From IMG/VR virus record IMGVR_UViG_3300027996_000094, positions 1 to 35,417 of that record: a stretch of 35,417 bases of DNA; one strand, given 5' to 3'. The first letter of the stretch is position 1, and each line of letters starts with the position of its first letter. Of the stretch, positions 1 through 35,417 are shown one piece after another. The notes beneath the pieces are model-generated. The model did not search any database and was not told the origin of the DNA. It saw only the letters and a list, made by a program, of their open reading frames with translations. Origin of the DNA: a virus. Position numbers and translations under genes: made by a program.

Positions 1-2
1 GT

Positions 3-98
3 TTAGTGGTGCCACAAGAGGTAGCAACATTAACTCAATCTTTAATTGCTGACACACCATTTGGTATGCGATCTTGGATTATTGGAACAGTTAGATAA
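3..98 (+). CDS. C-terminal end of an unidentified protein (5' truncated)
   Basis: Only the last 31 codons lie in the window; the frame entering at base 3 stays open to a TAA at 96-98. The residues end in FGMRSWIIGTVR. I do not recognise the family. The next ORF starts at base 99, directly after the stop, which suggests one operon. The other two frames are interrupted or lack context. Confidence is moderate because only a tail is visible. Confidence 0.5.
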   Translation, partial: LVVPQEVATLTQSLIADTPFGMRSWIIGTVR

Positions 99-302
99 AT
101 GTTGACTATCACTAATCATTTAGCTGCTTTTTGGACTGTTGTAGTAATGAATTGTATCCATCCATCTAACTGGCAAGCATGTCTTCCAATTCATGAATGG
201 CTGATTCCAGAAGTAAGTCAGGGATTACAAATATATTTTGATAAAAAGTTGGATTTTTTGTATAAGAATGAGCGAGATTACCTAGATAATGTAGTCAAGT
301 AA
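99..302 (+). CDS. Hypothetical protein, 67 aa
   Basis: A 67-residue ORF whose ATG abuts the stop of the preceding frame and which ends just before petE. It has an aromatic, Trp-rich N-terminal half with two Cys (about residues 19 and 28) and a charged C-terminal half. No signal peptide, known motif or clear membrane helix is visible. I do not recognise it. Its position next to plastocyanin suggests co-transcription with the host-metabolism block. Confidence 0.55.
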   Translation: MLTITNHLAAFWTVVVMNCIHPSNWQACLPIHEWLIPEVSQGLQIYFDKKLDFLYKNERDYLDNVVK

Positions 303-307
303 AACAT

Positions 308-652
308 ATGAAAAGTTTTATTCGGTTCACTATTCTGGCAGTAATTGCTGCAATGATTTTTTTCATACCCAGGACAGCATATGCATTGGATGTGCAAATG
401 GGGTCTAATGGTAATTTAGTATTTGATCCTTCAGAAGTCACTATTCAAGTTGGTGAATCTGTTCATTTTATCAACAATATGCTCCCTCCTCACAATGTTG
501 TTGTAGAGGATCATCCAGAACTAAGTCACGAAGCCCTGGCAATGTTACCAGGTGAAGACTTTGAAGTTGCATTTACTGATGCAGGTGACTATACTTATTG
601 GTGTGCTCCTCACAAAGGTGCTGGAATGATTGGAACGGTGCATGTGGAATGA
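308..652 (+). CDS. petE: Plastocyanin (thylakoid-lumen copper electron carrier)
   Basis: Plastocyanin carries electrons from cytochrome b6f to photosystem I in the thylakoid lumen. The 114-residue protein begins with a hydrophobic signal peptide (about residues 4-20) and a likely cleavage site after TAYA (residue 26). This leaves a mature domain of about 88 residues. All four type-1 copper ligands can be placed: His62 in PPHN, and Cys99, His102 and Met107 in the C-A-P-H-K-G-A-G-M block. The fold and length fit the family. It is a host-derived auxiliary metabolic gene, presumably maintaining photosynthetic electron flow during infection. The stop overlaps the start of the next micro-ORF (ATGA), so translation is probably coupled. 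Confidence 0.95.
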   Translation: MKSFIRFTILAVIAAMIFFIPRTAYALDVQMGSNGNLVFDPSEVTIQVGESVHFINNMLPPHNVVVEDHPELSHEALAMLPGEDFEVAFTDAGDYTYWCAPHKGAGMIGTVHVE

Positions 653-744
653 GCGCATTATTTGTCTTTGGATTTATTGTATTACTAACATTTGGAATGC
701 ATGTAACATGGCCACTACCGTATAGAGGAGGAGGAACAAAATGA
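649..744 (+). CDS. Micro-ORF, 31-aa single-span membrane peptide
   Basis: An ORF of 31 codons fills the gap between petE and the gnd fragment. Its ATG overlaps the petE stop (ATGA), and its TGA overlaps the next ATG in the same way. Residues about 2-17 are almost entirely hydrophobic (ALFVFGFIVLLTFGM) and are followed by a short Arg/Gly tail, as in a single membrane span. A Gly/Glu-coding purine stretch near its end (GAGGAGGAGG) also serves as a strong ribosome binding site for gnd. Function is unknown. The double overlap is the main argument that it is translated. Confidence 0.6.
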   Translation: MSALFVFGFIVLLTFGMHVTWPLPYRGGGTK

Positions 745-1211
745 AAGTTGGAATGATTGGATTGGGTCGTATTGGTGAAGGAATGTCTCGCCGTATGATT
801 GAAAAAGGAATTGAAGTTTGGGGTTACAGTAGCACTAACTATGAGAGTGCCTGTGGGCAATATGAAGCAGGATATATTAGTGGGTGTGTAACTTCACTAG
901 AGTATCTTGTCCGAGCAGTTAAAATTGATAATTCTACTTACACTAGTGTAGGAAAAGTTCCTGGTATCTTTCAGATCACACTTTCAGAAAAAAAGGTAGA
1001 AGACACACTTGATGAGTTACTACCTTTACTTGAAGGAGGTGATATCATTATTGACTATAGTAGTAATGATGTTTCAAAATGTCAGGAACTAGAAAAGTAT
1101 TGCTCTAAGTTGGGCATCTCATACATTTTCTCTGGTGTATATGGAGCACCTTATGCCATTGATTCTTGTTCTAAGATTTTTCAATCTCTATCTCCTGGTA
1201 ATGTGATCTAA
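741..1211 (+). CDS. gnd: 6-phosphogluconate dehydrogenase NAD(P)-binding domain, truncated
   Basis: The N-terminus contains the Rossmann signature G-L-G-R-I-G (residues 7-12) followed by EGMSRRM. This is typical of 6-phosphogluconate dehydrogenase, which oxidises 6-phosphogluconate to ribulose-5-phosphate with NADPH formation. At 156 residues it ends shortly after the dinucleotide-binding domain. The family needs roughly 300 or more residues for the helical C-terminal substrate and dimer domain, which is missing here. No continuation is visible in another frame, because different small ORFs follow at once. It may be a remnant, a dominant partner, or a nucleotide-binding protein with a new role. 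The start has a strong GAGGAGG ribosome site. Confidence 0.75.
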   Translation: MKVGMIGLGRIGEGMSRRMIEKGIEVWGYSSTNYESACGQYEAGYISGCVTSLEYLVRAVKIDNSTYTSVGKVPGIFQITLSEKKVEDTLDELLPLLEGGDIIIDYSSNDVSKCQELEKYCSKLGISYIFSGVYGAPYAIDSCSKIFQSLSPGNVI

Positions 1212-1405
1212 TGCCACATGAATTTGACCCTGTTGAAGCACCTGTAGAGGGTGAAGTTGATAAGTGGGGTTTTACTATCAAACCAACTATCAGTGACGAT
1301 GAATTAATTCTTAGGTGTCTAAGAAATGCTCCTTGTGGTTGTGATAGAAAACAGGCAATGAAGTTAATTAAAATCTACGAAGAGAAAACTAATGACCTTA
1401 GCTGA
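1211..1405 (+). CDS. Hypothetical protein, 64 aa
   Basis: A 64-residue acidic protein starting in a TAATG overlap with the gnd fragment. It has a proline/glutamate N-terminus, a central C-G-C motif (APCGCDR, about residues 41-47) and a Lys-rich helical end. I do not recognise a family. The two nearby Cys could bind metal or form a disulphide, but nothing more can be said. It sits in the tightly coupled petE-gnd-talC string. Confidence 0.65.
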   Translation: MPHEFDPVEAPVEGEVDKWGFTIKPTISDDELILRCLRNAPCGCDRKQAMKLIKIYEEKTNDLS

Positions 1406-1523
1406 TGTCCTACTTTGGGGAACGATACCCTTTCTATGTGCCACCATTTATTTCGGGTGCAGAAAAGGTGAAAATGTCTACTACGAAAGTGACAAGTATG
1501 ACGGAAATGGAACAGCGCATTAA
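1392..1523 (+). CDS. Micro-ORF, 43-aa membrane protein
   Basis: A 43-residue frame beginning MTLADVLLWG, overlapping the end of the previous gene by 14 bases. Residues about 3-23 form one hydrophobic span, followed by a Cys/Arg/Lys boundary and a polar tail rich in Tyr, Asp and Glu. From memory, similar MTLAD-type peptides recur in cyanomyoviruses. This frame is a better candidate in its first 80 bases than the competing frame that opens at 1405. Function is unknown; the hydrophobic segment predicts a membrane location. Confidence 0.65.
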   Translation: MTLADVLLWGTIPFLCATIYFGCRKGENVYYESDKYDGNGTAH

Positions 1524-1710
1524 GATGAGACATGCGTTTGCCATGTCATCATTTGCTAGAATGTTTACTCCAAACAGAATCACATATGAGATGAGACATC
1601 TTTGCAATGAATGGTCTAAGATTGAAGAACAACCACCCCATGGTGATTTGTATAAAGTTGATCGTTACTTTCTAGAACTTTGGAAAAATAAAAACAACAT
1701 TGCAAATTAA
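1474..1710 (+). CDS. Hypothetical protein, 78 aa
   Basis: I chose the ATG at 1474 over the longer start at 1405. An AAAAGG ribosome site lies six to nine bases upstream, and the extension would be overwritten by the micro-ORF at 1392-1523. The product is a Met- and aromatic-rich, probably helical soluble protein (MRHAFAMSSFARMF near the middle, FLELW near the end). I do not recognise it. It overlaps the micro-ORF by 50 bases and lies in the same presumed operon. Confidence 0.6.
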   Translation: MSTTKVTSMTEMEQRIKMRHAFAMSSFARMFTPNRITYEMRHLCNEWSKIEEQPPHGDLYKVDRYFLELWKNKNNIAN

Positions 1711-1715
1711 TTCAT

Positions 1716-1802
1716 ATGGATTTAAATCACTTAATAATATTATTAATTCCCTTGATGTTTGGACTTGTTATATTTTTTGCAGCAATTCTTACAGATCAAT
1801 GA
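1716..1802 (+). CDS. Micro-ORF, 28-aa single-span membrane peptide
   Basis: A 28-residue frame (MDLNHLIILL...) that is nearly a pure transmembrane helix, residues 5-25, with acidic ends. It starts six bases after the previous stop. Its TGA at 1800-1802 overlaps the start of the next membrane ORF. Size and composition resemble the small subunits found in photosynthetic membrane complexes, but I see no sequence identity to a named one. Translation is inferred from spacing and overlap only. Confidence 0.5.
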   Translation: MDLNHLIILLIPLMFGLVIFFAAILTDQ

Positions 1803-1960
1803 TGTTACAGTTCGCTAGATTCTGTGGAACAGTATTAAACAATCCATATGGATTGGGGTTCCTTTCAACTATTTTAATTTTTGTTCCTATCCTTGGAATG
1901 TGGGCTGTCCACAAATATGATTGGCGACATTGGGAACCTTTTGTAAAAAAACATCCCTAG
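1799..1960 (+). CDS. Small membrane protein, 53 aa
   Basis: The frame has two adjacent ATGs (1799 and 1802) overlapping the stop of the 28-residue peptide. I place the start here rather than at 1700, where the extension would run through that peptide. The protein has a polar, Asn-containing start, one hydrophobic span at about residues 19-35 and a basic/aromatic end (HKYDWRHWEPF). It is a likely one-span membrane protein of unknown role in the petE-talC block. Confidence 0.55.
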   Translation: MMLQFARFCGTVLNNPYGLGFLSTILIFVPILGMWAVHKYDWRHWEPFVKKHP

Positions 1961-1965
1961 ATAAT

Positions 1966-2127
1966 ATGAATCTCCTTCTCCGTCCGCATGAAAACGTCAA
2001 TGACCCAGTTTGGAGTGTTATTTTTAGTATTATCCTTCTCTTGATCGGAGTCGGATATTGTGTCTATACAATTTTAAATTACGATGATGGAAAAAACAAT
2101 GCCCAGAAATCAAATCACGAAAATTGA
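1966..2127 (+). CDS. Small membrane protein, 53 aa
   Basis: The start is set at the ATG at 1966, just after the preceding stop, rather than at an upstream TTG inside the previous gene. An amphipathic start (MNLLLRPHENVNDP) is followed by a strong membrane span at about residues 15-36, then a hydrophilic Asp/Asn/Lys tail. It is the fifth micro-membrane ORF in 1.5 kb. It overlaps the following ORF by 29 bases. Family and function are not recognised. Confidence 0.6.
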   Translation: MNLLLRPHENVNDPVWSVIFSIILLLIGVGYCVYTILNYDDGKNNAQKSNHEN

Positions 2128-2263
2128 TATACTCTCAAGAGTATATAAAATGAAAACTTCTCTTTACGATGGAGAGCAAAGCGATAAGTCAGGTGAATGG
2201 CATGATGGTGCTCACAAAGCTTTAAATGATGTGCTTATCATCATTGACGAATTCAGAAACTAA
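2099..2263 (+). CDS. Conserved small hypothetical protein, 54 aa, upstream of talC
   Basis: A 54-residue soluble protein beginning MPRNQITKIDILSRVY and ending in a helix (LNDVLIIIDEFRN). From memory, near-identical small proteins occur in other cyanomyoviruses. A second possible start at 2150 would give a 37-residue form beginning MKTSLYDG. A perfect 9-bp inverted repeat at 2127-2146 lies between the two starts. Function is unknown. It precedes talC by 37 bases. Confidence 0.65.
   Translation: MPRNQITKIDILSRVYKMKTSLYDGEQSDKSGEWHDGAHKALNDVLIIIDEFRN
2127..2146. repeat. Perfect inverted repeat, 9-bp arms
   Basis: The arms ATATACTCT and AGAGTATAT are separated by CA. In DNA this is a 20-bp palindrome resembling an operator; in RNA it would be a hairpin with a minimal loop, so folding would open at least one pair. 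It lies inside a small coding region, just upstream of an in-frame ATG at 2150. Confidence 0.5.
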
Positions 2264-2300
2264 TGTTAAAATTCCTGAAATGAAATACACTCATAATTAC

Positions 2301-2951
2301 ATGAAGATTTTCCTAGATACCGCTGATACTAATATCATTAAAGAATACTTCAAAACTGGTTTGGTAGATGGTGTGACTACCAATCCAACATTGATCATGA
2401 AAAGTGGTCGAGATCCAGAAGATGTGTATCAAGAAATTAAAGATCTTGGTGTTCGTGACATCAGCATGGAAGTGGTTGGTGATGAAGGTCAAATGTATCG
2501 TGAAGGCAAGCGTCTTTATGAAAAATTTGGTGATGTATGCACTGTAAAGGTCCCTTGCACCCGTGAAGGACTAGCAGTCTGTAAATCACTCTCCGATCAG
2601 AATATCAAAGTCAACGTCACATTAATCTTCAGCGCCGCTCAGGCGGTGTTGGCAGCAAAGGCTGGCGCAACATATGTTTCACCTTTCGTGGGACGCCTTG
2701 ATGACCAATCCGTGGCGGGTCTAGAGGTCGTTCGTTCTATCTCTGAACTCTATCGTATTCATGGTGTCAAAACTAAAGTTCTTTCAGCATCGATTCGTAA
2801 CGTTCAACGTGCTGTTCGTTCGTGGTATAATGGAGCTGACATCTGCACCATGCCACCAAAGGTATTTGATCAGATGTATGATCACATTCTGACTGATAAA
2901 GGTCTAGAGATCTTTGACAATGATTGGAAAGCAGTCCAAAACCAAAAGTAA
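2301..2951 (+). CDS. talC: Transaldolase-like protein TalC
   Basis: TalC belongs to the small transaldolase/fructose-6-phosphate aldolase family and moves carbon between glycolytic and pentose-phosphate sugars. The start at 2301 (MKIFLDTADT) gives 216 residues, the usual length. A frame extension to 2226 lacks family resemblance. Signature residues are Asp6 in FLDTAD, the GVTTNPTL block (24-31), and the Schiff-base lysine Lys83 in V-K-V-P. Later blocks NVTLIFS and SPFVGRLDD match the barrel strands of the family. It is one of the commonest auxiliary metabolic genes of cyanophages. With CP12 in the same window it supports diversion of carbon to NADPH and nucleotide precursors. No strong ribosome site precedes it. 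Confidence 0.95.
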   Translation: MKIFLDTADTNIIKEYFKTGLVDGVTTNPTLIMKSGRDPEDVYQEIKDLGVRDISMEVVGDEGQMYREGKRLYEKFGDVCTVKVPCTREGLAVCKSLSDQNIKVNVTLIFSAAQAVLAAKAGATYVSPFVGRLDDQSVAGLEVVRSISELYRIHGVKTKVLSASIRNVQRAVRSWYNGADICTMPPKVFDQMYDHILTDKGLEIFDNDWKAVQNQK

Positions 2952-2970
2952 CTTTTTAATTCCATATATC

Positions 2971-2995
2971 GGGGCAAAATTCCCCAGGCTTTTTT
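2971..2995 (+). terminator. Weak intrinsic terminator after talC
   Basis: GGGG and CCCC arms flank a 7-base loop and are followed by AGGC and six T residues. It sits 20 bases after the talC stop. The stem is only four GC pairs, so termination may be partial. Confidence 0.45.
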
Positions 2996-3017
2996 CGTTC
3001 TATAGGATTTTTTAAAA

Positions 3018-3212
3018 ATGGCACAAGGATTTGATGTAGATGGTGTAGAGGTTGAAATTCCCGCTGGAGACATGAGTCGTCTTATCAAAAGATATAAGAA
3101 ATTGAAAAAATATGAGAAGTCAACTCTACATACCATCCAAAAACTAAATGGTAATAGAACTATCATTGATGAATTGACTGAAGAATCTCAGAATTTTGAA
3201 CAACTTGACTAA
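3018..3212 (+). CDS. Hypothetical protein, 64 aa
   Basis: A 64-residue soluble protein with a basic, helical centre (RLIKRYKKLKKYEK, about residues 21-34) and an acidic end. It may be a coiled coil. It starts after the talC terminator. Its stop codon (3210-3212) is embedded in a promoter that combines an early -35 box with a late-promoter core. I do not recognise a family. Confidence 0.65.
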   Translation: MAQGFDVDGVEVEIPAGDMSRLIKRYKKLKKYEKSTLHTIQKLNGNRTIIDELTEESQNFEQLD

Positions 3213-3233
3213 ATAACGTATGGGGTCTATAAT
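3205..3233 (+). promoter_or_regulatory. Sigma70-type promoter overlapping a late core
   Basis: TTGACT (3205-3210), a 17-base spacer and TATAAT (3228-3233) make a near-consensus host promoter. The same bases contain CTAAATA at 3209-3215, the cyanophage late core. Transcripts would start near 3240 from the first and near 3222 from the second, both upstream of the small gene at 3296. Confidence 0.75.
3209..3215 (+). promoter_or_regulatory. Late promoter core CTAAATA
   Basis: A match to the T4-type late promoter core as used in cyanophages. It overlaps the upstream stop codon and the -35 box of the sigma70-type promoter. Confidence 0.5.
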
Positions 3234-3260
3234 AGACCTGTCGTTCATCCCCGTTGAGGG

Positions 3261-3284
3261 GACGCAAGTAAGTCGCGGAACGGA
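3261..3284 (+). repeat. Leader motif GACGCAA-N9-GGAACGGA, copy 1
   Basis: The two blocks with exactly nine bases between them recur at 3443-3466. Copy 1 lies in the untranslated leader of the gene at 3296. It is flanked by two CGTTCATCCC blocks (3241-3250 and 3285-3294). Confidence 0.65.
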
Positions 3285-3295
3285 GCGTTCATCCC

Positions 3296-3457
3296 ATGTT
3301 TGAATTACTTTTGTATACAAGCCTCACTTGTTCTCAATCTGAAGCAATTATGTTTCGGATGCAAAAGAATGAAAACATTCCTCCCGAATATAAGGTTGAA
3401 TTGATTGAGGTCATGAAGGAGTCAAATCCTGATTGTATATGGGACGCAAACGACTAA
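3296..3457 (+). CDS. Conserved small hypothetical protein, 53 aa
   Basis: A 53-residue protein beginning MFELLLYTSLTCSQ and ending PDCIWDAND, with two Cys near the ends. From memory, close relatives are widespread in cyanomyoviruses and marine picocyanobacteria. The N-terminal third is a hydrophobic, Cys-containing helix and the rest is charged. The gene lies behind a composite early/late promoter, with a 55-75 base leader carrying the first GACGCAA-N9-GGAACGGA motif. The second copy overlaps its stop. Function is unknown. Confidence 0.75.
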   Translation: MFELLLYTSLTCSQSEAIMFRMQKNENIPPEYKVELIEVMKESNPDCIWDAND

Positions 3458-3466
3458 AGGAACGGA
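3443..3466 (+). repeat. Leader motif GACGCAA-N9-GGAACGGA, copy 2
   Basis: Same two blocks and same spacing as at 3261-3284. It overlaps the end of the 53-residue gene and lies 30 bases upstream of the DUF4278-like gene. Confidence 0.65.
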
Positions 3467-3495
3467 TTAAAATCCAACTACTTTAGGAGTTCAAC

Positions 3496-3663
3496 ATGAA
3501 CACACTTAATCTCATCAGAAAGCAGATCAACAAAGCATCTGCCCTTCACGACGCACAAGTTCTTCACACCTCATATCGTGGTGTTGAGTATAATACTCGT
3601 TGTGTAGAATCTAAAGAATCACATGGTACATTCTGCTACCGTGGTCGTCTTTACACCAAGTGA
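3496..3663 (+). CDS. DUF4278-like protein, 55 aa
   Basis: The 55-residue product carries two Y-R-G motifs: SYRGVEY (about residues 27-33) and CYRGRLY (about residues 47-53). This matches my memory of DUF4278, small proteins found in cyanobacteria and their phages. The start has an AGGAG ribosome site (3486-3490). A strong terminator follows 20 bases after the stop. The biochemical function is unknown. It was likely acquired from a cyanobacterial host. Confidence 0.75.
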   Translation: MNTLNLIRKQINKASALHDAQVLHTSYRGVEYNTRCVESKESHGTFCYRGRLYTK

Positions 3664-3682
3664 TTAACGTAAGTTAAAGAAG

Positions 3683-3707
3683 AGCGGGGTTGCGGCCCCG
3701 CTTTTTT
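3683..3707 (+). terminator. Intrinsic terminator
   Basis: AGCGGGG and CCCCGCT form a 7-bp stem around TTGCGG, followed by a run of T. It closes the small-gene unit that starts near 3240. Its loop also supplies a possible -35 box for the next promoter. Confidence 0.85.
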
Positions 3708-3717
3708 ATGGTATGAT
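3690..3717 (+). promoter_or_regulatory. Probable promoter inside terminator loop
   Basis: TTGCGG (3690-3695), 16 bases, TATGAT (3712-3717). The -10 is good and the -35 weak. A start near 3723 would exclude the in-frame ATG at 3713 and favour 3740 for the next gene. Confidence 0.45.
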
Positions 3718-3739
3718 AGGTGGGAACGTCAGACATGCC

Positions 3740-4030
3740 ATGGATCAAACTCATATTTGGAAAGAAAGGTATGATGCTCTCTATCGTTGGGTCGAAGAAA
3801 ATTGTGTTGGGCAGATTTTCAAAATGATTACGGAATCAACAGATGACGACTGGCAAGATTTCTGGTATAATGAGGAGGTTGATAAAGAACCCCCGATGAA
3901 CGAACTCACCGATCTTCATTACGAGAGGATTGCTTTCCTTGAGTCTGAGATCTGTCAGAATGAGCAAGAAATTGCTACTCTAAAAGAGCAGATTGATATT
4001 TTAAGTAATGGACGGATTTATGACTGCTGA
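3740..4030 (+). CDS. Acidic hypothetical protein, 96 aa (tandem paralogue 1)
   Basis: The start at 3740 (MDQTHIWKER) is preferred because the ATG at 3713 overlaps the -10 box. Residues about 17-53 read WVEEN-C-QI-MI-D-F-E. A similar pattern recurs in the next gene, so the two look like a tandem duplication. The C-terminal part (LHYERIAFLESEICQNEQEI...) has coiled-coil character. The fold and function are unknown. It overlaps the following gene by 11 to 23 bases depending on its start. Confidence 0.65.
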   Translation: MDQTHIWKERYDALYRWVEENCVGQIFKMITESTDDDWQDFWYNEEVDKEPPMNELTDLHYERIAFLESEICQNEQEIATLKEQIDILSNGRIYDC

Positions 4031-4211
4031 TATTCGTGAAAATTTAATCACCTATGTTGAAGAATATTTTTGTGAGCAAATCACAAATTTAATCGATACA
4101 AAAACTAAAGAAGATGCTGATTCTTTTTATCAAGAGTTTGTAGTTGATGGTGAAGAACCAGAAGAATGGTTGTTTATGGATGACTTGACTATTGAGGGTG
4201 GCCATCTATAA
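4008..4211 (+). CDS. Acidic hypothetical protein, 63-67 aa (tandem paralogue 2)
   Basis: It begins at 4008 or at the in-frame ATG at 4020; neither has a decisive ribosome site. The pattern YVEEYFCEQITNLI...F.QEFVVDGEEPEEW parallels residues about 17-54 of the upstream gene, including the Cys, the hydrophobic spacing and the Glu/Asp-rich end. It lacks the coiled-coil tail. The stop (TAA, 4209-4211) is part of a TATAAATA late promoter. Function unknown. Confidence 0.65.
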   Translation: MDGFMTADIRENLITYVEEYFCEQITNLIDTKTKEDADSFYQEFVVDGEEPEEWLFMDDLTIEGGHL

Positions 4212-4214
4212 ATA
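4207..4214 (+). promoter_or_regulatory. Late promoter TATAAATA
   Basis: A perfect match to the T4 late consensus, fused to the stop codon of the upstream gene and 39 bases before the structural gene at 4254. Confidence 0.75.
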
Positions 4215-4253
4215 TAGAAATAAGATTAACAGGCCTTTAGGCGAATATAATAG

Positions 4254-4820
4254 ATGGCAAACAGAATCCGTATAAAAAGGTCATCCGAACCTTCAAAAAG
4301 ACCATCACACGATCAACTGCAATCAGGAGAAATTTCACTCAATACTTATGACGGCCGTTTATTCTCTGTTAGAGATGAACAGGTTGTTTTGGGTATTGGG
4401 TCTACAGTAACTCTCTTAACTCCTTGGACAGAAAATATTGGTGGTGGAATTTATTATGCAGATTCAAGTGTAGGTATAGGAACAACAGTACCATCTTCAA
4501 CTTTAGATATTGTTGGAGATGTAGATATATCTGGTGCTTTAGCACTTAATCGCATAAATTCAGATCCATCAACCGTTAACAATCACGCACACATTTACTC
4601 AAAAGATGTAGCATCTAATGCAGAAGTCTTTGTGAGAGATGAAAGTGGAAATGTAACACAAATATCTCCTCACAATACAGAAGGTGATTGGGTATATTAC
4701 TCTCAAAATGTAAAGACTGGAAAGAGAGTAAAAATCAATATGGAAAAAATGATCAAAAAACTTGAAGAAATTACTGGCGAAACATTCTTTGAAGAATATG
4801 TACCTGGGCTGGCGATTTAG
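4254..4820 (+). CDS. Fibre-like virion structural protein, 188 aa
   Basis: The N-terminus (KRSSEPSKRPSHDQLQSGEISLNTYDGRLF) follows the pattern of phage fibre or appendage attachment domains. A central VGIGTT...LDIVGDVDISGAL segment resembles beta-structured repeats in the large fibre at 30991. The C-terminal 40 residues form a charged module (TGKRVKINMEKMIKKLEE) that I recall from other cyanophage structural proteins. It is small for a fibre and could be an adaptor or short fibre. The late promoter upstream supports virion expression. The exact role is inferred. Confidence 0.7.
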   Translation: MANRIRIKRSSEPSKRPSHDQLQSGEISLNTYDGRLFSVRDEQVVLGIGSTVTLLTPWTENIGGGIYYADSSVGIGTTVPSSTLDIVGDVDISGALALNRINSDPSTVNNHAHIYSKDVASNAEVFVRDESGNVTQISPHNTEGDWVYYSQNVKTGKRVKINMEKMIKKLEEITGETFFEEYVPGLAI

Positions 4821-4862
4821 AATTTCGTGCTATACTAGATAATGTGCGTATAAATTGTTTGC

Positions 4863-5036
4863 ATGTTTACAACTGGAATGGGGGTCGAGTACCGTGGATT
4901 TGTGGGAGTCATTGACTTTGTATGTTGGAGGTACATAAGGATCAAACTACCCTGTGCAGAAGGTAGGGATAATCCATTACTGCTTGTCTATTCAGAATCT
5001 CAAGAACACGTTGTAGTTTTAAAAGATAACTCATAA
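4863..5036 (+). CDS. Small hypothetical protein, 57 aa
   Basis: A 57-residue frame beginning MFTTGMGVEYRGFVGVIDFV, with a central RIKLPC segment and a beta-rich end (LLLVYSESQEHVVVL). From memory, small cyanophage proteins with the same MFTTGM start and spacing exist; the pattern suggests a compact beta-barrel. Its stop overlaps the glutaredoxin start (TAATG), indicating coupling. Function unknown. Confidence 0.7.
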   Translation: MFTTGMGVEYRGFVGVIDFVCWRYIRIKLPCAEGRDNPLLLVYSESQEHVVVLKDNS

Positions 5037-5272
5037 TGACATTCACTTTATATTCAAAGGACAATTGCCCATACTGCCAAAAGCTAAAGCACTTGTTTGA
5101 CTTGACAGAACAAAAGTACATGGTCTATAATCTTGATGTAGACTTTACTAAAGATCAGTTTTATGATGAATTTGGGGTGGGTAGTACATTCCCTCAAGTA
5201 ACCACAGAAAAATCGAAAATAGGGGGATGTAATGACACCATCAAATTCCTCAGGGAGCAAAAAATCCTCTGA
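5036..5272 (+). CDS. Glutaredoxin
   Basis: A 78-residue thioredoxin-fold protein with the dithiol active site CPYC at residues 11-14, the cis-proline loop TFPQV (Pro53) and the glutathione-binding GG pair (63-64). It probably supplies electrons to ribonucleotide reductase, or maintains thiol balance while host DNA is recycled to phage nucleotides. Length and motifs are complete. Its last 41 bases overlap the next ORF. Confidence 0.92.
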   Translation: MTFTLYSKDNCPYCQKLKHLFDLTEQKYMVYNLDVDFTKDQFYDEFGVGSTFPQVTTEKSKIGGCNDTIKFLREQKIL

Positions 5273-5420
5273 CTTGCCCATAAATAGAGGCGTAGACCTA
5301 ATTCTTAACGGAGTCAAAAGGCCAAAGCAACTATTTGATCTAAATTTTAAACAAAGATTTAGATTGCTCAAAAGAGAATTATCCTTGCATTTCAAGTTCT
5401 CTTTTAATATTAAAAAATAA
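5232..5420 (+). CDS. Hypothetical protein, 62 aa
   Basis: A basic 62-residue ORF overlapping the end of glutaredoxin in another frame. It contains PINRGVDLILNG (about residues 16-27), reminiscent of short cyanophage proteins I cannot name, and a Lys/Arg/Phe-rich helical end. No ribosome site stands out. Because it overlaps a real gene by 41 bases I am less sure of the start, but the unique part from 5273 onward would otherwise be empty. Confidence 0.5.
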   Translation: MTPSNSSGSKKSSDLPINRGVDLILNGVKRPKQLFDLNFKQRFRLLKRELSLHFKFSFNIKK

Positions 5421-5439
5421 AAAGTGTAGGAGATGTCCC

Positions 5440-5658
5440 ATGTTAGCAGTCTCACTTGTTTTAGGAACGTTCCTTATTATTGGTGCTTTTCTTACGGGTT
5501 CAATTTTTGGGTGGATAATTAGAGAGAATGTAGTATCTTTTAATGTTCCCCAAGGATTACATCCAGAAATGTACGATGAAGAAGGAGGACTTCTCCCAGA
5601 CCAACTAATCGCATTTCGCTTTGAAAATCTTGATAACGAAGAAGAAGATTATGACTAA
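5440..5658 (+). CDS. Single-span membrane protein, 72 aa
   Basis: Residues about 2-27 form one membrane helix (LAVSLVLGTFLIIGAFL...). The remaining 45 residues are acidic, ending NEEEDYD, and likely face the cytoplasm. AGGAG at 5428-5432 is a good ribosome site. No known family is recognised. It is co-directional with the adjacent small genes. Confidence 0.7.
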   Translation: MLAVSLVLGTFLIIGAFLTGSIFGWIIRENVVSFNVPQGLHPEMYDEEGGLLPDQLIAFRFENLDNEEEDYD

Positions 5659-5675
5659 AATGGAGTTTATTATTC

Positions 5676-6128
5676 ATGACTAAAAAATTACCACCAAATC
5701 CGCTTCAAACTGAAATCCTAAAAGCGGTATCAAGTGCAAAAACCAAGGTAGAAAAAGTCAATCTTTTGCGAGAATATCGTAGTCCAGCCTTGGTTTCACT
5801 TTTGATTTGGAACTTTGATGAATCAATCACTAGTGCTCTACCAGAAGGTGTGGTTCCATATGAACCCAACGACAAACCCATTGGAGATGGAATCTCACGT
5901 CTGGTAAGTAACCAAAGAATGTTGTACAACTTTGTAACTGGTGGCAATATCGATTTGTCACGTACAAGACGTGAATCCCTTTTTATCGAACTACTAGAAT
6001 CTCTTCACAAGGATGAAGCAGAGTTACTTTGCTTAGTAAAGGATAAGAATATTGGAAAGAAGTATCGAGTCACCAAGAACGTTGTTGCCGAAGCCTACGA
6101 GGACATCAAATGGGGAAATCGGGCCTAA
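5676..6128 (+). CDS. Conserved cyanomyovirus protein, 150 aa (possibly DUF6433)
   Basis: A 150-residue soluble protein with a helical N-terminus (LQTEILKAVSSAKTKVEKVNLL) and a conserved-looking core (ALVSLLIWNFDESITSALPEG). I recall close relatives in most T4-like cyanophages, catalogued as DUF6433; that label is from memory. No catalytic motif is visible. It lies 17 bases after the membrane protein and five before the next ORF, in the run leading to thyX and phoH. Confidence 0.8.
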   Translation: MTKKLPPNPLQTEILKAVSSAKTKVEKVNLLREYRSPALVSLLIWNFDESITSALPEGVVPYEPNDKPIGDGISRLVSNQRMLYNFVTGGNIDLSRTRRESLFIELLESLHKDEAELLCLVKDKNIGKKYRVTKNVVAEAYEDIKWGNRA

Positions 6129-6132
6129 CTTT

Positions 6133-6435
6133 ATGACTTGGACAGAAGAAGAAATTAAAAACAGTCGGCAAAAGTATGGGATCACAATTGTAAAAGCAAA
6201 TTGTGATCCTAAGGATGCAGAAGATAAATCTCTTCCAACAGATGCATATCTTGTAGAATATACAATTGATGATGAAACTTTTTATGACATCATAAGAGCT
6301 GCAAAACAAGTAAAAATGTTTGATATGTATTGGGATAAATTCAAAAATGGATTTGTTGGTTTTAGTTGGGCAAAAGGATCTGTTAATCCCAAAATGTGGG
6401 GATATCAACCACCCGATAAAAAGAAAAAACGCTGA
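6133..6435 (+). CDS. Hypothetical protein, 100 aa
   Basis: The start at 6133 (MTWTEEEIKNSRQKYG) is chosen over an extension to 6052 that would lie wholly inside the previous gene. The 100-residue product has an alpha/beta pattern (ITIVKAN, AYLVEYTIDDETFYDIIRAAK), a Trp/Phe-rich segment (FKNGFVGFSW) and a basic tail PPDKKKKR. I do not recognise it. It probably belongs to the early or middle unit with thyX. Confidence 0.7.
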   Translation: MTWTEEEIKNSRQKYGITIVKANCDPKDAEDKSLPTDAYLVEYTIDDETFYDIIRAAKQVKMFDMYWDKFKNGFVGFSWAKGSVNPKMWGYQPPDKKKKR

Positions 6436-6447
6436 AAATGTGCTAAG

Positions 6448-6627
6448 ATGTACGAAGAACTAAATTGTTTTGAAGAAGCACTGAAGCACTTCGGAACAAG
6501 AGTCGAGATCATCACTGCTATGGAAATGGCACGTAAAATATCACCTGAAGATGCATATCAGTTGATTAAAGATGAACTCAAAGATGTTAAATTATGTCGT
6601 AAACAATTTAAGAATGAATCATGTTAA
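6448..6627 (+). CDS. Small hypothetical protein, 59 aa
   Basis: A 59-residue helical protein beginning MYEELNCFEEALKHFGTRVEIITAMEMARKI. It overlaps the thyX start by 14 bases. This overlap also argues that thyX begins at 6614 and not at 6572. Cys residues lie at both ends. No family is recognised. Confidence 0.65.
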   Translation: MYEELNCFEEALKHFGTRVEIITAMEMARKISPEDAYQLIKDELKDVKLCRKQFKNESC

Positions 6628-7264
6628 ACTGATCTCTGTTACTCCTGATGCAGAGAAAAATATTGCGTATTGTGCCCGTGTAAGCAACCCCAATAATCAA
6701 GAGAACGAAAAGATCGCTGGTCTTCTTAAATACTGCATCAATCATAAGCATTGGAGTATTTTTGAGCAAGCATATATGACTCTGGAGATTACTACGACCA
6801 GAGGCCTGGCGGCTCAAATCTTACGTCATAGATCGTTCACATTCCAAGAGTTTTCTCAACGGTATGCTGATAGTTCTATGTTAGCAACTAAGATTCCTCT
6901 TCCAGACTTGCGTCGTCAAGATACAAAGAATCGTCAGAATTCTACTGATGATTTAAATGCTTTCCATAAGCAAGAGTTTGAGATTGCTATCGAGAGACAC
7001 TTTGCTTCTGCTATGGATCTATATCAGACTATGCTTGATCACGGTGTGGCAAAGGAATGTGCTCGTTTTGTGCTTCCTTTGGCCGTTCCGACTAAAATTT
7101 ACATGAGTGGCTCTATTCGCTCATGGATCCATTATATTGATCTGAGGTCTGCTAACGGAACACAGAAAGAGCATATGGACATTGCCAAAGAGTGTATGTG
7201 TGTTTTTGCAGGAGAATTTCCTGTAATATCCGAAGCACTTGGGTGGGTGAGTCATACTAAATAA
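6614..7264 (+). CDS. thyX: FAD-dependent thymidylate synthase ThyX
   Basis: ThyX methylates dUMP to dTMP using methylene-tetrahydrofolate, NADPH and FAD. The signature RHRX7S is complete: R71-H72-R73 and S81 in RHRSFTFQEFSQRY. The start at 6614 (MNHVKLISVTP) gives 216 residues, normal for the family. An extension to 6572 would sit in the preceding gene. C-terminal SWIHYIDLRSANGTQKEH matches the family's conserved active-site helix. It supplies thymidylate for an AT-rich phage genome. Its stop codon is fused to a CTAAATA late promoter. Confidence 0.95.
   Translation: MNHVKLISVTPDAEKNIAYCARVSNPNNQENEKIAGLLKYCINHKHWSIFEQAYMTLEITTTRGLAAQILRHRSFTFQEFSQRYADSSMLATKIPLPDLRRQDTKNRQNSTDDLNAFHKQEFEIAIERHFASAMDLYQTMLDHGVAKECARFVLPLAVPTKIYMSGSIRSWIHYIDLRSANGTQKEHMDIAKECMCVFAGEFPVISEALGWVSHTK
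7257..7263 (+). promoter_or_regulatory. Late promoter core CTAAATA
   Basis: Overlaps the thyX stop codon (7262-7264) and lies 21 bases before the next ATG, the spacing seen at other late cores in the window. Confidence 0.65.
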
Positions 7265-7284
7265 TTTTGTTAGGATTTTAATTT

Positions 7285-7533
7285 ATGGCAACATATCCAG
7301 TTGTCCACCTTAAAACAGGTGAGACAAAAGAAGTGAAAATGAGCGTTCATGAATGGGACCAGTGGCGTAAAGAGAATCTAGATTGGTCAAGAGACTATTC
7401 TGATCCAAGTACTTGTCCTGGTGTGGGTGAAGTTGGCGAGTGGAAAGATAAACTCGTCGCCAAGAAACCTGGTTGGAATGAGGTGCTCGAAAGAGCATCG
7501 AAAATGCCTGGTGCAAATGTAAAAAAAATCTAG
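7285..7533 (+). CDS. Conserved cyanophage protein, 82 aa
   Basis: An 82-residue protein with MATYPVVHLKTGETKEVKMSVHEWDQWRKEN, a PGVGEVGEW turn and a terminal PGANVKKI. From memory, this small protein sits upstream of phoH in many cyanomyoviruses. The N-terminus is faintly like FmdB-type small regulatory proteins (Y-x-TGE pattern), but the Cys pairs of that family are absent. The role is unknown. The late promoter directly upstream suggests late expression, unusual for a neighbour of phoH. Confidence 0.75.
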   Translation: MATYPVVHLKTGETKEVKMSVHEWDQWRKENLDWSRDYSDPSTCPGVGEVGEWKDKLVAKKPGWNEVLERASKMPGANVKKI

Positions 7534-7545
7534 TAAAAACTTCTT

Positions 7546-8304
7546 ATGCCTGCAAAAAAGAGAAAGAACCAACAGCAACCAATCGGAGTTGGCCTTACTG
7601 CCAAGCAGATGAAAAGGAAGAAACCAATCAACTCCGATTTACTTCTGGACATTAATCCATTAACGGATAATCAAAGAAAATTTTTTGAATCCTATTCAGA
7701 AGATAAACACTTAGTTGCTTATGGGTGTGCTGGAACAGGAAAGACTTTTATTGCACTCTACAATGCGCTACAAGACGTTCTTAATGAAGTTACACCCTAT
7801 GAGAAGGTTTACATCGTAAGATCTCTTGTAGCGACCAGAGAGATTGGTTTCCTGCCTGGTGATCATGAGGATAAGTCATCTCTTTACCAGATTCCATATA
7901 AGAATATGGTGAAGTATATGTTTGAGATGCCTACAGATACAGACTTTGATATGTTGTATGGCAATCTTAAAGCTCAGGAAACTATCAGTTTCTGGAGTAC
8001 TTCATTCATTCGTGGTACTACATTCGACAATGCAATTCTAATCATTGACGAATTCCAGAACCTAAACTTTCACGAACTAGACTCTATTATCACTCGCGTT
8101 GGTGAAAATAGTAAGATTATCTTCTGTGGGGATGCCACTCAAACTGATCTTACCAAAACTAATGAGAGAAATGGTATTGTTGATTTTATGAACATTTTAC
8201 GCAAGATGCCATCTTTTGATCTGGTAGAATTTGGTGTTGACGATATCGTAAGATCTGGTATAGTTAAGGAGTATTTACTTGCAAAAATGGAATCTAATTT
8301 ATAA
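7546..8304 (+). CDS. phoH: PhoH-like P-loop ATPase
   Basis: A PhoH-family P-loop ATPase of 252 residues. Walker A is GCAGTGKT (60-67) and Walker B is ILIIDEFQNL (about 164-173), followed by the CGDATQTD sensor motif. The ATPase core starts after a basic tail of about 35 residues. PhoH is nearly universal in marine phages. Its function is unsettled, with nucleic acid unwinding or RNA handling discussed. Its stop overlaps the next start (TAATG), so it is coupled to the exonuclease. Confidence 0.95.
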   Translation: MPAKKRKNQQQPIGVGLTAKQMKRKKPINSDLLLDINPLTDNQRKFFESYSEDKHLVAYGCAGTGKTFIALYNALQDVLNEVTPYEKVYIVRSLVATREIGFLPGDHEDKSSLYQIPYKNMVKYMFEMPTDTDFDMLYGNLKAQETISFWSTSFIRGTTFDNAILIIDEFQNLNFHELDSIITRVGENSKIIFCGDATQTDLTKTNERNGIVDFMNILRKMPSFDLVEFGVDDIVRSGIVKEYLLAKMESNL

Positions 8305-8975
8305 TGTTTAATCATATTGATATCCCTTTTGTTAATGAACTAGAAAGAGAAGAAATCGAAGGTGTTAGACACTATGTTGTACCTAACACCCAAGATGTAA
8401 AGTTTGTCTCGATTACTTCAGTGTTGAGCTGGATTAACCGAGACAAATTTGCTAAGTGGAGAAAAAAAGTTGGTAATGAGGTAGCAAACGAGATTCTCAG
8501 AAAATCATCTAGTCGTGGCACTGACATGCACACTTTGACTGAACATTATCTAAAAAATGAATCTCTTCCAAAAGTAAATCCACTTCCAGAGATGTTGTTT
8601 AAGATTGCAAAACCAGATTTAAACAATATAGACAATATTCATGGTCTTGAAAAGAGACTATATAGTATGAATCTTAAAGTCGCTGGAACAGTAGATTGTA
8701 TAGCAGAGTATACTGGTGAGTCAGGAGAACCTGAGTTAGCGATTATCGACTTTAAGACAAGCAAGGCACCAAAACCCAGAAGCTGGGTAGATGGATACTT
8801 CGTACAATGTGCTGCATATGCTTGCATGTTATACGAGCTTACTGGTATAATAGTGAAGAAGTTTGTAATTATCATGTCATGCGAAAATGGGGAATGCGAA
8901 GTTTATGAAGAATATGACAAAGCCAAATACATCAATATGTTGGGTGAATATCTACGGAGATTCAATGAAAAATGA
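8304..8975 (+). CDS. PD-(D/E)XK exonuclease (RecB/MGME1-like)
   Basis: The 223-residue protein has the complete RecB-type nuclease core: RGTDMHTLTEH (71-81), GTVD (Asp131), the metal-binding IIDFKTSK (Asp149 and Lys151) and the QxxxY motif (Gln168, Tyr172). The arrangement resembles single-strand exonucleases such as MGME1 and Cas4. It probably takes part in host DNA degradation, recombination or end processing during phage replication. It is coupled to phoH upstream and overlaps gene 33 by 11 bases downstream. Confidence 0.88.
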   Translation: MFNHIDIPFVNELEREEIEGVRHYVVPNTQDVKFVSITSVLSWINRDKFAKWRKKVGNEVANEILRKSSSRGTDMHTLTEHYLKNESLPKVNPLPEMLFKIAKPDLNNIDNIHGLEKRLYSMNLKVAGTVDCIAEYTGESGEPELAIIDFKTSKAPKPRSWVDGYFVQCAAYACMLYELTGIIVKKFVIIMSCENGECEVYEEYDKAKYINMLGEYLRRFNEK

Positions 8976-9219
8976 ACTAAAAGAAGAACTCGAAAAGAAA
9001 TTCATCACCTCAGAAAAATTCTGTCAAGAAATTGAACAGATTGTGCTGAATGAGAAATTAAATTACATTGATGCTATTGTATTTTTCTGTGAGAAAAATA
9101 GCATTGAAGTTGATACTATTTCAAAGTTGGTAAGTAAACCACTGAAAGAAAAACTCAAGTGGGATGCTATTCGACTTAACTTCATGAAAAAAACATCGAA
9201 GGCTAAATTGCCAATCTAA
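8965..9219 (+). CDS. 33: Late transcription accessory protein gp33-like
   Basis: In T4, gp33 binds RNA polymerase and links it to the sliding clamp for late transcription. The start at 8965 has a CGGAG ribosome site and yields 84 residues. The sequence (KFITSEKFCQEIEQIV...NYIDAIVFFCEKNSIE...KLVSKPLKEKL) matches, from memory, the cyanophage gp33 family, including the terminal KTSKAKLP block. The many late cores in this window are its expected targets. Its stop overlaps such a core, so it precedes a late unit. Confidence 0.85.
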   Translation: MKNELKEELEKKFITSEKFCQEIEQIVLNEKLNYIDAIVFFCEKNSIEVDTISKLVSKPLKEKLKWDAIRLNFMKKTSKAKLPI

Positions 9220-9222
9220 ATA
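9216..9222 (+). promoter_or_regulatory. Late promoter core CTAAATA
   Basis: The TAA of the gene 33 stop lies inside the core. The next ATG is 19 bases downstream. Confidence 0.65.
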
Positions 9223-9241
9223 TGTCGGGGTCGAGGAAAGT

Positions 9242-9574
9242 ATGAGCGATTTTATGAATTCAGAATTCGTTCAAAATGAAATGGACGAAGTTCAACGTCT
9301 ACAAAAAAAAATCTTTGAAGACCTTGTTAGTTATGATAATCTTGACCGTGAGGATAAATTAAAACATCTCGAAAATTTTGAAGAACTCATAGAACTTCAA
9401 AGTATTCTGTACACACGCATGTCTTTGAGTGATGATCCAGAAGCTATTGAAAGACGAGAGACCATTCAAGATTTTTTGATGATGATGACCTTTGAAAACT
9501 CCCACGATGTTCATGCGGTTTTTGCCGATATGAAGAACACCATTGCCAAGTTGAGAGAAGATCTTGACACCTGA
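9242..9574 (+). CDS. DUF1825-like protein, 110 aa
   Basis: The N-terminus (SDFMNSEFVQNEMDEVQRLQ) and the pattern YDNLDREDKLKHLENFEELIELQSILYTRM follow the cyanobacterial DUF1825 family as I remember it (NSE-VQ-E start, FDREGK centre, helical end). The product is all-helical and acidic. The family is of cyanobacterial origin and unknown function, so this is another host-derived gene. It is retained between two core replication/transcription genes, 33 and 32. A late core precedes it, and the gp32 promoter overlaps its 3' end. Confidence 0.8.
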   Translation: MSDFMNSEFVQNEMDEVQRLQKKIFEDLVSYDNLDREDKLKHLENFEELIELQSILYTRMSLSDDPEAIERRETIQDFLMMMTFENSHDVHAVFADMKNTIAKLREDLDT

Positions 9575-9592
9575 CCGAAAACCCTCTATAAT
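9564..9592 (+). promoter_or_regulatory. Consensus sigma70 promoter for gene 32
   Basis: TTGACA (9564-9569), a 17-base spacer and TATAAT (9587-9592) match the bacterial consensus at all twelve positions. Transcription would start near 9599, giving a leader of about 23 bases. Strong host-dependent early expression is expected. Confidence 0.9.
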
Positions 9593-9621
9593 AAACACGT
9601 TCACAACACAGGCCAAATCCA

Positions 9622-10572
9622 ATGTCCTTTTCCGATCTAAAGAAAAAATCCAATCTAGGTTCCCTCACCAACAAATTGGTGAAGGAAGTCGAAAAAATGA
9701 CCAAGACTGGTGGTGGAGACGATCGTCTCTGGAAACCACAACTTGACAAAACTGGTAACGGTTACGCTGTAATCCGTTTTCTCCCTGCCCCCGATGGCGA
9801 AGATCTGCCATGGGCAAAACTGTATTCCCACGCCTTCCAAGGCCCTGGTGGTTGGTTCATTGAGAACTCTCTCACCACTCTCGGACAAAAGGACCCCGTA
9901 TCTGAATACAACTCACAACTCTGGAACAGTGGTCTAGAGTCTGATAAAGATGTCGCTCGCAAGCAGAAGCGTAAACTGTCTTACTACAGCAACATCTATG
10001 TTGTCAAGGATCCCGTCAATCCTGACAACGAAGGCAAAGTCTTCCTCTTCAAGTTTGGTAAGAAGATCTTCGATAAGATCACTGCTGCCATGCAACCTGA
10101 GTTTGAAGATGAAGAACCCATCAACCCCTTCGACTTCTGGCAAGGTGCCAACTTCAAACTGAAGATCAAGAAAGTTGCAGGTTACTGGAACTATGATTCT
10201 TCTGAGTTCGCACGTCTTCAGGCTTTGCTTGATGATGACGATGCCATGGAAGCAATCTGGAAGAAAGAGTATTCTCTAACTTCTCTAGTTGCTCCCGATC
10301 AGTTCAAGACTTATGAAGAACTGAAGACTCGCCTTGACTATGTTCTTGGTATGAAGGGCACTCCTAAGTTCCAAGATCAAGAAACTGTTGAGGAAGAAGA
10401 ACAGTTCCGCCGCGAGAATCGTGGTGCTGCAGCACCTATGCCAGAGTCCATGCGTAGCGAACTAGATTCACTTAGTGAAGGTCGTGACTTTAATAGTTCT
10501 GATACCACTCCTAGTTCCACTGAAGAAGAAGATAATACTCTAAGTTATTTCCAGCGTCTTGCTGATGCCTAA
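9622..10572 (+). CDS. 32: Single-stranded DNA-binding protein gp32
   Basis: gp32 coats single-stranded DNA in replication, recombination and repair. The 316-residue product has the basic N-terminal cooperativity region (SDLKKKSNLGSL), an OB-fold core with WKPQLDKTGNGYAVIRFLPAP, a basic KRK patch and a long acidic C-terminal tail (EEEEQF onward) that binds partner proteins. There is no Cys at all, so the zinc ribbon of T4 gp32 is absent. Codon use is C-rich compared with neighbours, fitting high expression. A perfect sigma70-type promoter lies upstream. Its stop overlaps the converging gene 53 stop. Confidence 0.95.
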   Translation: MSFSDLKKKSNLGSLTNKLVKEVEKMTKTGGGDDRLWKPQLDKTGNGYAVIRFLPAPDGEDLPWAKLYSHAFQGPGGWFIENSLTTLGQKDPVSEYNSQLWNSGLESDKDVARKQKRKLSYYSNIYVVKDPVNPDNEGKVFLFKFGKKIFDKITAAMQPEFEDEEPINPFDFWQGANFKLKIKKVAGYWNYDSSEFARLQALLDDDDAMEAIWKKEYSLTSLVAPDQFKTYEELKTRLDYVLGMKGTPKFQDQETVEEEEQFRRENRGAAAPMPESMRSELDSLSEGRDFNSSDTTPSSTEEEDNTLSYFQRLADA

Positions 10573-11216
10573 TCGTAAGACTTGAGTCTGATATTATCAG
10601 ACTTAATCGTCTTCTGATCAACATACTGGGAGGATCTGTCGTAAGATAGTTCCTCCCTTAAGTCTATCAGGGCTTGAGTAACAAACTCTCCTTTAAGAAG
10701 AGTGATTGATCTCTTCTCACCATTTTTACGAACTTCATATTCGTAATTTGTTATTGATCTTATGGGACGTAAAATACTTGTTGTATCATCTGGATCTACA
10801 ATTTCAAAATCGGAATCAACAACGATTCCTTCAGGATAGATCAAACGATTCATATCATCTCTGACTTCTGTTGATTCGTAGAAAGCAATATCATTAATTT
10901 CATTACCATATTTTTCAACGGTGAAGTTATATAATTCTTGATCAGATAAAGGCCACTGATCTCTTACATTGGTGATATTGTTGCAGATTAAAACCAACCA
11001 ATCAAGTTCTGGGTTTTCGTAATAATCATTTGCAACAATATCTGGTCGTTGACCCTCTCTTATTTCATAACTATCAAATGCAGTCAACTCAGAGATCAGA
11101 TCATCTCTGAGTTTTGCTCTCCTAAAAATATTTTTAATTGTCACATAATCTCTATCGGAAGCTCTATCAGATAGAGGTGATGGATATTGTACGTTGGGAA
11201 GTTCTTTAAAATACAT
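10569..11216 (-). CDS. 53: Baseplate wedge subunit gp53
   Basis: A 215-residue protein starting MYFKELPNVQYPSPL. It has the family blocks GQRPDIVANDYYENPELDWLVLICNNI and DQWPLSDQELYNFTVEKYG. gp53 is a LysM-like wedge component of the T4 baseplate that locks neighbouring wedges together. It is the last gene of the minus-strand cluster and overlaps gp32 at the stop codons. The start touches the stop of gene 48, so the two are coupled. Confidence 0.93.
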   Translation of the reverse strand: MYFKELPNVQYPSPLSDRASDRDYVTIKNIFRRAKLRDDLISELTAFDSYEIREGQRPDIVANDYYENPELDWLVLICNNITNVRDQWPLSDQELYNFTVEKYGNEINDIAFYESTEVRDDMNRLIYPEGIVVDSDFEIVDPDDTTSILRPIRSITNYEYEVRKNGEKRSITLLKGEFVTQALIDLREELSYDRSSQYVDQKTIKSDNIRLKSYD

Positions 11217-12085
11217 CAGTATCCTACTCCAATTTTACCTTCTTTTTCATCATAATCATCGGCATAGACAGGTGCCAGTTCTTGGAATGCCAATGACACA
11301 TTTATGAGTGTTGGTGTTCCATTTTCATATACTGAGTATGTTCCAGAACCAGTATAGTTAACAGATATATTTGTCAGTGCCATTTGCTTGAATCTATTCA
11401 AGAATGGATGATCACCACTACCACTTTTGAATTTGAGTTCAAAAATATCTGGTGTGCAAATGAATATTTTATTAGATGTCCGACTTGGTGACATACTCTT
11501 TTTCATCACTCTCAGGATTCTCTTCACCATGCTACCTTCTGTTTCACTTCTTGGTGATAGTTGATAATTAAATTGAAAAGTTCTAAGTCCAGGGCCATCA
11601 AAGAGTAGTTCCATGTTTGGATTCAGGACTTGACCAGTTGTTCTTGCTAGAACCTGACCAAAACTAACCTGACTACCAAATCCCTGAATAATTTTTTGAG
11701 AGATAAGACTTGTAAATCCTTTAGCAGTACTCTCCATCCCCAAAACTTTTGCAGCATCTTGACCAGCTTGCACCAATTCTGGGAGAACATTGTTTAGATC
11801 AGCTTCCATTATGTCCTGTGATCTAGTCATACCAAATTCTTCCAAGGCATTCATACTGGCACCATTCCAAGTCACGCCATTAGCAGCCACAATATTTGTT
11901 GGAATTGGTAAAATTATAGACGCAACGGAAGTTGGTTTTTGATATCCCACTCCACTAGATAGATTTCTTTTCGTCACACTCCCACTTAATGCTTTAGATG
12001 GTTTATACTTATTAATATTCATCAAAAGATAATCCGACTCTTTTTCAAGAGTTGCTAGTGGATATCTGAGAGGCTGGGAAACCAT
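11216..12085 (-). CDS. 48: Baseplate tail tube cap gp48
   Basis: The start MVSQPLRYPLATLEKESDYLLMNINKYKP is characteristic of gp48. Later SPRSETEGSMVKRILRVMKKSMSP and FELKFKSG resemble tail-tube-fold proteins. gp48 caps the hub and, with gp54, nucleates the tail tube. At 289 residues it is shorter than T4 gp48 (about 364, from memory). A CTAAATA core on the minus strand lies 14 bases before the ATG, so it can be expressed separately from the upstream genes. Confidence 0.9.
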   Translation of the reverse strand: MVSQPLRYPLATLEKESDYLLMNINKYKPSKALSGSVTKRNLSSGVGYQKPTSVASIILPIPTNIVAANGVTWNGASMNALEEFGMTRSQDIMEADLNNVLPELVQAGQDAAKVLGMESTAKGFTSLISQKIIQGFGSQVSFGQVLARTTGQVLNPNMELLFDGPGLRTFQFNYQLSPRSETEGSMVKRILRVMKKSMSPSRTSNKIFICTPDIFELKFKSGSGDHPFLNRFKQMALTNISVNYTGSGTYSVYENGTPTLINVSLAFQELAPVYADDYDEKEGKIGVGY

Positions 12086-12094
12086 TTTATCTTT

Positions 12095-12484
12095 TTAAAT
12101 ATTTAGACGATAATTTTGATAGGGGATACTTCTCAGATCACTTAACTCAGAAGCTTTGAATAGATGAACTTCACCAACTACTTCTTCGTTGGTATAGTTT
12201 CTAAAATTTCCCCAGTGATAATTAATTCCACGAAATCCCCACTCAAACACACCAACAACAGCAACTAAAGGATTCTGGTCATACTGAATAAAAGGAGTTT
12301 TTGGGCCATAAACAAAGGTACAGTAATTGCCAACTTCAAGATCAGTAGATTCAACTGTCTCTGGTAGAAGTTCTAGAATCTCTACCATTAAATCATCAGG
12401 ATCCTCTGCACCAGTCATTTTATCAATCAGAGTTTGAATTCTACTGGATGATTGTTGTTTTTGTTTGAGTGTTTTTCTTGGCAT
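12095..12484 (-). CDS. Conserved hypothetical protein, 129 aa
   Basis: A 129-residue protein with a basic Gln/Ser-rich N-terminus (KTLKQKQQSSSRIQ) and a beta-rich C-terminal domain (GNYCTFVYGPKTPFIQYDQNPLVAVVGVFEWGFRGINYHWG). From memory, this domain is conserved in T4-like cyanophages between genes 4 and 48 and is sometimes seen in other myoviruses. It may be a minor virion or assembly protein. Its start overlaps the gene 4 stop and its 3' end contains the gene 48 late promoter. Confidence 0.75.
   Translation of the reverse strand: MPRKTLKQKQQSSSRIQTLIDKMTGAEDPDDLMVEILELLPETVESTDLEVGNYCTFVYGPKTPFIQYDQNPLVAVVGVFEWGFRGINYHWGNFRNYTNEEVVGEVHLFKASELSDLRSIPYQNYRLNI
12100..12106 (-). promoter_or_regulatory. 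Late promoter core CTAAATA (minus strand)
   Basis: The plus strand reads TATTTAG. It lies 14 bases before the gene 48 ATG, inside the upstream gene's 3' end. Confidence 0.6.
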
Positions 12485-12921
12485 TACCTAATACCTAGAT
12501 CATCTTCAGTAAGAATTTTAAATTGCCATTTACGATCTTTACAGAAGTCTATTGCAGCCTTCCACTTTGCCTGATTCTTGGCATACTCAGTCACTTCATA
12601 AATGTATGACTTTGTTTTTTTGCTTTGAACTTTTGGTTCTTTGCACTGTTTTTTGGGTTTAACTTCAACCACGTATTTGGCAATACTTCCATTACTTTCA
12701 CGGACCTTGATGTAGAAGTCTGGAAAGTATCTGTGAACTCTGGAATCAATTGGTGAGCGATATGGAATCCAGAACTCTTCACTACCCCATTCAAGAATGT
12801 TCTCATTTAGGTCACAATAGACCATGAACTTTCTTTCCCAAAGAGACCTATAAATAATGTTAGTTGGGTCTCCTCTATACTTTTTTGTGTTTGAGGGGAT
12901 AAATTTACCTTTATATGACAT
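12484..12921 (-). CDS. 4: Head completion nuclease gp4
   Basis: A 145-residue protein starting MSYKGKFIPSNTKKYRGDP, with RSLWERKFMVYCDLNENILEWGSEE and a PD-(D/E)XK-type core: PDFYIK (Asp) followed by KYVVEVKPKKQ (Glu, Lys). This matches the gp4 (gp50) head-completion family, TnsA-like nucleases that trim or protect packaged DNA ends before tail joining. It is the first gene of the minus-strand cluster, with a late core 22 bases before its ATG. Confidence 0.9.
   Translation of the reverse strand: MSYKGKFIPSNTKKYRGDPTNIIYRSLWERKFMVYCDLNENILEWGSEEFWIPYRSPIDSRVHRYFPDFYIKVRESNGSIAKYVVEVKPKKQCKEPKVQSKKTKSYIYEVTEYAKNQAKWKAAIDFCKDRKWQFKILTEDDLGIR
12849..12856 (+). promoter_or_regulatory. Late promoter TATAAATA for gene 54
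   Basis: A perfect T4 late consensus on the plus strand, inside the antisense gene 4 and 95 bases before gene 54. The resulting leader would be complementary to the 5' end of the gene 4 message. Confidence 0.6.
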
Positions 12922-12943
12922 TCATAAAAATTTTCACTATAGG

Positions 12944-12950
12944 TATTTAG
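12944..12950 (-). promoter_or_regulatory. Late promoter core CTAAATA (minus strand) for gene 4
   Basis: The plus strand reads TATTTAG. It lies 22 bases before the gene 4 ATG and one base before the GTG of gene 54 on the other strand. Confidence 0.7.
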
Positions 12951-12951
12951 A

Positions 12952-13818
12952 GTGCCAAGTCCAAAAAAAATTTCGGATATCAAGAATACCATATCTAGAG
13001 TTGCTCAAACATCTCACTATGAGGTAATGCTTGGTGGATTTTCATCCAAACTCAGGAGCAATTTTAGTGATTATTCAATTTATAAAAATTTTATTGCAAG
13101 AGATCTTGGGCTATTGTGCTATGATGCAACTCTCCCTGGTTCATCGCTTGCGACAACTCAGATTGAAGGAAACTTCACTGGTGTTCAGCAACAGTATGCA
13201 CATACAAGAATATTCAATAATATAACTCTAGGTTTCTATTGTGATTCTGATTACAATGTTCTAAAGTTTTTTGAATCCTGGATTGATTTTATTAGTGATG
13301 GTGGAACAGCAGATAAAAGAAATAAAGGATATTTTTATAGGATGAGATATCCAGATCAATATAAATGTGAGGGAATAAGAATCTCAAAGTTTGATCGAGA
13401 TTTTAGGAATGGTGTTCAATATAATTTGGTTTCTGCATTTCCAGTATCAATTAGCGGAACACCAGTTTCATATGAGGCATCAAATTCAATCTTAAGAATC
13501 AGTGTTGATTTTAACTTTGATCGTTATATCATGACCAGTCTTGGTAGTTCTGGTGGATCTGGTGGATATGCAAATGCAACATCTGCACCAACACTTTCTG
13601 ATCTATTTGATTTCAGCAATACTTTTAGTAGTAACAAAAATAATGGAGGATTCCAATATAATTCTTCATTGGAAGGATATTTCTCATCATCAAATTCCAA
13701 TAATACAAATCAACTCAATCAGGCATTATTGGATAACTGGATAAACTCCAAGTCACTAAGTTGGGATCCAAGTGCGGCTGCCTCATCTGATCAGTTGAAT
13801 TTTGTCTCAGCATCATAA
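12952..13818 (+). CDS. 54: Baseplate tail tube initiator gp54
   Basis: It uses a GTG start (PSPKKISDIKNTISRVAQTSHYEV), and the 288-residue protein has the tube-like pattern typical of gp54: LPGSSLATTQIEGNFTGVQQQYAHTRIF and GFYCDSDYNVLKFFESWIDFI. gp54 sits on gp48 and templates the first ring of tail tube protein. The C-terminal 80 residues are Ser/Asn/Gly-rich and low-complexity. The gene diverges from gene 4 and opens the long plus-strand tail cluster. Confidence 0.9.
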   Translation: MPSPKKISDIKNTISRVAQTSHYEVMLGGFSSKLRSNFSDYSIYKNFIARDLGLLCYDATLPGSSLATTQIEGNFTGVQQQYAHTRIFNNITLGFYCDSDYNVLKFFESWIDFISDGGTADKRNKGYFYRMRYPDQYKCEGIRISKFDRDFRNGVQYNLVSAFPVSISGTPVSYEASNSILRISVDFNFDRYIMTSLGSSGGSGGYANATSAPTLSDLFDFSNTFSSNKNNGGFQYNSSLEGYFSSSNSNNTNQLNQALLDNWINSKSLSWDPSAAASSDQLNFVSAS

Positions 13819-13824
13819 TAAATA
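13817..13824 (+). promoter_or_regulatory. Possible late promoter AATAAATA before gp26
   Basis: A one-base variant of TATAAATA, overlapping the gene 54 stop and 22 bases before the gp26 ATG. The flanking sequence is A-rich, so chance is a real alternative. Confidence 0.4.
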
Positions 13825-13845
13825 AAAAAAATATCATAGTATATT

Positions 13846-14562
13846 ATGCCTTTACCTAAGTCTACGACTCCTGTATATGAACTTGAGTTGCCTTCAATCA
13901 AGAAAACAGTTAAGTATCGTCCTTTCCTCGTTAGAGAAGAGAAAGTCCTCATCATGGCACTGGAAAGTGAGGATATGAAGCAGATTAGTGAGGCTGTCAA
14001 AAATGTCCTATCTGCATGTATCATGAGCAGAGGTATTAAGGTTGATACTCTATCAACATTTGATATTGAGTATCTATTTTTGAATGTTCGTGGCAAGTCT
14101 GTCGGAGAACTGATTGATGTTGTTGTCACTTGTCCAGATGATGGGGAAACAAAAGTAGAAACACAAATCAATATTGATGATATTCAAGTAAAATTTGACG
14201 AGGATCATTCTAGGGATATTAAATTGGACAATGACCTCACTCTCAGGATGAAGTATCCAGCACTTAGCGAGTTTGTGAAAACAAATTTCAATGGTGAAGA
14301 TATTGGTGTTGATCAGGGGTTTGAAATCATTTCAAACTGTATTGATCAAGTTTATAATGAGGAAGAATCTTGGAGCGCATCTGATTGTACCAAGAAAGAA
14401 CTCAGTGAGTTTGTTGGCAACTTGACATCTTCTCAGTTCAGTAAGATTGAGAAGTTCTTTACTACGATGCCAAAATTGAGTCATACATTGAAGGTGAAGA
14501 ATCCTAAGACTGATGTTGAAAATGAAATTGTTCTTGAGGGTCTGGCATCTTTTTTCGGATAG
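13846..14562 (+). CDS. 26: Baseplate hub assembly protein gp26 (PF12322-like)
   Basis: A 238-residue protein starting MPLPKSTTPVYELELPSIKKTVKYRPFLVREEKVLIMALES, the hallmark of the T4 gp26 baseplate family. It acts in hub assembly and is positioned where tail assembly chaperones occur in other phages. The last codons read TCT TTT TTC GGA TAG and contain the -1 slippery heptamer T TTT TTC. A conserved start-less frame continues beyond in the -1 phase. Hence two products are likely: 238 residues, and about 299 residues after frameshifting. Confidence 0.9.
   Translation: MPLPKSTTPVYELELPSIKKTVKYRPFLVREEKVLIMALESEDMKQISEAVKNVLSACIMSRGIKVDTLSTFDIEYLFLNVRGKSVGELIDVVVTCPDDGETKVETQINIDDIQVKFDEDHSRDIKLDNDLTLRMKYPALSEFVKTNFNGEDIGVDQGFEIISNCIDQVYNEEESWSASDCTKKELSEFVGNLTSSQFSKIEKFFTTMPKLSHTLKVKNPKTDVENEIVLEGLASFFG
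14550..14556 (+). promoter_or_regulatory. Predicted -1 ribosomal frameshift site T TTT TTC
   Basis: The heptamer matches X-XXY-YYZ in the gp26 reading phase and is followed by one codon and the gp26 stop. Slippage leads into the open frame at 14556-14744. An imperfect hairpin (ATGAGTC/GACTTCAT, 14572-14589) follows 15 bases downstream. Confidence 0.75.
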
Positions 14563-14744
14563 CCCTGGCACATGAGTCTCTGACTTCATACTATCAAACT
14601 AATTTTGCCTTAGTTCAGCACCATAAATATAGTTTGACGGAGTTAGAAGATATGATGCCATGGGAAAGAGAAGTATACGTTTCTCTTCTCCAAGCATATC
14701 TAGAGGAAGAAGAATTAAAACGTAAACAAGCAAATGGCATCTAA
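14556..14744 (+). CDS. gp51-like short frame, probably made as a gp26 frameshift extension
   Basis: The frame encodes about 62 residues (LAHESLTSYYQTNFALVQHHKYSLTELEDMMPWEREVYVSLL, given here as two adjacent blocks: LAHESLTSYYQTNFAL and VQHHKYSLTELEDMMPWERE). From memory, cyanophage genomes label this short protein gp51. No ATG, GTG or TTG occurs between the preceding in-frame stop (14535-14537) and the conserved block, so normal initiation would lose that block. The helical L-T-E-L-x-x-M-x-x-x-E-R-E-x-Y pattern resembles C-terminal extensions of tail assembly chaperones. It overlaps the tape-measure candidate by 11 bases. Confidence 0.75.
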   Translation, partial: RIALAHESLTSYYQTNFALVQHHKYSLTELEDMMPWEREVYVSLLQAYLEEEELKRKQANGI

Positions 14745-16434
14745 GATAACAATCGACACATCCAAACTTTTACCTGCTGTAGGCCAAACCTCAGCAGGTC
14801 GTGGTGGTGCAATTGTTAAATCAACTGGTGGTGGGATTGTAAGAAGTTTAGGGCAATCATTTTCTGGTGCTGTACAAGAAATAACTAATGTTAGAGAGAA
14901 GCAGCAGCAACAAACATTCACGTTTCTCTCTAGACAATTACAGGCAATCAATAATAATATCTTAGCCGTTGCGAATAATATTACGGCACTCACAAGTGCA
15001 TTGCAGGCGGATACAAGACAAGAAGAAGCAAATATACAACAAACAAGAGTTCAAAGAATTAAATCTGCGGAGAAAGAATCTTTTGGTCGTGCTGAGAATA
15101 TTCTAGAGAGTAGAATTGTTAGGGCAATAACAAAACCAGTCAAGAAAATTACTGGTGCCGTTCAGGGTGGATTGAATAAACTTAAAAATGCACTCATGCT
15201 TCTTTTTGTTGGATGGTTGGGTGATAAAATATTTAAAATGTTCCAGGCAGATGCCGAGGGAAATGAAAAAGAATTTGAGAATCTAAGGAATCAAGTTGTT
15301 ATTGCTCTAGCAGCTGCTGGCGGAGCATTTTTAGCATTAAATGGTGGATTGCTTGGAATAATGAAAACTATTGGTGGAATAGCAGCTTCTGTTGCTGGAT
15401 TTCTACTCAAAAAACCATTCCAATGGTTAAAGAATTTATTTTTCCCGGCTAGAAGACCTCCAGTAACTGGTGGCGGTAAAGGTGGTCGTGTTCCCCCTGT
15501 CACTGGTGGCGGTGGTACTGGTGGTGGTCGTGTTCCCCCTGTCACTGGAGGTGGTCGTACTGGTGGTGGAACTACATCACCACCTCAAACTAGAGGTGGG
15601 TTGGGTGGAATTTATGATAGGTTCAAAGGTGGTCTTGGTAGAATGGTCCCAGGTCCAATCAAAAATAATGCGCCAAAACTGAAGAACTTATTTGCAAGAC
15701 CAAAAAATGCAGTTGTCGGTCTTGGAAAAGGACTACTTCCATTTTTGGGCAAAGTTTTAGGTGCAGCTACTTTTGTGCTTGGTGCAAGAGATAGAATAAA
15801 TCGTGGTCAAAGTCCAACACAAGCAGTTCTTGGATATTTGCCAGAATTCTTATTAACTTATGGTGGTGCAAAAATAGGATTAGGAGCAGGAGCTCTTGCT
15901 GGTGGTGGAATTTTGAGTGTATTATTAGCTATTGCTGGTGCTGGTCTTGGTGGTATGGTTGGTGGAATGTTAGGTCAACCAATCACTAATCTTATTGATA
16001 GTAATTGGAATCCAGAATGGGACAAAGCACTTGGTTTTATTAATGATCCCATTAGTAAATTCTTAGGAGATAAGGGATTGATTGAAAAAGCGGGAGCATC
16101 TACTTCAGAAACTACACCTACGGCAAAGGAATCTACTGCTCCTGGTAATGGGTCTGCAGTAAATCCAATACCAGATCCTAAATCTCCAACTGCATCTGCC
16201 GTAACACCATTATCAACAACAGAACCACGCGCAAGAGATTTAGCCGGGAGAGGCCCTGCAGAAGGTCAACCAACGTTTATTGATTTGACTGGTGGAATGT
16301 ATAATAATGATAAGCAGAAGAAAAGACAAATTTACCCAAGTACTACTGGAAAGAATGTTCCTCATATTCCAACTTCTGATCCTGCTAATCCGTTTAGAGA
16401 TTTTGCAAAGTCGATCTACAATGTTGCGGTGTAA
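14734..16434 (+). CDS. Tail hub / tape-measure candidate, 566 aa
   Basis: The product has a coiled-coil, Gln-rich N-terminal third (to about 130) and a hydrophobic block NALMLLFVGWLGDKI (about 152-166). Further hydrophobic segments at 185-225 are followed by a Gly/Pro linker with three PPVTGGG repeats (242-275) and a Gly-rich hydrophobic region (about 380-425). It resembles cyanophage tail structural proteins. Its length is near T4 gp29 (590, the tape measure), and it directly follows the gp26/gp51-like chaperone pair, as tape-measure genes do. The assignment is by position and architecture, not by identity. It shares the GWL block with the next gene. Confidence 0.6.
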   Translation: MASKITIDTSKLLPAVGQTSAGRGGAIVKSTGGGIVRSLGQSFSGAVQEITNVREKQQQQTFTFLSRQLQAINNNILAVANNITALTSALQADTRQEEANIQQTRVQRIKSAEKESFGRAENILESRIVRAITKPVKKITGAVQGGLNKLKNALMLLFVGWLGDKIFKMFQADAEGNEKEFENLRNQVVIALAAAGGAFLALNGGLLGIMKTIGGIAASVAGFLLKKPFQWLKNLFFPARRPPVTGGGKGGRVPPVTGGGGTGGGRVPPVTGGGRTGGGTTSPPQTRGGLGGIYDRFKGGLGRMVPGPIKNNAPKLKNLFARPKNAVVGLGKGLLPFLGKVLGAATFVLGARDRINRGQSPTQAVLGYLPEFLLTYGGAKIGLGAGALAGGGILSVLLAIAGAGLGGMVGGMLGQPITNLIDSNWNPEWDKALGFINDPISKFLGDKGLIEKAGASTSETTPTAKESTAPGNGSAVNPIPDPKSPTASAVTPLSTTEPRARDLAGRGPAEGQPTFIDLTGGMYNNDKQKKRQIYPSTTGKNVPHIPTSDPANPFRDFAKSIYNVAV

Positions 16435-16437
16435 GAA

Positions 16438-18537
16438 ATGGCAGAAATTAACACACCAGTACTAAGAAACGTATTCAAAAGATCCAGTATAGATGAGCAG
16501 ATTTTATCTCTGAGAAAAAATTCTATATTTGCAAGAAAGTCATCAATAAATGCAAGAAAGGTATTTGCAAGAAAGACTTTAGTTTCTGCTAAAGCTCAAC
16601 AAACAGAAAAGAGAATAAACTTTTTATTTGAAACTAAGAATCGAAGAAGAAGGAGAGAAGAATTAATAGAAGCAAATTCCACAAAGTCTGGATATATTAG
16701 TGGCGCAGTAAAAAATGCTCTAAGTCGAGGTAAAGGATTCATGGGTAAAATCATGGATTCCTTAGGATTTCTCTTACTTGGTTGGTTGGTCAATCAATTA
16801 CCAAGAATTCTAGCGTTCATCGATACTCTGAAGTTTCGTATTACCAATATCATTGATGCTGGTAAGAGTATGATTAGAAATATTGGTAATATAATTAATG
16901 GGATCGGTGGTGTCGTAAGTCAGGCGACACAAAACATTATGGATTTTAATTTCAAAGATTTTAATGATCCCAATGGAGAGTTTCAATCAAAGATTAAAGA
17001 GTTAGATAAAAATCTTCAAGATCTTGGTAATGATTTTGAAGATGCAAAGGTAAATGTATTAAATATTACAAATCCACCCACTGAAGAAGAAAGGAAACAA
17101 AAGGAAGAACAACCTGGAAAAGCTACTAGACCAGAAGAATCAAAAGAATATTATGGTCCTGGTGGTAGTCCATCAGGTTCTGGGCAAGGGCAAGCACAAC
17201 AACGACCTGAAACACAAATAACTCCAACACCATCTGCATCTGGCACTCCAGGTGCTGGACAAACCAAAGAAATGCGAGCATTGTTGAATGTAATTGCATA
17301 TGCTGAGGGTACGTCTGGAGAACCAAATTATGGGTATAATACTCATTATGCATATGATCAAACTGCAGACTTAAGTGCTCACCCAAATATTATTAAACGT
17401 GGTGGTGGACGCAATAGTGCGGCATTTGGTCGTTATCAGTTCATGCCTAGAACATGGATTGGTATTGGTGGTGCATGTAAAGCTGGTGGACCTATCCCAT
17501 ATACACCTGGAATGAGTATGTCTCCTGCAAATCAGGATAAGGGTGCCATTATACTTGCAAAAAGACGAGGAGTAACTCAGGCATTACTGCAAAAAGAAGG
17601 ATTTAGTATGAATGTATCCGCCAGATTGTCTGGTGAATGGGCATCAATTCCTAATGCTCAGGGGCAAAGTGCATATGGGCAACCAGTTAGAAAATATAAT
17701 CAATTAAAAGCCCTCTACGAAAAAGAGGTTGGAAAACCAAAACCACAGGTGCAAGCACCACCACCAAAACCTGCTCCAGCGCCACCAGTTCAACCCAAAC
17801 CACAACAGCAATCTCAAACTACTGCACCATCTAGTTTGATGCCAGTGTCTGGAACCACTGGTAGCGCACAAGCACCTCAAGGTAAAGGATCTAGAGTAAG
17901 TATGGCAACTTCTCCTTTTAGAAGAGGTAGTGGTGCAGTTATTACTTCTGGGATGGGTGAACGATGGGGCCGGATGCACAAGGGTGTTGATATTGGTGCC
18001 AATCGTGGAACTCCTTTACATTCATATCTTCCTGGAAAAATATATCAAACTGGAAAGTTAGGTGCAGCAAATGATGGTGGATATGGAAATTGGGTGTCAT
18101 GGAAGGATGATAAGTTTAATGCATATCATTTCTTTGGGCATATGAATACTCAATCTCCTTTAGGTCCAGGAAGAAAATTTAATGCAGGGGCCATGTTAGG
18201 AACTGTCGGTGGTTCTGGAGATGGAAATCCAAATAAATTTAAAGATCATCTTCATTGGGAGATTTCAAAAAATCAACCCGATGCAATGGGCAACTTTAAA
18301 CCACCCACTGATCCAATTACTTGGATCAATAATAATATGGTTCAAGGAGTTGCTGCTGCTCCAAAATCAACTGTAACTCAGAGTAGAGCAAAAGGAACGA
18401 CTATTGCAATGGTTCCAGTTCCCATTGAAACTGAAGTGCAGGTCCCAGTATCATCTGGTGGTGGGACAGGATTCAGTAAATCTAGTGGCACAGATCCATT
18501 AAATAGTATTAGAAATATCACTACAATGTACACATAA
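16438..18537 (+). CDS. Tail-associated lysin with GH104-like and M23 peptidase domains, 699 aa
   Basis: The N-terminus is basic and helical, with a hydrophobic SLGFLLLGWLVNQL block (109-122) paralogous to the upstream gene. Residues about 278-435 resemble the lambda endolysin/GH104 fold: AYAEGT with probable catalytic Glu290, GYNT, FGRYQFMPRTW, and EWASIPNA...YGQ. A Pro/Gln linker (about 436-475) follows. Residues about 495-625 form an M23 metallopeptidase with zinc ligands His514, Asp518 and His606 (HKGVD, HLHWE). It would cut both glycan and peptide bonds of peptidoglycan at the tail tip during DNA entry. It probably replaces the lysozyme domain of T4 gp5. Confidence 0.85.
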   Translation: MAEINTPVLRNVFKRSSIDEQILSLRKNSIFARKSSINARKVFARKTLVSAKAQQTEKRINFLFETKNRRRRREELIEANSTKSGYISGAVKNALSRGKGFMGKIMDSLGFLLLGWLVNQLPRILAFIDTLKFRITNIIDAGKSMIRNIGNIINGIGGVVSQATQNIMDFNFKDFNDPNGEFQSKIKELDKNLQDLGNDFEDAKVNVLNITNPPTEEERKQKEEQPGKATRPEESKEYYGPGGSPSGSGQGQAQQRPETQITPTPSASGTPGAGQTKEMRALLNVIAYAEGTSGEPNYGYNTHYAYDQTADLSAHPNIIKRGGGRNSAAFGRYQFMPRTWIGIGGACKAGGPIPYTPGMSMSPANQDKGAIILAKRRGVTQALLQKEGFSMNVSARLSGEWASIPNAQGQSAYGQPVRKYNQLKALYEKEVGKPKPQVQAPPPKPAPAPPVQPKPQQQSQTTAPSSLMPVSGTTGSAQAPQGKGSRVSMATSPFRRGSGAVITSGMGERWGRMHKGVDIGANRGTPLHSYLPGKIYQTGKLGAANDGGYGNWVSWKDDKFNAYHFFGHMNTQSPLGPGRKFNAGAMLGTVGGSGDGNPNKFKDHLHWEISKNQPDAMGNFKPPTDPITWINNNMVQGVAAAPKSTVTQSRAKGTTIAMVPVPIETEVQVPVSSGGGTGFSKSSGTDPLNSIRNITTMYT

Positions 18538-19805
18538 TGTCAGCATCAGAATATTCAAAAATTTTACAATTTGAAATCACAAGTGCTAACGGAGAGAAAA
18601 CCGTTGATGTCAGTGGTGGATTTGGTGGATATTTCACATTTTATGAGGATATATTTTCTCCAGTGATGACTGCAAATACTATCATCATGGATTCTGGAAA
18701 GAATAGTATTACCAGTAAAAAATATAATGAAACTCTGTTTTCGGGTTTACCTCTCAATGGAGGCGAAAAGGTGAAAATTAAGATTCAGAATCAGAATGAT
18801 CAGATTCTAGATCTAAAATCCATGGTTTGTTATAAACCATCATTGATGAATACTAAAGATAATAAACAGACCACTGGTTTGAGTATGATTTCTGATGACT
18901 TTTTTAAAAATGAAAAGGTGAGAGTAAAGAGAAAACTAAAAGAAAACCCAACACATGAAAATGTAAGAAGTATTCTCAAGACAGAGTTGAATACTGATAA
19001 GGAGATACAACTTTCACCCGCAACATCAAAGTTTTCATATCAAGGTAATAATAGAAAACCATACACTGTCATCATGAGCATGGCCCCTCAGACAGTTGGG
19101 GATAAACCTGGAAAGGTTGCTGGTTATATTTTTTATCAAACAAGACGTGGTTATAATTTCAGATCAATTGATGAATTGTCTGCACAACCTCCAATTGAAA
19201 ATTATTATATGTCAAATGTGATGCAAACTCAGTATGACCCGAAAAGTGGTAATCCTGATAAAAAAATTCTTGCCTATAATCAAGAGATGGTGGGTGACTA
19301 TATGAAGAAAGCTCAGACTGGCTCTTTTGGTGCGATTAGATATAATTTTGATCCATTTCTTCAAGAGATGGATGATAATGCAACTTTTGATTTTGCACTT
19401 CAAGCAAACTCATCTAGTTTGCTTGGTAAGAATGAATATAAACTTTCAGATGAAGAAATTGAGGTTGGATCTAGGATATTTGTTGGTCTTAAAAATTCTC
19501 AAGATCCTCTCGATGCATCCAATCTAAACTTGGATTTTAGTTCATATTCCGCTTTAGCTTCAGGCAGATATAATATTCTTTTCACACAGGTGCTAAATAT
19601 TACAGTTCCATCTAACTTTGATCTACATGCTGGAGATGTAATTAACGTTGATGTTCCAAAAATTGGATGCAATTTTGAATTCGACAATAATCTCAGTGGA
19701 CTGTATTTAATTAAAGAACTGTGCCATTATATTGACGAGTCAAACTCCTACACATCTCTAAGACTTGTAAGGGACACGCAAGGTAGAAAAACCAAATTCG
19801 CATAA
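18537..19805 (+). CDS. Baseplate hub subunit, gp27-like
   Basis: A 422-residue protein with beta-rich N-terminal domains and a central AGYIFYQTRRGYNFRSIDELSAQ block typical of gp27/gpD-type hub proteins, where it precedes the second tube-like domain. T4 gp27 is about 391 residues. It forms the trimeric hub that adapts sixfold tube to threefold spike. It starts within the stop of the lysin gene (TAATG), so it is coupled. The hub assignment rests on pattern, length and location. Confidence 0.7.
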   Translation: MSASEYSKILQFEITSANGEKTVDVSGGFGGYFTFYEDIFSPVMTANTIIMDSGKNSITSKKYNETLFSGLPLNGGEKVKIKIQNQNDQILDLKSMVCYKPSLMNTKDNKQTTGLSMISDDFFKNEKVRVKRKLKENPTHENVRSILKTELNTDKEIQLSPATSKFSYQGNNRKPYTVIMSMAPQTVGDKPGKVAGYIFYQTRRGYNFRSIDELSAQPPIENYYMSNVMQTQYDPKSGNPDKKILAYNQEMVGDYMKKAQTGSFGAIRYNFDPFLQEMDDNATFDFALQANSSSLLGKNEYKLSDEEIEVGSRIFVGLKNSQDPLDASNLNLDFSSYSALASGRYNILFTQVLNITVPSNFDLHAGDVINVDVPKIGCNFEFDNNLSGLYLIKELCHYIDESNSYTSLRLVRDTQGRKTKFA

Positions 19806-19811
19806 ACTATC

Positions 19812-20039
19812 ATGGACTCCATCGAAACTCACATTGCAAAGGACAAAGAAATCCTTGACAATCCTTTGACTTCTCCAAATCAACGTCGTCATATTGAATC
19901 TGAACTTCATGATTTGGAAGATTATGCAGAAAATCATAAGTCGGATATTGAAGCCGGAGATCATCATGATCCCACACCTCTTGAGCTCTATTGTGATACC
20001 AATCCAGAAGCAGATGAGTGTAGGATATATGAAGACTAA
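19812..20039 (+). CDS. cp12: CP12-like Calvin cycle inhibitor
   Basis: CP12 is an intrinsically disordered protein that, when its Cys pair is oxidised, binds GAPDH and phosphoribulokinase and shuts the Calvin cycle. The 75-residue product ends LELYCDTNPEADECRIYED: Cys61 and Cys70 with the Pro/Ala loop between them and the terminal Y-x-D, matching the GAPDH-binding C-terminus. The N-terminal Cys pair and AWD-VEEL motif of plant CP12 are missing. Known cyanophage CP12s share this short form (from memory). With talC it favours the pentose phosphate route. It is embedded between two baseplate genes, so expression is probably late. Confidence 0.9.
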   Translation: MDSIETHIAKDKEILDNPLTSPNQRRHIESELHDLEDYAENHKSDIEAGDHHDPTPLELYCDTNPEADECRIYED

Positions 20040-22210
20040 TGAATTTTGATCAATCTCTACAGGCAAGTTACTTCTTAGGACGAGATGGTTTTCGGTATTG
20101 GTTGGGAAAAGTTCCCGTAACCATTGATGCCGAAAAAAATTATGGTGAGAGTGTTCGTGTAAGAATTCTAGGATACCATACAGAAGATACATCAATTCTT
20201 CCTGATAAAGATCTTCCACTAGCTCTAATCAAAAAACCAGTAACCGTTGGTGGTGATAATGGCCAATCAAGTGCGATTGTTGGTGGAGAGTTAGTATCTG
20301 GATATTTTAGTGATGGCGATGATGCACAAATACCCGTAATTGATGGTATTCTTGATAGGTGGAGTAATGCAACAACATTTTCTAAACAAGAATTGCTAGA
20401 TGGTGCAAATCCATTCAAGTCTGGACCACTATATGCTTGGAACAATATTCCAAACTGGAGAATTACATCTGAGGGAAAGAATCCAGATAAAGAATCACTA
20501 CTAGGAAAACAGGGTAAAACTGCAAGTCCAAGTGGTGCATTCGCTGTAAATCAAGTTAGAGATAGTACGGCAGCCGCAGGGTGGGTCCCTAGTTCTAGAA
20601 GTGTTTTGGAGGAATCCATCCTAGCTGAGGAGTTTAACGGTCCAAATAATTGTGGTAATGATGTTGTATCAAGAATCAGAGTAGAGATATCAAAAATCGT
20701 TGTAATCTTAAATGGAGTAAAGAAATACTATAACACCTATGTTGTTGGTGCTATCAATAAAACATATGATTTCATTGGACAAATAAACAGTGTAATTGAA
20801 AGCATTGCCGCTGTAATGAGGACGCTTGTCCAAAGAGTCAGAAACTTTGTTCTAAGAAAACTAAGAGAACTTTTAAGTGATGCACTAGAACTTGTTCTTG
20901 GTGATGTTTTGAAGGATATTAAGGATGCTGTAATATCTGAGATTTTGGATATTATATTCTGTATCTTTCAGACCACAATTGATGAACTTCCTGGTCTAAT
21001 TGGAGACTTTATTGCGGCACTGATTGGACAACTTGCAGCTTCTCCTCTATGTGCGGCTGAGAAATTCATGAATGCACTTGTGAATAATGTGGTCAACTCT
21101 ATTCAGGGAGTTCTAGACCCAATCATCGAAGACATACAAGATCTATTGAATGGAGTTTTGGATATTGGTTCAGCAATTTCAAGTGCCATTGATCAGGTAC
21201 TAGGTATTTTTGGTTTCTTATGTTTAACAAAAAATTGTGTGGAGGTTACTAAGTTTAATTCAACACCTTTTGGTGGACCGACCAAGAAAATGCAAGATAA
21301 CTATTCAGATTTCCTTGGACAAATAAACATCCCACCAGTTGTTGAAAGTGCGGAACAATGGTTGAATGAAGCTGGATTCACTGAAGGTGGACTTTCTAAC
21401 TGTGATATTGCAAACGCCGATAAGTGTGGCCCACCATTAGTTACCGTATTTGGCGGAAATCCAACATCTGAAGCTATTGCAGCTGCTGTTATCAACAAAA
21501 AGGGATCAGTTGTTGGTGCTCTCCTTGAAAGAAGGGGTCTTGGTTATAAAAATTCACCATTTGTTGCATTCGATGACCCATGTGGAATTGGAATTGGTGC
21601 TGGTGGATATGCAACTCTTGATTCTGATGGAAGTATAAAAGATATTATCATTACAAATCCTGGATATGGTTATCTGGACGCCCCAGATGGATCCGACAAT
21701 GGCGACCCCAACGATGATCAGAGAAAACCCATTGGTGGAGATGATACTGTTGGTGATGACGATGATGATGATGGTTCAAATACCATTGATCCTGGAGGTG
21801 GTGATGGAGATGGAGGTGGTGATGGAGTTAGTGATGGAGGTGTTGGTGGTCCTGGAGATGAAGAGGATACTATTGTTCTTGTTCCCGTAGTTGGATGTTT
21901 GAATGGTATTACAATCACAAATACTGGATATGGATATGCTCAAGATGATGAAATCACAACCATACCAGAAATGCCAGGATTAATTTTGGAGGGAAGATAT
22001 ACAGACTCTGGTCAATTGGTTGAAATTCTAATTAATGGAGAGACATGTGGATGGAAAGAAATGCCAGAGATAGAAATAAATAGTAGAACTGGTGCTGGTG
22101 CCAATATAAAACCAATTCTATCTTTTACGAAAGCAAGTGATTTTGTTGAAGAGGAAGCAGTTAGATATCAAAGTAGCACATTATCTGTTGTTCAATGTAT
22201 AAGAACCTAA
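20039..22210 (+). CDS. 5: gp5-like baseplate hub/spike protein with OB fold, no lysozyme
   Basis: Residues about 15-115 match the gp5 OB domain: GFRYWLGKVPVTIDAEKN, VRVRILGYHTED, LPDKDLPLALIKKPVT, AQIPVIDGIL. No GH24 lysozyme domain follows. Instead there is a helical, hydrophobic central region (about 230-395), paired NPGYGY/NTGYGY beta motifs, and an acidic Asp/Gly-rich tract (about 566-611, a probable calcium-binding or flexible linker). The 723-residue protein probably forms the trimeric hub below gp27. It starts overlapping the cp12 stop and ends directly before the spike-like gene. Confidence 0.85.
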   Translation: MNFDQSLQASYFLGRDGFRYWLGKVPVTIDAEKNYGESVRVRILGYHTEDTSILPDKDLPLALIKKPVTVGGDNGQSSAIVGGELVSGYFSDGDDAQIPVIDGILDRWSNATTFSKQELLDGANPFKSGPLYAWNNIPNWRITSEGKNPDKESLLGKQGKTASPSGAFAVNQVRDSTAAAGWVPSSRSVLEESILAEEFNGPNNCGNDVVSRIRVEISKIVVILNGVKKYYNTYVVGAINKTYDFIGQINSVIESIAAVMRTLVQRVRNFVLRKLRELLSDALELVLGDVLKDIKDAVISEILDIIFCIFQTTIDELPGLIGDFIAALIGQLAASPLCAAEKFMNALVNNVVNSIQGVLDPIIEDIQDLLNGVLDIGSAISSAIDQVLGIFGFLCLTKNCVEVTKFNSTPFGGPTKKMQDNYSDFLGQINIPPVVESAEQWLNEAGFTEGGLSNCDIANADKCGPPLVTVFGGNPTSEAIAAAVINKKGSVVGALLERRGLGYKNSPFVAFDDPCGIGIGAGGYATLDSDGSIKDIIITNPGYGYLDAPDGSDNGDPNDDQRKPIGGDDTVGDDDDDDGSNTIDPGGGDGDGGGDGVSDGGVGGPGDEEDTIVLVPVVGCLNGITITNTGYGYAQDDEITTIPEMPGLILEGRYTDSGQLVEILINGETCGWKEMPEIEINSRTGAGANIKPILSFTKASDFVEEEAVRYQSSTLSVVQCIRT

Positions 22211-22801
22211 ATGGGAAATAAAAGACCAATTAGAATATTTGACAACCAGTATGTGTCACTATTAGGTGGTCCAGGAAGAAATCCTGGAGACGGATCAGAT
22301 ACTGGTCGAGAATTTTCTGTATGGACAAAAGCTGGAAACTGTGAAACACATTGGAGCAATGGTGCCAAAACATCTATAACAGCAGGTCCATCTAAAGAAG
22401 TATGCAATACTGAACCACAACAGTCTGGCCAAAAAGAAGCAGTTGCCAAATCAATTTATTGTAAAAATGGTGACTTTGTTCTTGCAGTCGATGGTAATGT
22501 AAAGATTAAAGCAAAGAATATTATACTTGAGGCTGAGGGAATCTCACCCGAAGGTAAGATTGAAATGATCGCCAATGGTCATATGAATCTACAGACTAAT
22601 GAGACTTTAAGAATCAATGGTGGTGAAGTTCAAGTTGTATCTGAAAAAGATATTGTTCTAGATGCCACTGGGTTTTTGAATATGATCGGTGATATGAAAA
22701 ATGCTGGATCATCTACGGTCGCATCTTTGGTTGATGCATATCTTGGTGGTGGTTGGGCATCCACATTGTCTGGAATATCTGGATCACTGAGAGGAATTTA
22801 A
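22211..22801 (+). CDS. Spike-like beta-helix protein (gp5 C-terminal type), 196 aa
   Basis: After an N-terminal linker, residues about 90-160 show alternating short beta strands (VKIKAKNIILEAEG, HMNLQTNETLRINGG, VQVVSEKDIVLDATG), the pattern of the triple-stranded beta-helix in T4 gp5 and VgrG needles. It therefore probably forms the membrane-piercing spike as a separate protein. It starts directly after the gp5-like gene. The C-terminal Gly/Ser-rich region could hold a tip. The function is inferred from architecture. Confidence 0.75.
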   Translation: MGNKRPIRIFDNQYVSLLGGPGRNPGDGSDTGREFSVWTKAGNCETHWSNGAKTSITAGPSKEVCNTEPQQSGQKEAVAKSIYCKNGDFVLAVDGNVKIKAKNIILEAEGISPEGKIEMIANGHMNLQTNETLRINGGEVQVVSEKDIVLDATGFLNMIGDMKNAGSSTVASLVDAYLGGGWASTLSGISGSLRGI

Positions 22802-22803
22802 GG

Positions 22804-23691
22804 ATGGCTGGATCATTTAATGCTTTTACAACAGGAAAACTTCATGTTGGTGCAGTACCAAGTAGTGCAATCAGTGGATTAACTTTTAGTAGTTTTATTC
22901 CTGGTCTTCTTACTGCATCTGGACCAGCATATTTTGGTGCTTGCCCTGGCCTTGGTGTTGACATTGGAACTGTAAATATCGGACCAAAAGTTCCTGTTCC
23001 AGGAATTTGTTCTCTAAATGTACTTGGAGCACCAGTTGCAGCAAACTTAACTGGTATTACCAATGTTATTGGAACCTTTAATGTTACTGGTATTGCGACA
23101 AAGGGTGGTGCTGATGTTAAGGCATCTGTAAGTTTAACTGCTGGTGCCACTGTTGAAGCAGCATCAACAGCTAATGCTGCAAATAATGCTACTGCTGGGG
23201 ACATCACATGTTCAACAATCACGGCAGGTTTTGGTGCTTTTGCTTCAGTTGCTGCACCGTTCAAACAGTTTGATATTCCTCACCCAACTAGGGGTGAGGG
23301 TTGGAGACTTGCACATGCCGCATTGGAAGGCCCTGAGATGGGTGTATATTATCGTGGAAAGACGAAAGAAAAGACTATCGAACTGCCACATTATTGGACT
23401 GGATTAGTTCATGAAGATAGCATTACCGTTCAACTAACACCAATTGGTAAGGCATGTAGCACATTACATGTCAAGAAGATTGAAAACAATATTGTCCACG
23501 TTAACCATCAGGCACAAGATTTAGAATACTATTATATTATTCATGCAGAAAGAAAAGATCTTGGTGATCTTATTATTGAGTATAGGGGTGAAAGTACAAA
23601 TGACTTTAGACACTCATCAGAGAAGATAAAGAGGTCTGGTGAAACATTGATATATAAACAACACGGAAATACAGAACCACTTCGCATCTGA
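22804..23691 (+). CDS. Virion structural protein with conserved C-terminal domain, 295 aa
   Basis: The start at 22804 has an AAGG ribosome site; an extension to 22753 would run into the previous gene. Residues 1-160 are Gly/Ala/Thr-rich, with spike-tip- or fibre-like repeats. From about 156 a compact domain begins: KQFDIPHPTRGEGWRLAHAA, LEGPEMGVYYRG, HYWTGLVHEDSITVQLTPIG. I recall this domain at the ends of appendage proteins in marine phages and giant viruses, where it may be a chaperone or trimerisation tip. Position suggests a baseplate accessory or tip protein. Confidence 0.75.
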   Translation: MAGSFNAFTTGKLHVGAVPSSAISGLTFSSFIPGLLTASGPAYFGACPGLGVDIGTVNIGPKVPVPGICSLNVLGAPVAANLTGITNVIGTFNVTGIATKGGADVKASVSLTAGATVEAASTANAANNATAGDITCSTITAGFGAFASVAAPFKQFDIPHPTRGEGWRLAHAALEGPEMGVYYRGKTKEKTIELPHYWTGLVHEDSITVQLTPIGKACSTLHVKKIENNIVHVNHQAQDLEYYYIIHAERKDLGDLIIEYRGESTNDFRHSSEKIKRSGETLIYKQHGNTEPLRI

Positions 23692-23698
23692 AATTATA

Positions 23699-24403
23699 AT
23701 GGCTGACTCCCCTTTACAAAAAAGATATGCTGCTGAAGTAGATCAACTTAGAAAAGATAATGAATTTCTTGAAACTAGGACAGATGAGTATGATGACCGA
23801 ATTAAAGATATTGTAAAGTTATCTCTACCTAGTGATGAAGATTATGCACAAACAGTAGTAAATGCAAACACTTTTTTAGGGCAAGCAGTTGCTTTTGGAA
23901 GTGAGGCATCAGGATGTGGATGTTCTATTACTATTGCTATTGGAAGTACTGTATATTACGAAGTCGCCAGAGCTGACATGGAGAATGCTAGCACTGATGA
24001 TTATAATGGCAATGATCCACAAGGAGATAATGGGACTGTGGCACTCACTTCTGGATCTGGAGAAAGCACTGTTCTTGTTCAGACAAATTTTGGAAAAGGA
24101 GTTTCCCTTAGTATTGGTGTGGGTGCGAGTGCTATATTTTTAGGTATCAGTACAGTACAACCAAATCCTGGTATTTGTGCAACAATCACTTGTTCTGAAT
24201 ATTATACGCTTCAAAATGACGCGATAACTAATTACAACAATGCAAAGTCTCTTGTAGCAAGAGAAACAGCCGATAATAAATCATCAAAAATTAAGGCAGA
24301 AGCAAAAGAATATCGATTGCAAAGATGGGCAAATGAAAAGGGCAAAAAGTTCACTCAAGATCGAATAGATAGAATCGATGCATTCTATCCAGAGACTGAG
24401 TGA
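23699..24403 (+). CDS. Putative virion structural protein, 234 aa
   Basis: A 234-residue protein with helical ends and a beta-rich middle. Residues 8-45 and about 170-215 are charged helices with coiled-coil character. The middle contains C-G-C (about residues 74-76) and CATITC (about 159-164), possible disulphide or metal pairs. I do not recognise a family. It is the last gene of the baseplate run and is followed by a hairpin and a new promoter. Confidence 0.65.
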   Translation: MADSPLQKRYAAEVDQLRKDNEFLETRTDEYDDRIKDIVKLSLPSDEDYAQTVVNANTFLGQAVAFGSEASGCGCSITIAIGSTVYYEVARADMENASTDDYNGNDPQGDNGTVALTSGSGESTVLVQTNFGKGVSLSIGVGASAIFLGISTVQPNPGICATITCSEYYTLQNDAITNYNNAKSLVARETADNKSSKIKAEAKEYRLQRWANEKGKKFTQDRIDRIDAFYPETE

Positions 24404-24405
24404 AG

Positions 24406-24423
24406 GCCAGTTTACGAACTGGC
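24406..24423 (+). terminator. Hairpin with TACG loop after the baseplate cluster
   Basis: GCCAGTT and AACTGGC form a perfect 7-bp stem around a UNCG-type loop, two bases after the stop. No T run follows, so it may be a pause, processing or 3'-end-protecting structure rather than a classical terminator. Confidence 0.45.
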
Positions 24424-24432
24424 ACATGAGGT

Positions 24433-24461
24433 TTGATGCCCACCCATTCATCGGTTATAAT
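24433..24461 (+). promoter_or_regulatory. Sigma70-type promoter
   Basis: TTGATG (24433-24438), 17 bases, TATAAT (24456-24461). The start near 24468 makes the ATG at 24464 unusable and favours 24488. Confidence 0.75.
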
Positions 24462-24487
24462 ATATGGGTAATCAAGAGAAACGCCCG

Positions 24488-24682
24488 ATGAACACCGAAA
24501 CCGTTCTTGGAGTTGTGATTGACATCTGCACCCGTTCATTTGTGATTATCAGTGATGAGGGTTCTGAAAAATCTATTGAATGCGAAACTCCAGATCAGTT
24601 CATGAAAGTTCTTGCGGTTTGCACCAATAATCTAACCGAAGACCAAATTGTTTACACCGAAATCGAGGTTCTTGAAAATTGA
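24488..24682 (+). CDS. Small hypothetical protein, 64 aa
   Basis: The start at 24488 (MNTETVLGVVIDICTRSFVII) follows from the promoter position. The product looks like a small beta-barrel: alternating strands (LGVVIDICTRSFVIISDEGSEKSIECETP) followed by a helix. I see no motif with a known function. Its stop overlaps the TTG start of the next gene, so the two are coupled and precede the tRNAs. Confidence 0.7.
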   Translation: MNTETVLGVVIDICTRSFVIISDEGSEKSIECETPDQFMKVLAVCTNNLTEDQIVYTEIEVLEN

Positions 24683-24858
24683 GCAAAGATAAGAAGAAGA
24701 AGACTACACCAGAAAACGTTGCAGAAGCAAACAAATCATTATATGATTGTACAATGAATCTACCAAAGGCAGCTGATCATTGTGGAATGACACAAAAAGA
24801 AATGAAGATGACATTCAGAGAGTATCTCAAATATAATCCACCCATATGTGATATTTGA
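24679..24858 (+). CDS. Small helix-turn-helix-like protein, 59 aa (TTG start)
   Basis: The frame begins with TTG at 24679, overlapping the previous TGA, and encodes a Lys-rich start (SKDKKKKTTPENVAEANKSLYD). A segment NLPKAADHCGMTQKEMKMTFREYL has the spacing of a helix-turn-helix DNA-binding motif (Ala, Cys-Gly turn, second helix). It could regulate nearby genes, but this is pattern only. It ends eight bases before the first tRNA. Confidence 0.6.
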   Translation: MSKDKKKKTTPENVAEANKSLYDCTMNLPKAADHCGMTQKEMKMTFREYLKYNPPICDI

Positions 24859-24866
24859 ATGCTTAG

Positions 24867-24938
24867 TGGACTGTCGCATATTGGTTAATGCTCGCTCCTT
24901 ATAAGGGCGCAAACTGGGTTCAATTCTCAGCAGTCCTA
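24867..24938 (+). tRNA. tRNA with anticodon TAT (Ile, reads ATA)
   Basis: The cloverleaf is: acceptor TGGACTG with CAGTCCT (six pairs plus a T1-T72 mismatch), T8, D arm GCAT/ATGC with GG in the loop, anticodon arm CGCTC/GGGCG around CTTATAA, T arm CTGGG/CTCAG around TTCAATT, discriminator A. There is no encoded CCA. A dedicated ATA reader suits an AT-rich phage in a host that reads ATA with a modified CAT anticodon. Confidence 0.85.
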
Positions 24939-24941
24939 TTA

Positions 24942-25013
24942 GCTTCCTTAGCAATCTGGGAATGCAGCAAACTCATAATTTGCCTAAGGAGAGTTCGATC
25001 CTCTCAGGAAGCA
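24942..25013 (+). tRNA. tRNA with anticodon CAT (Met, or lysidine-modified Ile)
   Basis: The acceptor GCTTCCT pairs fully with AGGAAGC. The D arm is GCA/TGC, the anticodon arm GCAAA/TTTGC around CTCATAA, and the T arm GAGAG/CTCTC around TTCGATC. The discriminator is A. It lies three bases after the first tRNA, so they form one transcript. The amino acid cannot be settled from the anticodon alone. Confidence 0.9.
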
Positions 25014-25044
25014 TTAGGGTCCCATATTAATACTTTTAAAGTCG

Positions 25045-25051
25045 CTAAATA
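25045..25051 (+). promoter_or_regulatory. Late promoter core CTAAATA
   Basis: Lies 32 bases before the ATG of the 1960-residue fibre gene and after the tRNAs, so the fibre can be transcribed separately from them. Confidence 0.75.
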
Positions 25052-25083
25052 CAACATAATGCAAGTTAGCGCACCTTATATCC

Positions 25084-28000
25084 ATGCCTCTTAGTAAACT
25101 TCAAAACTTTATTAAAAATACAGAGGGTAAGATTCTTTACGTCAACCCTAATGATATCAACGCTACTGATAGTATTGAAAACCAGGGTAATTCATTATCC
25201 CAACCGTTTAAGACTATTCAAAGGGCTCTCATAGAATCGGCACGATTCTCTTATGTGAGGGGTAATGATAATGATTTGTTTGACAGAACAACAATCCTCC
25301 TATTCCCAGGTGAGCACTTTATTGATAACCGCCCTGGATTTAGGATCAAAGATGTTGGTGGTATAGCAAGAGCGATCTCTCCAGCAGGAACGGTATCTTT
25401 AGCACAAGATACTTTATCACTATCTTTGGATTCAGTTTTCGATCTTGGTGTCGAAGACAACATGCTGTACAAGTTTAACAGCTCTAGAGGTGGTACAATT
25501 CTTCCTCGTGGTACTGCAATCGTCGGTCTTGACCTAAGAAAGACTAAGATTAGACCACTATATGTGCCAAATCCAACTGATAGTGATGCATATGATACTG
25601 CACTAATTCGTCTAACTGGTACGTGTTACTTTAGAGACTTTACTTTCTTTGATGGTGGTCTAAGCACAGAGGTTTATACTGACCCAGAAGATTTCTCGAC
25701 AATCAATAAATCTAGTCCAACATTCTCTCACCACAAACTAACCTGTTTTGGTTTCGCTGATGGTGTTAATATCGTTGATGGCACAGGTCTAACTGACCTT
25801 GACATGTATTATAGCAAACTATCTAATGCTTTCAATGAGGCATCTGGTAGAAATATTGACCAGAAATTCCCATCACAATCACAAGGTTTCTCCAAGAGTA
25901 GAGTTGAATGGGAAATTGTTGGCGCATTTGCAGCAGACCCAATTTCAATTTCATCTATTAAATCTGGTGATGGTGTAAGCCCATCAACACTGATTACTGT
26001 TGACACAAGTTCACCACACGAACTAAGTGTTGGTACTCCCGTTAAGATTAAGGGTGTCACTCCCGCAGATTATAATATCTCAACATTCGTAGCATCTGTC
26101 ACTTCAGATACTCAGTTTACATATTTACTAGCAGATGTAGATCCCACTCTAGTGGCGACTGGAAGCATCTCTGGCGCTACTGCGACCATTGAGACCGATA
26201 CAGTCACAGGTGCGTCTCCATACGTCTTTAACGTATCTCTCAGATCCGTTTTCGGCATGAATGGTATGCTTGCTGATGGTTCTACCGCATCCGGCTTCCG
26301 CTCCATGGTTGTGGCACAGTTTACGGCTGTATCACTACAGAAAGATGACCGTGCATTTGTTAAGTATAACCCAGTATCCAGAACTTATGATGGTATTGCA
26401 ATTACAAAGGTAACTGGTACTCAACTCGCATCAGAATCTAGTTCCACTAACTCAAATACTGTTTATCATCTAGACAGTAGAGCTGTTTATAGAAAGGGAT
26501 GGGAGACATCTCACATTTCTATGATTAAGGATTCAATCATTCAGGTTGTATCTGTGTTCGCTATCGGATTTAATAAGCACTTTAATTGTGAGTCTGGTGG
26601 TGACGCATCTATTACCAACTCCAACTCTAATTTTGGTCAAATTGCTCTTGTTTCTGAAGGATTTAAGAAAGAAGCATTCGCAAAAGATGATGAGGGTTAT
26701 ATCACATCAATTGTAACTCCTCAGACTATTTCAGAAGAAGAGTCTAATATTGACCTATTCACTTTGGATGTTGGTCTAACTACAACCGTTGGTGTTTCTA
26801 GCCATATCTATCTCTTTGGTTTCAAAGATGCTGATAACCCACCAGCAATTATTTCACAAGGTTATCGTGTTGGTGCAAGACAAGATGATAAACTATACGT
26901 AAATATTGATGGAACAACATATAATGCAAATATTCTAATTACTGACAATATTGTTTCAACATCATCAACAATTGCTTTTGGTTTGGGATCAAAAGAAAAG
27001 ATTGTAGATATAAATGGTGTTGATACTGAAGGACGCTTTTCTACTGCAGTAAATCACAATTTACAAACTGGAGAAAAAGTTCGTATTCTAAGTGAAGATG
27101 GAGATCTTCCAGAAAATCTAGAAGAAGATACCATTTATTTTGCAATTGCAGATGGAATCAATTTATCTCTATTCAGAGTTGCATCAACTCTTAGTGATGC
27201 CCTCAAAAGCGATGGAATCACAGTTTATGGTGGAACTGGACTCAGAGTAGAAAGTAGAGTATCCGATAAAGCGGCCAATCAAATTGGTTGCCCTGTCCTA
27301 TTTGACCCAAATCACAATAATTGGTTTATTCATTGTAGTGAAGGAAATGATATTTACAATGCTTTCCTTTCTGAAGGTGGTACAGTTGGAATTGGAGCAC
27401 AAACCACAGAAACATTTGTTAAGAGAAGATCTGATAACAGATCACTTGGAGATAAAGTTTACAAGGTAAGATACTTTGTTCCTAAAGAATCCACTATTGG
27501 TAGAAATCCAGTAGAAGGATTTATTCTACAGGATAGTAACTCTACTGCTGCAAGAAATGACCAAGACTTTACAATTTCAACAATTGATGTTACTGATTAT
27601 AATTTCAATAGAAATCCAAGATACATTTCAACTTGTTCTGTAAGTGGATCAACTGTCACCACAAGAGTGGATCTTCCACACAATCTAAATGTTGGTGATC
27701 GTATTAAGATCGTTGATGTAAAGAGTACTACTAATACAACTGGTGCAGCCTTAAGTGGATATAATGGAACATTTGAAGTTACAACAGTTCCAGATGATAA
27801 AACATTTACTTATGCTGTAACTGATGTTGATGGTAATGTAAGAGAAACTGGTGATTTCACCTCTGATATGAATAGTAGAGTTGCCTTAATGGCAAGGTAT
27901 CAGAGAGTTGATAATAAGAATAATATAAGTGTCTATAGATCAGAAGTTATTCAGAGTCATATTCCTGGAATTAGTGATGGCATCTACCACTTCAATATTT

Positions 28001-30966
28001 TGGCAGCAAACAATACAATTGCTGAAGAATTTGATAATCTTAGTTTCCTACCAAAGATTGAAAGATTCTATCCACAGTTGGATAGAGATAATGTAGATTC
28101 CAACCCAAGGGCTGCACAATCCTATGCTAAGAGAAATCCCATTGGTGATGTTGCAATAGATGATCCAGAGAATAGCATCACTAGGGAAACCATTGATTAC
28201 TTCTCAAAACTCGTTGGATATGGCAATACTGTTCTTTCATATGAGAGAAATGATGTTGTTGGTATTGCGACAGTCACTCTAGATAGACCACATAATTTCT
28301 CAGGTATTGTAACCTATTCATCACTTACTGGTGGAAGTGGATTCACCGAGGGAGATTACTATAACGTTAAACTATTAAATGATGGAACCATTGATTGGGA
28401 TGGTGCAACTGCAAGAGTAACTGTTGGCTCTGGTGGTGCAGTAGATAACGTTCAGATTATATCTGGTGGTTCTGGTTATACTGATGGTGAGGCTCTAGAT
28501 ATTGAAGGATTTGCTGGGGCTGAAATTACGATTGCAAATTCTGGCATTTCAACCTTCACAGGAAATACAATTCAACTGACTGGTATTGGTAAAACTGACG
28601 ATGGAATTTTTGAAGTTCTTTCTACTCCATCTAAAACAGAAGTATCATTCGCAGTTACAACTGGAGATCCAAATCCATTCATAGATCAATATCTTGTTGA
28701 TTGTGGAAAGATTATTGGTATTAGTACAGCACAATCTTTCAGTGGTATCTCCACAATTACTACACTTGATGCTCATGGATTTGTTGCTGGATCTTCTTTC
28801 AGAATCATTGACAATTCAACCAACAATTTAGGTGATTACACTGTTCTTGAAAGAGTTGGTATTCTTACATTTACTGTCTCAACAGCAACTGATCTAACAG
28901 TTCTTTCTCCAGAAAAATTACTACCCACAACATATTCATCTAAGGGTGGTGAAATTAGTGCAGAGACAGAATCTATTGGATCTAGAGTAAATAATATCTT
29001 CGATAAAGAATATGGAACTCTGAATAATACCATTGGAGATGCTGAATCTGATGATAAAGTCAAGATTCAACTTGCAAATTCTGGTATTGGAACTGATGTA
29101 AGATTCCCCATCGGATCATTTATTGAGATTGATGGCGAGATTATGAGAATCGCCAGTGCTGAACTTTCTGGTTCTAATAATGATGAACTGAAAGTTATCA
29201 GAGGTTATCTGGCATCACAAACCAAATCACATAAAGAAGGATCATTAGTCAGAAAGATCAAAGTATCTGGTGCTGAACTTCGTAGGCCTTCAATTCTAAG
29301 AGGTTCTGGTCATACATTTGAATACCTAGGTTATGGTCCTGGTAATTATTCAACTGGTCTACCTCAGGTACAGACAATCACTCTAACTGATAAGGAGGAG
29401 TTCCTAACACAATCCCAGAAGAGATCTGGTGGTGTTGTTGTATACACCGCTATGAATAATGATGGTGATTTCTTCATTGGTAACAAGGTTATCAACCCAT
29501 CAACTGGTGCAGAATCCACATTTGATGCACCAATTCCAAGTATTCGTGGTGAAGATCCTTCAGTTCTATCTGTTATCTTCGACGAAGTTACAGTTCGTCA
29601 GAGACTCATTGTTGAAGGTGGTCCTGCTAAGACACTACTATCCCAGTTTGATGGCCCACTAAGAGTTAATAATGTTGTCAATATCACTGGCAATACTAAA
29701 ATTGATGCAAACCTTGAAGTTACTGGTAGATTAAAATCCAGTGGAAGTGCCGAGATTGATGGGGCTCTAAATGTTGCTGGTGTTGGTACATTTGCTGGTA
29801 AGATTGAAGGTGATGCTGGTATTGATGCTGCTGACATACGAATTGGTGTTGGTGCTTCTACTGCAACGATGACATCAATTAATGGTGAAAATCTTACACT
29901 AAGAAGTGCCACGACTAATGTATTCGTTGAGGACAATCTCAGAGTTGATGGAGAAATCACATGTGACAGAATTGAGGCTGACAATATTATTCCTGTCGGT
30001 GGTATTGTTCCCTGGGCAGGTACAGAGACCAACGCACCAAATGGATGGTTGATCTGTAATGGCCAATCGGTAAGTCAAACAACTTATGCAAATCTATATG
30101 ATATTCTTACCGATGAAGGAACTGATTTCCCATATGGTCCTAATCCATCTGGATCAACATTCCTAATTCCAGATCTAAGAGATAGGTTCCTTGTAACATC
30201 TGGTGGAACAGTTGGTGGAACTGGTTATATTCGTGGTTCTACAGGTGGTCAGAGAGATGCGAGTGTGATTGACCATAACCACACTGTTACAAATGATCCA
30301 GTTGCCGATCATACTCACCCAATTAGTGTTCATAGTGGACATACCCATCCAAATAATCCAGTTAACGCTCATGCTCACAATAATGATCCAGTTGCCGATC
30401 ATTCTCACATTGTCAATACTGGTGGTAGTCATTCCCATACCGTGAATGCACAAAATGCACCTCACGCTCATACCGTGAATGCAGCAAATGCACCTCATGC
30501 TCACCCATCTAGAGCTAATAATGCACCTCACAGACACTCCATCAATGGGTGGGGCGTCACATCTGCAAATAGACCAAGCGTAGTCATTATAGATGATGAT
30601 AGGCAACCTAGTCCTAGAGGAGCCCAGAACACTAACACTGCTAATGCACCTCATTCCCATACCGTGAATGCACAAAATGCACCTCATGGACACCCATTGA
30701 GATCTTCTAATGCTCCTCATGCTCACCCATCGAGGAGCCATGATGGTCACGCTCACCCATCGAGAGCCGCAGGTACTCATACTCATAATAATGACCCAGC
30801 TGGAGCGCACACCCATGTTAACAACCCTGGAAAATCCAATGATCATACTTTAGGTAATAGAGGTGGACATACGCATGATGTGAATGCGGATCCCGCAGGT
30901 GATCCCGCAACTGCCAAGAATCTACCTCCATATTTCGGACTCTTCTATATAATCAAAGCTCTATAA
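25084..30966 (+). CDS. Giant tail fibre with collar domain and His-rich needle, 1960 aa
   Basis: The N-terminal part (to about 180) resembles a beta-helix fibre module (QPFKTIQRALIESARF, FPGEHFIDNRPG). The long middle holds several diverged modules with the pattern P-H-x-L-x-x-G-x-x-V/I-K-I (about residues 310, 655, 865, 1068, 1228) and GGSGYTDGE turns. Residues about 1635-1705 form a phage tail collar domain (GGIVPWAGT, GWLICNGQ, IPDLRDRF). The final 210 residues carry sixteen HxH motifs about 10-11 residues apart, like the metal-binding needle tip of T4 gp37, and end FGLFYIIKAL. It is the likely receptor-binding fibre. A late promoter precedes it. Confidence 0.85.
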   Translation: MPLSKLQNFIKNTEGKILYVNPNDINATDSIENQGNSLSQPFKTIQRALIESARFSYVRGNDNDLFDRTTILLFPGEHFIDNRPGFRIKDVGGIARAISPAGTVSLAQDTLSLSLDSVFDLGVEDNMLYKFNSSRGGTILPRGTAIVGLDLRKTKIRPLYVPNPTDSDAYDTALIRLTGTCYFRDFTFFDGGLSTEVYTDPEDFSTINKSSPTFSHHKLTCFGFADGVNIVDGTGLTDLDMYYSKLSNAFNEASGRNIDQKFPSQSQGFSKSRVEWEIVGAFAADPISISSIKSGDGVSPSTLITVDTSSPHELSVGTPVKIKGVTPADYNISTFVASVTSDTQFTYLLADVDPTLVATGSISGATATIETDTVTGASPYVFNVSLRSVFGMNGMLADGSTASGFRSMVVAQFTAVSLQKDDRAFVKYNPVSRTYDGIAITKVTGTQLASESSSTNSNTVYHLDSRAVYRKGWETSHISMIKDSIIQVVSVFAIGFNKHFNCESGGDASITNSNSNFGQIALVSEGFKKEAFAKDDEGYITSIVTPQTISEEESNIDLFTLDVGLTTTVGVSSHIYLFGFKDADNPPAIISQGYRVGARQDDKLYVNIDGTTYNANILITDNIVSTSSTIAFGLGSKEKIVDINGVDTEGRFSTAVNHNLQTGEKVRILSEDGDLPENLEEDTIYFAIADGINLSLFRVASTLSDALKSDGITVYGGTGLRVESRVSDKAANQIGCPVLFDPNHNNWFIHCSEGNDIYNAFLSEGGTVGIGAQTTETFVKRRSDNRSLGDKVYKVRYFVPKESTIGRNPVEGFILQDSNSTAARNDQDFTISTIDVTDYNFNRNPRYISTCSVSGSTVTTRVDLPHNLNVGDRIKIVDVKSTTNTTGAALSGYNGTFEVTTVPDDKTFTYAVTDVDGNVRETGDFTSDMNSRVALMARYQRVDNKNNISVYRSEVIQSHIPGISDGIYHFNILAANNTIAEEFDNLSFLPKIERFYPQLDRDNVDSNPRAAQSYAKRNPIGDVAIDDPENSITRETIDYFSKLVGYGNTVLSYERNDVVGIATVTLDRPHNFSGIVTYSSLTGGSGFTEGDYYNVKLLNDGTIDWDGATARVTVGSGGAVDNVQIISGGSGYTDGEALDIEGFAGAEITIANSGISTFTGNTIQLTGIGKTDDGIFEVLSTPSKTEVSFAVTTGDPNPFIDQYLVDCGKIIGISTAQSFSGISTITTLDAHGFVAGSSFRIIDNSTNNLGDYTVLERVGILTFTVSTATDLTVLSPEKLLPTTYSSKGGEISAETESIGSRVNNIFDKEYGTLNNTIGDAESDDKVKIQLANSGIGTDVRFPIGSFIEIDGEIMRIASAELSGSNNDELKVIRGYLASQTKSHKEGSLVRKIKVSGAELRRPSILRGSGHTFEYLGYGPGNYSTGLPQVQTITLTDKEEFLTQSQKRSGGVVVYTAMNNDGDFFIGNKVINPSTGAESTFDAPIPSIRGEDPSVLSVIFDEVTVRQRLIVEGGPAKTLLSQFDGPLRVNNVVNITGNTKIDANLEVTGRLKSSGSAEIDGALNVAGVGTFAGKIEGDAGIDAADIRIGVGASTATMTSINGENLTLRSATTNVFVEDNLRVDGEITCDRIEADNIIPVGGIVPWAGTETNAPNGWLICNGQSVSQTTYANLYDILTDEGTDFPYGPNPSGSTFLIPDLRDRFLVTSGGTVGGTGYIRGSTGGQRDASVIDHNHTVTNDPVADHTHPISVHSGHTHPNNPVNAHAHNNDPVADHSHIVNTGGSHSHTVNAQNAPHAHTVNAANAPHAHPSRANNAPHRHSINGWGVTSANRPSVVIIDDDRQPSPRGAQNTNTANAPHSHTVNAQNAPHGHPLRSSNAPHAHPSRSHDGHAHPSRAAGTHTHNNDPAGAHTHVNNPGKSNDHTLGNRGGHTHDVNADPAGDPATAKNLPPYFGLFYIIKAL
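30270..30890 (+). repeat. Tandem HxH-encoding repeat region
   Basis: Degenerate repeats of about 30-33 bases encode units such as NAPHAHTVNA. A 34-base stretch is identical at 30431-30464 and 30653-30686, and a 21-base stretch at 30292-30312 and 30382-30402. Such identity allows unit number to change by recombination. Confidence 0.85.
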
Positions 30967-30973
30967 CTAAATA
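30967..30973 (+). promoter_or_regulatory. Late promoter core CTAAATA
   Basis: Starts one base after the fibre stop codon and ends 17 bases before the next ATG. Confidence 0.75.
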
Positions 30974-30990
30974 CTTAAAAAACCATATCA

Positions 30991-33393
30991 ATGGCAAATT
31001 TCAAGAAGGTATTTAATTTTAGGGAAGGGGTTCAGGTTGATGACCAGACCTTCGTTGTCAATGGATCCCTGGTAGGAATTGGAACTTCCATACCAGGGAA
31101 ATTTTTCGATGTTAGAAGAGATGCATCTTTTAGTGGACTAACAACCTTTACCGAAGTTATTGTTACTACTGGTGCTACTTTTGAAACTGGTGCTGGTAAG
31201 AGTGTTGTTATTAGTAACTTTTCATTCACTGGTGATAGTACAAGTGGTGGTATATTAACTGCATCTTCTGGAATTATTTCATATTTTGGTGATGGTTCAC
31301 AACTAGCAAACTTACCTACATCACAGTGGGTTGATGTTGATACTGGTATTGGTGTTTCTAGTGTTTATAATGGTGGAAACGTTGGTATTGCAACTTTAAT
31401 CCCACAATATCAACTTCAAGTTGAAGCTAATCCTTTAGATGGCGATGGGATTGGTATTAGACAAGGAAATATATATGCTTCTGGATTCGTTACTGCATCT
31501 GGATATGATGGAAATGGTGCCCTTCTCTCTGATTTAGATGCAGATGAGATCACTTCTGGTATTCTGACTCAGGCAAGAATACCAAGACTAGAATTAGATA
31601 AACTACCTTTGATTCCAGATTTCAAACTAGAGCAGAACCAGCAATTAACTGGTGTTGTCACAGCTTTAGGTGGATTTATTGGTAGTATTACTGGTGAAGT
31701 TACTGGTGACATCATTTCATCTGGATTCTCAACATTTAATGATGGTGAGTTTAGTGGAACTTTAACTGCTATAGCATCCACAGCTCAATCACTAACTGGA
31801 ACTCCTGACATTTTTGTTGGTCTAGTTTCAGCAACACATGCAGATCTTGGTGTTGCTGTTACTGTTGCTAGAGGAATTGTAACAAATGATTTAAATGTTG
31901 GTGTATTAACAGTCACAAATGGTGATGTTAAAGTTGGTGCCAATGGTATTGAGTTTAATATTATTGACGGAAAAGTTGGTATCGGAACCACACAAGCAAC
32001 GACTTCTGAAGTAGTTGTTCAAGGTGCGAATAATGCACGTCTAGAAGTTGTTACACAGGCTGGATATTCTGCCCTTAATATTGGTGGAGATCTTGGAATT
32101 GGTGTAAGTACTGTTGAACTAAAATATGAGAATCAAGAATTAATCCTTTCAAATTATGCGAATGGTGATTTCTCATATTTCTTAAATCAGAATCAAGTAG
32201 ATCCAAATGGTATTTTCAGATGGAAACAAGGTGATTCAAATGAAACCATCATGGTCCTCACTTCAGAGGGCAAACTTGGTATTGCAGTAACAGATCCAAC
32301 TGATGAATTGCATGTAGTTGGTGATACTCTACTAGATGGTCGTCTAGAAGTAACGGGAATAAGTACATTCCAAAGTAATGTGCAAGTTAGAGGTGGTATC
32401 ACATATTATAACACATCTGGCATATCTACAGCTTACGATTTATTTGTTGCAAATGATTTGACTGTAAATTCGGATGCTGTTTTTGATGGAACAGTTTCTT
32501 TACCTGAAACGACTATTTTCAATATTACAAGTGGTCTTTCAACATTTAATGATTTAGATGTATCTGGAAGTTTAAGACTACTAAATCAAACAGATTTTAA
32601 CCTCAATACAACAACTGGTATTTCAACATTCAACAGTATCAACATTTTAGATACAATTACATTAACTGGAAATCTTACTAGTAATATAGATGTTACTGAA
32701 GGAATTTCAACCTTCAATGATATATCTGTTGGTGGTGGAATAACTGTTAGTGGGATGAGCACATTTATTAGTGGTCTTGCTGTTGGTGCAGCTATTACTC
32801 CTTATATTGCAGTAGGTTCTACTGATTCATTCCCATTATCTATTGGTGGGACATATGGTGTAGAAATTCCTGGTGATCTTAATGTTGAAGGATTTGTGAC
32901 CATTGCATCAACAATGACACTGACGGAGGATCTTATCCTTGATGGTGGAACCATTGGTTTTGGTTCGGACCAAAATTTCTTTACAAATGCTGGAGTTAGT
33001 ACTTTCAATACTTTTGTAGTGGACGATGTTCTAACAGTTGGTACTGGAATGACTATCCATGGTGCCATTAACCCAATTCAAGTTACTGACCCTGATGATG
33101 AATACTTTAACACATATGGTATTGTTGCAATTTCAACATTTACTGACAATGTTTCTATTGGAAAATCGATCATTATTGGTACTACTGATGAACCCAGATG
33201 TGTAGTGGATGTTGGATTCAAAACTGATTCTTTTGTCGCTATCTGTACTGTCGCGACTGATGTAAGAGACGGTACTCAACCTGATGGTATTATTATTCCT
33301 CCAGCTATTGAAGGTGCAATCATCTATAACGTAACACTTCAAAAACTACAGTTCTATAATGGAACTGCATGGGAAACAGTAACAAGTTCATAA
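30991..33393 (+). CDS. Fibre-like virion structural protein, 800 aa
   Basis: The N-terminus (MANFKKVFNFREGVQVDDQTFVVNG) is followed by long beta-structured repeats. The motif G-I/L/V-S-T-F-N/T-D/S recurs at least eight times (for example SGLSTFND, EGISTFND, AGVSTFNT), alternating with VGIGTT and DLNVEG-type strands, as in trimeric beta-helical fibres. The C-terminus ends in a small domain (GAIIYNVTLQKLQFYNGTAWE) common in phage appendages. It is probably a second fibre or a fibre connector. It has its own late promoter and is followed by a sigma70-type promoter. Confidence 0.8.
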   Translation: MANFKKVFNFREGVQVDDQTFVVNGSLVGIGTSIPGKFFDVRRDASFSGLTTFTEVIVTTGATFETGAGKSVVISNFSFTGDSTSGGILTASSGIISYFGDGSQLANLPTSQWVDVDTGIGVSSVYNGGNVGIATLIPQYQLQVEANPLDGDGIGIRQGNIYASGFVTASGYDGNGALLSDLDADEITSGILTQARIPRLELDKLPLIPDFKLEQNQQLTGVVTALGGFIGSITGEVTGDIISSGFSTFNDGEFSGTLTAIASTAQSLTGTPDIFVGLVSATHADLGVAVTVARGIVTNDLNVGVLTVTNGDVKVGANGIEFNIIDGKVGIGTTQATTSEVVVQGANNARLEVVTQAGYSALNIGGDLGIGVSTVELKYENQELILSNYANGDFSYFLNQNQVDPNGIFRWKQGDSNETIMVLTSEGKLGIAVTDPTDELHVVGDTLLDGRLEVTGISTFQSNVQVRGGITYYNTSGISTAYDLFVANDLTVNSDAVFDGTVSLPETTIFNITSGLSTFNDLDVSGSLRLLNQTDFNLNTTTGISTFNSINILDTITLTGNLTSNIDVTEGISTFNDISVGGGITVSGMSTFISGLAVGAAITPYIAVGSTDSFPLSIGGTYGVEIPGDLNVEGFVTIASTMTLTEDLILDGGTIGFGSDQNFFTNAGVSTFNTFVVDDVLTVGTGMTIHGAINPIQVTDPDDEYFNTYGIVAISTFTDNVSIGKSIIIGTTDEPRCVVDVGFKTDSFVAICTVATDVRDGTQPDGIIIPPAIEGAIIYNVTLQKLQFYNGTAWETVTSS

Positions 33394-33397
33394 GAAC

Positions 33398-33426
33398 TTG
33401 ACAAGACCTTGAAATATGTGTATAAT
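33398..33426 (+). promoter_or_regulatory. Consensus sigma70 promoter
   Basis: TTGACA (33398-33403), 17 bases, TATAAT (33421-33426): all twelve positions match. It marks the switch from late structural genes to an early unit. Confidence 0.9.
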
Positions 33427-33462
33427 CTGGCTTGTCCAGGATGATATGAGTCACTAGGCTTT

Positions 33463-33942
33463 ATGAAGACTATTGAAAGGCATCGTTATGATGGAAATAA
33501 AATAACAGAGACCAGGGTTCTAGAGTTTGAGCCCTGGTCTTTTGATGATATTGAAGAAGTAATGAGTCTCATTCAAAAAGAACTTACTGTAGATCTATTA
33601 AAAGGAAAGAGATTAATGTACCCTAAAGATAAGGGTATGAATAGATTCTATGGTCATTGCTATCATTCTACTCAAGCATTATGTTTTCTTATCGATAGTA
33701 ATGAGTTAGTATCATATAGCGGTGAAGATTATCGTGGTGAGAAACATTGGTGGGTGCAACATGATGACATTGTATATGACTGTACTTCTGAACAATACTG
33801 GTCAGTGAAAGAGAATCCACCATATGATACAGGAAAGAAAACTAAATGGTATGGGTGGAAAGGTAGGCCACAACAGGTATCTCTTGAGTTATGTAAGAGG
33901 GTTCTCGGGGTGAGACTCAAAAAAGATTGGATAAAGGGTTGA
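33463..33942 (+). CDS. Predicted Cys-His-Asp hydrolase-like protein, 159 aa
   Basis: The central part reads FYGHCYHSTQALCFL (Cys66), EKHWWVQ (His95) and IVYDCTSEQY (Asp106). A Cys at the start of a helix, then His and Asp on successive strands, is the order of papain-like, transglutaminase-like and NlpC/P60 enzymes. I recall GHCY...HWW...D-T-Q patterns in uncharacterised phage proteins. Substrate is unknown; protein or peptide modification early in infection is possible. A perfect sigma70-type promoter precedes it and another overlaps its end. Confidence 0.65.
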   Translation: MKTIERHRYDGNKITETRVLEFEPWSFDDIEEVMSLIQKELTVDLLKGKRLMYPKDKGMNRFYGHCYHSTQALCFLIDSNELVSYSGEDYRGEKHWWVQHDDIVYDCTSEQYWSVKENPPYDTGKKTKWYGWKGRPQQVSLELCKRVLGVRLKKDWIKG

Positions 33943-33967
33943 CAGGTGGGGCGATCTGACCTATATT
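33939..33967 (+). promoter_or_regulatory. Sigma70-type promoter
   Basis: TTGACA (33939-33944) overlaps the upstream stop; 17 bases later is TATATT (33962-33967). The start near 33974 leaves a leader of about 54 bases that folds into a hairpin. Confidence 0.8.
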
Positions 33968-33978
33968 AGCCAAGTGAT

Positions 33979-34000
33979 CGGGACAGGAGTTCAACTCCCG
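33979..34000 (+). other. Leader hairpin with competing stems
   Basis: CGGGA can pair with TCCCG (12-base loop), or GGAG with CTCC around TTCAA; the two overlap and exclude each other. The GGAGTTCAACTCC block resembles a tRNA T arm but no cloverleaf surrounds it. It sits at the 5' end of the predicted message. Confidence 0.4.
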
Positions 34001-34027
34001 AGGTCATACGTTCTTTAAATTCATTAA

Positions 34028-35191
34028 ATGAATCCTACTATCAACATCTCTGTAGAAGTTCTTGCCATGTGGCAAAAAGTTCTACTTACCTGTAACAATC
34101 CACTCGGTTTAACCGAAGAAATGTTGCAAGAGTCTTTAGAGACTGCACCACCTAAAGAATATTCTGGTGCTAATTTCATGGGACGTTATATTATCCCACG
34201 TCAGTTTGTTCGCTATGATGAAGCACAACAACCTCGTGATAAGAACAATGACTCTGAGCACGTTAATAACCTGACCAACAACTTCAATACTGTTGGTTAT
34301 CGTAAGGAATCTCAACCTCCTATTGCTTGCTTTGATTCACAAAGCACCAGTATCTACTCACTAAGAGCACAATCTGGTTTTAATCGTGATGGTGCCCTGA
34401 ACAATCTGGGTCAAGAGTGTTACATCTTTGACATTTATGAGTATGAAGATGAGTATGCTGAAGTAGTTGCTCGTAACGTAAGCAATCACCACAGCAATCC
34501 TCAGATGGATCAAAAGATCCCTGATTATGTAAAAGAGGTCGTTAACGCTAAAGAGCGTGGTCTAATTGAGAATACTCAAGATGCTATTGACGCTTTTGTT
34601 GAAGTTATTGCTGCTGATCGTACTGTAACGCAACGTAGCAAGATCAAGAAGGCTTCCTATAGCGAGTGTGAAGTTTTCAGTAACTTCCGTACTTATAATT
34701 CTACTGGACATGGCAAGAACACCTTGAATGGTTTCATTGCTGCTCAAAACCTTGCTAAACAAGGTATTGAAGGTCGCTCTAAAGAGGAGATTCAGACACA
34801 GGGTTATATTGTGTATTGCTCTGGTGCTGGTAACAACAAGTCTGTATGGGCTCGTGCTATTAGTAACTCGGTCAAGTATGGTGTACCTGTCTATGTGATA
34901 GGATACTCTCAGAATCGTGTAGACGATCTTGAAGAGTTTCGTGGTAAGTTCATTGCTGATTGGAATGAACAGAAAGAGACTTGGGTGAAGTTTGCCATGA
35001 GTATCTTCGATGATTGTGGTGAGTTTGATGAGTCTCGTATTCAAGTCAAGTTGGCTGGATTCAAGGCGCAGTATATTAAACCAGATCCTAATGATAAGGG
35101 TCGTCCTACTGAACAAAACATCGTCGATATGTATGGTAGTTCTATTCAGTTTGATCCTAAAGCTGACTGCATCACTCTGACTCAACCCTGA
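34028..35191 (+). CDS. ParB-like domain protein, 387 aa
   Basis: Residues about 75-158 have the layout of a ParB/sulfiredoxin-type domain: a helix HVNNLTNNFN, a strand PPIACFD, the SGFNRDGALNNLG block (compare G-x-x-R-x-x-A-x-x-x-L-G), a strand CYIFDIYEY, and ARNVSNHHSNP (compare E-N-x-x-R). The C-terminal half (about 255-345) is a different alpha/beta region (GYIVYCSGAGNNKSVWARAI, YGVPVYVIGYSQ). The role is unknown; DNA binding or nuclease/NTPase activity is possible. It forms its own unit, from a sigma70-type promoter to a strong terminator. Confidence 0.6.
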   Translation: MNPTINISVEVLAMWQKVLLTCNNPLGLTEEMLQESLETAPPKEYSGANFMGRYIIPRQFVRYDEAQQPRDKNNDSEHVNNLTNNFNTVGYRKESQPPIACFDSQSTSIYSLRAQSGFNRDGALNNLGQECYIFDIYEYEDEYAEVVARNVSNHHSNPQMDQKIPDYVKEVVNAKERGLIENTQDAIDAFVEVIAADRTVTQRSKIKKASYSECEVFSNFRTYNSTGHGKNTLNGFIAAQNLAKQGIEGRSKEEIQTQGYIVYCSGAGNNKSVWARAISNSVKYGVPVYVIGYSQNRVDDLEEFRGKFIADWNEQKETWVKFAMSIFDDCGEFDESRIQVKLAGFKAQYIKPDPNDKGRPTEQNIVDMYGSSIQFDPKADCITLTQP

Positions 35192-35220
35192 GTCCATGTG
35201 ACAATCTGCAAACTGGTTAG

Positions 35221-35247
35221 GGGGGCCCTTCACAGGGGCCCCCTTTT
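35221..35247 (+). terminator. Intrinsic terminator
   Basis: GGGGGCCC pairs with GGGCCCCC (8 bp, loop TTCACAG), followed by TTTT. It ends the ParB-like unit. A TATAAT at 35252-35257 directly after it probably serves the helicase gene, though no good -35 is visible. Confidence 0.9.
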
Positions 35248-35251
35248 CTGT

Positions 35252-35257
35252 TATAAT
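35252..35257 (+). promoter_or_regulatory. Possible -10 box for the helicase gene
   Basis: A perfect TATAAT 23 bases before the ATG. The expected -35 position falls in the terminator hairpin and has no match. Confidence 0.45.
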
Positions 35258-35279
35258 AACTGTATCAACGCAAGAGAGC

Positions 35280-35417
35280 ATGACCACCACCCTTCGCCCA
35301 CACCAGCGCAAAGCACTGAATGCGATGCTGGTATATGACAAGGGTCAGGTCATCATCCCCACGGGTGGTGGTAAAACAATGTGCATGATTCACGATATTA
35401 TTGAGAATCAAAAGTAT
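35280..35417 (+). CDS. Superfamily II helicase, N-terminal fragment (3' truncated)
   Basis: The 46 codons in the window begin MTTTLRPHQRKALNAML and include VIIPTGGGKT, a Walker A motif preceded by the LRPHQ-type Q motif of superfamily II helicases (UvsW/type III restriction-like). It probably unwinds branched DNA in replication or recombination. The frame is open to the window edge. It is not possible to tell UvsW from other SF2 helicases with this fragment. Confidence 0.85.
   Translation, partial: MTTTLRPHQRKALNAMLVYDKGQVIIPTGGGKTMCMIHDIIENQKY

Follow-up and report, generated by a model that had tools for sequence, protein, structure and literature searches.

A probable -1 ribosomal frameshift that would make gp26 and gp51 one tail assembly chaperone gene in a T4-like phage

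The gp26 gene of the window (the whole 35,417-nt stretch of DNA analysed here, from a virus of marine cyanobacteria) and the gp51-like frame that overlaps its end are, with high probability, one tail assembly chaperone gene with two decodings, the second of which would be reached by -1 ribosomal frameshifting. Slippage of the ribosome at a run of six Ts would very probably yield a second, longer tail assembly helper. The initial annotation had put forward gp26 and gp26-51 as such a chaperone pair, and the proposal gains support from the conservation of the slippery heptamer, selection on the tail, its lack of a usable start, a non-random RNA fold, a predicted chaperone fold and the T4-type phages, which serve as a natural control.

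In the mechanism that we envisage, the majority of ribosomes would terminate at 14562 and release a short form of 238 residues. A minority would slip back by one base on T TTT TTC, with tRNA-Phe re-pairing from UUU UUC to UUU UUU, aided by a folded mRNA that begins 6 nt downstream. After the slip, reading of the -1 frame to 14744 would give a long form of 299 residues as a minor product. If lambda gpG/gpGT is a guide, the tape measure would be coated by the short and the long form alike, and the tail domain of the latter would recruit tail-tube subunits. We infer the slip, its rate and these roles in assembly from lambda and P2.

Reading frames and predicted chaperone fold

The protein-coding features and the proposed slip site are as follows.

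12952..13818, + strand: tail-tube-family protein, directly upstream of gp26 (PHROG 45, E 5.6e-40; Pfam Phage_TTP_2, E 2.8e-21)
13846..14562, + strand: gp26-like protein, predicted short tail assembly chaperone (TAC-N), 238 aa in the 0 frame (Pfam, PHROG and AlphaFold2 model)
14550..14556, + strand: putative -1 slippery heptamer T TTT TTC, in phase, one codon ahead of the 0-frame stop
14556..14744, + strand: gp51-like tail in the -1 frame, 62 aa after the slip plus the stop codon, C-terminal part of the predicted 299-aa TAC-NC (PHROG 634)
14560..14562, + strand: 0-frame stop TAG, which terminates the short form, as read from the sequence
14734..16434, + strand: 566-aa protein, tape-measure candidate (PHROG 167 tape measure, a weak match at E 5.6e-7)

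The last codons of gp26 are TCT TTT TTC GGA TAG, which place T TTT TTC in the phase that a tandem -1 slip requires. The -1 frame is open over 14538-14744 and holds no ATG, GTG or TTG ahead of its conserved block; its earliest start candidates, TTG at 14634 and ATG at 14652 and 14655, all lie within or past that block. A slip would join 237 residues to 62, a product of 299 as computed from the frames. The heptamer with its position and phase, the open, start-less frame and the size of the fused protein of about 299 residues had all been noted in the initial annotation, and all check out. One such heptamer near a gene end is just mildly unusual by chance, the window containing 56 in-phase X XXY YYZ sites per 10,380 codons, five of which are T6, and alone it is weak evidence.

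Profile searches placed gp26 in Pfam T4_baseplate (PF12322; E 4.8e-74, 249 bits against a cut-off of 24.5) and in PHROG 150 (E 1.2e-79). The -1 tail hit PHROG 634, a family labelled "baseplate hub assembly catalyst", at E 9.9e-30; it matched the C-terminal portion of PHROG 150 too. By these matches to PF12322 and PHROG 150/634, gp26 and the tail belong to the T4 gp26/gp51 protein family. NCBIfam yielded no family for gp26 or gp51, and a sequence search of the PDB returned no relative of gp26 and none of the 566-aa protein.

The AlphaFold2 model of gp26 (pLDDT 88.7) has a TAC fold over residues 1-96. Comparison of the model with the PDB by VIA-align gave 3fgx (Z 8.0), the HK97 tail assembly chaperone 2ob9 (Z 7.4) and YqbN, 3klu (Z 7.1), as the leading matches, scores of Z 7-8 being moderate and reachable by unrelated models, although one of the leaders is a named tail assembly chaperone. 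The matches span about 85 residues and the next rows fall to Z 4.8 and 2.5. We take 3fgx and YqbN to be chaperone-type phage proteins as well, a description absent from their entry titles. Foldseek alone found no significant match to the gp26 model. The predicted structure thus supports, without proving, a tail-assembly-chaperone fold in gp26.

Conservation of the slippery site and of the -1 frame

Viral contigs and annotated phages supplied 271 gp26 loci, which formed 123 clusters at 90% protein identity and whose hosts include Synechococcus, Prochlorococcus, Pelagibacter, Vibrio, Aeromonas, Stenotrophomonas, Rhizobium and Sinorhizobium. Alignment of the gp26/gp51 junctions, a check that the initial annotation had proposed, showed an in-phase T TTT TTN in 115 of the 117 clusters in which one strand carries both gp26 and the tail, clusters that are related to each other and so do not count as independent. 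The last base of the heptamer is C in 101 clusters, T in nine, G in three and A in two, and the 0-frame stop typically follows one codon past it. The first Phe codon of the heptamer is TTT in 115/115, compared with 65% TTT at other gp26 positions; since the search pattern demanded six Ts, 115/117 is the fairer figure. It is this conservation that marks the heptamer as non-random. The tail itself behaves as a conserved coding sequence under purifying selection, because substitutions in the window clade, counted in the -1 frame, are distributed 28/22/134 over codon positions 1, 2 and 3.

The canonical slippery heptamer is missing from L092, L284-L301 (Ackermannviridae) and L276 (Vibrio phage K413). 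In these loci, conservation of the tail in the -1 frame nevertheless runs through the gp26-like stop, and in several of them the -1 frame opens only 10 nt ahead of that stop. The Ackermannviridae loci instead conserve GAR ATT TTC ATY TAA.

The start-less tail and the T run, a typical site of indel errors, could in principle reflect a sequencing error or a fused gene in decay. However, the same break occurs at the same codon in more than 100 lineages, from isolates and metagenomes alike, and is followed by a tail under purifying selection. Conservation therefore refutes this reading, which we regard as next to impossible.

A different reading treats gp51 as an independent gene, translated from an internal start or by termination-reinitiation after the gp26 stop. 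Such is its annotation in most genome records, with gp51 as a separate entry in GenBank and RefSeq, and an early ATG, within the first 12 tail codons, is present in 60/115 clusters, mostly at -1 codon 5 or 6 from the heptamer. Against this, ATG, GTG and TTG are all absent from the first 12 tail codons in 46/115 clusters, the window clade included, so that the absence of a gp51 start, anticipated for relatives in the initial annotation, holds for these clusters and fails for the others, which have a start codon, the early ATG in 60 of them. Even there, 50 of the 60 have no Shine-Dalgarno-like match upstream of the ATG, and in most ATG-bearing relatives the codon, their sole ATG candidate for gp51, is buried within the 11-bp hairpin described below. 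An independent gp51 also leaves the fixed heptamer unexplained, and T4 gp51 is itself an in-frame fusion with a gp26 domain. We consider an independent gp51 very improbable, and favour frameshifting from gp26.

Predicted RNA structure downstream of the heptamer

Three further features flank the proposed slip site.

14537..14541, + strand: GAGGG, 8 nt ahead of the heptamer, which might act as an internal Shine-Dalgarno-like stimulator (suggestive)
14557..14562, + strand: 6-nt spacer between the heptamer and the RNA structure, taken from the fold
14563..14664, + strand: predicted stimulatory RNA structure of 102 nt, with a base stem of CCCUGGCACAUG (14563-14574) paired with UAUGAUGCCAUGGG (14651-14664) and nested stems

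The 124 nt past the heptamer fold at -32.5 kcal/mol, with z -2.6 relative to dinucleotide shuffles and z -3.7 relative to synonymous shuffles. Almost every cell in the alignment of 11 window-clade loci preserves the base stem (14563-14574 with 14651-14664); its changes are one-sided only and none is compensatory. An imperfect hairpin at 14572-14589, named in the initial annotation, can be drawn, but the 44-nt region around it reaches -5.2 kcal/mol against a shuffle mean of -6.0 (z +0.37) and hence folds no better than shuffles; we rejected it in favour of the stronger 102-nt structure.

Over 113 clusters the synonymous-shuffle z of the RNA past the heptamer averaged -1.84. When the test was slid along the sequence, mean z was -1.95 at this position and between -0.41 and -1.09 elsewhere. 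Related cyanophages have an 11-bp hairpin that begins 5 nt past the heptamer and pairs alignment columns 13-23 with 33-43. Among 42 gap-free clusters having ATG at alignment columns 16-18, at least 10 of the 11 pairs form in 29, and paired cells amount to 82.9%, as against 29-47% in slid versions of the hairpin. Covariation is seen at column pair 21-35, which is altered on both sides in 10 sequences. Because the ATG forms part of the stem, its presence there suggests a structural role and not initiation. RNAalifold found no common structure over all 83 gap-free clusters, since the lineages use different folds, for which a clade-wise analysis is needed.

The structure also bears on whether the long form might arise by slippage of RNA polymerase on the T run and not by slippage of the ribosome. 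The run comprises six Ts, and seven or eight in some lineages (HTVC008M), a point in favour of such slippage. Six bases, however, is short for transcriptional slippage; the run is fixed in one codon phase and usually broken by C, and a downstream mRNA structure would have no role in that process. We hold polymerase slippage to be extremely improbable and retain a slip of the ribosome as the source of the long form.

As for a signal upstream of the heptamer, the Glu codon at GAGGG is GAG in 61 and GAA in 28 cases, compared with 828 GAG to 1719 GAA across the rest of gp26. Shine-Dalgarno-like matches total 92, with 88.4 expected, and so show no excess. A stimulatory role for GAGGG, put forward on codon usage, is suggestive only.

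T4-type phages, known chaperone frameshifts and the tape-measure candidate

T4 gp26 and gp51, known as baseplate hub assembly proteins, fall in the same protein families as the products described here. In T4-type phages the two genes lie on opposite strands, and in T2 gp51 a T4_baseplate domain (residues 1-201, E 4.3e-55) precedes the same tail, which is the layout predicted for the frameshift product. Because T2 gp51 joins this domain to the tail, T4 gp26 and gp51 can be recognised by sequence as related to the short and the long form, with a separate gene for each. Most T4-type members retain a Phe-Phe motif at the end of gp26, spelled TTC TTT, and no slippery site is present at the gp26 ends of the four complete T4-type genomes. 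Thus the two forms come from two opposite-strand genes without a slippery site in T4-type phages, whereas here a single gene would supply both.

Of 19 complete genomes, 15 show the same-strand layout, each with one gp26 domain and a -1 tail; the other four are T4-type and have two gp26 domains. A second full-length gene combining gp26 with the tail did not turn up here; the window, a 35-kb fragment, contains a single match, and so does the complete genome of the nearest known relative, Synechococcus phage S-T4 (Kyanoviridae; 81.5% identity over 83% of a 3.5-kb query). On balance we favour a history in which the T TTT TTN -1 frameshift is ancestral to the T4-like superfamily outside the T4-type group. 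It would have been tuned by a downstream mRNA structure that lineages replaced (the 11-bp hairpin in many cyanophages, the 102-nt long-range stem in the window clade) and lost in T4-type phages when duplication gave separate gp26 and gp51 genes.

Chaperone frameshifts are classical in tailed phages, and the lineage-specific RNA structures are the least-known part of the present case. Lambda gpG/gpGT and P2 E/E' likewise consist of a short form and a form extended by -1 frameshifting, encoded between the tail-tube and tape-measure genes; here the downstream tape measure is a candidate. The present site differs in its poly-T heptamer, which is not that of lambda, in the larger short form (238 aa) and in the structured mRNA after the site. 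A comparable case is Pseudomonas phage Adele (Vandenendeviridae; PMC12846349), in which a conserved poly-T slip motif likewise lies near the end of TAC-N and the downstream ORF is also routinely annotated as a gene of its own, although the motif is GTTTTT and the phage family is different.

A 2016 recoding review described the G-T type frameshift as widely conserved in long-tailed phages except T4 (PMC5009743). The initial annotation had regarded the frameshift as undescribed for T4-like cyanophages, which probably does not hold in view of later papers. PRFect (PMC10885494) cites Vladimirov et al. 2022 (Vladimirov, Gautam and Davidson, Virology 566:9-15) for some T4-like phages with a short gene and a fused long gene, and the Adele paper (PMC12846349) refers to it for poly-T frameshift signals in the TAC-N genes of T4-like phages. 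Going by these citations, the frameshift has probably been described already for T4-like phages. Vladimirov et al. 2022 aside, the literature searched contained no description of a gp26/gp51 frameshift in cyanophages, and the joined gp26-51 product is annotated in none of the genome records examined.

"gp51" in many marine T4-like phages is therefore probably the end of a frameshift product and not a gene of its own, in which case hundreds of genome records may be misannotated. The frameshift would also link the puzzling hub proteins gp26 and gp51 of T4 to the classical tail assembly chaperones, and allows frameshifting and gene duplication to be compared as routes to a short and a long form. 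The tail is annotated inconsistently: in S-T4 (L280, 4632-4766) it is cut to 45 codons with an internal start, and the records of S-CAM8 and ACG-2014i (L081, L082) omit it.

Between the ATG of the 566-aa ORF and the gp51 stop there is an 11-nt overlap (14734-14744), which might couple translation of the tape measure to frameshifting; overlaps of this ATG with the gp51 stop are common in relatives (44/103). The initial annotation named the 566-residue protein as the tape measure. Its position and the weak PHROG 167 match make this plausible, but the profile of its family gave no significant match to T2 gp29, and the protein stays a candidate. Since the 699-aa ORF at 16438-18537, which has endolysin-type and M23 peptidase domains, weakly matches the 566-aa family profile, the two ORFs may have an N-terminal segment in common, and the tape measure could be one or the other. 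Further downstream, within the tail gene module, lies a gene for the carbon-metabolism regulator CP12 (19812-20039; Pfam E 1.9e-12).
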